Origin: Chitinophaga lutea
Lineage (GTDB): Bacteria; Bacteroidota; Bacteroidia; Chitinophagales; Chitinophagaceae
Assembly: GCF_003813775.1 (NCBI RefSeq)
Contig: NZ_RPDH01000001.1
Coordinates: 992,001-1,056,000 of the forward strand
DNA: 64,000 nt
Direction: 5' to 3'
Numbering within the stretch: position 1 is the stretch's first letter; each line of letters opens with the position of its first letter. Position numbers and translations under genes: made by a program. The notes beneath the pieces were generated by a model, which worked only from the letters and a program-made list of their open reading frames with translations, was not told the DNA's origin and did no database searches. Positions 1 to 64,000 of this stretch are shown one piece after another.

Positions 1-24
1 GTGTAATCCACCCCTCACGGGTCG

Positions 25-60
25 AACGGCGCAGCTTACTCCGGTACTGCGCCGTTTTTT
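25..60 (+). terminator. Intrinsic terminator of an upstream gene outside the window
   Basis: A perfect 10-bp stem (AACGGCGCAG at 25-34, CTGCGCCGTT at 47-56) with a 12-base loop is followed by a T run on the plus strand. It would end a rightward transcript entering from before position 1. The stop codon of the leftward rhodanese gene (36-38) lies in its loop, so the two convergent transcripts overlap here. Confidence 0.75.
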
Positions 61-407
61 ATGCCCTGCTCTACCGGGTACCCCTTCCTCAGCCAGACGG
101 ACAGCCCGGCGGTCATCACATACACCTTTTCGAAGCCCATGTTCCGCGCGCGTTTGGCGGCATAGGGCCCCGCGCCGCAAAGCGCGTCCGAGCAATAAAA
201 CACCAGCGTGGTGTTGGGGTCGGCGCCGAGGTCCTCGGCGGAATAATCTCCCGGGTCCAGGTGCCTGGCCCCGGGGAGATGATGACGGCGGAAGGAGGAA
301 ACAGGGTTGTTATCGATGGTGACAAATCCGGGCTTACCGAGCATCTGCCGCACCTCTTCGGGGCTTATTTCCGTAAGGCCGAAGAGCTTGGTGGTAGTGA
401 TTCTCAT
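36..407 (-). CDS. Single-domain rhodanese-like protein
   Basis: This 123-residue protein looks like a single rhodanese domain, the fold that carries sulfur as a persulfide on an active-site cysteine. The active-site loop reads YCSDALCGAG, with a Cys at the expected place after the beta strand LVFY and a second Cys five residues later. Upstream lies the typical HHLPGARHLDPG segment. There is no signal peptide, so it is probably cytoplasmic. I chose the ATG at 407 (MRITTTK); an in-frame start at 461 would add 18 residues unlike the family. It stands alone, about 0.5 kb from the next leftward gene. The physiological sulfur acceptor cannot be told from the sequence. Confidence 0.8.
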   Translation of the reverse strand: MRITTTKLFGLTEISPEEVRQMLGKPGFVTIDNNPVSSFRRHHLPGARHLDPGDYSAEDLGADPNTTLVFYCSDALCGAGPYAAKRARNMGFEKVYVMTAGLSVWLRKGYPVEQGIKNGAVPE

Positions 408-718
408 GGCTTTTTTCGACAAATGTCCTCCCCCACGGTGACAAGGGTATGTCAGCAGCAATGGCCCGGAGGGAACATTTTCCCGGCAACGGGCCGCTTA
501 TCCGGGCAAAACAATTGATAATCAATACTATGCCAACCTATCTGCCTCCTTACAGGCGGCAAAAAGCGATCGTGGAAAAGATTGAGCGCTCTCGGGCGCA
601 TCTGCCATGTTACTCTAAAACATACAATATCAACACATTATAATAATCCACTTGTCAATGCTTGAACCGAATATGGTATCAAATTGTCTGAAACCGTTAC
701 TGCTATTGTGTTTATAAG

Positions 719-811
719 TATATACGCCCTATATACGTCCTATATACGTTCTATTTGCTTCCTATATGCTTCCTTCTTTTAAAGGAAGGAAGCATATAGG
801 GCTTAAATAGG
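719..811. repeat. Five 11-bp direct repeats ending in an inverted repeat
   Basis: The repeat period equals about one DNA helical turn, so all units face the same side of the helix. The inverted arm at 784-800 repeats the last unit on the other strand. This could be a protein-binding array or a strong hairpin. Function is unknown. Confidence 0.75.
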
Positions 812-872
812 AAAAATATAGACTGAAAGAACTGTTTATAATAATGAGATGACCAGTGTGCCGATAAACAAG

Positions 873-914
873 AAAGGGGCTGCAACCGGCTTTTACCAGT
901 CACAGCCCCTTTTT
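873..914 (-). terminator. Terminator downstream of the amidohydrolase pair
   Basis: AAAGGGGCTG (873-882) pairs with CAGCCCCTTT (903-912) around a 20-base loop. T-rich tails on both strands make it potentially bidirectional. It lies 20 bases beyond the stop of the leftward amidohydrolase gene, as expected for its terminator. Confidence 0.75.
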
Positions 915-933
915 CAGGAAGGCCTTCGGCCCG

Positions 934-2235
934 TTACTTCAGGTCGTACTTGTATTTATACCTTTCGTACAGTTGTTTGTGTTTGTCTTCCAGGCTTACC
1001 TCGCGGCCCTGGATGTAGGCACGGGTGATCACGCTGCTTTTCATATCGAGGATATCGCCGGTGCTCACCACGATGTTGGCGTCTTTACCTACTTCCAGCG
1101 AACCGGTTTTGTCGGCGATTCCCAGGATTTTGGCCGGGTTGAGGGTTACGGCGCTCAGGGCCTCCTCTTTGCTCAGGCCATAGGCGCCTGCGGTGCCTGC
1201 ATTGAAGGGCAGGTTGCGCTGCTGCCAGAAACCTTCGTTGCTGATGCAGAACAGGATGCCGGCTTTCTGTAACTGGGCGGCGGTTTTGTAAGGCTGGTCC
1301 ACATCATCGTCGGCCATTACGGGCAGGCTGTGCGGCTGCGCCAGCACTACCGGGATGTTCTGTTTTTTCAGCACATCGGTAATGAGCCAGGCATCGGTGC
1401 CGCCCACGATCACCACGTCGAAGCCGAATTCTTTGGCGATGTCGGTGGCTACGATCAGCTCTTTCACCAGGTCGCAATGGATGAAGAGTTTCTGTGAGCG
1501 GTCGAACAGGCCTTTTACGGCTTCGTATTTCAGGTTGGTTTCGCTGTGTTTGGCTTCAGCCAGGTAGCCTTTGGCCGCGCGGAAAAACGCTTTGACTTCG
1601 TCTATCTTGGCCATGGCGGCTTTTACGGCATCGTTGCTGGGACCTGCGGCGGAACTGCCGAAGGGGTTGCTGCGGGCCATCAGGCGGGGCATGTAGAAAT
1701 GAATGCCGTTATCGGTTTTATACGCCGCGTCTTCCCAGTTCCAGGCATCTAGCTGTACCACGGAAGAGCTGCCGCTGATGAGGCCGCCCTGCGGCACCGC
1801 ATGCGCCAGCAGAATGCCGTTGGTGCGCAGGGTGGCGATCACTTTGGAATCGGTGTTGTACGATACGATGGAGCGTACGGAAGGATTGATCTCCCCTACC
1901 TCTTCATAGTCGTTGGTGGCTCGTACGCTTTCCACCTCGGTCAGGCCCAGGCTGCTTTCCGGCGCAATGAGGCCGGGGTATACGTGCTGCCCCTGCAGGT
2001 CGAATACTTTTACATCGTCCATCGGGATGGCCACGTTGGCGCCCACGGCAATGATCTTGCCGCCGTTGAAACCGATGGTGCCGCCGTTGATCACCTGGCC
2101 GTTGCCCACGTGAATGGTGGCGTTCTTCAGGAACACCAGGCCCTGCTGCGGCCTGGCGGGGTAAACCGTTTCCTGGGCCTGTGCGTACAGGCTGCAGGCG
2201 GTGAGCCCCAATATATAGCTGAATACTTTTTTCAT
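934..2235 (-). CDS. Exported amidohydrolase-family protein with a degenerate metal site
   Basis: The 433-residue protein begins with a signal peptide (MKKVFSYILGLTACSLYAQA) and has the amidohydrolase/imidazolonepropionase-like layout. An N-terminal beta domain (KNATIHVGNGQVINGGTIGF) comes first, then a barrel, then the C-terminal SAVTLNPAKILGIADKTGSLEVGKDANIVV segment, quoted here only by its key residues L-NPAK and GSLE-GKDAN. The metal-binding HxH after the first strand is missing: the site reads YPGLIAPESSLGL where active relatives have PGL-D-H-H. It may be a non-catalytic partner of the next upstream gene, which ends 57 bases before this start. The start at 2235 was chosen because it begins the signal peptide; an earlier in-frame start at 2274 adds 13 residues. 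Substrate unknown. Confidence 0.8.
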   Translation of the reverse strand: MKKVFSYILGLTACSLYAQAQETVYPARPQQGLVFLKNATIHVGNGQVINGGTIGFNGGKIIAVGANVAIPMDDVKVFDLQGQHVYPGLIAPESSLGLTEVESVRATNDYEEVGEINPSVRSIVSYNTDSKVIATLRTNGILLAHAVPQGGLISGSSSVVQLDAWNWEDAAYKTDNGIHFYMPRLMARSNPFGSSAAGPSNDAVKAAMAKIDEVKAFFRAAKGYLAEAKHSETNLKYEAVKGLFDRSQKLFIHCDLVKELIVATDIAKEFGFDVVIVGGTDAWLITDVLKKQNIPVVLAQPHSLPVMADDDVDQPYKTAAQLQKAGILFCISNEGFWQQRNLPFNAGTAGAYGLSKEEALSAVTLNPAKILGIADKTGSLEVGKDANIVVSTGDILDMKSSVITRAYIQGREVSLEDKHKQLYERYKYKYDLK

Positions 2236-2292
2236 GTTTTTTGTCTTTTCAGTTGCCGGATGGAACGCGATCACGTTCCATCTATATATGGT

Positions 2293-5200
2293 TTACTGGT
2301 TATTCGTTCCCTGCTCCGCGTCGTGCAGAATGTGGTGCTGGTGGCCGGCGTGCAGGTCTTCGCAATGATATATTTCCTCGCGGCTGGGCGTTGCTTTCTG
2401 CGTGGGCAGGCCTTTTTTCTTGTCGCCGAGCATTTTGCCGATCAGGCGGTTACGCTCTGCGGCGATGCGGCTGCGCAGCTCCAGGTCTTTTTCGCGGTCG
2501 AAATAGATGATACCGTCTACCATGGTTTTTTCGGCTTTGGCGTAGATGCTCAGCGGATGATCGCTCCACAGCACGAGGTCTGCGTCCTTCCCGGTTTTGA
2601 TACTGCCGATGCGGTCGGCCACATGCAGCAGCTGGGCAGGATTGAGGGTTACCATCTTGAGGGCGTCTTCTTCATTCACCGCACCATACTTCACGCTCTT
2701 GGCGGCTTCCTGGTTGAGGCGGCGGGCCATTTCGGCATCGTCGGAGTTGATGGCCACGGTAAGCCCTACACGCTGCATGATGGCGGCGTTCTGGGGGATG
2801 GCGTCCACCACTTCCATTTTGTACGCCCACCAGTCGGCGAACGTAGACGCGCCTGCACCATGCGCTTTCATCTTGTCGGCCACTTTATACCCTTCCAGGA
2901 TGTGGGTGAAGGTGTTCACCTTGAACCCGAAGCGGTCGCCGGTTTTGAGCAGCATGTTGATTTCGCTCTGCACATAGGAGTGACAGGTGATGAAACGTTT
3001 TTTGTTCAGGATTTCCACGAGTGCGTCCAGTTCGAGGTCGCGGCGTTTATTGGCGCCTGCCTTTTCGTAGTCGCGGGCGCGGGTGAAGGCATCCGCCAGC
3101 ACCTGTTCAACGCCCATGCGCGTCTGCGGGAAACGCACGCGTTGCGCGGCGCCCCAGTTGGATTGTTTTACGTTTTCACCCAGCGCGAACTTGATGAAGC
3201 CGTCCCAGTTCTGGAACTTCAGCTGCTCCGCATTGGCGCCCCAGCGCAGTTTGATCAGCTGGCTCTGGCCGCCGATGGTGTTGGCGGAACCGTGCAGCAG
3301 GTGCGAGGAGGTAACGCCGCCGCTCAGCTGGCGATAGATGTTCACATCGTCGGGATTCACGACGTCGGCTATACGCACTTCGGAGGTTACCGACTGGGTG
3401 CCCTCGTTCACGCCGCGGGAAATCGCGATGTGGGAGTGCTCGTCGAGGATGCCGGGCGTGAGGTGTTTGCCGGTACCATCTACCACGCGGGCGTTGCCGG
3501 CGCTGAGGCCTTTGCCGATCTGCGCGATCTTGCCGTTGCGTACCAGTACATCGGCGCCTTCGAGCTTGCCTTCTTTTTCATTCGTCCATACGGTGGCGTT
3601 GCGGATAAGAATGTCTTCCTGCTTGGGCAGGGTCTCATAGCCGTAGCCCACGAAAGGATAATATACTTTGCCCAGTTCGGGAGCGGTTTTCTTTTTGGCG
3701 GTGTCTGCTTTGGCAACGAAGGGTTTCGAGAACGTGGCGGTCCAGTTGCTGTACACGCCCGCTTCATTACTACCGGAGCCGCTCCAGGTATTATCGGAGC
3801 CGATCACGCCGCTGAGGCGGAGCTGCTGCTTACCGTCTTTGGAGTTATTAACGACCATTTTCACCAGCTGACCGTCCACCTCGATTTTACCGGCAATGCT
3901 GTCTTTGTTGCTCAGGCTGAGGGAGGCCGGGGTGCCTTTGATCTCCACCGGGTAATTCACGTTGTTGAAGCTGATCACGTAGGAACCGCGAAGGTCTTTC
4001 CAGCCGTCTTCTTTCAGCGCGTATTTATTGCCCTGCACCCAGTTCTGGTGGATGATGGTGTTTTCCGCGAACACGGGGCCCGAGGTCACCAGGAAGTTGG
4101 CGATTTTACCGGCATCGAGACTGCCCACTTTATCGTACGCCTTGATCAGCGTCGCCGGCGTTTTGGTGAGCGCTTCGAGCGCTTTCTGTTCGGAGAGGCC
4201 GTATTCGATCGCCTTGCGCAGGTTGGCCAGGAAGGATTTGGCATCCTTCAGGTCGGCGGCGGACAGGCAGAAAGGAATGTTCGCTTTCTCGAAAGCGCCG
4301 GCGGCGGTGGGCGCCAGTTCCCAGTGTTTCATGTCCGACAGCGCTACAAAACGCGCGTCGTTCGGGTCTTCCACATCGGTTGCCTGCGGGAAGTTGAGGG
4401 ACAGGATGTAAGCTGCTTTGGTGGCGGCAATTTCCGGTATACGCTGGTATTCGTTGCCGCCCGCCTTGATCACATACTGTACGCCGAACTCGTCACCGAT
4501 CTTGTCGGCGCGCAGGGCGTTCCATTTGTCGCCCGCATCGAATATCTGCACGAGCGACTGGTTATCGTTCCAGGCCTGGAGGCTGAGGTTCAGCCCTTCT
4601 TTGGTGGGGCCGGATTTATACCACTGCGCATCCAGGTACTGCTGGCGGAGCAGGGCGATCACGCCCATGAGGGAAGAAGGATAATCCTGCGTGGAAGAGC
4701 CTTTATCGAAAGAATAATGTGCGGAGGCTTTGGGCAGCAGCACGGTTTTATTCTCCCTTTCCGCCGCCAGGCTTACCAGTGCGCCGGTACCGCGGGCGAT
4801 ACCGTCGTTCTGGTGCGTGAGCACGGCGCCGAAGCCCTGCTCGCGGAGGGATTTGGCTTTTGTATCATCCACCGTAAATAACTGTACGGCGTTCACTTCG
4901 CTTTTGATGGCCTGGTTCCAGCCATAGGCGCCCTTGGTGTTCGACAGGAACTGCGGGCCGCCCCCGCCGCCGAAACCGCTGAATGAGCGGCGCTGCACGG
5001 CGGGCATGCCATAGTCGCTGTAAATGTCCACAAACGAAGGATAAATGAACTTGCCCTTGCAGTCGATCACCACGGCGTCTTTCGGGATGGCCACGGAAGC
5101 GCCTACCGCGGTGATTTTACCGTCGCGGATAACGAGGGTAGCGTTGTTGAGGGTGGTTTGCGCGTCTTTTACAATGGTCGCATGGGTAAAAGCATAGCAG

Positions 5201-5364
5201 TCTTCTTTCGGATCCGCCACGCCGTTCACGGGCCAGGTTTGCTGGGCGCTGGCGCCGAGGCCGGCCAGCAGCAGCCCGATGGCGCCCAATACGGAACGGT
5301 ACCGTGCATGGGTTAACCGGGAGCCGTAGCGTTGCGGCTTCTGTTGTAACAAATTTGGTTTCAT
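2293..5364 (-). CDS. Exported tandem amidohydrolase (degenerate plus intact domain)
   Basis: This 1023-residue protein is about twice the usual amidohydrolase length. A signal-anchor-like segment (GAIGLLLAGLGASAQQ) is followed by a first amidohydrolase domain of about 430 residues. Its metal motif is lost (YPSFVDIYSDYG). The second domain, from about residue 590, keeps the motif in LTPGILDEHSHIAIS and has later candidate ligands in ITCHSY, FTHILEG and INSDDAE. The second domain is therefore probably the active metal hydrolase, acting on an amide, cyclic amide or dipeptide in the periplasm. It is the first gene of a leftward pair with the single-domain protein at 934-2235. The start at 5364 fits the signal segment better than the upstream start at 5409. 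Confidence 0.82.
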   Translation of the reverse strand: MKPNLLQQKPQRYGSRLTHARYRSVLGAIGLLLAGLGASAQQTWPVNGVADPKEDCYAFTHATIVKDAQTTLNNATLVIRDGKITAVGASVAIPKDAVVIDCKGKFIYPSFVDIYSDYGMPAVQRRSFSGFGGGGGPQFLSNTKGAYGWNQAIKSEVNAVQLFTVDDTKAKSLREQGFGAVLTHQNDGIARGTGALVSLAAERENKTVLLPKASAHYSFDKGSSTQDYPSSLMGVIALLRQQYLDAQWYKSGPTKEGLNLSLQAWNDNQSLVQIFDAGDKWNALRADKIGDEFGVQYVIKAGGNEYQRIPEIAATKAAYILSLNFPQATDVEDPNDARFVALSDMKHWELAPTAAGAFEKANIPFCLSAADLKDAKSFLANLRKAIEYGLSEQKALEALTKTPATLIKAYDKVGSLDAGKIANFLVTSGPVFAENTIIHQNWVQGNKYALKEDGWKDLRGSYVISFNNVNYPVEIKGTPASLSLSNKDSIAGKIEVDGQLVKMVVNNSKDGKQQLRLSGVIGSDNTWSGSGSNEAGVYSNWTATFSKPFVAKADTAKKKTAPELGKVYYPFVGYGYETLPKQEDILIRNATVWTNEKEGKLEGADVLVRNGKIAQIGKGLSAGNARVVDGTGKHLTPGILDEHSHIAISRGVNEGTQSVTSEVRIADVVNPDDVNIYRQLSGGVTSSHLLHGSANTIGGQSQLIKLRWGANAEQLKFQNWDGFIKFALGENVKQSNWGAAQRVRFPQTRMGVEQVLADAFTRARDYEKAGANKRRDLELDALVEILNKKRFITCHSYVQSEINMLLKTGDRFGFKVNTFTHILEGYKVADKMKAHGAGASTFADWWAYKMEVVDAIPQNAAIMQRVGLTVAINSDDAEMARRLNQEAAKSVKYGAVNEEDALKMVTLNPAQLLHVADRIGSIKTGKDADLVLWSDHPLSIYAKAEKTMVDGIIYFDREKDLELRSRIAAERNRLIGKMLGDKKKGLPTQKATPSREEIYHCEDLHAGHQHHILHDAEQGTNNQ

Positions 5365-5561
5365 GTTCGATTTACTTTTAGCATTTAGATGATGGCTGAA
5401 AAAAACCACCGGTACAGGTTCAGATTAAATAAATGTCCGGCATCAGGTCACAATACAGCTACAAGCGTTAAATTTAACAAATGATTGACCGCTTGCCTCA
5501 CTATTTGGGATAAATTTTACGAGCGGTATAAAAGTTGCGGAAAATAAGATAATCGATAGTT

Positions 5562-5984
5562 ATGAAAATGAAATCATGCCTCATGATGGGGATGTTCCTG
5601 CTGACGGTACTGGCTGGACAGGCACAGGAAACGGCCAGGGTTAAAAGGGATAGATGGGATGCTGCTTCGAAGGCCGACAAGATGTCTGACAAGCTGTACC
5701 GGGAGCTGAACCTCACCAGGGCGCAGAACGAACAGATCCATGCCATCAACAGCGATATTTCGCGCCGCCGCGATGCCGCCCGCCGGGATACCACGCTGGA
5801 CGCCCGCCGCAAGATGCAGCTGCGCCAGCAGCTGGATGCCGAACGGAGCAACCGCTTCAAAAGCGTGCTCACGCCTGTTCAGTATAAGAAGTGGAACGAC
5901 TGGGAGCTGAAAAAGAAAGAGCAGCTCGAAGCGAAGATGGACCGCAAGCAGGATAAGCAGTTGGCCCGAAAAGCGAATCCCTGA
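5562..5984 (+). CDS. Small periplasmic Spy/CpxP-like LTxxQ protein
   Basis: The 140-residue product has a signal peptide (MKMKSCLMMGMFLLTVLAGQ, cut after AQA) and a highly charged helical body. Two motifs of the LTxxQ type stand out: LNLTRAQNEQI and VLTPVQYKKW. These are the signature of Spy/CpxP-like periplasmic helical proteins, some of which act as chaperones or envelope-stress sensors. The C-terminus is very Lys-rich. Its stop codon shares a base with the start of the glycerate kinase gene (TGATG at 5982-5986), so the two are translationally coupled although their products act in different compartments. Exact role unknown. Confidence 0.7.
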   Translation: MKMKSCLMMGMFLLTVLAGQAQETARVKRDRWDAASKADKMSDKLYRELNLTRAQNEQIHAINSDISRRRDAARRDTTLDARRKMQLRQQLDAERSNRFKSVLTPVQYKKWNDWELKKKEQLEAKMDRKQDKQLARKANP

Positions 5985-7258
5985 TGGAGCACTTCGCAGC
6001 GCAGGCCATTGAGATATTCCGGCATGGAGTGGCCGCGGTGCAGCCGCAGCAGTTCATGCGCGCGTGCATGCCACAGGAACTTGCCGCTGCAGCAAAACGC
6101 ATTTTTGTGCTTGGCGCCGGCAAAGCCGCTGCGGCCATGGCGCACGAAGCGGAGCAACTGCTGGAAGACAGGATCACGCAGGGCCTCATCGTAACCAACG
6201 ATGCTTCCCCTTTTCCCCTTTCCCGCATACAAACGATCATCGGCGGGCACCCCGTGCCCGATCAGAACAGCCTCATTGCCGGGATGGCCATGCTCGAAAT
6301 GGCCGGCGCCATGCAGGCGGGCGACCTGGTGCTGTTCCTGCTGTCCGGCGGCGCCTCCGCATTACTGGCCGATGCACCGGAAGGCGTGCCCCTCGGGGAG
6401 TTGCAGGGGCTCTTTGATGTGCTGCTGAAAAGCGGCGCCAACATCCGGGAAATGAACGCGGTGCGCAAACACCTCTCCGCCATCAAAGGCGGGCAGCTGG
6501 CGCGCAGACTTCACCCGGCCGACATCTACACCATCATTCTGTCTGACGTGCCCGGCAACGACCCCGCTGTGATCGGCTCCGGGCCTACCGTTGCAGACCC
6601 GTCCACTTTCGCCGACGCCTGGGCCGTGCTGGAAAAATACGGGCTGGTGAAGGATTTGCCGTCGGGCATTTTGCATCACCTGCAACAGGGCCTCGCCGCG
6701 CAAATCCCCGAAACCGCCAAACCCGGCACGATGGCGCATGCCCGCCATTGTGTGGCGGCCAGCAACAGCATTGCGCTGGAAGCGGCGCGCAACAAAGCGG
6801 AAGCATTGGGGTACCATACCACGATATTGACAGACACCATTACCGGCGAAGCCAAAGAAACCGCCCACCGCCTTGCACAGCAGGCCATCGCTTACGAAGG
6901 CCCGTTTCCCGCATGCCTGCTGGCCGGCGGCGAAACCACCGTGCATGTGACCGGCAGGGGCAAAGGCGGCCGTAACCAGGAGCTGACGCTGGCTGCCGGC
7001 ATTGCACTGAAAGATGCACCGTATATCACTTTCCTCTCCGCCGGCACCGACGGCATCGACGGACCCACCGATGCGGCAGGGGCCGTGGTGAATACGCACA
7101 TCCTGCAACATGCGCCCGATGCCCATCCTTACCTGCACAACAACGACGCATATCACTTCTTCGAAAAAACGGGTTCGCTGCTCAAAACCGGGCATACCCA
7201 TACCAATGTGATGGACCTGATGGTGATACTGCTGCAACAGCCGCCCACATTCCGTTAA
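5984..7258 (+). CDS. Glycerate 2-kinase (MOFRL family)
   Basis: The 424-residue protein matches the type-2 glycerate kinase family. An N-terminal domain contains ILGAGKAAAAMAHEAE-like glycine-rich sequence (read here as FVLGAGKAAAAMAHEAEQLL) and a GGHPVPDQNS loop. The C-terminal MOFRL-type domain contains GGETTVHVTGRGKGGRNQEL and FLSAGTDGIDGPTDAAGAVV. The enzyme phosphorylates D-glycerate with ATP to 2-phosphoglycerate in the cytoplasm. It starts within the stop codon of the Spy-like gene and precedes mannonate dehydratase, so sugar-acid catabolism is a likely context, although a separate promoter precedes the next gene. Length is normal for the family. Confidence 0.9.
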   Translation: MEHFAAQAIEIFRHGVAAVQPQQFMRACMPQELAAAAKRIFVLGAGKAAAAMAHEAEQLLEDRITQGLIVTNDASPFPLSRIQTIIGGHPVPDQNSLIAGMAMLEMAGAMQAGDLVLFLLSGGASALLADAPEGVPLGELQGLFDVLLKSGANIREMNAVRKHLSAIKGGQLARRLHPADIYTIILSDVPGNDPAVIGSGPTVADPSTFADAWAVLEKYGLVKDLPSGILHHLQQGLAAQIPETAKPGTMAHARHCVAASNSIALEAARNKAEALGYHTTILTDTITGEAKETAHRLAQQAIAYEGPFPACLLAGGETTVHVTGRGKGGRNQELTLAAGIALKDAPYITFLSAGTDGIDGPTDAAGAVVNTHILQHAPDAHPYLHNNDAYHFFEKTGSLLKTGHTHTNVMDLMVILLQQPPTFR

Positions 7259-7364
7259 AACTTTTACTACCCGTTAACAACCGGCGGAAACATGCGCCCC
7301 GCCCCGGCTGCAGCGTTTGAAATTTGCAGTTTTTTCGCGCAAACAGGATATTTCTTGCCGATTA

Positions 7365-7395
7365 TTTGCATATCCCGCATTTGATTCTATTTTTG
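7365..7395 (+). promoter_or_regulatory. Promoter of mannonate dehydratase
   Basis: TTTG (7365-7368), a 19-base spacer and TATTTTTG (7388-7395) match the Bacteroidota consensus TTTG-N19-21-TAnnTTTG exactly. The predicted leader before the ATG at 7420 is about 20 bases, so uxuA can be transcribed independently of the glycerate kinase. Confidence 0.8.
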
Positions 7396-7419
7396 GGAAA
7401 CTAAAAAAACATTCAGAGT

Positions 7420-8586
7420 ATGTTGAGAATGGAACAGACCTGGCGATGGTTCGGTCCCAAAGACCCGGTAAGCCTTTCAGACATCCGCCAGGCGGGCGCC
7501 ACAGGTATCGTTACCGCATTGCACCACGTTCCTAACGGCGTTGTTTGGAGCAAAGAGGAAATCATGCAGCGCAAACAGGAAATAGAAGCCGCAGGCCTTA
7601 CCTGGTCTGTTGTGGAAAGTGTTCCCGTACATGAGGACATTAAAACGCAAACCGGCCGCTTCAAAGAATACATCAAGAATTACCAGCAAAGCCTCCGCAA
7701 CCTCGCCGCCTGCGGCGTGTACACGGTCACGTATAACTTCATGCCCGTGCTCGACTGGACGCGCACCGACCTTGCCTATACGGTGGAAGACGGTTCCAAA
7801 GCCCTCCGGTTCGACAAAGCGCAGTTCATGGCCTTCGACCTGTTCATGCTGCAAAGGCCCGGCGCGGAAAACGATTATCCCGAAGAGGAGATCTCCCGCG
7901 CCAAAGAGCAGTTCGACAGTATGACCGACGAAGAGAAGACCGTGCTGCAACGCAATATCATCGCCGGTTTGCCGGGCTCCGAAGAAAGTTTCACACTGGA
8001 GCAGTTCCAGGCTGCGCTCGACAAGTATAAAGACGTGGACGCCATCAAACTGAAGCTCCACCTGTTTTATTTCCTCCAGCAGATCGTACCCGTTGCGGAA
8101 GAAGTGGGTATCAAACTCGCCATTCACCCCGACGATCCCCCGTACCCGATCCTGGGCCTGCCCCGCGTGGTGAGCACCGAACAGGATGCCCGCGAATTGC
8201 TGGCTACGGCGCCTTCCCCGGCCAACGGCCTTTGTTTCTGCACCGGCTCTTACGGCGTGCGGGAAGACAACGACCTGCCCGGTATGGTAGAGCGCCTCGG
8301 CGATCACATTCACTTCATCCATCTCCGTTCCACCAAACGCGATGCGCTGGGCAACTTCTACGAAGCCAACCACCTCGAGGGCGATGTGGACATGTACGGC
8401 GTGGTAAAAAGCATCCTGGCAGTGATGCAGAAAAGGAATGTATCCATCCCCATGCGCCCCGACCATGGGCACCAGATGCTCGACGACCTGCATAAGAAGA
8501 CCAATCCCGGCTACAGCGCCATCGGGCGCCTGCGTGGCCTTGCCGAACTGCGCGGCCTTGAAATGGGCATCGCGGGAGGAAAATAA
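7420..8586 (+). CDS. uxuA: D-mannonate dehydratase
   Basis: The 388-residue protein has the unmistakable UxuA start ([15 protein letters not shown]) and the segment [15 protein letters not shown]. Metal-site features of the family are present: [15 protein letters not shown] with a Cys-containing loop, HFIHLRS and [10 protein letters not shown]. UxuA dehydrates D-mannonate to 2-keto-3-deoxygluconate in the hexuronate pathway, so it would process uronic acids released from polysaccharides. This fits the lyase encoded 8 kb downstream. It has its own promoter and a strong terminator and appears monocistronic. The start at 7420 gives MLRMEQ; the second Met at 7429 is equally possible. Confidence 0.96.
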
Positions 8587-8604
8587 ACACGGCGTATAAA
8601 AGAT

Positions 8605-8635
8605 AAGCCCGGCTCAAAAGGGCCGGGCTTTTTCT
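8605..8635 (+). terminator. Terminator of uxuA
   Basis: AAGCCCGG (8605-8612) pairs with CCGGGCTT (8623-8630) and a T run follows at once. It lies 19 bases after the uxuA stop. Confidence 0.85.
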
Positions 8636-8719
8636 ATGCACACACGGCCAAAACAACCAGTCGTGTTCCGGCACCCCGCTTTACCCCTTACATCGAAGCC
8701 AACTATATGGGTAACTTAT

Positions 8720-8727
8720 TATCTTCG
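8720..8727 (+). promoter_or_regulatory. Possible -7 element of the MarR gene
   Basis: TATCTTCG differs from TAnnTTTG at one base and lies 25 bases before the ATG at 8753. No clear -33 TTTG is present, so this is a weak call. If correct, it excludes the upstream in-frame start at 8729. Confidence 0.4.
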
Positions 8728-8752
8728 CATGCAAAGCCTTAACAACTGTTAT

Positions 8753-9238
8753 ATGACCACATCAACCTTAGATCAACAATTGCAGGAAATAGTAGCGGTC
8801 CGGCCCCGGCTGCTGATACGGCTGCTGAGCATCGTAAAAAAGGATTTTGACGCGCGCCTCACCGAGAAGTTGCAACAGGCTGGTTATAAAGATTTTAAGA
8901 TTGGCGACATGGTGCTGATCGTGAATATTTCCCCCGAGGGCACCATCAACAATGAGCTGGCCAAGAAAGCCCGTATTACGAAGCAGGCGATGAGCAAGGT
9001 GGTGAAAAACCTGGAAGCCACGGGCTACATCTATACCCGCAAACATGAAACGGATAACCGGGCTACGGTGATTTTCCTCAGCGACAAGGGCAAACAGCTG
9101 GTGATCGACACATCGGCGGTGGTGCATGAAGTACAGGGGTATTACACGAGCATCATCGGGGAAGAAGATGCGGCCGTGCTGCGCGATATTTTATTCCGAC
9201 TGGTAGAGGTAATTTTCCCCACGTCGGTGGAGAAGTAG
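8753..9238 (+). CDS. MarR-family transcriptional regulator
   Basis: The 161-residue protein has the winged-helix layout of MarR regulators. A helix runs through RLLSIVKKDFDARLTEKLQ, then comes the HTH (INNELAKKARITKQAMSKVV with recognition helix TKQAMSKVVKNLE), then the wing (YIYTRKHETDNRATVIFLSD) and a C-terminal dimerisation helix. MarR proteins usually bind short palindromes and are released by small ligands. The start at 8753 (MTTSTLDQQ) fits the family length; in-frame starts at 8729 and 8636 would add unlikely extensions. It is a single gene convergent with the CHAT gene, and its target is not evident. Confidence 0.88.
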   Translation: MTTSTLDQQLQEIVAVRPRLLIRLLSIVKKDFDARLTEKLQQAGYKDFKIGDMVLIVNISPEGTINNELAKKARITKQAMSKVVKNLEATGYIYTRKHETDNRATVIFLSDKGKQLVIDTSAVVHEVQGYYTSIIGEEDAAVLRDILFRLVEVIFPTSVEK

Positions 9239-9250
9239 GTAAGATCCAAA

Positions 9251-9366
9251 ATTTACGGGAGCAGTATGCAGGCCGGCAGTGCGTGGCTTTACCTTAATGC
9301 GTTTCCTGTAAGAGAGCATCCGTATTTACGGGAGCAGTATGCTTTACCTTAATGCGTTTCCTGTAA
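9251..9366. repeat. Direct duplication between convergent genes
   Basis: ATTTACGGGAGCAGTATGC occurs at 9251-9269 and 9324-9342. In both copies it is followed by GCTTTACCTTAATGCGTTTC and CTGTAA. The first copy has about 17 extra bases between the two blocks. The duplication fills most of the gap between the MarR and CHAT stop codons. Confidence 0.8.
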
Positions 9367-9380
9367 CGCAGCATCTGTCT

Positions 9381-12300
9381 TCAGACCGGGTTTGTGCCGC
9401 GGCGATGTTTTCTTTTCCGGAAGAGCACGATGAATACACTGATGGAAATGAGCAGTCCCCCGGCCAGCCACCATCCCCCATTTCTCTTTCCGTTTTTTTC
9501 AATGACGAAAGCATGATGATGCCCCACATACGTCAGGGCGGCCCAGTAATACGGCAGCTTCAGCTGGCGGGAAAGCTGCGAGTTATCCACCCAGGCGGTT
9601 TTAGCAGTGTGCAGCGCCGTCATGGGATCCTGCTGCCGCAGCAGGGCATTGTAAAAATCACCGGTGAGCTGTGCGCCGGCGGCATCGTGCACATTCCACA
9701 AACCGGCTACAATACCCGAAGCGCCGGAGGCGGCGAATTCGCGGGCAAGGCTGATGATGCCTTCGCCTTCCGCCATCATGCCCTGCCCGGTTCTGCACGC
9801 GCTGAGCATGATGAGGCCGGGACGGAATTTCCTGGTGTACAATTCAAACAGGAAGAACGGCCCGTCTGCCAGCTGTATGGCGGGCAGCTGTTGTTCACCC
9901 TGCAAATACGCATGGGTACTGAGATGCAGCAGGCTGGCCTGTGCGAGTTGTTCCCGGAATGCAGCAAGCGTAGCCTCTCCGTTCCGGAAATACTTTCCTT
10001 TCACCTGTCCGCGCAGCAGGTCATATTCCTTATCCACGGCAGGCAGGCCGTCGCCCGACATAAAAAAGCCGGTCATCCGGCGCGGTGCATTGTCGTGTTG
10101 CTGCTGCTGGCGGAACCAGGTTTCCAGCGAATAAGCAAGGCCGGTGGAAGCGCGTTTCAACAGGAAGGGCCAGCGCCCTACATCCTGCTGGTACGCGGCA
10201 TTCGTGGGCAATGCATCGAAAGGCAGGTATCCCAGCCAGCCGTCCGGGATGAGCAGGTATTTACCGGCGATGGCGGTATCGTTCCAGAGCCATCGGTAAA
10301 TCCGGTGCGCATCGTCGTAAAACTGCCGCGGGTTATTCTGCATGGCCTGCGGGCCGTTGTGAAAGTATGTCGATACGAAGTGTTGCACGGATGCCTGAAG
10401 CTGCTGCGCGTTGGCGAGGCGGCGGATGGTTTTTATCCCGCCGGCGTCGAGGTCCATGATGTAGATGTGATGTTTACCGGTAAAGAAATGTTTTACCGTC
10501 AGGCCCGCCGGCAGGTCTCGGATGTGCCAGTCGGTTGTGACAGGCTCAAAATAATCCGGGTATTTCTTTTTGATTTGCAGCTGCACCTGTGAAAGCTCGT
10601 ATGCGAGGGCATTCCGGGCCGCGTTCTTTTGACCGGAGAGCGCTGCTTCGCGATCGTAATAGGCGATGGCCTGCTGCAGTTGCCGTTGTTTACCCAATAG
10701 GCTGTCGTTCATCTGGAGGCGGCTGATCTGCTGGTTAAGCAATTGTTCTTCCAGCAGTACCTGCGCTTTACTTTTTTCCATGATCTGCAACATCGTAGCG
10801 GCATGGGTTTGGTCACCCGTCCGTTCCCACAATATAAACGCCGTGTGCATGGCTTTTTCGGCGAGGTCGTGGAACTGCCGCTGATGCAGCAACCGGGTGG
10901 CCCTGCTGAAAAATTCCCTTCTCAGTAATTGCTCCACCCTGAAAATGAGCTGGTACCCGGCCAGGGCATCTTCCAGGCGGCCGGCCTGCACCAGCGCATC
11001 CGCGCGGCCTTCCAGCGCATCGGCCAGTGTGTACTCGCCATACAGTACACTATCTGCCGGCCAGCCGTTGCTATTAACGGGAACGAGCAAACGAATCGCT
11101 TCACCGTATTGCGGGGCCGGTTGCTGCCGTAACAACGCCACACGGCCGCACTTGCCCAGCAGCCGTGCTCTTTCCCGTTTGCGGGCGCCGGGATAATATT
11201 TGTCCAGCCTTTGCAGGGCGGCGTTGAACGACTGCTGCGCCTCCCTCAGCCGAAGCTGGGCCAGGGCAATATCGCCCGCCATCTCATGCGCCGAGGCGAG
11301 CCAGTAAGCGGCATTTTCTTCTTTGAGCGCGGCAGATTTATTCAGCAGCCAGATGCAGGTGGCGGCGTTGAGCGCCGCACTGTCCGGCCGGTTGCTTTTC
11401 AGATAAACATCGGCGATGGTGGCATGCAGCAAACCTGCAATCCCTGAGCCTTCCGGCGCGTGGCGAAGCCCTTCCCGCCCATATTCCAGCGCTTTGGCGT
11501 ATTGCTCCTGCATCACGCACGACACGGCCAGGTTGTTGCACATGCCCGCCACCTGCTTCGCATCCTTGTGCTGCCGGGCCATATCGAGGCCTTTCGTCTG
11601 GATGAAAGTGGCTCTTTCGTAATCACCGAGGCGGGTGTAGTTGTTGCCCAGCGGTTTTAGAATATATTCCAGTACGTCCGTTTCCGGGTTCGGCGCCGCA
11701 TAATAAAAGCGGTAGGCATTTTCATATGCCGCGATCGACGGCAGGATGTTGCCTGCATACATCTGGTAATATCCCTGGTAGGTGAGCATATCCAGCCAGG
11801 CCGTACGCTCGTCCGCGTTGGCCGGTTGCCGCCAGGCCTTTGCGGGCAGGTCCATCAGCAGCTTGAGGCGCTGTACGGGCTGCTCCGTGATATAGTCGAG
11901 GTATACAAAAATCCATTCTTCGAGATTATTGTTTGATCTGAGCGTGGCGAGGCGGGCGGTGAGGGAGGCCGGAAGCGCTTCCTTGCCGGCACTGGTTTTG
12001 TGCTCGTCTGATGAATCCTGAGCGGGAACTGATGCAGGGATGCGGTAGCGGGCAGCACTGGTTTCGCCAGTCGAAATTTCCGGAGCAGGATTGAAAGAAA
12101 ACGAATTGCTATCATCCGTGGGGATGCTGTTATCCCCGGTACCTGCTTCACCGGGTGTAGCCTCCTTTCGATCAGATGGGAACGCGATGATGTTGGAAGA
12201 AACTGAATGGACATCCTCCACAGGAATACCGTTACATGAGGCACCGGCTTCTCCGGGCGTAGCTACTATTCGATCAGAAGGGAACGCAATAATGTTGGAG

Positions 12301-12713
12301 GAAATTGAATTGAGATCCTCCGCCGGAACACCGTTACATCTGGTAACGGCTCCGCCGGGTAGAGCCTCCTTTCTGTTAGATGAGAACAGGGCGATGTTGA
12401 AAGAAACTGAATTGATGTCCTCCGCAGGAATACCGTTACATCCGGTACCGGCTTCGCTGGGTGTGGCTACAATTCGATCAGATGGGAACGGGATAATGCT
12501 GGAAGAAATTGGATGGATATCATCAGCAAGATGACCGCCACCTCCAGTACCGGCTTCGCCGGGCGCAGCCTCCTTTCGATCAGATGGGAACGCGATGATG
12601 TTGGAAGAAATTGAATGGATACCATCCGCGGGGATACTGTAAAATGCAGCACCGGCTGCCGTGTTTAAAGTGGCAGCATTACACAGCAACCAAAATAAAC
12701 ACACCCTGATCAT
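9381..12713 (-). CDS. TPR-CHAT protease-like protein with N-terminal 34-residue repeats
   Basis: This 1110-residue protein has a signal peptide (MIRVCLFWLLCNAATLNTAA), then five 34-residue repeats (27-196, each with a core like NIIAFPSDRKEATPGEAG) and a degenerate sixth. A TPR-rich helical region of roughly 270-650 and a long helical linker follow. The C-terminal CHAT domain is the caspase-like fold associated with TPR proteins. Its catalytic pair is intact: His934 in HLSTHAY and Cys973 in LSACRTGQG. The ending is VAGLWNVHD, ALHTAKTAW and YYWAALTYVG, then a transmembrane helix (about 1079-1098) and a basic tail. It is predicted to be an exported or envelope-anchored cysteine protease-like effector. 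It follows the PKD gene on the same strand by about 200 bases and is near the ECF operon. Substrate unknown. Confidence 0.85.
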   Translation of the reverse strand: MIRVCLFWLLCNAATLNTAAGAAFYSIPADGIHSISSNIIAFPSDRKEAAPGEAGTGGGGHLADDIHPISSSIIPFPSDRIVATPSEAGTGCNGIPAEDINSVSFNIALFSSNRKEALPGGAVTRCNGVPAEDLNSISSNIIAFPSDRIVATPGEAGASCNGIPVEDVHSVSSNIIAFPSDRKEATPGEAGTGDNSIPTDDSNSFSFNPAPEISTGETSAARYRIPASVPAQDSSDEHKTSAGKEALPASLTARLATLRSNNNLEEWIFVYLDYITEQPVQRLKLLMDLPAKAWRQPANADERTAWLDMLTYQGYYQMYAGNILPSIAAYENAYRFYYAAPNPETDVLEYILKPLGNNYTRLGDYERATFIQTKGLDMARQHKDAKQVAGMCNNLAVSCVMQEQYAKALEYGREGLRHAPEGSGIAGLLHATIADVYLKSNRPDSAALNAATCIWLLNKSAALKEENAAYWLASAHEMAGDIALAQLRLREAQQSFNAALQRLDKYYPGARKRERARLLGKCGRVALLRQQPAPQYGEAIRLLVPVNSNGWPADSVLYGEYTLADALEGRADALVQAGRLEDALAGYQLIFRVEQLLRREFFSRATRLLHQRQFHDLAEKAMHTAFILWERTGDQTHAATMLQIMEKSKAQVLLEEQLLNQQISRLQMNDSLLGKQRQLQQAIAYYDREAALSGQKNAARNALAYELSQVQLQIKKKYPDYFEPVTTDWHIRDLPAGLTVKHFFTGKHHIYIMDLDAGGIKTIRRLANAQQLQASVQHFVSTYFHNGPQAMQNNPRQFYDDAHRIYRWLWNDTAIAGKYLLIPDGWLGYLPFDALPTNAAYQQDVGRWPFLLKRASTGLAYSLETWFRQQQQHDNAPRRMTGFFMSGDGLPAVDKEYDLLRGQVKGKYFRNGEATLAAFREQLAQASLLHLSTHAYLQGEQQLPAIQLADGPFFLFELYTRKFRPGLIMLSACRTGQGMMAEGEGIISLAREFAASGASGIVAGLWNVHDAAGAQLTGDFYNALLRQQDPMTALHTAKTAWVDNSQLSRQLKLPYYWAALTYVGHHHAFVIEKNGKRNGGWWLAGGLLISISVFIVLFRKRKHRRGTNPV
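12126..12635. repeat. Five 102-bp in-frame tandem repeats in the CHAT gene
   Basis: The repeats encode residues 27-196 of the CHAT protein. Each unit is 102 bp and encodes 34 residues, with conserved I-P-A-E-D at the start, S-S-N-I-I-A-F-P-S-D-R in the middle and P-G-E-A-G near the end. The DNA copies have diverged. A degenerate sixth copy continues to about 12042. The unit length preserves the reading frame, so copy number could vary without breaking the gene. Confidence 0.9.
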
Positions 12714-12912
12714 GCTGTCTTAAAGATAGCTAAAATTGTCTGATACGATGAGCGTGTGCGCAGCTCCCCCGGTATATTCCTGCAAACTGAATTATAAAAT
12801 CCGGGCGCTGTTGCCTTCCGATGCTAACCGTGCGGGATGTCGCTGATCTGCAATGAAGCGCTTTTTTGAAAGGACTGCCTGTGAATACCGATGTCCTTGG
12901 AAGAGCGGAAGC

Positions 12913-14880
12913 CTACAACCGCCAAATCCCGTAAATGAACAATCGCTGCTGCGGGTCTTTGAGGTATTGTAGCAGCCGTACGCCCAGCGAAGGCCCGGCG
13001 CGCACCATTCCGAGGTTGATGTCGGCAAAGAGAGCGGCGTTCGTGGCGGTGAAACTTTTCGTATCGCTGCCGCTGATATGCTGGAACTTCTGTGGCGGGC
13101 CGTCGGGAATGGGCATCGCTTCCACCACTTTTTTCACCTGTTTCTTTTCTCCCGTCACCACACTGAGCATCGCGCCGGCGCCAACGCCCAGCCAGCTTTT
13201 GATGTTGTAGCGCAGGTGCAGGGGCACCACATCCACCGTAGTACGCTGGATGATCTCATATTCCTCCCGGAGGCGCACGATGTATTTACCGTTGCCGATG
13301 GCCGTGTCGCGCTGGTCGCGGCGGGAAGAAATGAAACGTTCATTTTTTTCCTGCAGGCTCATATACAGCTCCGCCTGGAAATATGGCCGGTAAGGCGCAT
13401 AAGCCGAAACGCTCACCCCCAGCGTGCCCGCCGGTATGCCAAACGGCAGCTCCTGTTTCTGAAACCCTTTCCCGTAACCCAGTATGATCCCGGGCGACAA
13501 TCCGGGCTTGAAGCGGCCTTTGGAACGGTTGGTGATCACGGGCTCGTTTTTATCGAACACGATCGCGGCCTGGCTCGTGAAGGGCAGTTTCTTCAGCTCT
13601 TCGCTGAAACGCACGCGGTACTTCACAAACCCCTTCGTGGAATCGGGATCTTCCACCCCTTCCTGCTGCATGCCTTTGAGGTAAATATTGTTGAATACGA
13701 AGAAGATACTGTCCTGCCGCACAATGGTATCGAGGCAGCTTTGCCGCTCGTAAGCGGAATCACAAAGCACACACTTGGGAGAATAGTCCATGATTTCGAG
13801 CGATTGCCCGTTGAGCATGCCCGGCACGGCGATACCGATAGCCACCTTGCTGGCGGGGCCTTTCCCGGTGTTCTGGAACTGCACTTTATAACTCAGTTCC
13901 TTCTGTTTGCTCACAAACCGGTAGTTCATGCGGCGGTTCTTCAGCTGCATGCGGTTGGGATCGTGCGAGGCCACGATCTGCATGTCGAGGTTGAACTGCG
14001 ACACCGGGATGGCGGGATCGTCGGGGATAAAGATGGTGCTGATGGTGACCACGGCGTTCGTGTCTTTGATCATTTCCGGCGTGGTTTCGAGGCTGAGGAA
14101 GATGAATTTTTCCTCCCCCGCTTTCAGGTCTTCCACCCGCCAGGCATGCTGCTCGCGGAAAAGGGCTTTCTTTTCAGCGAGCATGTTGGTGAGTGTGGTG
14201 GCGCGCACCGGGTCTATCCACCGTACCGCCGACGGTCCGGCCAGTGCGGGCGATGCATACAGGTCGTCCATCGGGGCAAATGCCAGCACGGAATCGGCCC
14301 TGACTTTGCGTTCGCCGGCATACGCCCTTTCTTCTCCCAGCACAAAATTCTTCTGCGCAAACTGTTTTTCGTTGTAATACAGCAGCAGCGAGCCGCTCAC
14401 GTTACCGGTGCCGCCGGGATGGCGGTAGCCCGCGATGGCCACCATTTCCTCTCCCGGTTTGGGCATACGGTTCACTTTCATGGCCAGCATGTCTGACGCT
14501 GCGAAAAACGCGGAAGGGGCCGGCGCGGCGGCGTACATGGTTTTCTTTACCCTGATGCGGCGGGGCTTGCTTTTGGGCGCCTTGCCGTCGTCGTAATTAT
14601 TGGTGGCATACAGCCGGATGTCGTAGTTTCCGGTGTCTTTATAGGCGTGAACAGGTTGCGGGGCAAAAGAGAAGGTGCCATCGCCGAATTCCCAGAAATA
14701 ACTGTAAAAGGCTTCGGGCGCTCCCGCGATCTGGCGGAGAGGGCGCAGGGAGGCTTTGAGGGCGGCCCTGTTCTCTTCCATTTCCACATCGATAACGGCG
14801 GGGATGGTATCGGGGGCCGGTTTCTGCTGGCCTTGCACCGACTGCACCAACAGCAGCAAATACAAGCTGTATCTGAACAT
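12913..14880 (-). CDS. Exported PKD-domain protein with C-terminal beta-barrel-like region
   Basis: The 655-residue protein has a signal peptide (MFRYSLYLLLLVQSVQGQ) and one PKD domain at about 60-96, marked by FWEFGDGTFSF and HAYKDTGNYDIRLYATN. The central 350 residues form beta-rich domains I do not recognise, one with a possible Cys pair in PKCVLCDSAYERQSC. The last 190 residues alternate hydrophobic and polar residues (AYAPYRPYFQAELYMSLQEK, LGVGAGAMLSVV) and end in aromatic-rich YGIWRL, as in small outer-membrane barrels. It is probably a surface or outer-membrane protein. It is divergent from the ECF operon (133 bp apart) and upstream of the CHAT gene, suggesting a shared system. The start at 14880 begins the signal peptide. 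Confidence 0.75.
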   Translation of the reverse strand: MFRYSLYLLLLVQSVQGQQKPAPDTIPAVIDVEMEENRAALKASLRPLRQIAGAPEAFYSYFWEFGDGTFSFAPQPVHAYKDTGNYDIRLYATNNYDDGKAPKSKPRRIRVKKTMYAAAPAPSAFFAASDMLAMKVNRMPKPGEEMVAIAGYRHPGGTGNVSGSLLLYYNEKQFAQKNFVLGEERAYAGERKVRADSVLAFAPMDDLYASPALAGPSAVRWIDPVRATTLTNMLAEKKALFREQHAWRVEDLKAGEEKFIFLSLETTPEMIKDTNAVVTISTIFIPDDPAIPVSQFNLDMQIVASHDPNRMQLKNRRMNYRFVSKQKELSYKVQFQNTGKGPASKVAIGIAVPGMLNGQSLEIMDYSPKCVLCDSAYERQSCLDTIVRQDSIFFVFNNIYLKGMQQEGVEDPDSTKGFVKYRVRFSEELKKLPFTSQAAIVFDKNEPVITNRSKGRFKPGLSPGIILGYGKGFQKQELPFGIPAGTLGVSVSAYAPYRPYFQAELYMSLQEKNERFISSRRDQRDTAIGNGKYIVRLREEYEIIQRTTVDVVPLHLRYNIKSWLGVGAGAMLSVVTGEKKQVKKVVEAMPIPDGPPQKFQHISGSDTKSFTATNAALFADINLGMVRAGPSLGVRLLQYLKDPQQRLFIYGIWRL

Positions 14881-14976
14881 AAAAAGGTATTTAGGATATA
14901 TACGCTGCTCTCGTCGCGGTTCAACTGTTTGCATGAATATATATCTTTTTCAGGATTAGATCACCGGAAACTGCCA

Positions 14977-15007
14977 TTTGTTACCCCTGGGAATTTTGAT
15001 ATCTTTA
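14977..15007 (+). promoter_or_regulatory. Promoter of the ECF sigma operon
   Basis: TTTG (14977-14980), a 19-base spacer and TATCTTTA (15000-15007) match the Bacteroidota promoter with one mismatch. The ATG at 15014 is only 7 bases beyond the -7 element. The mRNA may therefore be leaderless or nearly so. Confidence 0.65.
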
Positions 15008-15013
15008 GTTTCT

Positions 15014-15583
15014 ATGGCCCATCCCGACCAGGCATACGTCCAAGCCCTCCTGCAAAACGACACGCAGGCTGTGAAAGAAATCTACCAGCGGTTCGCACCG
15101 CGGGTGAAACACTACATCCTGCAAAACAACGGCACGGCAGACGATGCGGCCGATATTTTCCAGGAAGCGCTGGTGGATATCTACAACCAGGGCAAATACA
15201 AAAACCTGGTGCTCACCTGTCCTTTCGAGCCTTTCCTGCTGATGATCTGCAAAAGGAAATGGCTCAACGAACTGAAAAAAAGAGGCCGGCAGGGGGTAAC
15301 AAAAGAGCTGGACGAACAATTTAACCTCGGAGAAGACAGCTTCCGGGATGCGGAACAGACCTGGTCCGACAATGAAAAGGCGCGGCTCTACAAAGCCATG
15401 CTGGGCCGGCTGGGCGAGCGCTGCCAGGAGATCATCCGGCTGAGCCTGACCGACAAACCACAGGAGGAAATCGCCGCTGCGCTGGGCGTTACATACGGAT
15501 ACCTTCGTAAAAAGAAATCCGAATGTATGGCCGCCCTGGTCAGCGCTATTAAAGAAAATCTTTCTAAATGGGGACTGACATGA
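15014..15583 (+). CDS. ECF-type RNA polymerase sigma factor
   Basis: The 189-residue protein has sigma-70 region 2 (EIYQRFAPRVKHYILQ to DIFQEALVDIYNQ) and region 4 with an HTH (CQEIIRLSLTDKPQEEIAAA then LGVTYGYLRKKKSECM). The spacing and size fit extracytoplasmic-function sigma factors. It would direct RNA polymerase to a small regulon when released by its anti-sigma partner, which is probably the next gene because the two overlap by 4 bases (ATGA at 15580-15583). The ATG at 15014 was chosen because translation from 14978 would start upstream of the predicted transcription start. Confidence 0.9.
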   Translation: MAHPDQAYVQALLQNDTQAVKEIYQRFAPRVKHYILQNNGTADDAADIFQEALVDIYNQGKYKNLVLTCPFEPFLLMICKRKWLNELKKRGRQGVTKELDEQFNLGEDSFRDAEQTWSDNEKARLYKAMLGRLGERCQEIIRLSLTDKPQEEIAAALGVTYGYLRKKKSECMAALVSAIKENLSKWGLT

Positions 15584-16302
15584 ACGACAACGATCACGAA
15601 CTGATAGACCGGTACCTGTCCGGCGACATGAGCCCCGCCGCACGCGAGGCTTTTGAAGACCGGTTACGGATGGAACCGGACCTGCAGGAGGCGCTGGAAA
15701 GATGGGCGGATGTGCAAAACACCCTCCGCCAAAGCCTCACGCCCGACCCGCAGCGGGAGCAGCTGGAGAAAACCCTGCAAAGCAACCGGCCGGTGTTCCA
15801 TGCCCGCTCCAAAGTGGTGCGGTTGCAGCGGTTCTCCATCGCCGTGGCGTCTGTGGCCGCCGTAGTGGCCGTATTACTCTACATCAGCCCCTGGCGGCAG
15901 GACCTGACCACCCAATACGCCGCGCAGGAAATGGTGTATCCGGCGGAGCGGGGCACCGCGCCCGATACCAGCCTGCAGCAGGCCGTGCAGCAATTCAACG
16001 GCCGGCATTACGCAGATGCGATCACCTCCCTCACCCGCGTACTGGACCGGCAACCGGACGATGCCTATGCCCGCCTGTACCGCGGCCTGGCTTATCTTGA
16101 AAATGATCAGCCTGCCCTCGCGCGGCCCGACCTTGAAATAATTTACAACGGGCAGTCGTTATTTAAATACGACGGCGCCTTTTACATGGCGATCAGCTAT
16201 CTGAAAGAAAAGGACAAGGAACAGTGCAGGCAGTGGCTGTTGAAGATACCCGCGGATGCGGAGAATTTCGCGCGGGCGCAGGAATTACTGAACGAACTAT
16301 GA
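15580..16302 (+). CDS. Membrane anti-sigma-like protein with periplasmic TPR domain
   Basis: The 240-residue protein starts with a cytoplasmic helical segment typical of anti-sigma N-termini (ELIDRYLSGDMSPAAREAFE) but lacks the zinc-binding Cys pair. A single transmembrane helix (SIAVASVAAVVAVLLYIS, about 87-104) leads to a periplasmic domain with tetratricopeptide repeats (AVQQFNGRHYADAITSLTRV, DAYARLYRGLAYLENDQ, AFYMAISYLKEKDKEQ). By position and layout it should hold the upstream sigma factor and respond to a periplasmic partner. It overlaps both neighbours by ATGA, so the three proteins are translationally coupled. The anti-sigma role is inferred. Confidence 0.78.
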   Translation: MNDNDHELIDRYLSGDMSPAAREAFEDRLRMEPDLQEALERWADVQNTLRQSLTPDPQREQLEKTLQSNRPVFHARSKVVRLQRFSIAVASVAAVVAVLLYISPWRQDLTTQYAAQEMVYPAERGTAPDTSLQQAVQQFNGRHYADAITSLTRVLDRQPDDAYARLYRGLAYLENDQPALARPDLEIIYNGQSLFKYDGAFYMAISYLKEKDKEQCRQWLLKIPADAENFARAQELLNEL

Positions 16303-16805
16303 AAATTTACCCATACCTCTTTCTGCCCGCAGCCAGCTTTATGCTCTGCCAGGCCTGCCATACTGCCGGGCGGCAACCGGCCGGCATCCAGGACACGGCG
16401 CTGTATATCCGCACCGGCAACCCGGATACGGCTTTGGCTATTTTCCTCTACAAGGATTGTTATCAGTACGAATACCATGCGCAGCGGGAGGAATACATCC
16501 GTTACGAAACCGACCACGACAAGATCTCACACCTCTACACTTCCCTGTGGTCGCAGAAACCGGATTACCAAGCGCGGCTGCAACGCCTCGAAGCCAACCA
16601 GGAACAGTTCGTCAAAGATGCGCGCAACGCCATGCACGAACAATACCGCCATTACCGCTCCGTCAGCAATGATATGATCTACCATTACCTGCTGGGCCGC
16701 AAAGACCCCGAACTGAAACAGCTGCTCCTCAAGATCTCCACCGATACCGCGGCGCCCGATGAAGAGAAAATAAATGCGCTCGAAACACTGAAAGGCTGGC
16801 AATAA
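16299..16805 (+). CDS. Small exported protein, probable lipoprotein, in the ECF operon
   Basis: The 168-residue product has an N-terminal hydrophobic segment ending in Cys (PYLFLPAASFMLCQAC), a plausible though not ideal lipobox. The mature part is charged and helical, with Tyr- and His-rich stretches (YQYEYHAQREEYIRYETDHD, EQYRHYRSVSNDMIYHYLLG). No family was recognised. It overlaps the anti-sigma gene by ATGA and ends the operon. A role as sensor or ligand for the TPR domain is possible but unsupported by motif. The start is fixed by the overlap and the signal segment. Confidence 0.7.
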   Translation: MKIYPYLFLPAASFMLCQACHTAGRQPAGIQDTALYIRTGNPDTALAIFLYKDCYQYEYHAQREEYIRYETDHDKISHLYTSLWSQKPDYQARLQRLEANQEQFVKDARNAMHEQYRHYRSVSNDMIYHYLLGRKDPELKQLLLKISTDTAAPDEEKINALETLKGWQ

Positions 16806-16834
16806 AAAAAGATGCCGGCTCAGACGAGACCGGC
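16804..16834 (-). terminator. Terminator of the lyase-fucosidase operon
   Basis: On the minus strand GCCGGTCTC pairs with GAGCCGGC (one bulged base) around a short loop, followed by a T run (complement of 16804-16810). It lies 67 bases after the leftward lyase stop, and directly abuts the rightward ECF operon. Confidence 0.7.
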
Positions 16835-16900
16835 GTTATCATATTCCACGTCTACAGTAAAATCTTTAGTACGTTTATGATTATCTTTTTGTGTTTGTGA

Positions 16901-18067
16901 TTATAGTTTGACCATCCAGATTTCCGGGTTGCGCACCGGCAGGTTCCGCAGCACTTCTTCTACCTGCGGGTTGTGTTCCAGCCGCTGCCATACGCCGAAA
17001 TAATCTTTGTTATCGTAAGCCGCCGCACCAAAGAGCAGGAACGGGTGGGCCACCGGCCACTGCTCCCAATACATCACATCTTTGGCGAAGGGCCAGGTAT
17101 TTTTATCCTTTACGTACGGGAACATGTAAGCAATGCCTTTCGAGATTGTTTTACCTGTTGTTTCGGTGTACTTCCATAAATCGTTGCCGGGGCTGCTGAG
17201 TATCTGGCAAACCGTGGCCATTGCATCCAGGTTAAATAACGCGTAGCCGTAAGGTTTTGTTCGGCGCAGCTCCTGCGGAAAACTCCCGTCGGCCGCCATC
17301 TGGCGCGGCAGCAGTACTTCTTTATACCGGTTAATGCAGAAGTTCTGCCATTGCTCGTTGCCGAGGAATTTGGAGAACGCCGCTACCTGCATCACCCAGC
17401 AGGTGCCGTGGTTGTTGGCGGCATTCATTTCGTCGATGCCGTATTGGTGTTCCGTCATCCATTTCAGGTAGGCGGCAAACCATGCTTTCACGGCGGCCAG
17501 GTCGTCGGGCGGGATGGCGCCTGCCTTTTCCATGATACGCAGTGCCTGTGCTACTTCAATAAAATGCACCGTGTCGATGATCCCGATGCCTCTGCCCGTG
17601 GCGCGGCCCTTGATGGCCTGTGCATAGAGCAGGTGCGGGTTCATACGGGTGTCCGGTGAAATGAACCAGGCGCGTACATGCGTGAGCACATGGGTCAGGT
17701 ATTTTTTATCGCCGGTGGCTACATACGCCGCGGCCAGTGCGCCGGCCACCCTGCTGAAACGAACCATCGCCTGGCGGTGGGTCACGAAGTTGTCAGGGTT
17801 GGTCTGCCCGTCTTTCTGGACATACGGACTGTCAGGATGCGCCGGGTTTGGCCACCAGTAATCCCCTTCGGAATAAAAGTCGTGCAAACCACCGGCACTG
17901 CGGTCGCAGCGCGATGCCGTAACCGTTACCGGCTGCTGCTGCAGGGCCCATTCGGCCTTGGCCATAATATCGGCCCGGCGCACGATCACGGCTTCTTTCA
18001 GCCAGTCGCCGGCCTGCGCCAGCTGCACAGTCAGTAAAAACAATATCAGCAGCAACCGTTGCTTCAT
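16901..18067 (-). CDS. Alginate-lyase-superfamily polysaccharide lyase
   Basis: The 388-residue protein has a signal peptide (MKQRLLLILFLLTVQLAQA) and an alpha/alpha-barrel pattern of the Alginate_lyase Pfam type found in PL5 and PL38. Key stretches are DYWWPNP, NPHLLYAQAIKG, NAANNHGTCWVMQ and RTKPYGYALFNLDAM. The NNHG segment contributes the conserved Asn and His of the active-site groove in this superfamily. It probably cleaves a uronic-acid-containing chain by beta-elimination. Whether the substrate is alginate, glucuronan or another acidic glycan cannot be told. Its start lies 1 base after the stop of GH29, so it is the last gene of the GH95-GH29-lyase operon. Confidence 0.82.
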   Translation of the reverse strand: MKQRLLLILFLLTVQLAQAGDWLKEAVIVRRADIMAKAEWALQQQPVTVTASRCDRSAGGLHDFYSEGDYWWPNPAHPDSPYVQKDGQTNPDNFVTHRQAMVRFSRVAGALAAAYVATGDKKYLTHVLTHVRAWFISPDTRMNPHLLYAQAIKGRATGRGIGIIDTVHFIEVAQALRIMEKAGAIPPDDLAAVKAWFAAYLKWMTEHQYGIDEMNAANNHGTCWVMQVAAFSKFLGNEQWQNFCINRYKEVLLPRQMAADGSFPQELRRTKPYGYALFNLDAMATVCQILSSPGNDLWKYTETTGKTISKGIAYMFPYVKDKNTWPFAKDVMYWEQWPVAHPFLLFGAAAYDNKDYFGVWQRLEHNPQVEEVLRNLPVRNPEIWMVKL

Positions 18068-18068
18068 C

Positions 18069-19946
18069 TTATTGAACCGGTGTTAAAGTGATTTCAAATA
18101 ATTTCATCAGTTCCTTTCCGCCGATTTCCACGGGCGCAATCTGCAGGGTGTGATTACCCTGCGCCAGTGCGATCTCCGCCAGTTCCTGCTCCACGATGCT
18201 TTCCCCCTTCTCCGCCGGCGTCACGGTATATTCGTTGCCTTTGCCATCCGCGGTGAAACGGTATGTTCCTTTCGTATTGGCGTCGGCGGCGTATTTGATC
18301 CTTACTTTGTAACGCACCGCTTTATCGGTGGTCACCTGCCAGGCCGCTGTCTGCGATGTGCTCGTCCAGCGCTGGGCGTAATATCTGGCGGCTTTCCCGT
18401 CGCCGAATGCCCATCCCTTTCCCTGCAAGTCCGCATCGAAAGCCAGCAACGTATTGGCATTGCCGTTAGCCGACAACAGGTAGGGCACGATGGGCTCCTC
18501 TTTGCCGTCGGTAGCAATCCGGATGACGCTGTTGTAAGCATCCGGCGCGGTTTGCGGAACGGTGATTTCCCACCGGGCATCGCCCAGCTTTTTCACCTGC
18601 AGGGTTTTGCCGCCGTCGAGCAGGGCCGCTGTTTTGATCGTGTTGATGCCATTCACCACCAGCTTGCCGTTTCTCGGCCATTGGAACACGTGCAGGTATT
18701 CGTGGCTGCCCTTGCGGGTGATCACGCCCCAGTTCTGTTCGTGTTTCTTTACTTCCTCCGTGCCGTAAATGCTTTCGCCGTTCCGGGTCATCCATTCGCC
18801 GATGGCGTGCAGTATTACCGTATCCCTCGGGTCGATGAGGCCGTTGCCCATGGGGCCGATGTTCATCAGCAGGTTGCCGCCTTTCGCGGCCGCCTTGGCC
18901 ATCAGCTGGATAAAGAAGCCGATGGGCTTGTGACTGTTATCGAAGCGGGAATACCCGTACGATTCGTTGGTGGTGGGAATCGCTTCCCAGTCGCCTTCCA
19001 CGGGGTAAAACTCCGCCGGACGGTCGGCCGTATTTTTATAATCCCCGAAAGACACCGCGGAGCTTCTCGCCAGCCGCCCGTTCACCACCACATCCGGATC
19101 CACCGCGCGGATGGCTTGCAGGATGCGGATATTTTCGGAGAGGGGCAGTTTATGCGGCGTATCGAACCAGATAATGTCCGGGTGATATTTTTTCAGCAGC
19201 TCCAGTATCTGCGGGATGGATTTTTCGTTGACGTATTTCACCGCTTTGGGCAGCAGCTCCGGATGGTGATCGTACCAGTTCGTTCCTCCGAACAGGTCTT
19301 TATCGCCACCGGGATTGTTGTAGTCCCAGTCGTTGCCCGGCGCGTCCGGGTGCTCCCAGTCGAATGCGTGGGAGTAATAGAACCCGAAACGGATGCCGGC
19401 TTTTTTGCAGGCGTCGGCCAGTTCCTGCATCGGGTCGCGTTTGAATTTCGACTGGCCGATGGTGTAATCGCCGATCGCGGACGGATACATCGCCACGCCG
19501 TCGTGGTGTTTGGCCGTGATGATGAGATACTTCATGCCCGCGGCTTTCACCAGCTTCACCCATTCTTCCGCGTTGAACTCCATGGGATTGAACGGGCGGA
19601 TGAGTTTTTCCGCGTATTCGCCCCGAGGGATTTTTTCCTTGCGCATGAGATGCTCCGCGTAGCCGCCCACCTTCCTGCCTTTCCATTCTCCGCCGGGCAC
19701 GGAATACACACCCCAGTGAATAAAGCAGCCGAATTTGGCATCACGCCACCAGGCGATGCGGCTTTCATGATTTTTCATCGAGGCCGTCCACCAGCCGTTC
19801 ACCGCATCGGCAATGGCCAAACTGTCGCGCGCCGCGGCTTTCTGCATCAGTATGCCGTCGTCGTCGCCCTTGTACTGGGAAAATCCCTGTACGGCGCATC
19901 CGAGCATTGCCGCAGCCAGCCATCCTGTTTTCACTGTTGGTTTCAT
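18069..19946 (-). CDS. Alpha-L-fucosidase, GH29, with C-terminal beta domain
   Basis: The 625-residue protein has a signal peptide and a GH29 barrel. Landmarks are [20 protein letters not shown] near residue 66, [15 protein letters not shown] near 140 and the nucleophile Asp262 in DIIWFDTPH. After about residue 400 come the GH29 C-terminal sandwich and a further beta domain ([12 protein letters not shown]) of possible carbohydrate-binding role. It removes alpha-L-fucose from glycans with retention. The start overlaps the GH95 stop by ATGA (19943-19946) and the lyase follows after 1 base. The product is exported and probably periplasmic. Closely related specificities such as alpha-L-galactosidase cannot be excluded. 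Confidence 0.92.
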
Positions 19947-22489
19947 AATGCCGTGATCTTCGTAGTGCCTTTGGTGATGATAATATCGGTGTCGTATACT
20001 TTTTTGAGCGCCAGACCGGGCAGTTTGCTGCGGTCTTTGATCTCTTTATTAACGGCGCTGCCGTAGTCTTTGAATGATTTGGACGGCCCGTTCTGCGATG
20101 ACGCGGGCGATGCGGTCACTTTTACCGGTTCAAAGGTGCGGACGATGAATTTGCCGCCGAATGAACCGTCGTAACGGATGGTAGCCGCCGTCAGTTTTCC
20201 TTTTTTCCAGGTGATGTCTACCTCGCCGCCGCCTTTCACTTTCAGTCCTTTCACGCTGCCGTCGGGCCATGCGGAAGGCAGGGCGGGCAGCAGGTGAATC
20301 GCGCCGTCGTGGCTCTGCACCAGCATTTCGGTGATACCGGACGTGACGCCGAAGTTACCATCGATCTGGAAGGGCGGATGTGCGTCGAACAGGTTCGCAT
20401 ACGAACCGCCGGCGTTGTCTGCCACGCTCACGGAGTCAGATTGCGCGAGGAAGAGCTGTTTGTTCAGCATCAGGTAAGCATGGTCCCCATCTTCGAGGCG
20501 GGCCCACCAGTTGATTTTCCACGCCTTCGACCAGCCGGTGCCGCCGTCGCCGCGCAGTTCGAGACTGCGTTTGGCCGCTGCGGCCAGTTCCGGCTCGCGG
20601 CGGGGACTGAGGATATTACCGGGGAACAAACCATAGAGATGAGATAAATGCCGGTGTTTATCGTTGGGATCGTCCCAATCGAGATAGAACTCCTGCAGCT
20701 GTCCGAGGCGGCCCACATGCAGGGGATACAGTTCTTTTAATACCTGTTTGAGCTTCGCCGCAAACGCCGCATCGGTGTTGATGATCTCCGCCGCTGCGAT
20801 GGTGCGGGTAAACAGGTCGTGGATGATGGACATGTCCATCGTGGTGGCGATGCTCACGGAACCTTTCCGCTGCCCGTTCACCAGGAAATTATTTTCGGGG
20901 GAGGTAGAGGGATTTGTCACCCATTTTCCTTCCGGATTTTTCACCAGCCAGTCGAGCATGAACTCCGCAGATCCTTTCATGAGCGGATACGCCGTTTCGC
21001 GCAGGAACGCCGTGTTGCCCGTGTAGGTATAATGTTCCCACAGGTGGCGGCAGAACCAGGCGCCGGCCATGGGCCAGATAGCCCAGCGGGGCTCCCCTCT
21101 CGGGTCGCGCCAGTCGGAGCCGCCCGCAGGCGATGTGATGGCCCAGATGTCCGCGTTATGATGCGCCGCCCAACCTTTCATGCCGTAGTTCACGGCGGCC
21201 GTTTTGCGGCCGTTCTCCGCCAGCTGACCGATCAGCTGGAACAGGGGCTGCGCGCATTCGCTGAGGTTGGCCGATTCAGCCGGCCAGTAGTTCATCTGGG
21301 TATTGATGTTCGTGGTATAGTTAGAGCCCCATGGCGGCTGTATTTTGTCGTTCCAGAGCCCCTGCAGGTTCATGGCCGGGCCTCCCTTGCGGGAGCCTGC
21401 AATCATCAGGTAGCGGCCGAACTGGTACAGCAGCGTGGTGAGCTGCGGGTCCATATTGCCGCCGGCTTTGGTATAAGCCATCAGGCGTGCGTCCGTAGGC
21501 TGTGCGGCCGATGCATCGCTGCCCAGGTCGAGCTGCACCCGGCGGAACAGTTTCGTATAGTCGGCGAGGTGCGCCTGCAGCAGCGCCTCATAGGATTTAT
21601 TCCCGCTCAGTGGCTTCAAAGCTTCCGCCGCCGCATCTTTTCCTTCGGTAGCCGAATTCTTAAAAGGCCCGTTGTAACTGGTGCCGATCGATACGAGCAA
21701 CACCGCTTCCGTGGCGTTGCTGATCTGCAGGCCTTCAGCGTCGGCGCGACTGCTGCCGCCTTTCAGCTTCGCCTGTACATGTACTTCATATCTGGTGCCC
21801 GTAGCCGGGTCATATTCGATTTTTCTTTTTTCATACGGGCGGTGCGGCACGTACGACGGCGCCTGTCCGCTCATCACGATGTGGGCGTCGCTGCGCCTGC
21901 TGATCCGGGAGGGCATCGGGTTATCGAAACCTGCATGGAAATTCAGGGCGCCCGGCTTGCTGCTTTTCCACCGGATTACCAGCAGCTGGTCGGGATAGCT
22001 CGCAAATACCTGGCGTGTATAAGTCACCCCGTTTTCAACGTAGGAAACGGAGGCCGTAGCGGTATTCAGGTCGAGGTCGCGTATGTAATTCTCTGTTTTG
22101 CCCGCAGCCGCATCGTTACGCAGCAGCAGGTTGCCCAGCGTGATGTACCGGGCGCAGTATGGGCCCAGCATCTCGCGGCTGAGCGAATCGGCCAGCATAT
22201 ATTCCCCTTTCCATAATGCTTCGCGTACTTTCGGCAGCATGGCTTTGGCGCCCGGGTTATTCCCGTCGCGCGGCCCGCCGCTCCAGAGGAAGGCTTCGTT
22301 CAGTTGTAATTTTTCTTCGTTGACATGCCCGAAAATCATCGCACCGATACGTCCGTTACCAACCGGCAATGCTTCATTCCAGTTTTTGGCAGGCTGGCGG
22401 TACCATAGTTTCAAATCCGGCCCTGTAGTCTGACTGAATCCCGAAACCGACGTGAACAATAATAAAACAGGGAAAAATAATTTCTTCAT
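19943..22489 (-). CDS. GH95 alpha-L-fucosidase-type enzyme (first copy)
   Basis: The 848-residue protein has a signal peptide ([20 protein letters not shown]), then the GH95 N-terminal sandwich ([28 protein letters not shown]) and the alpha/alpha barrel. Conserved catalytic surroundings are kept: Asn residues in [13 protein letters not shown], Glu in STSPENNF and Asp in [10 protein letters not shown]95 enzymes invert alpha-1,2-linked fucose; some act on alpha-L-galactose. It is the first gene of a three-gene leftward operon, preceded by 312 bp carrying two LacI-type operators. The start at 22489 begins the signal peptide; an in-frame ATG at 22558 would add 23 unlikely residues. Confidence 0.92.
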
Positions 22490-22672
22490 GTAGCGTGAAT
22501 TATAAAGCGCTGAACCGCTGCTCCATGGGGTACAGCCATCTACATACTGTACCCGCATGGTTGCAGCAAAGGCATGTCAGATCAAAAATACATGACTAGT
22601 TTTCATAACGCGGTGCCCTCCTGTGGGCATATATAAAAAACAGTTTAAAATATTAGTTAGCGTTCAGGTCAG

Positions 22673-22688
22673 ATGCAAACGTTTGCAT
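22673..22688. promoter_or_regulatory. LacI-family-type operator 1
   Basis: ATGCAAACGTTTGCAT is a perfect 16-bp palindrome with the central CG typical of LacI/GalR-family operators. It lies about 190 bp upstream of the GH95 start. Confidence 0.7.
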
Positions 22689-22739
22689 TTTATTGGTTAC
22701 AGGGAGAATGTATGTCGCCCTGAATATACCTGCAAATTA

Positions 22740-22753
22740 TGCAATCGGTTGCA
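22740..22753. promoter_or_regulatory. LacI-family-type operator 2
   Basis: TGCAATCGGTTGCA is a near-perfect copy of operator 1. The centres are 66 bp apart, roughly six helical turns, which would allow one regulator to bind both and loop the DNA. Confidence 0.65.
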
Positions 22754-22801
22754 CTTAAATAGCGTTTATTTTATCTTTTATTTGTAATAAATTCACATGC
22801 G

Positions 22802-24088
22802 TCAGATGGCGGGACTGGTAAAACCGAGCGTTTTCAGCCCGTTTTTCACTTCCGGACTGCTCATGAAAAGCCGCCACAGCAGCCCGCTCCGGTAATTTTC
22901 TATCATCACTGCAATAGGCCCCTGGTCGATGGCCAGGTACTGATGGTCGTACCAGTTGACGGTTTCATTGAAGGCATCGTAGAAGCCGTATTTGCCCCAG
23001 AGTTTATTCCCGACTTTATTGTAAAAGTATTTGAGCGCCTGCATGGAGTATTCCGGCGTGTAGGGGAAAGACGACAGTGCAGCCGTGGGCGTTATGACCC
23101 CGAGGTCGTTGGTGGGCGAGTGCGCGTTGTAAGACTCGTGGTTGTCGCTGGCGGTAAGCCCCCAGCAGTCGGCGCCGTACCCTTTGAATTTTTTCGGGTT
23201 GTTGATGCAGTACTGGCGGTTGATGAGGGTGTGGTTGCGGTTCTGCTCCCAGTAATCGGCATAGCGGTCTTTCAGCCCCCGCGGGTCGAGGCCGAGGAAA
23301 GAATAATGCGCGAAAAACAGCGGCCCGCCGTAATCGAAGCCCAGCGGCAGTTTGATGCCGAGATAGTCGCGGCCGTTGAGGAAGTGGTTGCTCACGGCCC
23401 AGCCCTGGTGATATACTTTGGGCGCAATGGGATGGGTGGGCGACGACGCGGCCAGCACATAAGCGATCAGGCATTCGTTCCAGCCGCGTACCTGATGGTT
23501 CATGGCCCAGCCCTGGTTCGGCGACCAGTGCCAGTACAGGATGTTTTGGCCACCCTGCGTATACCAGTCCCATTCGGCATCGCGCCAGAGGGCGTTGATC
23601 TTGTTCCTGATTTCTCTTTCTTTTGGTGTGTCTTTATCGAAGTATTGCCGCACCGCGAGCAAGCCCTGGAACATAAAGGCGGATTCCACCAGGTCGCCGC
23701 CATCGTCTTTCCGGCTGAAGGGAATGGTTTTACCGGTAGCGCCGTCGATCCAGTGCGCCCAGATGCCGTGGTAATGATCTGCTTTGGCCAGGAAGTTGAC
23801 AATCTTAAGCAGCCGCTCGAGCCCCTTTTCCCTGGTCACGAAGCCGCGTTCAATGCCCGCCACGATGGCCATCACGCCAAAGCCGGATCCACCGATGGTC
23901 ACGACGTTGGGCGTTTCGGTACGTTCGGGCGCCAGGCCGGATACGGGATGGGCGAAACTCCAGAAATAATCGAATGTTTTCTGCTGCACGAGGGTAAGCA
24001 ATGCCGAATCTCCCAGCTGCGGCCGTTTTTGGGCGGCTGCCGGAATGGTGATACTGATCAGCAGTATCCAGGTCAGGAATGTTCTCAT
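22802..24088 (-). CDS. GH144-like glucanase (glycoamylase family)
   Basis: The 428-residue protein has a signal peptide (MRTFLTWILLISITIPAAAQ) and the (alpha/alpha)6-barrel motifs of the Glycoamylase Pfam family: QKTFDYFWSFAHP, TIGGSGFGVMAIVAGIERG, GGDLVESAFMFQGLLA, YWHWSPNQGW and FFAHYSFLGLDPRG. From memory, the family includes the endo-beta-1,2-glucanase that founded GH144, from Chitinophaga pinensis, so beta-1,2-glucan cleavage is the best guess. Related enzymes act on other beta-glucosides. It starts 3 bases before the SusD stop and so belongs to the SusC-SusD-GH144 operon. Confidence 0.85.
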   Translation of the reverse strand: MRTFLTWILLISITIPAAAQKRPQLGDSALLTLVQQKTFDYFWSFAHPVSGLAPERTETPNVVTIGGSGFGVMAIVAGIERGFVTREKGLERLLKIVNFLAKADHYHGIWAHWIDGATGKTIPFSRKDDGGDLVESAFMFQGLLAVRQYFDKDTPKEREIRNKINALWRDAEWDWYTQGGQNILYWHWSPNQGWAMNHQVRGWNECLIAYVLAASSPTHPIAPKVYHQGWAVSNHFLNGRDYLGIKLPLGFDYGGPLFFAHYSFLGLDPRGLKDRYADYWEQNRNHTLINRQYCINNPKKFKGYGADCWGLTASDNHESYNAHSPTNDLGVITPTAALSSFPYTPEYSMQALKYFYNKVGNKLWGKYGFYDAFNETVNWYDHQYLAIDQGPIAVMIENYRSGLLWRLFMSSPEVKNGLKTLGFTSPAI

Positions 24089-24091
24089 CTA

Positions 24092-25564
24092 TTAATAGCC
24101 AGGATTTTGTTTCAGTCGGTTATTACTTAATAATATCTGTTCCTGTGGTATAGGGAACAATTCATGCTTCCCGTCCACAAAGTTTTTGCCGTGCGCGCGC
24201 ATCACTGCTCCTGCCCTTCCCTGGCGCACGAGATCCCAGAAACGGTCGTGCTCCATGCCCAGTTCCACGCGCCGTTCGTTCCAGATCTTCATCCGCAGAT
24301 CTGCGCCTGTTGCCGGTGGCAGGCCGGCCCTTTTCCGCACGATGTTCAGCTTGTCGAGCGCTTCGGCCGTGTTACCGGTTTCGTTGGCCGCTTCGGCATA
24401 CATCAGCAGCAACTCCCCGTACCGCAGTACCCGCAGGTTTTTCGGCGTCCGGTCCGGACTGCCGCAATACGGTTCCTGTGTACGGCTATGATAGGCCTTG
24501 TAATTGTACCGGTCGTTTTCCACCGAGTCTCTCGAAGGTACGCGAAAACCATCCCACAAAAATGTGCCCGCGGGCAAAATGGTGATGATGGTGGCGTCTT
24601 TGCGTTTATCGCCCGGTTCGTAGGCGGCGGCCAGGCTGGCAGACGGGTTGTTGAATCCAAATCCGAAATCCGTCCATCCCCTCCGCGCCCGGATGCCCTG
24701 GCTGTTGGCATACAGCTCAATCGCGGCGTTGCAGGCGGCATTGGTGCCCGTCTGCACCTCAAAGATCGATTCGATGGAATTGGCGCCTTTTACGCGCCAG
24801 ATATCGGCATAGTTCGAGAGCGTATCGTACAGCCTGGAATCGATCACGGCTTTGGACAGCTCGAATGTTTTCTGCCAGTTTTTCTGGTACATGTACACTT
24901 TGGCCAGCAGCATCTGCGCGGCCCCCTTCGTTACCCGCCCCACCGGTGTGGCGCCTTTCAGCGGAAGGTTCTCCGCCGCGAAAGTCAGGTCGCCGATGAT
25001 CAGTTCGTAAATCTCAGCGGCGGTCGCCCGCGTCTGAAAAGCATCGGAGTTGGCTTCTTCCGGCGTAGGCACACGGTCGAGTTTGGGCACGCCGCCAAAG
25101 GTGCGTACGAGATTAAAATAAAAATAACCGCGGAGAAAACGCACTTCACCGATGAGTTTATTTTTTTCCACGTCGCCCAGCGGCGAAAGCGGCAGTTTGT
25201 CCAATGCCTGGTTGGCGCGGGCGATGGCCTGGTAATAACCCGTCCAGAAGTTCTGCACGTTCGCGTTGGAAGGACCGTATGTGAAGTTGTCTATCTCCAG
25301 CGCGGGACCATAGTCGGTAGGGGTGCTGCCTTTATCGGCGTCATCACTGACGATCGAGGTGATGACGGTGTATTGCAGCCCGTGCACATCGGGCCCGAAA
25401 CCGCCCAGCCACATAACATTATATACACCGTTCACGAGGTCCTGCGCGGCGGTGGGGTTGGTCCTGATCTCTTCTTCCGTCACCCGCCCCTGCGGCGGGA
25501 TGTCGAGAAAATCCTTGCATCCTGCCAGTACCGTTATGCTGAATATGAGGAGTATTTTTTTCAT
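24092..25564 (-). CDS. SusD/RagB-family glycan-binding lipoprotein (pair 1)
   Basis: The 490-residue protein has a lipoprotein signal (MKKILLIFSITVLAGC, Cys16) followed by KDFLDIPPQGRVTEEE. It contains TPR-like SusD features (LIGEVRFLRGYFYFNLVRTF, GGVPKLDRVPTPEE, AAQMLLAKVYMYQKNW) and the C-terminal RYGELLLMYAEAANETGN and IWNERRVELGMEHDRFWDLVR. It would sit on the outer surface and hand oligosaccharides to SusC. The SusC stop is 39 bases before its start. The start at 25564 begins the lipoprotein signal. Confidence 0.95.
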   Translation of the reverse strand: MKKILLIFSITVLAGCKDFLDIPPQGRVTEEEIRTNPTAAQDLVNGVYNVMWLGGFGPDVHGLQYTVITSIVSDDADKGSTPTDYGPALEIDNFTYGPSNANVQNFWTGYYQAIARANQALDKLPLSPLGDVEKNKLIGEVRFLRGYFYFNLVRTFGGVPKLDRVPTPEEANSDAFQTRATAAEIYELIIGDLTFAAENLPLKGATPVGRVTKGAAQMLLAKVYMYQKNWQKTFELSKAVIDSRLYDTLSNYADIWRVKGANSIESIFEVQTGTNAACNAAIELYANSQGIRARRGWTDFGFGFNNPSASLAAAYEPGDKRKDATIITILPAGTFLWDGFRVPSRDSVENDRYNYKAYHSRTQEPYCGSPDRTPKNLRVLRYGELLLMYAEAANETGNTAEALDKLNIVRKRAGLPPATGADLRMKIWNERRVELGMEHDRFWDLVRQGRAGAVMRAHGKNFVDGKHELFPIPQEQILLSNNRLKQNPGY

Positions 25565-25603
25565 CGCTTGATATTTTTCAGCAGCTACCAAAAGCTGCAC
25601 CGT

Positions 25604-28600
25604 TTAGAATATGACATTGAGCCCCGCGGCGTATGTTCTGGTGGTGGGATAAGGCATCAGCTCAATCCCCGCTTCCAGCGGACTGGTAGAATTCTGCAGG
25701 GACAGGAAACCGTCCGCCTTGGGATTGGACGACACCATTTCCGGCGAGAAACCACTGAAGCGTTTCACCGTAAAGAGGTTTTGCGACGTGAGGTACACGC
25801 GGACGCGTTCTATCTTTATCCGGTCGAGCCAGCTTTTCGGCAGCGAATAGCCAAGCGTGACATTATTGAGCCGGAAAAAATTGCCGGACTCCACGAAGTA
25901 CGTCGATGCCCTGGTGCTGCCCAGCAGCGCCTTCGGGTCGGTCGACGAAGGGCGTGTGGGCGTCCAGCGTTTGTCGGCGTACGAGGCTTCGATATTGTCC
26001 GTCAGTTCGTAACGGAACGCTTTTTTGCCGTTGTAGATCTTGTTGCCGGCATTGCCGTAAAAATCGAGGCTCAGGTCGATGCCCTTGTAATTGAGGCCGG
26101 CGTTGAGGCCGTAGTACAGCTTCGGCTGGTAGGAGCCGGCGAATATTTTATCGTTATCGTTCAGCACCCCGTTGCCATCGGTATCGCGGTAGCGGAGGTC
26201 ACCGGGCTGGGCGGTGGGCTGGAGCTTCTGCCCGTCCTTATTCACCCAGGCATCCACGGCGGCCTGATCCACAAATACCCCGGCCGCATCGTACACATAA
26301 AAACTGCCGATGGGATGGCCGCTCGCGGTTTGCGTAACGGGCCCCTGCTGACCCACGCCGCCGCGGAAGAGTGGCTGCCCCTGGTTGAGGCCGGTCACTT
26401 CGTTTTCGTTCAGGGTAAGGTTGCCGCCGAAAGTATAGTTAAAATCTTCGGAGATATTATCCCGCCATTGCAATGTAAACTCCCATCCTTTATTGACGAA
26501 CGAACCGGCGTTGGTGGTGTATTCGTTGTCCGGATCGCCGAGCAGGCCGGGGATGCGCACGTTCACCAGCGCGTCGATGGTCTTTTTGTTGTAGTAGTTC
26601 ACTTCACCCGTCAGCCTTTTTTTGAGCGTGGAAAACTCAAGCCCTACGTCATATTCTTCGGTGGTTTCCCATTTCAGGTTGCGGTCTTTGATGTCGGCGA
26701 GATTGGTGCCGAGGGTGGCCACCCCGTTGAAGAAATACAGCAATCCTGAATTGGCGGTGAGGATGTACAGGTTGGAAGCGATGTTGTCGTTGCCGATACG
26801 CCCCCAGCTGCCGCGCAGTTTCAGGAAATCAAAAATCTGCCGGTCGCTGTTCTTCATAAAATCCTCTTCGGAGATCACCCAGCCGAGCCCCACCGCTGGG
26901 AAGTACCCCTGCCGGTTGTCGGACGGGAACCGTGAAGAGGCGTCGTTCCGGAAGGAAGCGCTCAGCAGGTATTTATCGCGGTACCCGTAGTTGATCCTCG
27001 CCAACAAAGACCGGCGCGCGTATTTATCGCCGTCGGAGGTATTGGTAGAGGTATTGGGATCGCCGGCAATGAGGTACCACAGATCGGAACTGCTGGGCAC
27101 ATTCCTGCGCGCTGCTTCCACGTAATCCGCGCTGTACTTCTGAGCGGTGAAGCCCACCAGTGCGGTAAGGTCGTGATCGCCGAAACGTTGCTGGTAAGTG
27201 GCCGTGTTATCCCACAACCATTCCGTGCCCTGCTCTTTTACGATGGTGAGCTGGCTTTCCGGGCGCTGCTGGTTGCCGCCCGCCACCAGGAACGTGCTTT
27301 CGTCGTTCAGGTATTTGGCGTTATAGCGCTTCCGGTTAAAGTTGCCCTGGTTCACGCTCAGGCTGCTGCGCAACTTCAAAAACGTCCAGGGCGAATATTC
27401 AAGATAGGTGGTGCCCTGCAGCCGGTTTTCCTTCAGGTTATCGTTCGTTTTGTCCGACGTGAGCACTGGATTGCCGACGTTGCCGAAGGCGGAGGTGTTG
27501 CCGTATTTCCCGTTCTGCATAACGGGGATGACCGGCGCCGCGCGGTAAGTGTTGTTATAAATCCCCTGCAGGTCCACATAATCGGTGTTGTTATGCATAA
27601 ACGACAACTGCGCCACGAACTTCAGCTCTTTGGTGATGTTGTATTCCGTGTTGGAACGCACGGTGAGGCGGTCGTAGTTGTTTCTGTTGACGATGCCGGC
27701 GTCGGTGAGGTACCCCACGTTAAAATAGTACAGCACCTTATCGTTACCGCCGGAGAGCGACACGTTATGCGTTTGCTGGAAACCTTTCCGCAGGATGGCG
27801 TCGTACCAGTCGCTCGACACATTATAGGGCGGAATGGCCGCATTCGGGGCCACGTCTTTCAGGTAGGCCGTGTATTGCGTGCTGTTGGCCATTTTGACGA
27901 GGTTGGCCACCTCCCGCCAGCCTACGCTCATATTGTAACTCACTTCCATTTTGCCCGCCTGCCCGCGTTTGGTGGTGATGATGATCACGCCATTGGCGGC
28001 ACGCACTCCGTATATGGCGGCGGACGATGCATCCTTCAGCACGTCCATCGTCACGATGTCGGCCGTGTTGATGTTGCGGATATCGTTGGTGAGCACCCCG
28101 TCCACCACGTACAATGGTTCCGCGCCAGCCAGCATACTGCCCGTACCCCGTACGCGCACCTGCGGCTGTGAGCCCGGTGCGCCCGAACTGATGATCTGCA
28201 CACCGGCGAGTTTGCCCTGAATGCCCTGCGTGGCGGTATTGACGGGCTGCCTGGTGATTTCCTCCCCTTTGACGCTGCCGATGGCCCCGGTGAGGTCGCG
28301 CTTACGCCGGGTGCCGTACCCCACCACCACCACCTGTTCCAGCTGGCTCGAAGAGGGCGCGAGGGTGACGTCTATAGTGGCGCGGCCCGCCAGCGGGATT
28401 TCCTGCGGTTCGTAGCCGATGTAAGAAAACACCAGTGTGGCGTTGGCATCCGGCACGTTCAGGGTGAACGAACCGTCGGGCTGCGACACGGTGCCCAGGC
28501 TGGTGCCTTTTACCTGTATGGTCACGCCGGGAATGGGGTTGCCGTCTTTGTCCTTCACCATTCCCTTTACGGGGGCATAAAACGCCATTGCGAGCCGTGC

Positions 28601-28639
28601 CACTAACAGTAAATAAAGCAGTAGTAAGCATGATTTCAT
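25604..28639 (-). CDS. SusC/RagA TonB-dependent transporter (pair 1)
   Basis: The 1011-residue protein has a signal peptide (MKSCLLLLYLLLVARLAMAF), then a carboxypeptidase-regulatory-like domain (VKGMVKDKDGNPIPGVTIQV). A TonB-box-like LEQVVVVGYGTRRK and the plug (YVVDGVLTND, DASSAAIYGVRAANGVIIIT) come next, followed by a 22-strand-type barrel ending TYAAGLNVIF. It imports glycan fragments with its SusD partner. The open frame reaches 28861 but the first 74 codons lie in the repeat array, so the start is 28639. No consensus promoter was found just upstream. Confidence 0.96.
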   Translation of the reverse strand: MKSCLLLLYLLLVARLAMAFYAPVKGMVKDKDGNPIPGVTIQVKGTSLGTVSQPDGSFTLNVPDANATLVFSYIGYEPQEIPLAGRATIDVTLAPSSSQLEQVVVVGYGTRRKRDLTGAIGSVKGEEITRQPVNTATQGIQGKLAGVQIISSGAPGSQPQVRVRGTGSMLAGAEPLYVVDGVLTNDIRNINTADIVTMDVLKDASSAAIYGVRAANGVIIITTKRGQAGKMEVSYNMSVGWREVANLVKMANSTQYTAYLKDVAPNAAIPPYNVSSDWYDAILRKGFQQTHNVSLSGGNDKVLYYFNVGYLTDAGIVNRNNYDRLTVRSNTEYNITKELKFVAQLSFMHNNTDYVDLQGIYNNTYRAAPVIPVMQNGKYGNTSAFGNVGNPVLTSDKTNDNLKENRLQGTTYLEYSPWTFLKLRSSLSVNQGNFNRKRYNAKYLNDESTFLVAGGNQQRPESQLTIVKEQGTEWLWDNTATYQQRFGDHDLTALVGFTAQKYSADYVEAARRNVPSSSDLWYLIAGDPNTSTNTSDGDKYARRSLLARINYGYRDKYLLSASFRNDASSRFPSDNRQGYFPAVGLGWVISEEDFMKNSDRQIFDFLKLRGSWGRIGNDNIASNLYILTANSGLLYFFNGVATLGTNLADIKDRNLKWETTEEYDVGLEFSTLKKRLTGEVNYYNKKTIDALVNVRIPGLLGDPDNEYTTNAGSFVNKGWEFTLQWRDNISEDFNYTFGGNLTLNENEVTGLNQGQPLFRGGVGQQGPVTQTASGHPIGSFYVYDAAGVFVDQAAVDAWVNKDGQKLQPTAQPGDLRYRDTDGNGVLNDNDKIFAGSYQPKLYYGLNAGLNYKGIDLSLDFYGNAGNKIYNGKKAFRYELTDNIEASYADKRWTPTRPSSTDPKALLGSTRASTYFVESGNFFRLNNVTLGYSLPKSWLDRIKIERVRVYLTSQNLFTVKRFSGFSPEMVSSNPKADGFLSLQNSTSPLEAGIELMPYPTTRTYAAGLNVIF

Positions 28640-29716
28640 AATGCACAGTTTTTCAGGTTTGGGTACAGGGCAAAAAGGATATGCAGGAACATTCACAGAA
28701 AAATGCCCGGTATGAGGGGAAACAGGACGGAGCGTGGTAGCGGGAAAACAGAACAGTCCATTCACAGATAAATGCGCGGCAAAGGGGAACAGCGACGGAA
28801 CGTGGCGACGGGAAAACAGAACGAGTTTAAATACATGGTAAAAGGAAACAGGACGAAGCACGGCAACGGAAAATAGAACGAGTTAAATACGTGGTACAAG
28901 GGAACAGGACGGAAAGTGGCAACGGGAAAACAGAACGAGCTTAAATGCGTAGCACAAGGAAACAGGACGAAACGTGGCAACGGGAAAACAGAACAGCCTT
29001 AAATGGCGTGGTACAAGGGAACAGGACGGAAAGTGGCAACGGGAAAACAGAACAGGCTTAAATGCGTGGTACACGGAAACAGGACGAAACGTGGCAACGG
29101 GAAAACAGAACGAGCTTAAATGCGTAGCACAAGGAAACAGGACGAAACGTGGCAACGGGAAAACAGAACAGTTCCTTTCACAGGGGGCCGCCGGTAAGCG
29201 GGCACAACTCCCGGTAACAGGCAAAGGAAGGGACAACGGGACAGGAAAACATTCACAGAAATACCCGGCTCGGAAAAAAGGGACTTACACCGGGGTACAG
29301 AGAAAAAAGGACAGGCCCGGAAACTCTTGTGGGTTACAACATTTATTACAACGGGAAGGCCCGGAATGTTCAGTCGCACGGGGATATATTCCACCGGGTA
29401 CGTATGTCATTTGATTGCAATAAAAGTTAAAACTATGTTAAAACCCGAAAAAAGTCCCAATCTTGGTATCCGAGGTACCTAACTATTACGAGGCGTTTTT
29501 ATAGTAACCAGGGAAATACTGAAAAAGGAAAGGAAGGAACATCAAAATTAGGAACATCTGCTTTTTAGCCGCTTGCTTTCATTCGATTTAATGATTTCGT
29601 AACGACCATGCCCCCGCTTGTATAATCGATTGAACCACCAAGATCTAAATCATCAAATACCTAGTCATTACAGAGTGAGCTATGCCCATGTCTAAGTCTT
29701 AAAATCCCATCAATAT
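28640..29716. other. Spacer between divergent SusC operons, with tandem array
   Basis: This 1.08-kb stretch has no supported gene. From 28718 to about 29172 it is a 58-bp tandem array. Degenerate relatives of the unit continue on both sides, and the segment ATTCACAGAAA recurs near 28691 and 29252. The right part (29400-29716) is AT-rich and presumably carries the promoter of the rightward SusC, but no good TTTG-TAnnTTTG pair was seen. Confidence 0.75.
28718..29172. repeat. 58-bp tandem repeat array, about 8 copies
   Basis: Each unit starts GGAAACAGGACGAAACGTGG, continues CAACGGGAAAACAGAACGAG and ends CTTAAATGCGTAGCACAA. Units starting GGGAACAGGACGGAAAGTGG alternate with the first type in the middle, giving a 116-bp higher order. 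The period is not a multiple of three, so it does not encode a repeated peptide. The plus strand is purine-rich. The last copy is partial. Confidence 0.92.
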
Positions 29717-32700
29717 ATGATCAGGAAGTTTACGCTATGCTACCTACTATTGCTATGCAGCATCGTTGCGCTTGCCCGCCAGTCGGGCAAAATTACCGGG
29801 AGGGTCGTTGACTCGAACGGCGGCATTCTCGAAGGAGTGAGCATCCAGGTGAAAGGAACCACCCGTGGCGCTTATACCAATGTGAAAGGAGAATTTGAAA
29901 TTGCGGCCGAGGGTGAAGTAACCCTGATGGTCACCTTCCTCGGGTACAACACCCAGGAGGTGAAAGCCCGGCCCGGCAACCAGGTGCAGCTGCGGCTGGT
30001 GCCGAAGAACCAGGACATCGACGAGGTGGTGGTGATCGGCTTCGGCAAACAGAAAAAAGCCACCACCACCGGCGCCATCAACTATGTGAAGGCCGAGGAG
30101 CTGAAAGACATGCCCACCGCCAGCGTGACCAACGCCCTGGCGGGCCGCCTGCCCGGCCTCATCTCGCAGCAGCGCACCGGCCTGCCCGGCAGCGATGCGG
30201 CCCTGCTGTATGTGCGCGGCTTCGGCACCTTCAACACCGCCGGCCAGGAACCGCTGGTGCTGGTAGACGGGGTGGAAAGGAGGTTCAACGATGTGGATTT
30301 CAACGAAGTGGAAACCATTTCCATTCTTAAAGACGCGTCCGCCACAGCCGTATTCGGGGTGCGCGGCGCCAACGGCGTTATCCTCATCACCACCAAACGC
30401 GGCGTGGCCGGCAAGCCCCGCGTGTCCATGACGGTGGATAACACCCTCCAGTTCGTGACCAACCTGCCGCAATACCTGCAGAGTTATGACTACGCCACAC
30501 TCTACAATGAGGCTTACCTCAACGACGGCGGCGATCCCAACTTTATGCCCTTCAGCCAGGAAGCCCTGCAGAAGTACAAAGACCATTCGGACCCGTATTT
30601 TTACCCGGACGTTAACTGGCACAAGGAAATCCTGAAAGACTATGCCCGTCAGACGCAGGCCAACGTCTCCATCAGCGGCGGCACTTCCCGTGCAAGGTAT
30701 TTTGTGGCCGCCACTTACCTCGACCAGGACGGTCTCCTGAAATACGGCAACTACAACGAATACAACACCAACTCCACCTTCAAGCGGTATAACTTCCGCA
30801 GCAACGTGGACCTGGATGTGAGCCCTACCCTCACCGTATCGATGTCGCTTTCCGGCAAACACTCGCGGCAGACCTGGCCCGGCAACGGCCACTTTTTCAC
30901 CGACAACCCGCTGGGCCTCATTTTCTGGAATATGGGCCGCTGGGCGCCTACCACCGCGCCGGTGTATAATCCCAACGGTTCGCTCGGCGCGTTTATCGAA
31001 GACAACAACATCGTGGGCGACGTATCCCGCACCGGGTATTCGGACAACTTCCGCACGGATGTGGAGGCCAACATCGACGTTCGCCACAAAATGGACTACG
31101 CCATCAAAGGCCTCAGCTTCCGCGGCAAGATCGTGTTCGATACTTATTTCTATTACACGGAACGGCGCCTCAAACAATACGAAACTTTCTATTACCTGCG
31201 GGACCCCGCCACCGGCGAGCCCATCTACCGCGCTACCAGCAAGGTGGAAACGCCCATCGCCTTTACGTCTACCGGCGTGAATGCGGACAAGCACGTGTAC
31301 GGCGAGGCCGCGCTCGACTATAGCCGCACCTTCGACGGTAAACACGCCGTAACGGGACTGGCCCTGTTTTATGCAGACCGCCTGCGCGAAGCGGCCGCCT
31401 ACCCCTTCTCCAAACTCGGCTGGGTAGGCCGGGTTACCTACGGGTACAAAAGCAAATACTTTGGGGAATTCAACATGGGCTACAACGGTACGGAGAACTT
31501 CGCCAAAGGAAAAAGGATGGGCTTCTTCCCTTCTTACTCCCTGGCCTGGATACTCACCGAAGAGCCCTGGATGAGGCCCCTTTCCAACTGGTTGGGTTAT
31601 ACGAAAATCCGGTTCTCGCGCGGCAAGGTGGGCAACTCCCTCATCGGTAACCGCCGGTACCTCTACCTGCCCGATACCTGGGGCAACCCCGGCTCCGCCT
31701 GGAACTACCGCTTCGGCACTTCCGGCACCGCAGTGGCCAGCGCATTCGAGCTGAACCTCGGCAACCCGGACGTAACCTGGGAAACCGCCTGGAAAAACAA
31801 CCTCGGCCTCGAATTCAATCTGTTCAACGGCATTACCCTCAATGTGGACCTCTTCTCTGAAAAGAGAGACAACATTCTCCTGTCGCGGCAGGACATTCCG
31901 TCGCTCATCGGCCAGACCTCTCTCCCGCCGGTGAATATGGGCGTCATGGAAAACAAGGGGTATGAGATCGAGCTGAAATACGATTACAAAGCCAGCAAAG
32001 ACCTGACTTTCAACATCGGCGGCAACTACAACTTCGCCCGCAACAAAATACTGGCGATGACGGAGCCGCAGAAACCCTACCCCTGGATGGCCCGTACCGG
32101 CAAGCGTTACGGCGAGCGTTTCGGGTATATCGTGGAAGGCTTTTTCAACAGCCAGCGTGAAGTGGACGAGTGGCACGACCAGACCACCTTCGGTACGGTG
32201 CAGCCCGGCGACCTCAAGTACCGCGACATGAACGGCGACAGCATCATCAACCAGTTCGACATTGCGCCCGTTGGCCACCCCGACGTGCCGGAAATCACCT
32301 ATGCCATCAGCGGCGGCGTGAAATTCAAAAACTGGGAATTGCAGGTACAGTTCCAGGGTGTGGATAATACTACCACCTTCGTGAACCAGCTGGGCGGCTG
32401 GGATTTTTATAACAGCGCAAAGGTGCAGAAGCACCACCTCGGCAGGTGGACGCCCGAAACAGCGGCCACAGCTACCTATCCCAGGCTCACCACCTCTTCC
32501 ACCACCGCGAAGAACAACTACCAGCCCTCTTCGTTCTGGGCCCGCGATGCCTCGTTCATCCGTTTCAAAAATCTGACCATCGCGTATTCATTGCCCAAGG
32601 CCTGGCTGCAAAGGCTGAAAATGCAACGCGTACGCATATACGTGAATGCGGCCAACCTTTACACCTGGTCGAAGTTCGACTGGTTTGACCCGGAAATCCG

Positions 32701-32767
32701 GTCTGCGGCGGCTAACCTGTACCCGCAGATGAAAAACTACAACCTGGGCCTCAACATCATTTTCTAA
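29717..32767 (+). CDS. SusC/RagA TonB-dependent transporter (pair 2)
   Basis: The 1016-residue protein begins with a signal peptide (MIRKFTLCYLLLLCSIVALA), then a carboxypeptidase-regulatory-like domain (GKITGRVVDSNGGILEGVSI), TonB-box-like DEVVVIGFGKQKK, plug (LVLVDGVERRFNDVDF, DASATAVFGVRGANGVILIT) and barrel ending NYNLGLNIIF. It is the first gene of a rightward operon with two consecutive SusCD pairs. Its partner SusD starts 11 bases after its stop. The ATG at 29717 directly begins the signal peptide. Confidence 0.96.
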   Translation: MIRKFTLCYLLLLCSIVALARQSGKITGRVVDSNGGILEGVSIQVKGTTRGAYTNVKGEFEIAAEGEVTLMVTFLGYNTQEVKARPGNQVQLRLVPKNQDIDEVVVIGFGKQKKATTTGAINYVKAEELKDMPTASVTNALAGRLPGLISQQRTGLPGSDAALLYVRGFGTFNTAGQEPLVLVDGVERRFNDVDFNEVETISILKDASATAVFGVRGANGVILITTKRGVAGKPRVSMTVDNTLQFVTNLPQYLQSYDYATLYNEAYLNDGGDPNFMPFSQEALQKYKDHSDPYFYPDVNWHKEILKDYARQTQANVSISGGTSRARYFVAATYLDQDGLLKYGNYNEYNTNSTFKRYNFRSNVDLDVSPTLTVSMSLSGKHSRQTWPGNGHFFTDNPLGLIFWNMGRWAPTTAPVYNPNGSLGAFIEDNNIVGDVSRTGYSDNFRTDVEANIDVRHKMDYAIKGLSFRGKIVFDTYFYYTERRLKQYETFYYLRDPATGEPIYRATSKVETPIAFTSTGVNADKHVYGEAALDYSRTFDGKHAVTGLALFYADRLREAAAYPFSKLGWVGRVTYGYKSKYFGEFNMGYNGTENFAKGKRMGFFPSYSLAWILTEEPWMRPLSNWLGYTKIRFSRGKVGNSLIGNRRYLYLPDTWGNPGSAWNYRFGTSGTAVASAFELNLGNPDVTWETAWKNNLGLEFNLFNGITLNVDLFSEKRDNILLSRQDIPSLIGQTSLPPVNMGVMENKGYEIELKYDYKASKDLTFNIGGNYNFARNKILAMTEPQKPYPWMARTGKRYGERFGYIVEGFFNSQREVDEWHDQTTFGTVQPGDLKYRDMNGDSIINQFDIAPVGHPDVPEITYAISGGVKFKNWELQVQFQGVDNTTTFVNQLGGWDFYNSAKVQKHHLGRWTPETAATATYPRLTTSSTTAKNNYQPSSFWARDASFIRFKNLTIAYSLPKAWLQRLKMQRVRIYVNAANLYTWSKFDWFDPEIRSAAANLYPQMKNYNLGLNIIF

Positions 32768-32778
32768 AAACATTCTCG

Positions 32779-34461
32779 ATGAAAAAACTTACGCTATATA
32801 TACTATTGCTCGGCGGTCTGTTTACAGGCGCCTGCCGCCGCGATTTCCTGGCGCCCGACTTTTCCATTTCCACCAGCTATACGGAGGAACTGGTATTTAC
32901 GTCGGCCGTGGAAGCGCAAAAGGTACTGAACAACTGCTACGCCTACCTGCAACCCTTCAGCGCCTACCGCATGCGGTATGGACTGGCCCCTGCCAGAACG
33001 GGCTCCGCACTGCCGGCTTCTTACACCGACGAAGCGGCCAACGGCACCACTACGGCGCAAAGCTGGAGTGTGACCAACGGGAGCTTCAACCAGTTCTTCA
33101 ACCCGGACAATATGTGGGAAACTTGCTACCAGGGCATCCGCCGCTGCAACATGTTCCTTGAGAACATCGACCGTGTGCAGGATGGCGACCCGCCGGTTGT
33201 GGCCCGGTGGAAACATGAAGTACGTTTTCTCCGCGCGTTTTATTATTTCGAACTGTTCCGCCGTTACGGAGGTGTGCCGCTTGTGAAAAAAGCGCTGTCA
33301 GTACAGGGTGTGCTCAACAACGACCTGTCTGAGTACTACATCCCCCGCGCCACCGTCGACGAGGTCGTGGATTTTATCAGCAAGGAACTCGACACCGCCG
33401 CTACAGGATTGCCAGCAGTATATGCCTCCGGCGATCTCGGCCGCATTACCAAACAGACCGCGCTCGGCTACAAAGGCAGGTTGCTGCTTTACCACGCCAG
33501 CGAACTGCATAACCCCGGCAACGCCAACCCGCAACGCTGGAGAATTGCCGCAGACGCCTGCCGCACTGCTATCGACACCGCCGAAAAAGCAGGCGGGCAC
33601 CAGCTGCATAGCAATTACCAAAGGATGTTCCTCAACGATTCCCGCACCAACAAGGAAACGCTGCTCTTCATCTACGAAAGCATCGGCAGCGCGTATGACC
33701 TCCGCGAGGGGCACCCGAGCGCAGGACGTTACGGCGGTACCAACCCCACGCTGAACCTGGTGGATAAATACGAAATGAAAAACGGGAAACCCATCACGGA
33801 TCCCACTTCGGGATATGATCCCCAGCAACCGTTCAAAGACCGCGATCCCCGTTTGGGCATGTCTGTGGTGCAACCCCTGGAAAGCTGGTTCGGCGTACAG
33901 TTCAGGCCCTGGTATGGCCCGGGCGGGCTCGATGGCCGCTCTGTGTACGGCGCTAAACCAAACGACGGCAGCTGGAGTTCCATGCTCGTGAAAAAGTTCG
34001 TGGACGTAGGTGAGGGAGCAAACCGCAACTGGACGCTGATGCGCCTGGGCGAACTGTACCTTAACTACGCGGAAGCTGAAAATGAAGCGGCAGGGCCTGT
34101 GGCTGCCGTGTACAAATACGTGAACCTTATTCGTAAACGTACCGGCGTTGGTATGCAAGAATTGCCCGCCGGCATCACCAAAGACAGTATGCGCACCCGC
34201 ATCCGCAACGAACGTTCGGTAGAGCTGGCGTTTGAAGAACACCGCGGCTTCGATGCCCGCCGGTGGAAGATTGCCGAAGAAACATTCGGCGGGGCCACCT
34301 GGGGCTGGCGTACTTTTTATAACGCCCAGACCGGCGCGCTCAGCTACACCCGGTACAACTTTCAGAACAGGATCTATAAAAAACACTGGAACCTGTACCC
34401 CATCCCGCAAACAGAAATCGAAAGAAGCAAGGGCAGCCTGGTACAAAATCCCGGTTACTGA
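32779..34461 (+). CDS. SusD/RagB-family lipoprotein (pair 2)
   Basis: The 560-residue protein has a lipoprotein signal (MKKLTLYILLLGGLFTGAC, Cys19) followed by RRDFLAPD. SusD landmarks include HEVRFLRAFYYFELFRRYGG, KQTALGYKGRLLLYHASELH and RLGELYLNYAEAENEAAG, and it ends YPIPQTEIERSKGSLVQNPG. It should form the surface lid of the preceding SusC. The next SusC gene starts 26 bases later, so the whole four-gene block is probably one transcript. Confidence 0.95.
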   Translation: MKKLTLYILLLGGLFTGACRRDFLAPDFSISTSYTEELVFTSAVEAQKVLNNCYAYLQPFSAYRMRYGLAPARTGSALPASYTDEAANGTTTAQSWSVTNGSFNQFFNPDNMWETCYQGIRRCNMFLENIDRVQDGDPPVVARWKHEVRFLRAFYYFELFRRYGGVPLVKKALSVQGVLNNDLSEYYIPRATVDEVVDFISKELDTAATGLPAVYASGDLGRITKQTALGYKGRLLLYHASELHNPGNANPQRWRIAADACRTAIDTAEKAGGHQLHSNYQRMFLNDSRTNKETLLFIYESIGSAYDLREGHPSAGRYGGTNPTLNLVDKYEMKNGKPITDPTSGYDPQQPFKDRDPRLGMSVVQPLESWFGVQFRPWYGPGGLDGRSVYGAKPNDGSWSSMLVKKFVDVGEGANRNWTLMRLGELYLNYAEAENEAAGPVAAVYKYVNLIRKRTGVGMQELPAGITKDSMRTRIRNERSVELAFEEHRGFDARRWKIAEETFGGATWGWRTFYNAQTGALSYTRYNFQNRIYKKHWNLYPIPQTEIERSKGSLVQNPGY

Positions 34462-34487
34462 TTGTTCACCATTAATGCTCGCAACCA

Positions 34488-37400
34488 ATGCAACAAAAAC
34501 TATTCAGAATATTTACATCGCTGCTATGCTGCATGCTGCCGTGGATGGCGTATGCGCAGAAGCAGGAGTTCGGTAAAGTGGTGAACGAAGAAGGGAATAC
34601 CCTCAAAGGCGCCATGATCATCTCGGCGATGACCAGCAAAGAAGTCACCTCCAATAAAAACGGCCTCTTCTCCCTGGAAGGCCTCATTCCCGGCGATACG
34701 CTGTACGCCTACTATGCAGGATACGAACAGGCCACGGTGTACGTGCGTGAAGGCGCGCCCGTACTGGTTACGCTGAAAAAAGCCTCTCCCTGGGATAAAA
34801 CCACCCCGCTCCTCTGGTACAATAAAAAGCGGCTGCTGGTAACCGGCGCCGTGAATGTGCTCACGGAAAACGACCTGCTGAAATCGCCGGCCATCAACAT
34901 CAAAAATGCGCTCGACGGGCGTGTACCGGGATATTATTCCATTCAGACGGATGCCAGTCCCGGTAACGAACTCCCCTCCATCTACATCCGCGGCCGTTCC
35001 GGCATCACCGATGCCGGTGGCTATAATTCGCTGGTAGACGGGGTTGAAAGGGACTACGGTGAACTGGAAGTAAGCGAAATAGACCAGCTGGTGGTACTGA
35101 AAGATGCGATCAGCAACGCCATGTACGGCAGCCGTGGTGCGAGGAAAGGTGTATATGTGACTACCAAACGCGGCCAGGCTTACCAGAACAGGATTTCCGT
35201 GATGGCGCAAACCGGCATACAGCAGCCGACCAAATTACCGCGTACGCTCGGTGCTTACCAGTACGCATTGCTCCATAACGAAGGCTCCGCCAACGACCAG
35301 GTGCAGGCCGACTACACGCAGGCACAGCTCGACGGCTACCTCAATAAAACGGATCCTTACCTGTACCCGGACGTGGATTGGTACGATGCCGCCGTGAACA
35401 ACACCGCCATGCAGTACCGCTTCAACCTGAGCGCTTCCGGCGGGAACAAGACCGCCCGGTATTTTATGATGATGGGCTACACCAACCAGGAAGGCCTGCT
35501 CAAGTACAGCCGTGATAACGACAATTACCGCACCGGCCAGAGTTACCAGCGGTATAATTTCCGCACCAATATGGACGTGAGCGTGGACGCGAATACGCTC
35601 GTGCAGCTCGACATCAATGTGCGCCTCGAGCGCCGCGTGCTGCCGCACAGCAGCCTTTCCGCCGCCAGCATCTGGACCAACATCGCTTCTTATCCTCCCG
35701 GCCAGTTCCCGGTATTCAACCCGAACGGCTCCCTGGGCGGTAACGCACAATATGGGGAAAACCCCATCGGTTCGCTGACCCGCACCGGCTACCAGCACCA
35801 GGACCATCGCTTCCTCGAAGGCAGCACCCGCGTATTCCGCAAGCTCGATTCCTGGCTGCCCGGCCTCTCCGCTTTCGCGTCCTTTTCTTTCAACTCGTTT
35901 GCAAGGCCCACCATGCAGCAGAGCCAGGACTTCGCGGTATATACCTATCAGGGAAAAGACCAGCCGTATGTCAAGTTCGGCAACGACGTTCCGTTGAGCG
36001 CTCCGGCCAGTGTGCCTACCTTTTCGCATAACTATGCCTTCGAAGGCGGGCTGGAATACGCGCCCAAACTCAAAGGCGGCCATCACCTGAATACCAAACT
36101 CAAATACTTCCAGGTAAGGCAGAAACAGCCCGATACGGACCTGCCGTATTCCCGCCAGCTCGTGTCCGGTATTGCCTCATACGACTATAACGAAAAGTAT
36201 ATCGCCGATGTGGTGGTATCGTATTCCGGCACGGAGAACTACGCCAAAGACAGGCGCTTCCAGACCTACCCCGCTGTGGGCCTGAGCTGGATAGCTTCCA
36301 AAGAAAACATGCTGAAAAATGCCACCTGGCTGAGCCTGCTGAAAGTGCGCGGTTCCTACGGCATCCTGGGCAACGACGTGTATCCCTCCAGGTTCCCCTA
36401 CGTAGAGGGCATCACAGGCAGCGGCACCGGCGCCAACTTCGGGCAAACGGGCTTTACCGGCACCGGCTTGCAGGAAACCACGCTGGGCAACCCGCTCACA
36501 AGAGCCATGGAATACAAACAGGCCAATGTGGGCATCGACGTGGAATTGTTTAACCGGCAGATCGCGCTGACGGTGGACCGCTTTTCGGAGAAAGTCAATT
36601 TTATCCCCGTAACGCCGGAGAACATCAGCGCCATCATCGGCAACTCGCAGGTACCCGCCAGCATCGGCCGCACCAGTAACCAGGGCTGGGAAGGCGAGAT
36701 CACGCTCCGCCGCAACTGGACCCGGCAGTTCGCTACGCACATCCGTGCGCAGGGCGCTTATTACACGAACAAAATCGAGTACCAGGCAGAACAGTTCCGC
36801 GACGAAGCGTACCAGCTGCGCACCGGCCGCCCGCTTGGCCAGGTATTCGGTCTGCAGGCGCTCGGATTTTATAAAGACCAGGCTGAAATCGACGCAGGGC
36901 CTTCTTCCTCTTTCACCACGCTGCGCCCCGGCGACCTGAAATATAAAGACCAGAATGGCGACGATGTGATCGACGCGCTCGATGAAATACCGCTGGGCAA
37001 ACCCGGTCTTCCGCAAATGCAATACGCTTTCGAGATCGGCGCGCGTTTCCGCAATTTTGAGCTTACCGTGCTATTCTCCGGTGTTACCGAAAGGTCGCTT
37101 TTCCTCAACGCCTACCCCAGCTTCCGTGGTTTCCAGCCCGGCTCCGCAAGGCCCACCGCCATGGTGCTCGGCCGCTGGACACCTGAAACGGCCGACAGGG
37201 CTACCTTCCCGAGGCTGAACACGGAAACCAACAACCACAACTTCCGCAACTCCACTTTCTGGATGAGGGACGGCGGATTCCTCCGGTTGAAAAATGTGGA
37301 GCTGGCATATAACATCCCGCAATCCATGCTCCGCCGCTGGGGTCTGCAGAGCGGGCGCATTTTCGCCACCGGGCACAACCTCGCCGTATGGTCCAAGTTC

Positions 37401-37493
37401 CCGGACACGGATCCCGAAAGCCCCGGCGCCGGTGTTAACACAGATTATCCCCTGTTGAAGATCACCAACCTGGGCGTGAAAATTGACTTCTAA
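34488..37493 (+). CDS. SusC/RagA-type transporter with atypical TonB-box region (pair 3)
   Basis: The 1001-residue protein has a signal peptide (LLCCMLPWMAYAQ), a short carboxypeptidase-regulatory-like domain (FGKVVNEEGNTLKGAMI), a plug (NSLVDGVERDYGELEVSEID, DAISNAMYGSRGARKGVYVT) and a barrel ending TNLGVKIDF. The usual VVVxGYG-type TonB box is absent: the region before the plug reads SPWDKTTPLLWYNKKRLLVT. The plug motif is also altered (GARKGVYVTT rather than GANGVI-ITT). It may couple to a different TonB or work less tightly coupled. Its SusD partner follows after 18 bases. Confidence 0.92.
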   Translation: MQQKLFRIFTSLLCCMLPWMAYAQKQEFGKVVNEEGNTLKGAMIISAMTSKEVTSNKNGLFSLEGLIPGDTLYAYYAGYEQATVYVREGAPVLVTLKKASPWDKTTPLLWYNKKRLLVTGAVNVLTENDLLKSPAINIKNALDGRVPGYYSIQTDASPGNELPSIYIRGRSGITDAGGYNSLVDGVERDYGELEVSEIDQLVVLKDAISNAMYGSRGARKGVYVTTKRGQAYQNRISVMAQTGIQQPTKLPRTLGAYQYALLHNEGSANDQVQADYTQAQLDGYLNKTDPYLYPDVDWYDAAVNNTAMQYRFNLSASGGNKTARYFMMMGYTNQEGLLKYSRDNDNYRTGQSYQRYNFRTNMDVSVDANTLVQLDINVRLERRVLPHSSLSAASIWTNIASYPPGQFPVFNPNGSLGGNAQYGENPIGSLTRTGYQHQDHRFLEGSTRVFRKLDSWLPGLSAFASFSFNSFARPTMQQSQDFAVYTYQGKDQPYVKFGNDVPLSAPASVPTFSHNYAFEGGLEYAPKLKGGHHLNTKLKYFQVRQKQPDTDLPYSRQLVSGIASYDYNEKYIADVVVSYSGTENYAKDRRFQTYPAVGLSWIASKENMLKNATWLSLLKVRGSYGILGNDVYPSRFPYVEGITGSGTGANFGQTGFTGTGLQETTLGNPLTRAMEYKQANVGIDVELFNRQIALTVDRFSEKVNFIPVTPENISAIIGNSQVPASIGRTSNQGWEGEITLRRNWTRQFATHIRAQGAYYTNKIEYQAEQFRDEAYQLRTGRPLGQVFGLQALGFYKDQAEIDAGPSSSFTTLRPGDLKYKDQNGDDVIDALDEIPLGKPGLPQMQYAFEIGARFRNFELTVLFSGVTERSLFLNAYPSFRGFQPGSARPTAMVLGRWTPETADRATFPRLNTETNNHNFRNSTFWMRDGGFLRLKNVELAYNIPQSMLRRWGLQSGRIFATGHNLAVWSKFPDTDPESPGAGVNTDYPLLKITNLGVKIDF

Positions 37494-37511
37494 TTCTTAA
37501 AGCAACAACTC

Positions 37512-39224
37512 ATGAAAACGACACAACATATTCTGTTCACCATGCTTTGCTGCTGCCTGCTGGGCACTGCGGCCTGCCGCCGCGATTTCCTCGATAAGCC
37601 GCTGAATGATGAGTATCCCATCACCGAAGCGTTTACAGACATCGCGCGGGTGCGCAACTGGGTGAATAACATTTATTCGTTACGGCAGGACGACAACACC
37701 CTGTTCGCCAACACCGGTTTTGCCGCGGCTACCGACGAAGCCGTGCACGGCAACTCCGGCAACAACATCAACATTTTCACGAACGGCAACTGGAGCTCCC
37801 AGAACACGCCATGGAACGTGTGGCCCCGTTGCTGGCAGGGCATCCGTAAATGCAACAGCTTTTTCAAATACCGGTCTTACACGGCGCTGGAGAAGTACGG
37901 CGATACGGTGCGGCTGAAAGACGAATACAACCTGCCCGCCCGCACCGTGATGACGCGGCTTACCGGCGAGGTGTTTTTCATGCGCGCGTTTTATTACATG
38001 GAACTGATGCGCTACTTCGGTACGGTGCCGTTGACGGACAGCGTGTACGCGGTGAACGATAATTTCAACCTGCCCCGCAAGTCCATCGACTCCGTTGTGG
38101 CCTACATCAGCCGCGACCTGGATTCCGCCATGGCCAACCTGCCGGACGATTACGACAACTACCCCAACTTCGCGGGCCGCGCTTCCAAACCGGTGGCCAT
38201 GGCATACAAGTGCCGCCTGCTCCTGTATTACGCCAGCCCGTTGTTCAACCCGGACAACAAGCCAGAACGCTGGAAAGCGGCGGCAGACCTGCTGGGCACC
38301 TTCATCACCACTTACAGCTCCGAGTATGGGCTCGAAACCACGTTCCAGAATGTGGTGACCGACCGTAACAGCAAAGAATCCATTTTCAGTATCCGGGGCG
38401 GCGGACGTAACGACATCGACCGCGCGCAGCGCCCTGTGGGTTACAAGTTCACGACCGGGCCTGCGGTAAATCCTTCACAGAACCTCGTGGATGCGTTCCA
38501 GATGGTGAACGGCAAAAACATCAACGACGCGGGCTCCACCTACGACCCGGCCAACCCTTACCTGCGCCGCGACCCGCGTTTCTACCTGTTCATCAACTAC
38601 AACGGCGCATCGCTGCCCGATAACCCTACGGGCACCACCTGGCAGGCAAGGCCCATCGAAACCTTCACCGGCGGGAAAGACGCCATTGGCAATTTCCCCA
38701 CCCGCACCGGCTACTACATGCGCAAGTTCATGCACGTGGGCCTCAACCTCGTGACGAACCAGACGCAGGAAAGACCTTACCAGCTGATGCGCTACGCGGA
38801 AGTACTGCTCAATTACGCAGAAGCGGTGAACCAGGCTTACGGCCCATACGTGGTGCCACCCACCTGTACGCTGACCGCCGCCGCCGCGATCGAAATGATA
38901 CGCAAACGCGCGGGCCTCGTGCCCTTCGCTTTACCGGCGGGTTTGAGCAAAGTGCAGATGAATGATGCGGTGGTGCAGGAAAGAAGGATTGAATTATGCT
39001 TTGAGAATCAGCGCTTCTGGGACGTACGCCGCTGGAAACGCGGCGTGGAACTGTTCAACGTTCCCGTACGGGGTGTGGTGATCACCAAAACCGGCACCAC
39101 TTATACGTACGCTTACAGGGATGTGGAGCAGCATACCTTCCAGGATAGAATGCATCTTTTCCCGGTGCCCTGGTCGGAAGTAAGAGCCAATCCGAATATG
39201 ACGCAGAACCCTAACTGGGAATAA
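37512..39224 (+). CDS. SusD/RagB-family lipoprotein (pair 3)
   Basis: The 570-residue protein has a lipoprotein signal (LFTMLCCCLLGTAAC) followed by RRDFLDKPLNDEYP. SusD features are clear: LTGEVFFMRAFYYMELMRYF, GTVPLTDSVY, SKPVAMAYKCRLLLYYASPL, LMRYAEVLLNYAEAVNQAYG and QERRIELCFENQRFWDVRRW. It is the last gene of the four-gene SusCD-SusCD operon and is followed within 30 bases by a strong terminator. The carbohydrate it binds cannot be predicted from sequence. Confidence 0.95.
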   Translation: MKTTQHILFTMLCCCLLGTAACRRDFLDKPLNDEYPITEAFTDIARVRNWVNNIYSLRQDDNTLFANTGFAAATDEAVHGNSGNNINIFTNGNWSSQNTPWNVWPRCWQGIRKCNSFFKYRSYTALEKYGDTVRLKDEYNLPARTVMTRLTGEVFFMRAFYYMELMRYFGTVPLTDSVYAVNDNFNLPRKSIDSVVAYISRDLDSAMANLPDDYDNYPNFAGRASKPVAMAYKCRLLLYYASPLFNPDNKPERWKAAADLLGTFITTYSSEYGLETTFQNVVTDRNSKESIFSIRGGGRNDIDRAQRPVGYKFTTGPAVNPSQNLVDAFQMVNGKNINDAGSTYDPANPYLRRDPRFYLFINYNGASLPDNPTGTTWQARPIETFTGGKDAIGNFPTRTGYYMRKFMHVGLNLVTNQTQERPYQLMRYAEVLLNYAEAVNQAYGPYVVPPTCTLTAAAAIEMIRKRAGLVPFALPAGLSKVQMNDAVVQERRIELCFENQRFWDVRRWKRGVELFNVPVRGVVITKTGTTYTYAYRDVEQHTFQDRMHLFPVPWSEVRANPNMTQNPNWE

Positions 39225-39551
39225 ACGGTCGAAAGAATGTCATCATAAAACAGAGAGGGTGTATCGGTTTGATACACCCTCTTCGTTTATTAAGTACTCT
39301 TGCCTGATTCGTCTAATTTGTTCCCCGATATCTTTATTCCATCGCCATTCTCCTGTCTTTCCTTTTCACTTCATGCTATTTCCCGACATCTTCATTTCAT
39401 CACTTCTCCTGCAAATTTATGCTGCCTTTCTCTTCGCCTGTCTTTCCTTTTCATTTCATGTTATTTTCTGATATCGTTGTTTCATTACGACTTCCCCCGG
39501 TTTCCTTCTTCCAGTCCTCTCTCCCATCGTTACCAACCGGTTCCTGAATTT
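39225..39551. other. Convergent intergenic region with pyrimidine-rich repeats
   Basis: After the SusD terminator there is about 250 bp that is strongly C/T-rich on the plus strand. CCTGTCTTTCCTTTTCA occurs at 39352 and 39437 (85 bp apart). Degenerate copies of TTCCCGATATCTTTATTTCA occur near 39321, 39380 and 39464. No gene is supported. Confidence 0.65.
39254..39290 (+). terminator. Terminator of the SusCD-SusCD operon
   Basis: AGAGGGTGTATC (39254-39265) pairs perfectly with GATACACCCTCT (39271-39282) around a 5-base loop, followed by TCGTTTAT. It lies 30 bases after the last SusD stop. Confidence 0.85.
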
Positions 39552-41012
39552 CTATTTCATCGCCACTTTCCCCGGTTCCCGCCGTTCTGTTCCTTTGATA
39601 TCTTTCAGATCGTCTCCCAACGTTTGCCGGTACTGATCCGCCAGCGCTTCCAGTTCTTTCACCACATCGGGGAATTGCTTCTGCACGTCGAGCGTTTCAC
39701 CGGGGTCGCTGCTTAAATCGTAGAGCGCCAGCGGCACCGGGATGTTGGGCTGCGCGCCGGGGAAACCGTCGTAGCCCGGCAGGTTGTTTTTATAGGTGCG
39801 CGCCTTGTGCGGGAACACCAGTTTGTATTTTCCTTTGCGGATGGCCTCGAGGCTGTTCACGCCGTAATAATACACGAAGTGATCGCGGGGATTGGCGCCT
39901 TTTTCCTGCTTCAGCAGCGGCAGGATGTTGAGCCCGTCGATTTTTCTGGCGGGCAGTTTCGCGCCGCAGATGGTGGCCACGGTGGGCAGAATGTCGATGG
40001 TGGAGGCTACTGCATTGCTGACTATGCCCGCGGGAATTTGCGCCGGCCACTGCATGAGGCAGGGCACGCGCTGGCCGCCTTCGAAGCTGGTGCCTTTCCC
40101 TTCGCGCAGGCCGCCGGTATTGCCGGCGTGGTTGCCGTAGTTGAGCCAGGGGCCATTGTCGCTGGTAAAGATGACCAGCGTGTTTTTATCGAGGCCGTTT
40201 TCTTCCAGCGTTTTCATCACCGCACCTACCGACGCGTCCAGCTCTTCCATCAGGTCACCGAACAAACCGGCGCCGCTGCGGCCTTTGTACTTTTGAGACA
40301 CGGCGATGGGCACGTGCGGCATGCTGTGCGCCATGTACAGGAAGAAGGGTTTGTTTTTATGGGCTTTGATAAAACGGCAGGCGCGTTCGGTGTACAGCGA
40401 AGTAAGCTCCGCCTGATCGTCGAGCGTTTTGATGATGCGGATCGTGTTGTTACCTTCGATCAGCGGCAGCGGCGGATATTTCCCACGGTTATTGGCCGTG
40501 TCCGTGATGGGCTTGCCGTCGTAATGCACCGGCCACATATCGTTGGAATACGGCAGGCCGAGGTATTCGTCGAACCCGTGCTGCAGCGGGAGGAACGGGG
40601 GTTTGCTGCCGAGGTGCCATTTGCCCACCATGCCCGTGCTGTATCCTTTCGCCTTCAACAATTCGGCGATGGTTTCTTCTTCATTGCTCAGCGCGGTGGG
40701 CGCTGTGGGCCACAAGGCGCCGTGAATCCCGATGCGGTTGGGATAACAGCCCGTAAGCAAACCCGCCCGCGAAGCGGAGCATACCGCCTGTGCGGCATAA
40801 AAATGCGTGAAGCGGATACCGCGTGCCGCCATCCGGTCGAGGTTCGGCGTTTTATACGGACCGCCGCCATATACGGCGGGGTCGCCATAGCCCATATCAT
40901 CCATGAAAATCACCACCACGTTCGGAGCAGGCGCCGGTTTGGGAGGAATAAAACTGCATACGGCCGCAGCGGTGACGGCCAGCAGGCCGGCGGCCAGAAT
41001 TTTCTTTATCAT
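39552..41012 (-). CDS. Exported formylglycine-dependent sulfatase
   Basis: The 486-residue protein has a signal peptide (MIKKILAAGLLAVTAAAV) and a type I sulfatase fold. The first metal-binding pair is in VVVIFMDDMGYGD. The signature AVCSASRAGLLTG contains the Cys (about residue 78) that would be converted to formylglycine, fitting C-X-A-X-R. Other landmarks are GKWHLGSKPPFLPLQHGFDE, HSMPHVPI and FTSDNGPW. It hydrolyses sulfate esters in the periplasm and probably desulfates the PUL substrate. It is 79 bases downstream of the GH29 gene, but a hairpin lies between them. The maturing anaerobic or oxygen-dependent enzyme is not in this window. Confidence 0.93.
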   Translation of the reverse strand: MIKKILAAGLLAVTAAAVCSFIPPKPAPAPNVVVIFMDDMGYGDPAVYGGGPYKTPNLDRMAARGIRFTHFYAAQAVCSASRAGLLTGCYPNRIGIHGALWPTAPTALSNEEETIAELLKAKGYSTGMVGKWHLGSKPPFLPLQHGFDEYLGLPYSNDMWPVHYDGKPITDTANNRGKYPPLPLIEGNNTIRIIKTLDDQAELTSLYTERACRFIKAHKNKPFFLYMAHSMPHVPIAVSQKYKGRSGAGLFGDLMEELDASVGAVMKTLEENGLDKNTLVIFTSDNGPWLNYGNHAGNTGGLREGKGTSFEGGQRVPCLMQWPAQIPAGIVSNAVASTIDILPTVATICGAKLPARKIDGLNILPLLKQEKGANPRDHFVYYYGVNSLEAIRKGKYKLVFPHKARTYKNNLPGYDGFPGAQPNIPVPLALYDLSSDPGETLDVQKQFPDVVKELEALADQYRQTLGDDLKDIKGTERREPGKVAMK

Positions 41013-41036
41013 ACAATGCAACGGTTTAGCAATAAA

Positions 41037-41068
41037 AAAACACTGCGTCAAATGTAACGCAGTGTTTT
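41037..41068 (-). terminator. Hairpin between GH29 and sulfatase
   Basis: AAAACACTGCGT (41037-41048) pairs with ACGCAGTGTTTT (41057-41068). On the minus strand the stem is followed by a T run, so it would stop or attenuate transcription from the fucosidase into the sulfatase gene. Confidence 0.75.
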
Positions 41069-41091
41069 CAGTATTAAAAGCGCCGGCGGAT

Positions 41092-42468
41092 TTAATCTGC
41101 CATGATCAGTTCTATCACCGGGATAGCTACCGGCGGTTTCTGCACCGGCAGGCTGAGGTTGAGGTCGCCGTCGCCGAGGCCGCTGGTTTTATAACCGTAG
41201 CCGGAGGGCGCGGTGAACCTGATTTCGGAACCGTCGTGCAGGAACTGCGCATATTTTACCTTGCCTTTATAACCGGGCAGCGTGAAGTTCTGCAGCGGAT
41301 AGTCGACCAGGTGCACATACAGGCGTTTGGTGGAAGGATTGTACGTGAGCAGGCTCTGCTCGGGGCGCGCATACCTTTCCGGCGCCTGGGTGCAGCCGTA
41401 AATAGCGCGACTGTTATACTCCATCCATGCGCCCATACCGCTGAGCGCATCGTCTGCCCGGTGATCGAATTTGCCGCGGGCGGTGGGGCCCACGTTCAGC
41501 AGCAGGTTGCCGCCCTTGCTCACCGATTCGATCAGCAGCACCAGCAGCTGCTGCACGTTCTTCCACGAAGTTTCATCGCGGTAATATCCCCATGAGCCGG
41601 AGAACGTCTGACAGGTTTCCCAGGGCACGCGTTTGCCGTTTTCCGTAGGCCAGGCCGCTACTTTATATTGTTCGGGCGTTACAAAGTCGCCGCCGTCCGC
41701 ATACTCCTTCAGGTCGAGGCGGTCGTTGACGATGATGCCCGGCTGCAGCTTGCGCACCATTTTGATCAGGTCCACAGAGCCCCAGTCGTTATGATCTTTG
41801 CCGTATTTGCCGGGATAGGAATAATCGAGCCAGAGGATATCCACTTTCCCGTAATTGGTCAGCAGTTCCTTCACCTGGTTGGACAGGTAAGTGCGGTATT
41901 TGCCCATATCCCGGTTTTTGTTGAGTACTTCATAGTCCGTTTCATTTTTCGGACGGGCGGAGTGTGTTCTGTCGATCGTGAAATCGGGATGATGCCAGTC
42001 GATCAGCGAATAATAAAACCCGATCTTCAGCCCTTCCGCGCGGAAAGCGTCTACCCATTCTTTGATCAGGTCTTTTTTGATGGGCGTGTTGGTGGCTTTG
42101 TAGTCCGTGAATTTCGAATCGAAAAGGCAGAAGCCGTCGTGGTGTTTGGTGGTGATCACCGCGTACTTCATGCCCGCCGCTTTTGCTTTTTTGGCCCATT
42201 CGCGCGGGTTGTAGAGATCCGGATTAAAATACTCGAAGTATTTCCGGTAAGCCGAATCCGAGATCTGTTCCCGGTTTTTCACCCACTCGTGGCGGGCGGG
42301 CAGTGCGTAGAGGCCCCAGTGGATGAACATGCCGAAGCGGTCGTTGGTCCACCAGGCGAGGCGTTTTTCTTTCTGTTCGGGTGTTTCAGGGAATAATCGT
42401 TTTTCCTGTGACGTGGCGCTCATGGTCAGCAGCAGGCTGAACATAAGCAGCAGGGCGTTGCGTTTCAT
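41092..42468 (-). CDS. Alpha-L-fucosidase, GH29 (second, short form)
   Basis: The 458-residue protein has a signal peptide (MKRNALLLMFSLLLTMSATS) and a complete GH29 catalytic barrel: WWTNDRFGMFIHWGLYALPA, YAVITTKHHDGFCLFDSK, FYYSLIDWHHPDF and nucleophile Asp215 in DILWLDYSYPG. A short C-terminal beta domain follows. It lacks the extra C-terminal domain of the copy at 18069 and the two differ widely, so they probably have different linkage preferences. It is read leftwards before the sulfatase. The 740 bp upstream contain the small-RNA cassettes on the other strand. Confidence 0.92.
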   Translation of the reverse strand: MKRNALLLMFSLLLTMSATSQEKRLFPETPEQKEKRLAWWTNDRFGMFIHWGLYALPARHEWVKNREQISDSAYRKYFEYFNPDLYNPREWAKKAKAAGMKYAVITTKHHDGFCLFDSKFTDYKATNTPIKKDLIKEWVDAFRAEGLKIGFYYSLIDWHHPDFTIDRTHSARPKNETDYEVLNKNRDMGKYRTYLSNQVKELLTNYGKVDILWLDYSYPGKYGKDHNDWGSVDLIKMVRKLQPGIIVNDRLDLKEYADGGDFVTPEQYKVAAWPTENGKRVPWETCQTFSGSWGYYRDETSWKNVQQLLVLLIESVSKGGNLLLNVGPTARGKFDHRADDALSGMGAWMEYNSRAIYGCTQAPERYARPEQSLLTYNPSTKRLYVHLVDYPLQNFTLPGYKGKVKYAQFLHDGSEIRFTAPSGYGYKTSGLGDGDLNLSLPVQKPPVAIPVIELIMAD

Positions 42469-42629
42469 ACTGATATTAATTTAACCGCTACAAGTTACCC
42501 TGCCGGAACAGCATATACTCATACGATATTGCCGGTGACTATGCATATTTGAATCAGCCCCGCCCGCTGGCAGGCGGTTTGCCGCTGCGGAAATATGACA
42601 GTGCGAACACCATGTGAACGAACACTTAA

Positions 42630-42675
42630 TTAACAACCGATTAACATAACGACAATAATTTTCAGTGTAACATTG
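42630..42675 (+). promoter_or_regulatory. Pho-box-like promoter A
   Basis: TTAACA (42630) and TTAACA (42641) are direct repeats with an 11-bp period (TTAACA-N5-TTAACA). The -7 element TAACATTG lies at 42668-42675, matching TAnnTTTG with one mismatch. The second box sits where the -33 element would be, as in activator-dependent promoters. The 11-bp direct repeat is the form bound by PhoB/PhoP response regulators. Confidence 0.6.
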
Positions 42676-42681
42676 TTCCAG

Positions 42682-42772
42682 CAAGATTTACTTCTTTATA
42701 TCGCTACACGATAGCGCTCCAATTTGATTTTCGACCGCCGGCCGCCGCTTTCACCAGCTGCGGCCTTTTTAT
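42682..42772 (+). ncRNA. Candidate small RNA A
   Basis: A transcript of about 90 nt is predicted from promoter A to an intrinsic terminator (GGCCGC at 42740-42745 with GCGGCC at 42760-42765, then TTTTT). It contains a small perfect hairpin (CGCTA-CACGA-TAGCG at 42702-42716) and no start codon with a meaningful frame. No known RNA family was recognised. Confidence 0.5.
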
Positions 42773-42829
42773 TACGGTGCCGGTGCAACGTTTTCGCTGT
42801 TAACAAAAGGGGGCAAATATGACATTTCT

Positions 42830-42875
42830 TTAACACGGCGTTAACATCATTCACAAACAGATCAGTGTAATATTG
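42830..42875 (+). promoter_or_regulatory. Pho-box-like promoter B
   Basis: The layout is identical to promoter A and exactly 200 bp downstream. TTAACA boxes start at 42830 and 42841, and TAATATTG lies at 42868-42875. The 6 bases before the -7 element (TCAGTG) are the same as in A. A further TTAACA lies at 42800. Confidence 0.6.
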
Positions 42876-42881
42876 AATATA

Positions 42882-42979
42882 CGTTAGAACACATATTCTT
42901 TAATACCTAAATAGCATCAAGCTCCATGTTAACCATTGATTAAAGGCAACCAATCCGTTATGATTGGTTGCCTTTTTTT
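42882..42979 (+). ncRNA. Candidate small RNA B
   Basis: About 98 nt run from promoter B to a very strong terminator (14-bp stem, 42942-42955 with 42962-42975, then T7). The only ATG gives a 5-codon frame (MLTID) just before the terminator. The 5' half is AU-rich and unstructured, as in many base-pairing small RNAs. Its targets are unknown. Confidence 0.55.
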
Positions 42980-43210
42980 AGAAGAATCATAACATTAACT
43001 GTAATAATGCCGCAGTAGGGTATATTAACTTAGCGATACATACAAAGCGTCGTATCATGATATCAACAGTTACCCTTGAAGTATTGCAGGAGTGGACAAA
43101 TGAAATATGAGCCCGTTGGATGTTACAGTAATTGAGAAGTTACCATTGGCCTATCAAATTTTTGAACTGAAACCCGATTTACAATTTAGCTTAAACCCCC
43201 AGTTGATCCA

Positions 43211-43501
43211 ATGCCAAAGCGTTATTTTGAAAGACTACAGACTATCGACTATCTTATCCGCATTAAAGGAACCGGCAAACCTTCGCAGTTGGCCAAACGG
43301 ATGCGCATTTCCGAACGCACGCTTTATGAGTTCCTGAAACTCATGAAAGATCTCGGTGCGCCGATAGAATACGATAGATACAAGGAGAGCTATTACTACG
43401 GTGAAAAAGGAGGATTCAACATCAAGTTCACCAAGAGCCTGATGACCGCCACACCCGTGATGTTGCTCACCCTTGTCATCATCACGCTAACAAGTTTGTA
43501 A
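43211..43501 (+). CDS. Small HTH protein with hydrophobic C-terminus
   Basis: The 96-residue protein starts MPKRYFERLQTIDYLIRI and has a winged-helix or HTH_11-like core: GKPSQLAKRMRISERTLYEF followed by LKLMKDLGAPIEYDRYKESY and YYGEKG. The final 22 residues (SLMTATPVMLLTLVIITL) are strongly hydrophobic, suggesting membrane association. From memory, similar short HTH proteins recur in Chitinophagaceae, but I know no assigned function. It sits between candidate RNAs A/B and C. The start is the first ATG of the frame; no ribosome-binding site helps decide. Confidence 0.65.
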   Translation: MPKRYFERLQTIDYLIRIKGTGKPSQLAKRMRISERTLYEFLKLMKDLGAPIEYDRYKESYYYGEKGGFNIKFTKSLMTATPVMLLTLVIITLTSL

Positions 43502-43532
43502 GCGTGCTTTCATGCACTCACAGGGTGGCCGG

Positions 43533-43577
43533 TTAACAAACAATTAACTCCGCCACTACAGGCACTGCACTATTTTG
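43533..43577 (+). promoter_or_regulatory. Pho-box-like promoter C
   Basis: TTAACA (43533) and TTAACT (43544) have the same 11-bp period as promoters A and B. TA of a -7 element (TATTTTG, 43571-43577) falls at exactly the same distance from the second box. The -7 match is shorter by one base. Confidence 0.5.
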
Positions 43578-43583
43578 ATGCCC

Positions 43584-43620
43584 GTTGCAATACAGGCACC
43601 AAAATGGTAGTGCCTTTTTT
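43584..43620 (+). ncRNA. Candidate short RNA C, or terminator of the HTH gene
   Basis: A terminator (AGGCAC at 43594-43599 with GTGCCT at 43610-43615, then T6) lies only about 35 bases after promoter C. The transcript would be very short. The hairpin may mainly terminate the HTH gene 90 bases upstream. The sequence ACAGGCAC occurs twice (43557, 43592), so the 3' arm has two possible partners. Confidence 0.35.
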
Positions 43621-43690
43621 CATGACCGTCCTGCACAAAGAACTTTTCTCATAACAAAGGTTTAGATTTAAATTGATGCAAAAGGATAAT

Positions 43691-43716
43691 GGCGGGTTTC
43701 TTTCCAGTCACCCGCC
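43691..43716 (-). terminator. Possible terminator of the small lipoprotein gene
   Basis: GGCGGGT (43691-43697) pairs with ACCCGCC (43710-43716). On the minus strand the hairpin is followed by a weak T-rich tract. It lies about 18 bases past the leftward stop. Confidence 0.45.
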
Positions 43717-43733
43717 GCGCTTTTCAGAGTGTT

Positions 43734-44249
43734 TCATTCTTTCCAGTGCGCGCGTCGCAATTGCGGCGGAGTGCCGTTCCAGGCCGGGCCTGGCACATAA
43801 GCGTAATGCAACGGATCCGCCATCAGCCGGATGAGCTTCACACCCTGCCCGTTTATTTTCCATATACGCGTGGTATCCGTTCCGGCATCTGGCCGCAGGT
43901 GGATGTGCAGCATGCTGTCCGTCACGGCCATATTCGCCAGCGCCATGCGGCTGCCGGCGGGAGCTTCCAGCACCAGTAAAAATTCATCGCGGCTTTGCAG
44001 CGGCAACGGGTCGCCCGCGGCAGGCGGTGTGATTTTTCCCACACAGTCCGCCACCTGCAAACTGTCCGACAAGACGTACGCAAAATAATAACCGCCGGAG
44101 AGGTTGCCCGACAGCACCGGTTCCCCGCAGGGCTGATGAAAACGATATCCCTTCAGGGCAATGGAGGATGCTTTTGTTTCCGGCGCGGGCTTGGGCCGGC
44201 AACTCCAGCAGGTCAGCAAAAAGAGCCCGATCAGTAGTCTGGGGTACAT
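43734..44249 (-). CDS. Small lipoprotein of unknown function
   Basis: The 171-residue protein has a lipoprotein-like N-terminus (MYPRLLIGLFLLTCWSC, Cys17) followed by a Pro-rich linker. The mature part is beta-rich (SGGYYFAYVLSDSLQVADCV, FLLVLEAPAGSRMALANMAV, SMLHIHLRPDAGTDTTRIW) and has two further Cys residues that could form a disulfide. No family was recognised. It is divergent from the second GH95 gene by 102 bp and may be a PUL accessory surface protein, but nothing shows this directly. Confidence 0.65.
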   Translation of the reverse strand: MYPRLLIGLFLLTCWSCRPKPAPETKASSIALKGYRFHQPCGEPVLSGNLSGGYYFAYVLSDSLQVADCVGKITPPAAGDPLPLQSRDEFLLVLEAPAGSRMALANMAVTDSMLHIHLRPDAGTDTTRIWKINGQGVKLIRLMADPLHYAYVPGPAWNGTPPQLRRAHWKE

Positions 44250-44351
44250 ACCCGTAATTTAATGTTTTACTGGCTGATCCTGATGCCATTTTCACGGACG
44301 TTTCCGAATAAGACCGGCAATTGATATATTTAGTCCAGTTAAACTTTGTTT

Positions 44352-46772
44352 ATGAACCACGTCATGCTGTTCCTGGCCGTAATGGCCCTGCCCCTTTTTG
44401 CGTCCGCACAAAAGCCGGATGTCACCATCCGGTTTTCGAAACCTGCCACCAATTATCTCGAGGCCCTGCCATTGGGCAACGGCAAGATAGGCGCGCTCAT
44501 CGGCGGCCACCCTGTGAAAGACGACATCGTGCTGAATGAAATTTCGCTGTGGTCGGGCGGCGTGCAGGATGCAGACAACGACACCGCTTACCGCATACTT
44601 CCCCGCATACAGGAGCATTTGTTACAGGGCCGGAATAAAGAGGCCCAGCAACTGCTGCAGCAATATTTTATCTGCAAGGGCAAAGGCTCCGGCCATGGCC
44701 GCGGCGCCAAGGTGCCGTACGGCGCATACCAGGCGCTCGGCATGCTGCAGCTCCGGTGGCACGACAGTACCAGCGCCTGGCATCATTACCGCCGCACGCT
44801 CAACCTTGAAACGGCTACCGCCCGCACCAGCTGGGAGCGTAACGGCGTCACCTATCACCAGGAAGCGTTTACGGGCATTCCCGGCAATGTGCTGGCCATC
44901 CGGCTCACGGCTTCCAAAAAAGGGAAGATCGCCTTCTCCGCCGGCCTCACCAGGGAAGAGCACGCCACAGTCGCTGCCGGCCCCGGCCTCATTACCATGG
45001 AAGGCCAGTTACCGAACGGCGCGCAACCCGGCATGCGGTATGCAGCCGCCCTGCAGGTACGCACCACCGGCGGCCGGCAAACGGTGAGCGGCAATACCGT
45101 GCGCGTGGAGAACGCAGACGAATGCTGGCTGTATTTCGCGGCGGCCACCGATTATAACCATACGGACTATACGAAGAAAGGCCCGGCTCCCGCACCATTG
45201 GTACAGGCAACGCTGAAAGCCGCCGTGGCGAAAGGTTATGCGCAGTTATACCAGTCGCACCTCCGCACCCACGGCGAACTGTTTAACCGCAACCGGTTTT
45301 ACCTCGACGCGCCGCTGGCGAACGATACGCTGACCACGCCCGACCGCCTGGCGCGGTATTACAATGGCGAAGCGGACGCACAGCTGCCCGTGCTGTATTA
45401 CAATTTCGGGCGTTACCTGCTCATCGGTTCCTCGCGCCCCGGCGGCCTTCCCGCCAACCTCCAGGGGCTTTGGGCGCCGGAGTACCAGACGCCCTGGAAC
45501 GGCGACTACCACATCAACATCAACCTGCAGATGAATTACTGGCTGGCGCCGGTCACCGGTCTTGACGACCTCGCCGAGCCCCTTCACCGCTATATCAAAG
45601 GGCTCGAAGCACCCGGCGCCAGAACGGCCAAAGCCTATTACAACGCACCCGGCTGGGTGGCGCATGTGATCTGCAATCCCTGGGGCTTCACTTCTCCCGG
45701 CGAAGGTGCGGACTGGGGCTCCACCCTCACCGGCGGCGCCTGGCTCTGCGAGCACATCTGGGAGCATTTCCGGTACACGCGCGACACGGCTTTCCTCCGC
45801 CAATATTATCCCGTGATGAAAGGCGCCGCGCAATTCCTGCGGAGCATTCTCATCAAGGAGCCCACACATGGCTGGCTGGTGACGGCCCCTTCCAATTCCC
45901 CGGAGCATGCTTACATCATGCCGGACGGAACAAAAGGTAATACGGTGATGGGCCCTGCCATGGACATGCAGATCTGCCGCGAACTGTTCGGCGCCTGCAT
46001 CGCCGCCGCATCCATCCTGCAAACCGACGACGCCTGGAAAAACGAACTGGCGGCGGTACGCAGTCAGCTTGCGCCGAACCAGGTGGGCGCCGCCGGCGAC
46101 CTGAACGAGTGGCTCCACGACTGGAAAGACAACGAACCGCACCATCGCCATATCAGCCAGCTGTATGCGCTGCATCCTTACGATGAAATAACGCCCTGGG
46201 GCACCCCGGAGCTCACCAAAGCGGTACGTGAAACCCTCCGCCAGCGCGGCGACGACGGCACCGGCTGGTCGCTCGCATGGAAAATCAATTTCTGGGCCCG
46301 CCTTGGTGAAGGAGACCGTGCGTTGGCGCTGCTCCACAAACTGCTGCGGCCGGTAGACCCCGTGAAGCCCTCCGGTGGCGGTTCTTACCCGAACCTCTTC
46401 TGCGCGCACCCTCCCTTCCAGATAGACGGTAACTTCGGCGGCACTTCCGGCATCGCCGAAATGCTGCTGCAAAGCCATGGCGACACCGGCGTTATCCGCA
46501 TGCTGCCCGCGCTGCCCACCGAAGCCGGCTGGCAGAACGGCCGCGTAACCGGCCTGCGCGCCAGGGGCGCTTTCAAAGTGGACATGCGCTGGCAACAGGG
46601 CCGCATCACCAAAGCCGGCATCACTTCGCTGAAAGGCGAAACCTGCCGGCTGCTGCTGCCCGCCGGCAAAACGGTGAAAGACGCGAAAGGCAAGGTGCTG
46701 GCCCGCGTGGGGGAAACCGGCGGGGAAGTGAGTTTCGCCACGGAGAAAAACAAAACCTATTCCGTGGAGTAA
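44352..46772 (+). CDS. GH95 alpha-L-fucosidase-type enzyme (second copy)
   Basis: The 806-residue protein has a signal peptide (MLFLAVMALPLFASAQ) and all GH95 landmarks: ALPLGNGKIGALIGG, NEISLWSGGVQDAD, NININLQMNYWLAP, Glu in SNSPEHAYIM, GTGWSLAWKINFWARLGEG and Asp in [12 protein letters not shown]. It differs strongly from the copy at 19943 and has its own promoter region, so its regulation and specificity are probably separate. A sequence AAACTTTG ends 4 bases before the ATG at 44352 and could be a -7 element, implying a very short leader. The frame opens at a TTG at 44346, which is less likely as start. Confidence 0.92.
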   Translation: MNHVMLFLAVMALPLFASAQKPDVTIRFSKPATNYLEALPLGNGKIGALIGGHPVKDDIVLNEISLWSGGVQDADNDTAYRILPRIQEHLLQGRNKEAQQLLQQYFICKGKGSGHGRGAKVPYGAYQALGMLQLRWHDSTSAWHHYRRTLNLETATARTSWERNGVTYHQEAFTGIPGNVLAIRLTASKKGKIAFSAGLTREEHATVAAGPGLITMEGQLPNGAQPGMRYAAALQVRTTGGRQTVSGNTVRVENADECWLYFAAATDYNHTDYTKKGPAPAPLVQATLKAAVAKGYAQLYQSHLRTHGELFNRNRFYLDAPLANDTLTTPDRLARYYNGEADAQLPVLYYNFGRYLLIGSSRPGGLPANLQGLWAPEYQTPWNGDYHININLQMNYWLAPVTGLDDLAEPLHRYIKGLEAPGARTAKAYYNAPGWVAHVICNPWGFTSPGEGADWGSTLTGGAWLCEHIWEHFRYTRDTAFLRQYYPVMKGAAQFLRSILIKEPTHGWLVTAPSNSPEHAYIMPDGTKGNTVMGPAMDMQICRELFGACIAAASILQTDDAWKNELAAVRSQLAPNQVGAAGDLNEWLHDWKDNEPHHRHISQLYALHPYDEITPWGTPELTKAVRETLRQRGDDGTGWSLAWKINFWARLGEGDRALALLHKLLRPVDPVKPSGGGSYPNLFCAHPPFQIDGNFGGTSGIAEMLLQSHGDTGVIRMLPALPTEAGWQNGRVTGLRARGAFKVDMRWQQGRITKAGITSLKGETCRLLLPAGKTVKDAKGKVLARVGETGGEVSFATEKNKTYSVE

Positions 46773-46815
46773 GCTGACATTCGTCATAAAGCAGGTTCAA
46801 TAAGGCGGCAAGTGC

Positions 46816-46823
46816 TATCTTTG
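46816..46823 (+). promoter_or_regulatory. -7 promoter element of the kinase operon
   Basis: TATCTTTG is an exact match to TAnnTTTG and lies 24 bases before the ATG of the histidine kinase. No clear TTTG is present 19-21 bases upstream, so the -33 part is weak. Confidence 0.6.
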
Positions 46824-46847
46824 CGTTTCACATAATGTAAAGCGTTC

Positions 46848-47981
46848 ATGTTTCATTTCGGCCAGCGTACCACCCTGATCATTTCCATCCTCATCATGCT
46901 GTTGACGGCATGTTTGCTGGTATGGCGGCCGGACTATAACTTTTTTGACGGCGGGCTCATCACCGCCATCCTGCTGACTATTTTTATCAAGAAAGACGCC
47001 GCCACCCGGTTTATGGGCATCGCCTGTACGCTGCTGGTGGTGATCATCGCCTGCCTGCCGCATAAAAATCCCAATCTCGCGGAAGTGTTCATCGAGCACT
47101 TCTTTTCGCTGATACTGGTGATCAGCTCCACCCTGCTGGTGCTGTTCCTCAAACGGCTGTACCGCACCATGCAGGAGCTGAACCAGGCGCTGGAGCGGGA
47201 AGTGGAGAAACGTACCGCCAATCTCGAACTGGCGCTCTCGCATCTCGCCTCTTCGCAGGCCGAACTGAAAGATGCGCTGGAAAAGGAAAAGGAACTGAAC
47301 GAGATCAAATCGCGGTTCGTGTCGATGGCTTCGCATGAGTTCAGAACGCCGCTGAGCGCCATTCTTTCTTCCGCCGCCCTGATCGGTAAATATCCCGCGC
47401 TGGAAGACCAGCCCCGCCGCGAAAAGCACGTATTCAAGATCCGCGAGGCGGTGATCCACCTTAACGAGCTGCTGGAGGATTTCCTTTCCCTCGGCCGCAT
47501 CGAAGAAGGGAAGATCCATGTGCACCCGGAAAAAATATCGCTGCACAGTTTCGCCATCGAAACGGTGGAAGAAGTGCAGGGCCTGCTCAAAAGCGGGCAG
47601 GTGCTGCATCCGGAAGTGGACAAAACGCTGGAAGTGATTTCCGACAAACGTTTACTGAAACATATTTTTGTGAACCTGCTCACCAATGCCTCCAAATTTT
47701 CTCCCGCAGATACGGCCATCGAATGGAAACTGTGGCAGGAAAACGGGCAGATCAACGCCATCGTTACGGACCACGGCATGGGTATTCCCGAAGAAGACAA
47801 AGCCTATCTTTTCAGCAGCTTTTTCCGCGCCCGCAATGTGACCAACATCCAGGGCACGGGGCTGGGCCTGCATATCGTGAAACGGTATGTAGACATGCTG
47901 CACGGTGAGATCAGCGTGGAAAGCAGCCTCGGCAGAGGAACGAGCATATTCATTCATTTTCCAAATTTACAAGCATCATGA
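46848..47981 (+). CDS. Membrane sensor histidine kinase
   Basis: The 377-residue protein has four hydrophobic helices within residues 9-102 and almost no periplasmic domain, then a coiled coil (about 105-155). The HisKA domain has phospho-acceptor His163 in FVSMASHEFRTPLSAI. The HATPase domain has the N box NLLTNASKFSP, G1 VTDHGMGIPEED and G2 GTGLGLHIVKRYV. With no evident sensor domain, it may sense the membrane or a partner protein. Its stop overlaps the start of the REC-CRP regulator (ATGA at 47978-47981), so the two form a two-component system. Confidence 0.94.
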   Translation: MFHFGQRTTLIISILIMLLTACLLVWRPDYNFFDGGLITAILLTIFIKKDAATRFMGIACTLLVVIIACLPHKNPNLAEVFIEHFFSLILVISSTLLVLFLKRLYRTMQELNQALEREVEKRTANLELALSHLASSQAELKDALEKEKELNEIKSRFVSMASHEFRTPLSAILSSAALIGKYPALEDQPRREKHVFKIREAVIHLNELLEDFLSLGRIEEGKIHVHPEKISLHSFAIETVEEVQGLLKSGQVLHPEVDKTLEVISDKRLLKHIFVNLLTNASKFSPADTAIEWKLWQENGQINAIVTDHGMGIPEEDKAYLFSSFFRARNVTNIQGTGLGLHIVKRYVDMLHGEISVESSLGRGTSIFIHFPNLQAS

Positions 47982-49042
47982 CAGCTTCCATTCTGGTGAT
48001 AGACGACCATCCCGGCATCCGCGAGAACGTGGCGGAAATCCTCACCCTCGCAGGGTACAACGCCCTGGAGGCGGAAAACGGGAAACAGGCCGTGGAAATG
48101 GCCAAGGAACACCGCCCGGACCTCATCATCTGTGATATCATGATGCCGGAGCTCGACGGCTACGGCGTGCTGCATATGCTGCGTAAATACCCTGAAACGG
48201 AGCACATCCCCTTCATCTTCCTTACCGCCAAAACCGACCGCAGCGATTTCCGCAGAGGCATGGAAATGGGCGCGGACGATTATATCACCAAACCTTTCGA
48301 AGACGTGGAACTGCTCACCGCGGTGGAAACGCGGCTGAAAAAACAGCAGTTCCTCCAGGAAAAATTCGCGGCGGCGCAAACACAGTCCATCGGCGTAATG
48401 TTGCAGGACTGGCAGGCTTCCGGCCTCCTCCACCTCGACCTCGACGCATACGACGTGGTGCAGTTCAGCAAAAAACAACCCGTGTACCGCGAAGGCAAGC
48501 ACCCGCAGTTCCTGTACTACGTGAAAAGCGGCAAGGTCAAAGCCTTCCGCCTCAACGACGACGGGAAGGAATACATCACCAACCTCTTCGGGCAGGGCGA
48601 TTATTTCGGATATGTGCCGCTGCTGGAAGACCATCCCTACGAAGAAAACGCGGAAGCCCTGGAACACACCGAACTGGTGCAGATCCCCAAGGAAATATTC
48701 CTCGAACAGCTGCTGAACAACATCGGCGTGGCGCGCACCTTCATCAAACGCATCGCATCCGAGGTGAAGGAAAAAGAAGACCGCCTGCTGCAACTCGCTT
48801 ACGATTCCCTGCGCAAACGCGTGGCCAACGGCCTGCTGGCCATTCACGACAAACTCCACCTGGAACAGCAGCCCGGCGCGCTCATCGAGCTTTCCCGCGA
48901 CGATATCGCCCGCTTTGTGGGCACGGCCACGGAATCGCTCATCCGCACGCTCAGCGACTTCAAATCGGAGAAACTCATCGAAATGCAGGGTACCCGCATC
49001 CGCATCGTTCAACCGGATTTATTGCGGAAGCTGCTGTACTGA
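47978..49042 (+). CDS. Response regulator with REC and CRP/FNR-type domains
   Basis: The 354-residue protein joins a receiver domain (acidic pair Asp9/Asp10, phospho-acceptor Asp53 in LIICDIMMPELDGYG, Thr83, Lys105 in DYITKPF) to a cyclic-nucleotide-binding-type domain at about 145-265 (YREGKHPQFLYYVKSGKVKA, GQGDYFGYVPLLED). A C-terminal winged HTH follows (LSRDDIARFVGTATESLIRT). Most response regulators of Bacteroidota have OmpR, LuxR, LytTR or Fis outputs, so this arrangement is less common. It could integrate phosphorylation with a ligand, though binding of cAMP is not shown. It is coupled to the kinase by a 4-base overlap. Confidence 0.93.
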   Translation: MTASILVIDDHPGIRENVAEILTLAGYNALEAENGKQAVEMAKEHRPDLIICDIMMPELDGYGVLHMLRKYPETEHIPFIFLTAKTDRSDFRRGMEMGADDYITKPFEDVELLTAVETRLKKQQFLQEKFAAAQTQSIGVMLQDWQASGLLHLDLDAYDVVQFSKKQPVYREGKHPQFLYYVKSGKVKAFRLNDDGKEYITNLFGQGDYFGYVPLLEDHPYEENAEALEHTELVQIPKEIFLEQLLNNIGVARTFIKRIASEVKEKEDRLLQLAYDSLRKRVANGLLAIHDKLHLEQQPGALIELSRDDIARFVGTATESLIRTLSDFKSEKLIEMQGTRIRIVQPDLLRKLLY

Positions 49043-49185
49043 CCGGTTCCCAGATGATCGACAGAGCCGGCGGTTCGCCGTACCGCCGTCATTCCTGCAC
49101 TATTGCGGCCCCAAAGGGGCTTTCCCCTGCGCGGCGGCTATTGGCGCCCCGCAAAAACGCCCTGCATCAGCAGAAAAACGGCTTT

Positions 49186-49288
49186 CAACGAAGGATGAAC
49201 GAACCTTCCCTGGGGGAATAACGAACCTTCATGAAAAAGTTGATCCTTCGTTGGAGGTTCGTTGGACCTTCGTTGAAGGTTCGTTGAA
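49186..49288. repeat. Cluster of short direct and inverted repeats
   Basis: CAACGAAGGAT (49186-49196) is an inverted copy of ATCCTTCGTTG (49243-49253). A 22-bp unit of the form CCTTCGTTGrAGGTTCGTTGrA occurs twice in tandem on the right, and inverted AACGAACCTTC elements lie on the left. The RNA or single strand could fold into alternative hairpins. Confidence 0.7.
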
Positions 49289-49375
49289 CACCGTGGTAAG
49301 CCCCACCAAAACCGCCACAGTAGGGAGCCCTTCAATTCAAACACCAGTCAACCCCTTACCAACACTGGGGTTATG

Positions 49376-49404
49376 TCATAAAAAAGGCGCCAAACCGGCG
49401 CCTT
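49376..49404 (-). terminator. Terminator of the esterase gene
   Basis: AAAGGCGCC (49382-49390) pairs with GGCGCCTTT (49396-49404) around a 5-base loop. On the minus strand the stem is followed by a T run. It lies 24 bases past the esterase stop. Confidence 0.85.
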
Positions 49405-49427
49405 TCCTACAATATGTTTATTTTTTA

Positions 49428-50816
49428 TCATTCTTCCCAATTGTCGGTTCTGAAGGGGTTCAGCGGCAGCCCCGCCCCGTTGAATACGTTCCCCATCCCG
49501 GCGTTGCTGAAGGAAAACCGCACAGCTTCCGGCTGTTTGACGGTTTTGGCGGATACAATGGCTTTATTGCCTTCCAGCTTCACGTCTGCCGGTACGAACT
49601 GCTTGTCGGGGCCGGCGATGAAGAACTGCGTGGCTTTGCCGCCGCTGGTTTTCAAGCCGCCTTCGGCGTTGGTGAAGTACAGCACGATCTTTCCTTTCTG
49701 CTGCTCCATTTTCTCGTAGAGGGGGCTTTTATAAGCCAGCCCGGGTTTGCCGTAAGCATCGCCCAGCGCCCAGTTGGCCAGGCGCAGGCCCACATCATGC
49801 TTGTTCTGGGGGTGGATGTTCGTGGTATCGTCTACCAGGTCGGTGATCACGGCCATTCCCGTGCGGGGATACTGCAGCGAAGCAGTCTGCGCTTCCCTTA
49901 GCAGGGCCGCTTTCTGGCCGGGGGTATAGCGGAACGGGGCGATCTGCACGTAATAAAACGGAAAATCGTATCCCCATGCCTTTCTCCACGACCCGATCAT
50001 GGTGTTGAACAGCTGGGTGTAACCGTACGCGGTATTCACATTGCTTTCGCCCTGGTACCAGATGGCGCCGGCTACGCGAAAGGGCGTGAGCGGGGCGATC
50101 ATCGCATTGTAGCTGCTGCCGGGCGTAAAGGGCCAGCCGTTGCTGGGCGCCAGTTTAGCGGCGGCGGATTTGAGCTTTTCGTCACCCTGCACCAGTTCGG
50201 CGGGCGTCCATACCTCTGCGGGCGTGCCGCCCCAGCTGGAGTTGATCAGGCCGACGGGCACGTTCAGTTCTTTTTTCAGTTTTTTGCCGAAGAAATAAGC
50301 CACCGCGCTGAAGCTTTTCAGGGTATTGGAATCGCAGGCGGTCCAGGTTGCTTTTACATCATCCTGCGGGTATGCGGCAGTGGTTTTCGGCACATGGAAA
50401 AAACGGATGTTGTTATCTGCGCATGAGGGGAGTTCGGCCTTGATATCTTTCAGGCCGTGATTGCCGCTCCATTCCATATTGCTTTGCCCGCTGCACACCC
50501 ACACCTCGCCGATCAGCACGTTTTCCAGTTTTACGGAGGTGCGGCCGTCGAGCGCGATGGTGTAAGGGCCGCCGGCTTCGGGGGTCTGCACGTCGATGCT
50601 CCAGCGCGCGTCGCGGCTGGTCACCACGGTATCCACCTTTTTGCTCCAGGGCAGGCGTACGATGATTTTTTCACCGGGCCCCGCCCATCCCCATAATTTA
50701 ACAGTGGCGTTGCGCTGCAGCACCATGTTGCTGGACAGCACGGCGGGCAACCGCAGTTGGGCGAAAGCGCCCGCGTATACGAAGAAAAAACAGACGGTAA
50801 CGAGTAAACGTGGCAT
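49428..50816 (-). CDS. Sialate O-acetylesterase-like SGNH esterase
   Basis: The 462-residue protein has a signal peptide (VTVCFFFVYAGAFAQ), a beta domain (MVLQRNATVKLWGWAGPGEK) and an SGNH/GDSL hydrolase domain. The nucleophile is Ser112 in VCSGQSNMEW, with conserved LINSSWGGTPAEVWTP and IWYQGESNV and a C-terminal DxxH-type region around NIHPQNKHDVGLRLANW. This is the layout of sialate 9-O-acetylesterase-like and plant-polysaccharide acetylesterase enzymes of PULs. It probably removes acetyl groups from a glycan in the periplasm. It has its own terminator, and the gap to the upstream barrel gene is 134 bases. Actual substrate is unknown. Confidence 0.9.
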   Translation of the reverse strand: MPRLLVTVCFFFVYAGAFAQLRLPAVLSSNMVLQRNATVKLWGWAGPGEKIIVRLPWSKKVDTVVTSRDARWSIDVQTPEAGGPYTIALDGRTSVKLENVLIGEVWVCSGQSNMEWSGNHGLKDIKAELPSCADNNIRFFHVPKTTAAYPQDDVKATWTACDSNTLKSFSAVAYFFGKKLKKELNVPVGLINSSWGGTPAEVWTPAELVQGDEKLKSAAAKLAPSNGWPFTPGSSYNAMIAPLTPFRVAGAIWYQGESNVNTAYGYTQLFNTMIGSWRKAWGYDFPFYYVQIAPFRYTPGQKAALLREAQTASLQYPRTGMAVITDLVDDTTNIHPQNKHDVGLRLANWALGDAYGKPGLAYKSPLYEKMEQQKGKIVLYFTNAEGGLKTSGGKATQFFIAGPDKQFVPADVKLEGNKAIVSAKTVKQPEAVRFSFSNAGMGNVFNGAGLPLNPFRTDNWEE

Positions 50817-50950
50817 GTTGGATTATTTAGTTTTTCAGTCCCTCAAAATACTCATCCTCCGTTAAAATTCATAACCATTTTGAAGAGCGTACACGTACCC
50901 TGGCAGCACGGGTTTGCGGCGCGCATGCAACAGCATGTGCCAGCCCTTCC

Positions 50951-52834
50951 CTACCGGAATTGCAGGAACGACGGGGCGCGCATACCGTAAATGTCAAAAC
51001 GGAAATCGACGACGGTGGTAATTTCGAAATAGAACTGCCCCATCGGGTAGAGTTTTCTGGGATAATAATATCCCCCGATTTTAAGGGTATTGAGGGCCAG
51101 GTTTTCGTTCCTGACGCGCACACCGGCGCCCAGGCCCAGGTATACCGGGTTCTCCACGAGGTATTGTTTGTATTCGGAGAGTTGGGAGGCATCGAGCGAG
51201 GCGAAAAAGTTGAACTTGAAACCGTACACTTTCCAGGGGCTGTAAAACACCGATTCGGCGCGCAGGTTCAGGCGGTGATAGCCGCTGATAGCGGTGTTCT
51301 TGAAACCCCATATGCCGTTTTCCATGTTCAGGTTCAGCGGTTTATAAAAGTAATTATTGGGATTGCCGAGGTAATCCGCACTCAGGAATTGCCGCCAGTG
51401 GCCCTTCCACAACGGCATCAGCTTGCTGTAATAACTGACGTTGGCATGTATCACCATGTCTTCACTCACATTGCCCTGCCAGAAGGAGCCCAGCCCCACG
51501 TTGAGGCTCAACAGGCCGTTGAGGCGGGTATGCCAGTATTTCTGCAGTTCCATCGCCGTGTACAACCGCCGCCGGTCCATCCAGTTTTCCCAGCCGCCGG
51601 TAATGCTGGCGGAATACCCGTAGGGAATATCTTCCGTGCGCCCGAAGCCGAAAAAACGGTGGGTTTTGAAGAAGTCCTGCCGGAACAGCAGGAACTGCCC
51701 GAGATAATAATGCCGGTTGTTATAGGTCGGGTCGCCGATGTATTCGGCCTGGTGCGGCGTTTTATCGAACCGCAGGTTATTGTACCGGACCAGCAGGGCC
51801 ATGCTGGATTTATGCACCAGGTGCCCGCTGTTGGAAATACGGTTCCGGAAACTGTAGCCCGTCCATACATCGAGGGTTTTGTAGGCATAGTCGCGGAACA
51901 CACTGTCTGCATATCCGCGGATATTGATGGAATAATTCCGCGCCAGCGCGAAGCCGCCGGCGAACCGGGCGGAACTGCGGTACAGCGGCCGCTGTACCTG
52001 TATGAAATATGAGCCTTCGTATACGCCGGTATCCAGCGGCACCTGGGTGTTGAGCTCGGAATAACCGAGCGTCACGTCCGTGAATGTGCCCAGCACATTG
52101 TATTTGGTATACTGCGCCTGCGTGCCCCAGGGGCGGGCGTAGGAATTATCCCAGCGGAAACCGAGGGTTACGCCCTGCCCCGCGCCGAAAAGATTGTTGC
52201 TGAATACGCGGGCCGCCGCCACCGTGGGCGTCAGTTCCCGCAGATCGAAGCCGTATTCGAACACGTCTTTCGTCAGCACTTCAATATCCACCGAATCTTC
52301 ATATCCCGTTTCCATGGTCAGGATGCGGGCATCGGACAGGAAAGGGCGGTTACGGAGGTAACGTTCGTTATCAGCCAGCTCGTAAGCATTCACGGTATCT
52401 TTCTGCCGGAAAAAAAGCGATTGCCGGATCATCCACTCCTCCGAATCGAAATGGAGGCGGTTGGCCAGGTGGATCAGCTTCATGGATGTGGTGAAGGTGG
52501 TATCGTTGATGTTACGGGGGCCGAATACTTTCACCCGGCGGTAACGGATATGGCGAATCACTTTGCCGGTATGCGGCAAAAATCCCTGTTCGCTCCTGGT
52601 CATACTGCTGTCGTCCGTTGAAGGCGGAGGGTCGTTGTGGCGGGAGATGCTGGACAGCAGCGAATCCCGGAAACGCCGGCTCTTCAGGGAGTCTACATAG
52701 GTATTCAATTTCTTAAACCACCGTTTGCCCTGCGCAGGTATGGTGTCGGCCTGCGCAAAACACTGCTGTGGAAGACAAAACATCAACAGGTAACAGCTTA
52801 GGGACGCAAAGAATATTTTCCGGTAACGATCCAA
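50951..52834 (-). CDS. Omp85-like outer-membrane beta-barrel protein
   Basis: The 627-residue protein has a signal peptide (KIFFASLSCYLLMFCLPQQC, then FAQ) and a POTRA-like N-terminal part (KVIRHIRYRRVKVFGPRNIN, EVLTKDVFEYGFDLRELTP). The rest is a long barrel of alternating strands rich in Tyr and Trp, ending RFDIYGMRAPSFLQFR. It resembles BamA/TamA-type surface-antigen proteins but has only one or two POTRA-like units. The start is uncertain: a TTG at 52834 begins the signal peptide, while the ATG at 52945 would place the upstream terminator inside the gene, so I prefer the TTG. Role could be protein or lipid export. Confidence 0.72.
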   Translation of the reverse strand: MDRYRKIFFASLSCYLLMFCLPQQCFAQADTIPAQGKRWFKKLNTYVDSLKSRRFRDSLLSSISRHNDPPPSTDDSSMTRSEQGFLPHTGKVIRHIRYRRVKVFGPRNINDTTFTTSMKLIHLANRLHFDSEEWMIRQSLFFRQKDTVNAYELADNERYLRNRPFLSDARILTMETGYEDSVDIEVLTKDVFEYGFDLRELTPTVAAARVFSNNLFGAGQGVTLGFRWDNSYARPWGTQAQYTKYNVLGTFTDVTLGYSELNTQVPLDTGVYEGSYFIQVQRPLYRSSARFAGGFALARNYSINIRGYADSVFRDYAYKTLDVWTGYSFRNRISNSGHLVHKSSMALLVRYNNLRFDKTPHQAEYIGDPTYNNRHYYLGQFLLFRQDFFKTHRFFGFGRTEDIPYGYSASITGGWENWMDRRRLYTAMELQKYWHTRLNGLLSLNVGLGSFWQGNVSEDMVIHANVSYYSKLMPLWKGHWRQFLSADYLGNPNNYFYKPLNLNMENGIWGFKNTAISGYHRLNLRAESVFYSPWKVYGFKFNFFASLDASQLSEYKQYLVENPVYLGLGAGVRVRNENLALNTLKIGGYYYPRKLYPMGQFYFEITTVVDFRFDIYGMRAPSFLQFR

Positions 52835-52890
52835 TTTTGCGTTTAACTGTAACAACAATACAAATTTTTGTCCAAAATCCGGTGGCGGCG

Positions 52891-52932
52891 AAAAACAAAG
52901 GGAAGGCAACGTGACCGTTTGCGCCTTCCCTT
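52891..52932 (-). terminator. Terminator of the GH20-GH18 operon
   Basis: AAGGGAAGGC (52898-52907) pairs with GCCTTCCCTT (52923-52932). On the minus strand it is followed by TGTTTTT. It lies about 30 bases after the GH20 stop. Confidence 0.75.
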
Positions 52933-52960
52933 CAACTTTATGCATGTTAAGGTTATTTTT

Positions 52961-55501
52961 CTATGGCTGTACCGCGATGGTTCTGCCCCCTCTCCCCGCA
53001 CTGTCGAACACCTTCAGCTTAACGGCACCTGTGGCGGCTACCGGCTCCGTATATACGGGGCTTTTAGCCGTTGGTTCCTTTCCGTCAGTGGTATAACGGA
53101 TCACCATGCCCGGAAGTTGTACGTTGGCCAAAACTTTTCCGTTTTCAACGATGGCTCCGGCGGTGGGGATACGGTACAGGTAACCGCCGTTGAGCCGGGT
53201 GAGGCGGGGCAGTTCCCGTTTTGCCACCACATTGATGAAATTGCTCCACGCTTCCTGGTACAGGCGGCCGGCGGCGGCTTCATCCTTTTCCCGGGCCCAG
53301 GCCGGGTCGGGCGCCCAGGCGCGTTCGGCCATGCCGATCAGTTTGGGCAGCAGCAGGTACTCCTGCTGGGCGGGCGTTTTAACGGTTTCGCTCCAGAGCG
53401 CGGCCTGCACCCCGGCGATGTTCCGCTGGCCGTATTCGGTCAGGCGGTCTTTCCCCACAAATGTGCCGGGCGGTAAAGTGCGGCCCTGGTCGTCTTCTTT
53501 GGCATTTTTATACAAATCGAACGGAATGAAATAGAAGGGTTTATCCACATCCACATACCCGCCCCAGTAAAAGCCGGGCTCGTAGTAGTCTTTCACGTAA
53601 GCCATGTCGAAATAATAATTGCTCACGCCGGACAGCACCACTTTGTACCCCGCATTGGCCAGGCGGTACGTGAGGTCTTCCATCCCCCCGCCCATCACGT
53701 TGTTCCATACATCGAGCTGGAAGTTGCGGTTGCCGAAATCCGGGTTGGCGATCATCACATCGCGGCCGTCGCGGCGGGTTTTGCGCATGCCGGCCTCTTC
53801 CCAGCCGTACAGTTGCAGGCCCCGCTGGTTCACGATTTTCGCAATCCTGTCATAAAAATAATACCAGAGGTCGTCGGGACCGCTCATCTTTTCTTTGGCG
53901 ATCAGCGCCTGGCATACGGGGGATTTTGCCCACACGCCCGCCGGGGTTTCGTCTCCGCCCATGTGAATGATGTCGAGCGGCGCGCCGGCCTCTTTATGCA
54001 TAGCCACCAGTTCGTCCACCACTTTCTCCATGAATTTGTAGGCAGACGGCAGGGCGGGATTGATCACGTTATCTTTCCATTCCTGCACGGAACGGTACTG
54101 GCTTTTATCGTCGGGATCGCTGAGGCGGTATTCGTTGGCCTCCGCCGTTTTACCGGCTTTCATCAGCTTCTCATAGCGGGCATCCATCGATTTGATGGCG
54201 GCACGGGCGTGCCCGGGCATTTCTATTTCCGGGATCACTTTGATATGACGCTGGCGCGCGAAGCGGAGGATTTCGATATAATCGGCGCGGGTGTAAAATC
54301 CGCTGCCGGCCGTGTTCACCACATCCGGGCCGGAGCCGTACGACGGCTGCAGGGCTTCCAGTTCGTTCACACCATGCGCGCGGCGGCCGCCTACGCTGGT
54401 CAGTTCCGGCAGGCCGGGGATTTCCACGCGCCAGCCCTCGTCGTCGCTCATGTGCAGGTGCAGCACGTTCAGTTTATACACGGCCATGAGGTCGATCACT
54501 TTCAGCAGTTGCTGCTTCGACTGGAAGTTACGCGCCACGTCGATCATCATCGAACGGAAACCGAAGCGGGGCTGATCTTTCACGTCCACCAGCGGAACGC
54601 TGATAGTACTGCCTTTGGCTGTGGACAGCAGGCTCCGAAGCGACTGGATGCCGTAGAAAATTCCGGCGGCATTGCCCGATGCGATCACATACCCGTTGCT
54701 GCTGCCGCTCAGGCTGTAGGCGCCTGTGGCAGTATCATTATTTTTCTCCAGGCGGATGGCGCCTTCGTTACCGGCCACAATACGCACGGGCTTACCCAGT
54801 GCGTCTTTCAGTACGGCGGACAGGTATTCCGCCTCCTGTTTGAAATCAGGATGATAACCGATGGCAGTGTTGGCATTGATCGTAAAAGCGCCCGGTTTCT
54901 CTTCGTAGGCCACGGGCGTGGGCAATATTTTCGGCAACTGATCCAGCGGCACATCCTTTATCCGCGCGTTGCGCTGGTAAATTTCCGCTGCCGTGGTCTG
55001 CGGATGCTGATCGGCCGCGGTGCGGCGCAGCTGTTTGTCGCTCGTGGGCGGCACTACCGTATAATCCGTTATCGCATGCCCTTTCGCAGGCTGTTGGTCC
55101 CATACCAGGTAGGGACCTTCCGGTCCGTCGGTGATGGCGGTAACCCAGGCAACCGACACCACGTTGATTTTCAGGGAATCGCCCGGGGCGATGCCTTTAA
55201 AACCGGCGGTGGGTTTGAACGTCGCCAGCGGGCCGTTGACGTGTGCCACCTGGATGCCGTTACCCGCGTCGCCGGGGCTTACGTAACGAACGAAGGTGAA
55301 AAAGAACGTCCACCCCGAAGCAGGGAATGCCTGTTTTGTTTTGTTGATGAAAGTAAATGTGGAAAGCGTCTGAGGTTTGCCCTGGTACCCGTTTTCCACC
55401 ACTTCCCATTTCACTTTCAAGCCGTTGGCGGGGAAGGCGGGCGACTGGGCCATGGCAATACCGGAGAGCAGCATGAGCAAACATGTGAATCTAAAGCGCA
55501 T
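52961..55501 (-). CDS. Beta-N-acetylhexosaminidase, GH20
   Basis: The 846-residue protein has a signal peptide (MRFRFTCLLMLLSGIAMAQ), an N-terminal chitobiase-type carbohydrate-binding domain (about 25-170), the GH20 small alpha/beta domain (LPKILPTPVAYEEKPGAFTI) and the GH20 barrel. The barrel has LHLHMSDDEGWRVEIPGLPE, VIPEIEMPGHARAAI and the catalytic pair Asp517-Glu518 in HMGGDETPAGVW. A C-terminal chitobiase-type Ig domain follows. It releases GlcNAc from chitooligosaccharides or other glycans. It is the second gene of an operon with the GH18 chitinase, 79 bases apart. The start at 55501 begins the signal peptide. Confidence 0.95.
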   Translation of the reverse strand: MRFRFTCLLMLLSGIAMAQSPAFPANGLKVKWEVVENGYQGKPQTLSTFTFINKTKQAFPASGWTFFFTFVRYVSPGDAGNGIQVAHVNGPLATFKPTAGFKGIAPGDSLKINVVSVAWVTAITDGPEGPYLVWDQQPAKGHAITDYTVVPPTSDKQLRRTAADQHPQTTAAEIYQRNARIKDVPLDQLPKILPTPVAYEEKPGAFTINANTAIGYHPDFKQEAEYLSAVLKDALGKPVRIVAGNEGAIRLEKNNDTATGAYSLSGSSNGYVIASGNAAGIFYGIQSLRSLLSTAKGSTISVPLVDVKDQPRFGFRSMMIDVARNFQSKQQLLKVIDLMAVYKLNVLHLHMSDDEGWRVEIPGLPELTSVGGRRAHGVNELEALQPSYGSGPDVVNTAGSGFYTRADYIEILRFARQRHIKVIPEIEMPGHARAAIKSMDARYEKLMKAGKTAEANEYRLSDPDDKSQYRSVQEWKDNVINPALPSAYKFMEKVVDELVAMHKEAGAPLDIIHMGGDETPAGVWAKSPVCQALIAKEKMSGPDDLWYYFYDRIAKIVNQRGLQLYGWEEAGMRKTRRDGRDVMIANPDFGNRNFQLDVWNNVMGGGMEDLTYRLANAGYKVVLSGVSNYYFDMAYVKDYYEPGFYWGGYVDVDKPFYFIPFDLYKNAKEDDQGRTLPPGTFVGKDRLTEYGQRNIAGVQAALWSETVKTPAQQEYLLLPKLIGMAERAWAPDPAWAREKDEAAAGRLYQEAWSNFINVVAKRELPRLTRLNGGYLYRIPTAGAIVENGKVLANVQLPGMVIRYTTDGKEPTAKSPVYTEPVAATGAVKLKVFDSAGRGGRTIAVQP

Positions 55502-55580
55502 ATAATCAGGATTTAACCGAAGAGGTCTGAAAAGAAAAACCACCTGAGGGGATGGTTCATCAGCAAAGACCGTTCAATTA

Positions 55581-56732
55581 TTATTTGTTAAATGACGTGT
55601 GAATAGCATCCAGCAGATACCCTTTCGGATCGCTGGAATACTCCCAGAACATGATGCCGGCCATGTTGTACTTTTTGATGTATTTGCACTTGGCCCGCAC
55701 GGAGCGTTCATCGTCGAAAGTGATGAACACGTTGTTGCCGGGATGCCAAAGATAAGGGGCTTTTGCTTTTCTGTCCCAATGGCGTTTATATCCCTGCTGG
55801 TTGATGAGGCTGTCTTTCAGGCGGGTATAACCACCGCCGCGGGCGCCTTTGAGGGCCTGCTGGTTGAGCCCCCGGTTGGTGCCGTCTTTGAGCGTCCAGC
55901 CGCGGCCGTAGAACGCCGCCCCCATCACCAGTTTCTCCGCCGGCACCCCGGCCTCCAGGTAGATCTGTACCGAGCGGTGGGCACTTGCTTCGGCCGTATC
56001 TTTCGTTGAACCGTATAGGTTAGTATGGTGCCCGGCCAGGCCGGTGGCGCTGGTTTTATAATCGTACGTCATGATGTTGACATAGTCGAGGTACTGCTGG
56101 GCTTTGTCCATTTCCGTATGTTCGGTGAAGTACCGCCCGCCGCCTACCGCGGTGGTAAGCAGGTACGGGCGCCCCGTTTCGCGCTGCAGCGTATCGAGCG
56201 ATGCGCGGAGAGCTTTGAACATGAGGGTGTAGTGCTGTTTGTCTTCCGGACGGTACACGTTCCCTTCTTCGCCCGGCACGCCGGGGTATTCCCAGTCGAT
56301 GTCCACGCCGTCGAGCTGATACTTTCTGACGATGTCCACGGCCGTGGCGGCGAACAGCTGCCGGCCGGCTTCGGTGAGCACGGCGTCGGAGAAGTTTTCG
56401 CTCCAGGCCCAGCCGCCGATGGAGATGAGGATCTTCAGCGCAGGGTTGCGGAATTTGAGGGCGTTGAGCGCGCGGAAATTGACGGTATCCGTCGCTTCAT
56501 TGGTGAGCCATGCCTGCCCGTTTTTGATGTCTACGAAGGCATAGTTGATGTGGGTGAGCTTTTCCACCATGATGGAAGCCGGGTTGGCGATGAGGCCGCG
56601 GTAACCGCCGACGTAGGCGATCACAACGGGCTTTTTTCCGGGAGGGGCGGCCGGGATGAAGGCCATGAAAAAGGATAATATAAAAAGCAGCGCAACTGGG
56701 GCGCACTTGGCCGGCAAGGATAGATAACGCAT
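55581..56732 (-). CDS. GH18 chitinase
   Basis: The 383-residue protein has a signal peptide (CAPVALLFILSFFMAFIPAA) and a single GH18 barrel: KLTHINYAFVDI, LKILISIGGWAWSENF and the catalytic motif DGVDIDWEYP with acid/base Glu148 and supporting Asp141, Asp144 and Asp146. MTYDYKTSATGLAGHH, KLVMGAAFYGRGW and FWEYSSDPKGYLLDAI follow. It hydrolyses chitin or related beta-1,4-GlcNAc chains with retention, and the GH20 enzyme encoded next would finish the products. A good promoter lies immediately upstream and leaves only about 4 bases before the ATG. Confidence 0.94.
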   Translation of the reverse strand: MRYLSLPAKCAPVALLFILSFFMAFIPAAPPGKKPVVIAYVGGYRGLIANPASIMVEKLTHINYAFVDIKNGQAWLTNEATDTVNFRALNALKFRNPALKILISIGGWAWSENFSDAVLTEAGRQLFAATAVDIVRKYQLDGVDIDWEYPGVPGEEGNVYRPEDKQHYTLMFKALRASLDTLQRETGRPYLLTTAVGGGRYFTEHTEMDKAQQYLDYVNIMTYDYKTSATGLAGHHTNLYGSTKDTAEASAHRSVQIYLEAGVPAEKLVMGAAFYGRGWTLKDGTNRGLNQQALKGARGGGYTRLKDSLINQQGYKRHWDRKAKAPYLWHPGNNVFITFDDERSVRAKCKYIKKYNMAGIMFWEYSSDPKGYLLDAIHTSFNK

Positions 56733-56736
56733 GCAT

Positions 56737-56767
56737 TAAATATACTGCATTTGCGCCTAACAGCAAA
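56737..56767 (-). promoter_or_regulatory. Promoter of the GH18-GH20 operon
   Basis: On the minus strand TTTG (56767-56764), a 19-base spacer and TATATTTA (56744-56737) match the Bacteroidota consensus with one mismatch. Only 4 bases separate the -7 element from the ATG of the chitinase, implying a leaderless or near-leaderless mRNA. Confidence 0.65.
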
Positions 56768-56888
56768 CCACCCCGGTAGATACCGGGATGGCTATATCAT
56801 TTCCACATTTTAGCGTCATCTACTGCTGAGATGTCAAACAATGGATGCACGGTTGTCCGTTATTCCATAATGTTGCGTAAATATTTTT

Positions 56889-57734
56889 TCATTCGCCTTC
56901 CAGGTGGAATTTGATGGGGAGATTGAAGTACACTGGCACGCTCTGCCCGTTTTGCCGGCCGGGTTTCCATTTGGGCATTTTCTTCACTACCCGGAGTGCT
57001 TCTTCGTCGAGGCCCGCGCCTTTTTTGACGCCGATAAGCTCCACGTCGGTGATCTCGCCATTGCCCCGCACCACGAACTTCACGAACACGGTACCCTGCA
57101 CGGCATTGTCGATGGCCATGGGGGGATAACGCAGGTTATTGCGGAGGAATTTAGCCAGTGCGTCCTGGCCGCCGGGGAATTCCGGCATGATTTCCACGAT
57201 CGTCGGGATGTCTTCCTTTTTCTCCGCTTTCGGTGCTTCGATCACGTCGTTGCCACCTTTCAGTCCGTTCTCAATACCGTTGTCCGAACCGTTCGGGTCG
57301 CCGTTGAGATCCGTTTTGAAGCCGATGGCCGGGTCTTTCAGGTCGGCGTTTTTCATCGGCTCATCTTCCGGCTTCACGTTTTCATCTTTTTCAATCTTGA
57401 ATACCACGTGCTGTACGGTCGGCTTCGACGCCGCAGGCGCCGGCTGGCGGATAGTGGGCGGCGGAGTGAGTACTTTTTCTTCTTTCGGGATGTTTTTCAG
57501 TTCGATGATATCGGCCGGTACGATGACTTTGTGGTTCACCTCACCGGAGGCCAGCAGCTTCGTGGAAATCGTATAGCCGCCGATCACGAGCAGCACAAGG
57601 CCGCCCATGCCCAGCACGGCGTTGCGCACCCGCCGGTCATACCGCCGGCGCAATTCATAAGCCCCGTAATCTTTGTTCCGGGCATCGAAAAGAATGTCGA
57701 GAAAATCGGATTTTTCGAGTTTGGTTGTTTCCAT
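56889..57734 (-). CDS. TonB-family energy transducer
   Basis: The 281-residue protein starts with the cytoplasmic segment typical of Bacteroidota TonB (SDFLDILFDARNKDYGAYEL), then a transmembrane helix (AVLGMGGLVLLVIGGYTIS, about 40-58). A Pro/Lys-rich periplasmic linker and a C-terminal TonB domain follow (EIMPEFPGGQDALAKFLRNN, LRYPPMAIDNAVQGTVFVKF, KKMPKWKPGRQNGQSVPVYF). It would couple the proton gradient to TonB-dependent transporters, possibly the SusC proteins of this window. No ExbB/ExbD genes are near. The start at 57734 (METTKLEK) is standard for the family; the start at 57761 is unlikely. Confidence 0.93.
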   Translation of the reverse strand: METTKLEKSDFLDILFDARNKDYGAYELRRRYDRRVRNAVLGMGGLVLLVIGGYTISTKLLASGEVNHKVIVPADIIELKNIPKEEKVLTPPPTIRQPAPAASKPTVQHVVFKIEKDENVKPEDEPMKNADLKDPAIGFKTDLNGDPNGSDNGIENGLKGGNDVIEAPKAEKKEDIPTIVEIMPEFPGGQDALAKFLRNNLRYPPMAIDNAVQGTVFVKFVVRGNGEITDVELIGVKKGAGLDEEALRVVKKMPKWKPGRQNGQSVPVYFNLPIKFHLEGE

Positions 57735-57844
57735 GGCAGTTCGTTTAGAAGGAAGATGCACGTCATTTTATTTTCCATAAGAAATTTATAAACCATTGAA
57801 CCTTTTCATTTTAGCATTGTTCTTTCTATTGTACCCGGAATTTT

Positions 57845-59203
57845 ATGAAGTGCCCGACTCCACATAAAACGCTCCGTAGTTTATTGCTGCTGGCGGCTTT
57901 GATACTTGCCGTGCAGCCGTTGGCGGCCCAGCGGGACACTTCCGGCCCGCATCATTTCACCCTCGAAGAAGCCGTCCGGTACGCCCTTCGTAACCAGAAC
58001 AACGTGCTGAACGCGCGCCTGAACCGGCAGGCCTCACTCGAAAAGATCCGCGAAATGCGCGGCAAACTGTTTCCCCACATCAATGTGAACGGGTCACTCA
58101 CCGATAACCTGAAACTGCAGACCTCTTACATCCCGGATTTTTCCGGCAACCCCGACAACAAGATCCCCGTGCAGTTCGGCACCAAATTCTCTTCGCAGGT
58201 AATCGGCGAAGCCACACAGACTATTCTCAACAGCGATTATTTTCTCGGCCTGCGCGCCGCCAAAGTATACGACCAGCTCTCTGTAAAAGACTACGAACGT
58301 ACCGCCATCGCCACGAGAGTAGCGGTGAGCAACGCCTTCTTCAACGTGCTCGTGAACCGCGAAAGCATCCGGCTGACGGACGCGAACCTCGTACAGATCA
58401 GCAAGGCGTTGAAAGATACCCGTGCCCGTTATGACGAGGGCGTTTCGGAAAGGATCGATGTGGACCGGCTGCAGGTGTCGTACAACAAATCCGAAAACCA
58501 GCGCGCCAACCTCGAACGCCTGATGGCGTTCTCGCTCGAGCTGCTGAAATTCGAGATGGGCATGCCGTTGCAGGAATCGCTTACGCTTGAAGATGAACTG
58601 AAAAGCTTCGCGAGAGAAATGCCGGACAGCATCAACTACAGCGTGCAGGACCGGCCGGAATACGCCATGCAGCGCACGCAGGTGGAGCTCGACAAACTGA
58701 ACCTGAAAAGCAAAAAACTGGAAGTGGTGCCTTCGCTGAACGCGCATATCAATTACGGCGTGAACTGGTTTTCCGATGCGTTCTCCGACCTGTATAAAAC
58801 GGGCTTCGGCGCCTCCAATATGGGCCTCACTTTGTCGCTGCCGCTCTTTACCGGCACGGAAAGGCTTTTCCAGGTAAAACAGCGCGAGATCACGCTGCAG
58901 CAATCACAGAACAACCTGTCTTATTTAACACAACAGATACAACTGGAAGTAAGAGAGGCGTGGACCACTTACAAAAACAACTCCGCCTCCCTGCTCACCG
59001 AAGAAAAAAACATGGCGCTGACGCAGGGCGTGTACGACCGTGTGCTGCTGAAATTCGGGCAGGGTGTATCATCAAGCCTCGATGTGACCACGGCCGACAG
59101 TGACCTGAAACAGGCGCAGAGCGATTACATACAGGCCCTTCTCAATACATTGATCAGCAAAGTGAAGCTCGACCAGGCGATGGGCAAAATCAAACCACAA
59201 TAA
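57845..59203 (+). CDS. TolC-family outer-membrane efflux protein
   Basis: The 452-residue protein has a signal peptide (LLLLAALILAVQPLAAQ) and the two repeated outer-membrane-efflux domains: HHFTLEEAVRYALRNQNNVL at the start, long alpha-helical coils (ARYDEGVSERIDVDRLQVSY) and in the second half VYDRVLLKFGQGVSSSLDVT. It forms the trimeric outer-membrane channel of a tripartite pump. The adaptor gene begins 10 bases after its stop, so the order is TolC, adaptor, RND pump in one operon. A weak -7-like TAGCATTG lies about 30 bases upstream. Confidence 0.93.
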   Translation: MKCPTPHKTLRSLLLLAALILAVQPLAAQRDTSGPHHFTLEEAVRYALRNQNNVLNARLNRQASLEKIREMRGKLFPHINVNGSLTDNLKLQTSYIPDFSGNPDNKIPVQFGTKFSSQVIGEATQTILNSDYFLGLRAAKVYDQLSVKDYERTAIATRVAVSNAFFNVLVNRESIRLTDANLVQISKALKDTRARYDEGVSERIDVDRLQVSYNKSENQRANLERLMAFSLELLKFEMGMPLQESLTLEDELKSFAREMPDSINYSVQDRPEYAMQRTQVELDKLNLKSKKLEVVPSLNAHINYGVNWFSDAFSDLYKTGFGASNMGLTLSLPLFTGTERLFQVKQREITLQQSQNNLSYLTQQIQLEVREAWTTYKNNSASLLTEEKNMALTQGVYDRVLLKFGQGVSSSLDVTTADSDLKQAQSDYIQALLNTLISKVKLDQAMGKIKPQ

Positions 59204-59213
59204 ATCATTTTTT

Positions 59214-60293
59214 ATGCACCGCACCCGGAACATTTACATTGGCCTGTTACTGCCGCTGCTTTGTGCATGCGGCGGCAAACGGCAGGCGCCCGCGGGCCCC
59301 ATGCCGAAGCCGACCGTTTCGGTGTATGAAGTGCAACCGGCCAGCTTTCCCGTTTCGGAGAAATTCCCCGCCTCGCTGACAGGCAATGTGATCGTGGACA
59401 TCAAATCGGACGTGACGGGTTTTCTAGAGGCCATCCGCGTAAAGGACGGCAGCAATGTGAACAAGGGACAGGTATTGTATGAAGTGGACAAAAGCCGCAG
59501 CCAGGCCACTTACGAACAAAGCCAGGCCAGCGTGCTGCAGGCGGAGGCCGATCTGGCCATGAAGAAAAAAGACTACGAACGTTACAGCAACCTGCTGAAA
59601 CAGGATGCGATATCAAAACAGACGGTGGACCAGGCGGAAACGGCGCTCAGGACCGCGGAAGCGATGCTTGCGTCGGCGAAGGCCGCCCGCGCCCGCAGCG
59701 GAACGGACATCAACCATGCCGTGCTCCGCGCGCCGCTGAGCGGTAAAATCGGCATTGCGCTGGTGCGCGTCGGCGACCTCGTCACGGCCGGGCAAACGGT
59801 GATCAATACACTCGTGAATGAAAATCCCATCTATGCCGACATCGACCTGCCGCAAAGCCGCTACATGGAATTCGGCCGGCGGGGCGGGCAGCGTTTCTTC
59901 CTCGCATCCGCCAACGGTGAAAAATATCCGCACGAAGGAAAAGTACTGCTCGTCAACAACGTGGTGGATGCCAGAACCGGCACCATCCGCATGCGGCTCA
60001 CCTTTCCCAACCCGGAAGGCATGCTGAAAAGCGGGATGACGGCCACCGTGCAGGTGCAATCGCCCCCATCCGATTCCGCACTGGCCATTCCCGCCAGGGC
60101 CATCGTGGAGCTGCTGGGTGAAGTAAAAGCATATGTGGTGGACCGGAATAACGTGGTGCAGACCAGGACCGTGGAAAGAGGGCCCCTGGCAGACAGCCTG
60201 ATGATCGTCCGTTCCGGGCTGCAGGCCGGCGAACGGGTGGTGGTGGACGGCATACAGAAAGTTCGCCAGGGCGATACAGTCAATATCAAATAA
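59214..60293 (+). CDS. RND periplasmic adaptor (membrane fusion) lipoprotein
   Basis: The 359-residue protein has a lipoprotein signal (YIGLLLPLLCAC, Cys near residue 18). A lipoyl half-motif follows (SDVTGFLEAIRVKDGSNVNK with GQVLYEVD), then a helical hairpin (about 90-150), the second lipoyl half (LRAPLSGKIGIALVRVGDLV) and beta-barrel and membrane-proximal domains (FPNPEGMLKSGMTATVQV, VVDGIQKVRQGDTVNI). It bridges the TolC-like channel and the RND pump. The pump gene starts 9 bases downstream. Substrates of the pump are unknown. Confidence 0.94.
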   Translation: MHRTRNIYIGLLLPLLCACGGKRQAPAGPMPKPTVSVYEVQPASFPVSEKFPASLTGNVIVDIKSDVTGFLEAIRVKDGSNVNKGQVLYEVDKSRSQATYEQSQASVLQAEADLAMKKKDYERYSNLLKQDAISKQTVDQAETALRTAEAMLASAKAARARSGTDINHAVLRAPLSGKIGIALVRVGDLVTAGQTVINTLVNENPIYADIDLPQSRYMEFGRRGGQRFFLASANGEKYPHEGKVLLVNNVVDARTGTIRMRLTFPNPEGMLKSGMTATVQVQSPPSDSALAIPARAIVELLGEVKAYVVDRNNVVQTRTVERGPLADSLMIVRSGLQAGERVVVDGIQKVRQGDTVNIK

Positions 60294-60302
60294 CGGCGCA
60301 GC

Positions 60303-63300
60303 ATGATCTCTAAAACATTCATAGAACGGAAGAACACAACGATCGTGATTGCGGTCATCCTGGTGATTGTAGGGCTCATCTGCATGATCAACCTGCCCAT
60401 TGCGCAGCTGCCGGATATTGCGCCGCCGGTGGTGGACGTGCGGGCCAACTACATCGGCGCCAACTCCACCACCGTGGAGGAAACGGTGACCACGCCCATC
60501 GAAAACCAGGTGAACGGCACGCCCGGCGCCATGTACATACAGTCGGTCAGCGCCAACGATGGTTCCATGAGCATCACCGTTACGTTCGAGATCGGCACCA
60601 ACCCGGACATCTCCGCGCTCGACGTGCAGAACCGCGTGAACTTCGCGCTGCCGGCCGTTCCGGATGACGTGCGGAGAGTGGGTGTAACCACCAAAAAACG
60701 TTCGAACGACATGCTGATGGTGGTGGCGCTGAACTCCCCCAAAGGCACGCATAATTCGGAATTCCTCAACAACTACCTCAATATTTATATCAAACCCGAG
60801 CTGGCCCGCGTACCGGGTGTGGGCGACGTGAACGCCTTTTCGCAGGATTACAGCATGCGCATCTGGCTGAACCCCGACAAGATGGCCGCGCTCAACATCA
60901 CGCCGGCCGACGTGGCCCGCGCCATACAGGAGCAGAATACGCAGGCGCCTGCCGGTATCATCGGTTCCCCACCCGCCGGTAAAGGACAGGCATTCGAATA
61001 CACCGTAAAAGTCAAAGGCCGTTTGCTGACATCGGAAGAATTCGGCAACATCATCGTGGCCACCAATCCGCAAACCGGGTCGCTGGTGCGCCTCAGCGAC
61101 ATTTCGCGCCAGCAGCTCGGCTCTTTCTCGTATGCCGTGGAAGTAAAGGCGGACGGTAAAACCGGCACCGGCATGGCCATTTACCTGGCTCCCGGCGCCA
61201 ATGCCCTCGACGTGGCCGAGCGCGTGGAAAACAAATTCAGGGAACTGGCGAAGTCGTTTCCCGAAGACGTGAACTGGCTTGTGCCGTTCGAAACCGTTTC
61301 GTTCGTGAAGATTTCCATCAGGGAAGTGGTGCAGACTTTTATCGAGGCCATGCTGCTGGTGATACTCGTGGTGTACCTCTTCCTGCAAAGCTGGCGCGCC
61401 ACGCTGGTGCCCGTGCTCGTGATCCCCGTTTCGCTTATCGGCACGTTCATCTTCTTCACCCTGCTCGGGTTTTCGATCAATACGCTGACGCTATTCGGTT
61501 TTGTGCTGGCCATCGGGATTGTGGTGGACGACGCCATTGTGGTGGTGGAAGCCGTGCAGCATCACATCGACGTGAACGGCATGAGCCCGCTCGAAGCCAC
61601 CTACCGCGCGATGACGGAAGTGCAGGCGCCGGTGATCGCCATCGGGCTGATACTGGCGGCGGTGTTCGTGCCCGTGGCATTCATTCCCGGCGTGAGCGGC
61701 AAACTGTACCAGCAGTTCGCATTGACCATCGCATTTTCCGTGATCCTCTCCGCGTTCCTGGCGTTGACGCTCACCCCCGCGCTCTGTGCCGTGGTGCTGC
61801 GCCCTTCGCAGCTCAATGAAAACTCCAGGGGCCTCAACAAACTGCACTACAAATTCAACCGCTGGTTTACCCGCTTCACCGAAAAGTATACCCATGGCGT
61901 ACGGCGGGCTATCAAACAAACTGCGTTCATACTGATATTATTGGGCATCCTGTTCGGAACGGCCTTTATCCTGTTCAAAAAAGTACCCACCACCTTTGTG
62001 CCGCAGGAAGATATGGGCGCGCTTTTCCTGGTGGTGGAACTGCCGGACGCTTCCTCTTCCGTGCGCACCCGCGAGGTGGTGGAGCGCATCAACACCATCC
62101 TCGCCTCCGATTCCGCCGTGCAGCATTTCATGGGCGTGTCGGGCATCAACTTCGTGGCCAATGCCATCAAACCCAACTCCGCCACCTTCTTCGTGAACCT
62201 CAAACCCTGGGACGAACGGTTGGCGAAGGGCGACGATATGGGCACCGTTTCCGGCCGCATCCAGGGCAAACTGGCGCAGATCACAGAAGCCACGGCGCTG
62301 GCCCTGCCCTCGCCTACCCTGCGCGGCATGGGCACCTCCACCGGCTTCACCTACGTGCTGGAGCAACGCAGCGGTACAGACATCGCCGAATTCACCAAAG
62401 TGCTGCAAAACCTCCTGATGGCCGCCAACAAACGGCCTGAAATAGCCCGGGCGTATGCATTCTTCAGCTCCACCACCCCGGAATTCAACGTGGAGGTGAA
62501 CCGCGACCGCTGCAAGCAGATGGGCGTGGCGGTAAACGATGTGTTCAGCGCGCTGCAGACATTCTTAGGCGGCCTCTATGTGAATGATTTTACCCGCTTC
62601 GGGAGAAGCTTCCGCGTGGTACTGCAGGCGGATACGGCGTTCCGTAAAACGGTGAACGACCTGCAATTCTATCATGTGCGTAACCAGCAGGGAGAAATGG
62701 TGCCGCTCAGTTCGCTGATCACCACCAAACTGGGCGCGGGCGCGCCGGTGATCAACCACTTTAACCTGTACCGTTCGGCAGAAATCAGCGGCACCAGTAA
62801 ACCCGGCTTCAGCAGCGGCGATGCCATCAAGGCGATGGAAGAAGTGTCGAAGGAAGTGCTGCCGGCCAACTTCGGCTATGAATGGTCGAATATCTCCAAA
62901 CAGGAAATTGAAGCAGGCAATAAAAGCACGATGATCTTCGCGTTGTCGATCCTCTTCGTGTTTTTGCTGCTCACTGCGTTATACGAAAGTTGGTCTGTCC
63001 CATTCTCTGTACTGCTGGCGGTTCCGGTAGCCCTGTTCGGCTCAATTGTCGCCCTGTGGCTATCCGGACAAGCCAACAGCGTTTATTCGCAGATCGGCCT
63101 GATCACGCTGATCGGGCTGTCTGCCAAAAACGCCATTCTGATCGTTGAGTTCTGTAAGGAGCGGGTAGACAGGGGGATGCCCCTGATCCAGGCCACCCTC
63201 GAAGCGGTGAGCCTCCGTTTCCGGCCCATCCTGATGACGTCGTTCGCCTTCATCCTGGGCGTTATGCCGCTGGCGCTGGCCAAAGGAGCCGGCGCCGCTT

Positions 63301-63479
63301 CGCGCGTCAACATCGGTTTCACGGTGGTGGGCGGTATGCTCGCGGCCACGGTGCTGGCCATTTTCAGCGTGCCGGTGCTGTACGTGCTCATTACCCGGCT
63401 GGCTTACGGTAAAAAGAAACTGGCCGAACTGGAAGAAGAAGGTAAGAAGAACCCGCCGCCGCCCTCAACGCCGCATTGA
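60303..63479 (+). CDS. RND (HAE1/AcrB-type) efflux transporter
   Basis: The 1058-residue protein is full length for the hydrophobe/amphiphile efflux family. TM1 (TTIVIAVILVIVGLICMINL) is followed by the porter domain (QLPDIAPPVVDVRANYIGAN), TM2-TM6 with the proton-relay Asp pair in GIVVDDAIVVVE, and the second half (LIGLSAKNAILIVEFCKERV, FRPILMTSFAFILGVMPLAL). It exports hydrophobic or amphipathic compounds with the adaptor and TolC encoded just upstream. Its stop codon touches the stop of the convergent KefB/C-type gene with no gap (TGATCA at 63477-63482). Confidence 0.96.
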   Translation: MISKTFIERKNTTIVIAVILVIVGLICMINLPIAQLPDIAPPVVDVRANYIGANSTTVEETVTTPIENQVNGTPGAMYIQSVSANDGSMSITVTFEIGTNPDISALDVQNRVNFALPAVPDDVRRVGVTTKKRSNDMLMVVALNSPKGTHNSEFLNNYLNIYIKPELARVPGVGDVNAFSQDYSMRIWLNPDKMAALNITPADVARAIQEQNTQAPAGIIGSPPAGKGQAFEYTVKVKGRLLTSEEFGNIIVATNPQTGSLVRLSDISRQQLGSFSYAVEVKADGKTGTGMAIYLAPGANALDVAERVENKFRELAKSFPEDVNWLVPFETVSFVKISIREVVQTFIEAMLLVILVVYLFLQSWRATLVPVLVIPVSLIGTFIFFTLLGFSINTLTLFGFVLAIGIVVDDAIVVVEAVQHHIDVNGMSPLEATYRAMTEVQAPVIAIGLILAAVFVPVAFIPGVSGKLYQQFALTIAFSVILSAFLALTLTPALCAVVLRPSQLNENSRGLNKLHYKFNRWFTRFTEKYTHGVRRAIKQTAFILILLGILFGTAFILFKKVPTTFVPQEDMGALFLVVELPDASSSVRTREVVERINTILASDSAVQHFMGVSGINFVANAIKPNSATFFVNLKPWDERLAKGDDMGTVSGRIQGKLAQITEATALALPSPTLRGMGTSTGFTYVLEQRSGTDIAEFTKVLQNLLMAANKRPEIARAYAFFSSTTPEFNVEVNRDRCKQMGVAVNDVFSALQTFLGGLYVNDFTRFGRSFRVVLQADTAFRKTVNDLQFYHVRNQQGEMVPLSSLITTKLGAGAPVINHFNLYRSAEISGTSKPGFSSGDAIKAMEEVSKEVLPANFGYEWSNISKQEIEAGNKSTMIFALSILFVFLLLTALYESWSVPFSVLLAVPVALFGSIVALWLSGQANSVYSQIGLITLIGLSAKNAILIVEFCKERVDRGMPLIQATLEAVSLRFRPILMTSFAFILGVMPLALAKGAGAASRVNIGFTVVGGMLAATVLAIFSVPVLYVLITRLAYGKKKLAELEEEGKKNPPPPSTPH

Positions 63480-64000
63480 TCAGTTCCTTTCCTCCGCATT
63501 ATCCCGGTCCCAGCCCGCATCACGGATGAGCATGTTCGTGTAGGCATCCGCCTGTATGAGTTTTTGCAGTTCTTCCATTCTTTCGCGGGCTACGTTCACG
63601 TATTGTTTATCGTCGCGGTAAGCCGCGAGGCCTTTCAGTGATTTTTCGTCGAAGCGGCGGAACATGCGCGCCGCGCGCTGTGACTGGTAGGCGCGGCGGC
63701 CCAGCATTTCCAGTACGTCGGAGGCGAGGCGTAAAGAGGTATCGATGGTTTCCCTGTAGATGTGGAGAACACCGGCATTCATCAGGTCGAAAGCGTCCGC
63801 GTTCTGAGTCGCCCTCACCAGCATCTGCAGATGCGGGTAGTGTTTTTTCACCGTTTCCACCACTTCGAGGTTCTTTTCCGGTGTCGCCATGGCGATCACG
63901 ATGAGGCGCGCCTGTTCAGCCCCGGCGGATTTCAGCATGTCGAAACGCGCCGCATCGCCGTAATACACTTTCAGGCCCATCTGCCGCAACAGGTCTACCC
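63480..64000 (-). CDS. KefB/KefC-type potassium/proton antiporter, C-terminal part (partial)
   Basis: Only the last 173 codons lie in the window; the frame stays open to position 64000 and beyond (VDLLRQMGLKVYYGDAARFD). The visible part is the end of an RCK/TrkA-N domain (LRQMGLKVYYGDAARFDMLK, AEQARLIVIAMATPEKNLEV, LVRATQNADAFDLMNAGV) plus the charged C-terminal tail of monovalent cation:proton antiporters of the KefB/KefC type. The membrane part should be encoded beyond the window. The TTG at 63989 is not the true start. It ends against the RND gene without spacing. Confidence 0.85.
   Translation of the reverse strand, partial: VDLLRQMGLKVYYGDAARFDMLKSAGAEQARLIVIAMATPEKNLEVVETVKKHYPHLQMLVRATQNADAFDLMNAGVLHIYRETIDTSLRLASDVLEMLGRRAYQSQRAARMFRRFDEKSLKGLAAYRDDKQYVNVARERMEELQKLIQADAYTNMLIRDAGWDRDNAEERN

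Follow-up and report, generated by a model that had tools for sequence, protein, structure and literature searches.

The locus and the winged-helix gene

In the 64,000-nt stretch analysed here, from the genome of the soil bacterium Chitinophaga lutea (the window), two predicted small-RNA genes, A and B, lie in tandem ahead of a gene for a small winged-helix protein, and this gene is followed on the same strand by a third box, C, a terminator-like hairpin and a further element, D (Table 1).

Table 1. Features of the locus in window coordinates; RNAs A and B are predicted from sequence only, and their start points are inferred
Feature	Position	Strand	Sequence or form	Remark
Box A	42630..42646	+	TTAACA-N5-TTAACA, direct repeat	In 17/17 clade genomes; first half-site TTAACT in L014
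-7-like element of promoter A	42668..42675	+	TAACATTG	21 nt past box
Predicted small RNA A	42680..42770	+		About 90 nt
Conserved core of RNA A	42716..42733	+	GCUCCAAUUUGAUUUUCG	Complementary to RNA E1 (second locus)
Intrinsic terminator A	42740..42770	+	GGCCGC..GCGGCC-TTTTT	
Box B	42819..42846	+	ATGACA-N5-TTAACA-N5-TTAACA	Three half-sites, one every 11 bp
-7-like element of promoter B	42868..42875	+	TAATATTG	21 nt past box
Predicted small RNA B	42880..42979	+		About 100 nt
Conserved core of RNA B	42921..42939	+	GCUCCAUGUUAACCAUUGA	
Intrinsic terminator B	42942..42979	+	AAAGGCAACCAATC..GATTGGTTGCC-TTTTTTT	
Separate promoter-like region of winged-helix gene	42998..43033	+	ACTG-N11-CAGT, then TAACTTAG	
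Leader of winged-helix gene	43178..43210	+	CAATTTAGCTTAAACCCCC..ATCC	Highly conserved
Small winged-helix protein	43211..43501	+		96 aa, hydrophobic C-terminal helix
Box C	43533..43549	+	TTAACA-N5-TTAACT	3' of winged-helix gene
Terminator-like hairpin	43561..43620	+	Includes TATTTTG, the '-7' of C	3' of winged-helix gene
Element D	43659..43725	+	GGTTTAGAT and hairpin GGCGGGT..ACCCGCC	Downstream of winged-helix gene

A DNA search with positions 42580-43660 recovers the winged-helix gene region in 79 of 79 genus genomes, and the frame is present in all 79 loci. The encoded protein scores 23.6 bits against Pfam HTH_11, just under the cut-off of 25, and its predicted fold (mean pLDDT 80) consists of three helices and two strands, which make up a winged helix, followed by a low-confidence C-terminal helix. 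Among 55 loci encoding relatives in named genomes, 52 carry the name Chitinophaga, and the other three are from a [Flexibacter] strain and a Flavihumibacter MAG, both on contigs that match Chitinophaga genomes, and, as a weak match, a Bacteroidales MAG. In addition, a protein search returned 44 relatives, many of them without a source name and all of the named ones from Chitinophaga; a sequence search of solved structures gave no match. Upstream of the gene, the conserved leader element carries CAATTTAGC, and the ACTG-N11-CAGT dyad of the promoter-like region is weak in C. lutea and not found in every clade.

A link of the locus to glycan use, which an earlier note on this DNA had proposed, found no support, because the winged-helix gene and its box units also occur beside non-glycan neighbours in many loci. 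When one member of each neighbour family was scanned in 54 named loci, homologues of the fucosidase and of GH95 were each found within 3 kb of the gene in 10 loci, those of GH95 within the A/B clade, so that the glycan context is a local one; VirJ-like and lysyltransferase-like (LPG_synthase_C) neighbours each occur in 39 of the 54 (e.g. L117:4508-6271 and orthologues). Elsewhere in the window, positions 46848-49042 encode a histidine kinase beside a response regulator fused to cyclic-nucleotide-binding and CRP-type DNA-binding domains.

Two conserved small-RNA candidates

The direct repeat TTAACA-N5-TTAAC(A/T) is present, as had been claimed, at 42630, 42830 and 43533 of the plus strand, and the claimed equality of the distance to the following TA also holds, with a -7-like element at 21 nt in all three. 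The pattern is rare: dinucleotide shuffles of the window (n=100) contain a mean of 0.00 matches, and the 6.6-Mb genome has nine, as against one for the reversed pattern. Allowing up to one mismatch to TTAACA-N5-TTAACA, the whole genome holds 58 sites (21 for the reversed control), and examination of all 58 revealed a -7-like element exactly 21 nt past the box at only four, which are A, B, C and C1:2603300. A fifth site has a weak -7 at 20 nt, but the ATG of a 352-aa frame precedes that -7. The window also contains a fourth perfect match, TTAACA-N5-TTAACT at 29425-29441 of the minus strand, which no -7 follows at the expected distance.

Both A and B are found in 17 of the 79 genus loci, which form one clade, and B is the stricter unit. 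In box B the half-site ATGACA is invariant in all 17 genomes and the middle half-site is ATAACA in seven. The spacing from box to -7 element is 21 nt in 16 of 17 genomes for promoter A (in L014 the -7 pattern is not matched) and, for promoter B, 21 nt in 15 and 20 nt in two; the -7 element of B reads GTAAyATTG across the clade, with GTATACTTG in one genome. Predicted lengths range from 90 to 124 nt for A and from 58 to 113 nt for B. The A/B units share an unpaired core, CUCCAA-x-UUaAC, ahead of the terminator; in B it belongs to an unpaired stretch with GCTCCAAGTTAACCAT or a variant at its end, and the core of A, gCTCCAATTTgaxTT, is related to that of B and more variable, behind a promoter of the same type. 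Furthermore, the stem of terminator B varies between species while its pairing is kept, and 5 of 10 consensus pairs are changed on both sides and still pair.

No protein frame accounts for A or B, in line with the earlier note, as the longest frames differ by lineage and none is common to the clade. At the start of RNA B, six genomes (L016, L018-L022) have a tiny frame, MI(H/Y/Q)AP(S/G), and L014 has a longer frame instead.

A model of B, run against 148 relatives from 54 sampled genera, matches in 19 genomes, all of them Chitinophaga, and in the C. lutea genome it finds B and A only. Across the 79 loci it detects B in the 17 and A in most of these, together with related units in L066, L027, L056 and L057. 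For A, the model comprises 16 of the 17 sequences, as the terminator pattern missed L014.

Taken together, A and B have, at the level of sequence, what is expected of intergenic small RNAs, namely a promoter of their own, an intrinsic terminator and no conserved frame, and their interpretation as two conserved predicted small-RNA genes of Chitinophaga is well supported. The core of the earlier proposal, duplicated small RNAs driven by a box, has gained from the comparison with other Chitinophaga genomes, and some of its details do not hold across the clade. Its cassette lengths of about 90 and 98 nt agree with the predicted A (about 90 nt) and B (about 100 nt), its 200-bp distance between A and B recurs in C. 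alhagiae and gives way to 211-400 bp in the other 15 genomes, and the TCAGTG that A and B have in common ahead of the -7 is not conserved in relatives.

Single short motifs recur by chance, and the reversed-pattern controls are not empty, so functionless AT-rich repeats and terminators in intergenic DNA have to be considered. Such an origin is barely credible in view of the rarity of the box and its exact spacing in the genome, and of the conservation of A and B in 17 genomes; the earlier note had named chance frequency and a lack of conservation as what would count against its proposal, and neither was found.

A second alternative is attenuation: A and B would then be short leader transcripts belonging to the winged-helix gene, which start at a box and stop at a terminator unless a signal permits read-through. 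They lie adjacent to the gene on the same strand, with the end of terminator B 206-281 nt upstream of the start codon. We consider this improbable, because throughout the clade terminator B is followed by a separate promoter-like region ahead of the gene, A terminates before promoter B, and no alternative antiterminator is apparent in single-sequence folds.

Box units in other clades

Units like A and B also precede the same winged-helix gene in other clades. Upstream of this gene, 46 of the 79 loci contain 83 boxes of the form TTAAC-N6-TTAAC, of which 57 have a -7 at 20-24 nt, 72 a terminator-like hairpin and 52 both; among 474 random positions drawn from these regions the counts are 16, 175 and 7. 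The 83 boxes are not independent events, because the genomes are related. In the remaining 33 of 79 loci the gene is present but no strict box precedes it, which weakens the idea that the winged-helix protein is itself the binder of the TTAAC boxes.

The box is also common on the other side of the gene, where TTAAC-N6-TTAAC occurs 240-560 nt past the winged-helix start codon in 60 of 79 loci. Site C had been taken for a third small-RNA cassette of about 35 nt, and this part of the earlier description is not supported: its '-7', TATTTTG, sits in the stem of the hairpin that follows the winged-helix gene. In relatives the same TATTTTG is part of the left arm of a hairpin (e.g. AGCTATTTTGTTGCC..GGCAACAAAATAGCT), often with T next. 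This hairpin resembles a terminator for the winged-helix gene, and a conserved box precedes it. Further downstream, the hairpin pattern of element D, GCAGGTxxCT...AGTxACCTGC, is found in 72 of 79 loci, and a further 0.57 Mb of DNA from other places contains no match, barring loci that overlap such a site.

A second locus with complementary cores

The site C1:2603300 is a further cassette, E1, which consists of ATAACA-N5-TTAACA, TAATTTTG after 21 nt, a predicted RNA and a terminator. Its box is present in all 17 clade genomes, with a -7 of the TAnnTTTG type at 21 nt in 16 and at 20 nt in one. E1 carries GUUAAAUUGGAGCG, the reverse complement of the A/B core; 12 of 17 genomes have GTTAAATTGGAGCG exactly, and of the five with variants four keep TTGGAGCG (in C. 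lutea ATAAAATTGGAGCG) and G007 has CCAAATATGGAGCG. Downstream of E1 a second box, E2, is likewise present in 17 of 17, with a -7 recognised by pattern at 21 nt in 13. Past the E2 promoter, 12 of 17 genomes have TTGGAGAG (anti-core UUGGAGAG), and a hairpin with a T-run comes next in the genomes inspected; E2 lacks the anti-core in C. lutea, C. alhagiae, G007, G072 and G037. In another clade, G046, G071 and G022 also have two boxes at this locus with weaker likeness of the core, and no such box pair was seen there in G049 and G005.

Directly 5' of E1 (L307:1315-1393 on C1) lies another conserved RNA-like element of about 80 nt, which has a terminator and includes ACTAGTTGCTGTTACAGCATATAGTTAGGTTAAATGGTAAAGCCC. 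It is found in at least 60 of 79 genus genomes, and its best Rfam match is Spot 42, at 25.9 bits against a cut-off of 80.

In most clade genomes the complementarity between the two loci is stronger than in controls. In C. lutea, 13 of 14 nt pair between A and E1, which is equalled by 1 of 300 shuffles and by 1 of 300 random window segments. When the best pairing over 14 nt between either A or B and either E1 or E2 is taken, no more than 3 of 300 shuffles equal it in 12 of 17 genomes; pairing is weak in the other five, where 47 (G009), 32 (G006), 21 (G037), 40 (G011) and 226 (G007) of 300 shuffles are as good. By duplex energy, at most 10 of 200 shuffles are as good as A or B with E1 in 10 of 17 genomes only. 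In addition, E1 or E2 can form a helix of 10-15 nt with the conserved element of the winged-helix leader in 14 of 17 genomes, in none of which more than 9 of 200 shuffles are as good; this match is absent in C. lutea, C. alhagiae and G007. Pairing of RNA B with the same leader is no better than in shuffles.

From this complementarity, the most likely reading is that the A/B core and the E1/E2 anti-core anneal as RNAs. A competing view is that the core is a DNA-binding site, GCTCCAATTTAAC, present in both orientations and recognised, for example, by the winged-helix protein, in which case the complementarity would reflect inversion of the site. A small winged-helix protein is encoded beside A and B, a related element occurs in the leader of its own gene, clean compensatory covariation between core and anti-core was not found, and B and E1 have one fixed G-A mismatch in common, all of which would fit a protein-binding site. 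Nevertheless, an operator would be oddly placed just ahead of an intrinsic terminator, where the element stands in A, B, E1 and E2, and in the leader over 100 nt separate it from the promoter-like region upstream. A DNA site is thus the main rival and the less likely reading of the two.

A candidate small-RNA circuit

Annealing of the two RNA sets is the centre of what we regard as the best explanation of the findings as a whole, a co-regulated sRNA/anti-sRNA circuit of A/B and E1/E2, to which we give an even chance. A and B would be sibling trans-acting small RNAs transcribed from Bacteroidota -7 promoters that need a response regulator of the OmpR/PhoB type, and this regulator, for which a PhoB-type protein is the best guess, would bind as tandem monomers to TTAACA half-sites placed every 11 bp over -33. 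Each A/B RNA would expose its short unpaired core ahead of the terminator. E1 and, in most of the clade, its sibling E2 would be made under the same kind of box and, through their complementary cores, would anneal with A and B. Because E1 or E2 can anneal to the leader in most clade genomes, we propose that E1/E2 regulate the winged-helix mRNA through it, and that A and B, encoded beside the gene and with a leader-like core, would act as decoys.

Is the box a Pho box?

The half-site of the A/B boxes also marks phosphate genes in relatives. A half-site matrix, trained only on 34 A/B boxes, was scored over 160 bp upstream of genes. Scores of at least 11.1 were reached at 7 of 8 pst loci and 13 of 17 ppk genes beside ppx, as against 0 of 13 genes of the other ppk paralogue and 5 of 165 controls; at about 16 or more, the counts were 4 of 8, 8 of 17, 0 of 13 and 0 of 165. 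The 165 control genes come from the window and from loci fetched for reasons other than the box, after removal of eight PstS rows and of genes near the winged-helix locus. Three of the five controls at or above 11.1 are one orthologous gene, and L223, a further control with a score of 10.6, is in fact a pstS gene. The 30 ppk loci, taken from best-scoring matches, were grouped by length into the two paralogues (17 and 13), and a ppx motif stands beside ppk in 19 of 19 rows of one paralogue and in 0 of 13 of the other, L181 and L229 being the same locus. L181, the ppk of G010, was left out of the ppk counts because it was found through its box.

The boxes at these genes differ in form from those at A and B. 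The strict TTAAC-N6-TTAAC pattern has no match at pstS in the eight pst loci, and the pstS promoters of other Chitinophaga carry degenerate boxes such as TTCACATTGAGTTAACA in 7 of 8 pst loci, with a TA 21-22 nt past the box in 7 of 7 and a good -7 in one only, TATATTTG. The geometry of the ppk promoters is different, because a -7-like element follows the box at 30-31 nt in 12 of 13, as against 21 nt at A and B.

In C. lutea itself the signs are mixed. No PhoU match (TIGR02135) was found in the genome, no pst permeases were seen beside its PstS-like gene, and its ppk box is degenerate, with a score of 5.8. The closest PhoB-like regulator (C1:2711420-2712073) scores 219 bits against an equivalog cut-off of 296, is 50 bits ahead of the next regulator, and has a histidine kinase gene next to it. 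A search for PhoX gave matches in 4 of 79 genomes, where the gene has no strong box nearby. The claim that the boxes are of the Pho type is partly supported: the A/B half-site marks the pst and ppk-ppx promoters of relatives, which supports it indirectly, and the lack of a PhoU match and the weak ppk box of C. lutea speak against it.

The boxes might instead be bound by another OmpR-family regulator that does not respond to phosphate, and their likeness to the pst and ppk boxes would then reflect a binding mode common to the family. The missing PhoU match would agree with this, as would G017 and G010, from other clades, where a strict box with a -7 stands ahead of genes for ECF sigma factors, RteC-like and AraC-like proteins and only once ahead of ppk. 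However, the A/B-trained score separates ppk beside ppx from the second ppk just as PhoB dependence does in Bacteroides fragilis, where, according to the part of the source available to us, PstSCAB, ppk BF2645 and ppx BF2646 depend on PhoB and the other ppk, BF3714, is classed as PhoB-independent (PMC3547664). A regulator of this other kind has, in our estimate, a chance not far below even, and the PhoB reading of the A/B boxes seems evenly poised between right and wrong. The more specific proposal, that a phosphate-type regulator drives mirror-image sets of small RNAs (A/B versus E1/E2) which anneal with each other and, as rivals, with the leader of a winged-helix regulator specific to the genus, is possible and, on balance, somewhat doubtful.

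These findings hint at an RNA-against-RNA control circuit that is new to description. At gathering score no Rfam family was found in the window, and no match reaches that score among those ranked by E-value in the A/B/C region and at the E1 locus; likewise, among the openly available papers listed on Chitinophaga small RNAs, Pho-controlled small RNAs and Bacteroidota sponges there was no description of the A/B-E1/E2 system, in agreement with the view of the earlier note that the family was undescribed. To our knowledge, few small RNAs of the Bacteroidota have known targets or known transcriptional control. If the proposal is true, it would add built-in competition between sRNA and anti-sRNA under one signal to a phylum with few known sRNA mechanisms. 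The operator is defined in sequence, the small RNAs have complementary cores and a candidate mRNA leader is at hand, which makes the system testable with few mutants, and the candidate Pho box offers a way to find its regulon in Chitinophaga.

Comparison with known systems

In Bacillus subtilis the Pho box has the form TTAACA. PhoB/PhoP boxes are described, in the accessible part of the source, as two 11-nt direct repeat units (PMC4415409). The A/B boxes resemble them in having at least two direct half-sites at 11-bp steps over the -33/-35 position, and in the occurrence of the same half-site type at the pst and ppk-ppx promoters of relatives; they differ in that they precede predicted small RNAs, not uptake genes, in a genome with no PhoU match.

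Among Bacteroides small RNAs, GibS and MasB are likewise intergenic, with a promoter of the TAnnTTTG type and an intrinsic terminator, and several intergenic small RNAs of this genus have long unfolded stretches, as far as the available parts of the two reports go (PMC7366714, PMC10994844); GibS is called there the first trans-encoded example with targets (PMC7366714). This likeness is one of architecture, and A and B differ from both in that they are siblings in tandem, have activator boxes and match a complementary partner elsewhere in the genome.

Sponges, or anti-sRNAs, are RNAs that pair with the seed of another small RNA, as one RNA is predicted to pair here with the core of another. What would set the Chitinophaga system apart is that both partners, A/B and E1/E2, lie under the same kind of box.
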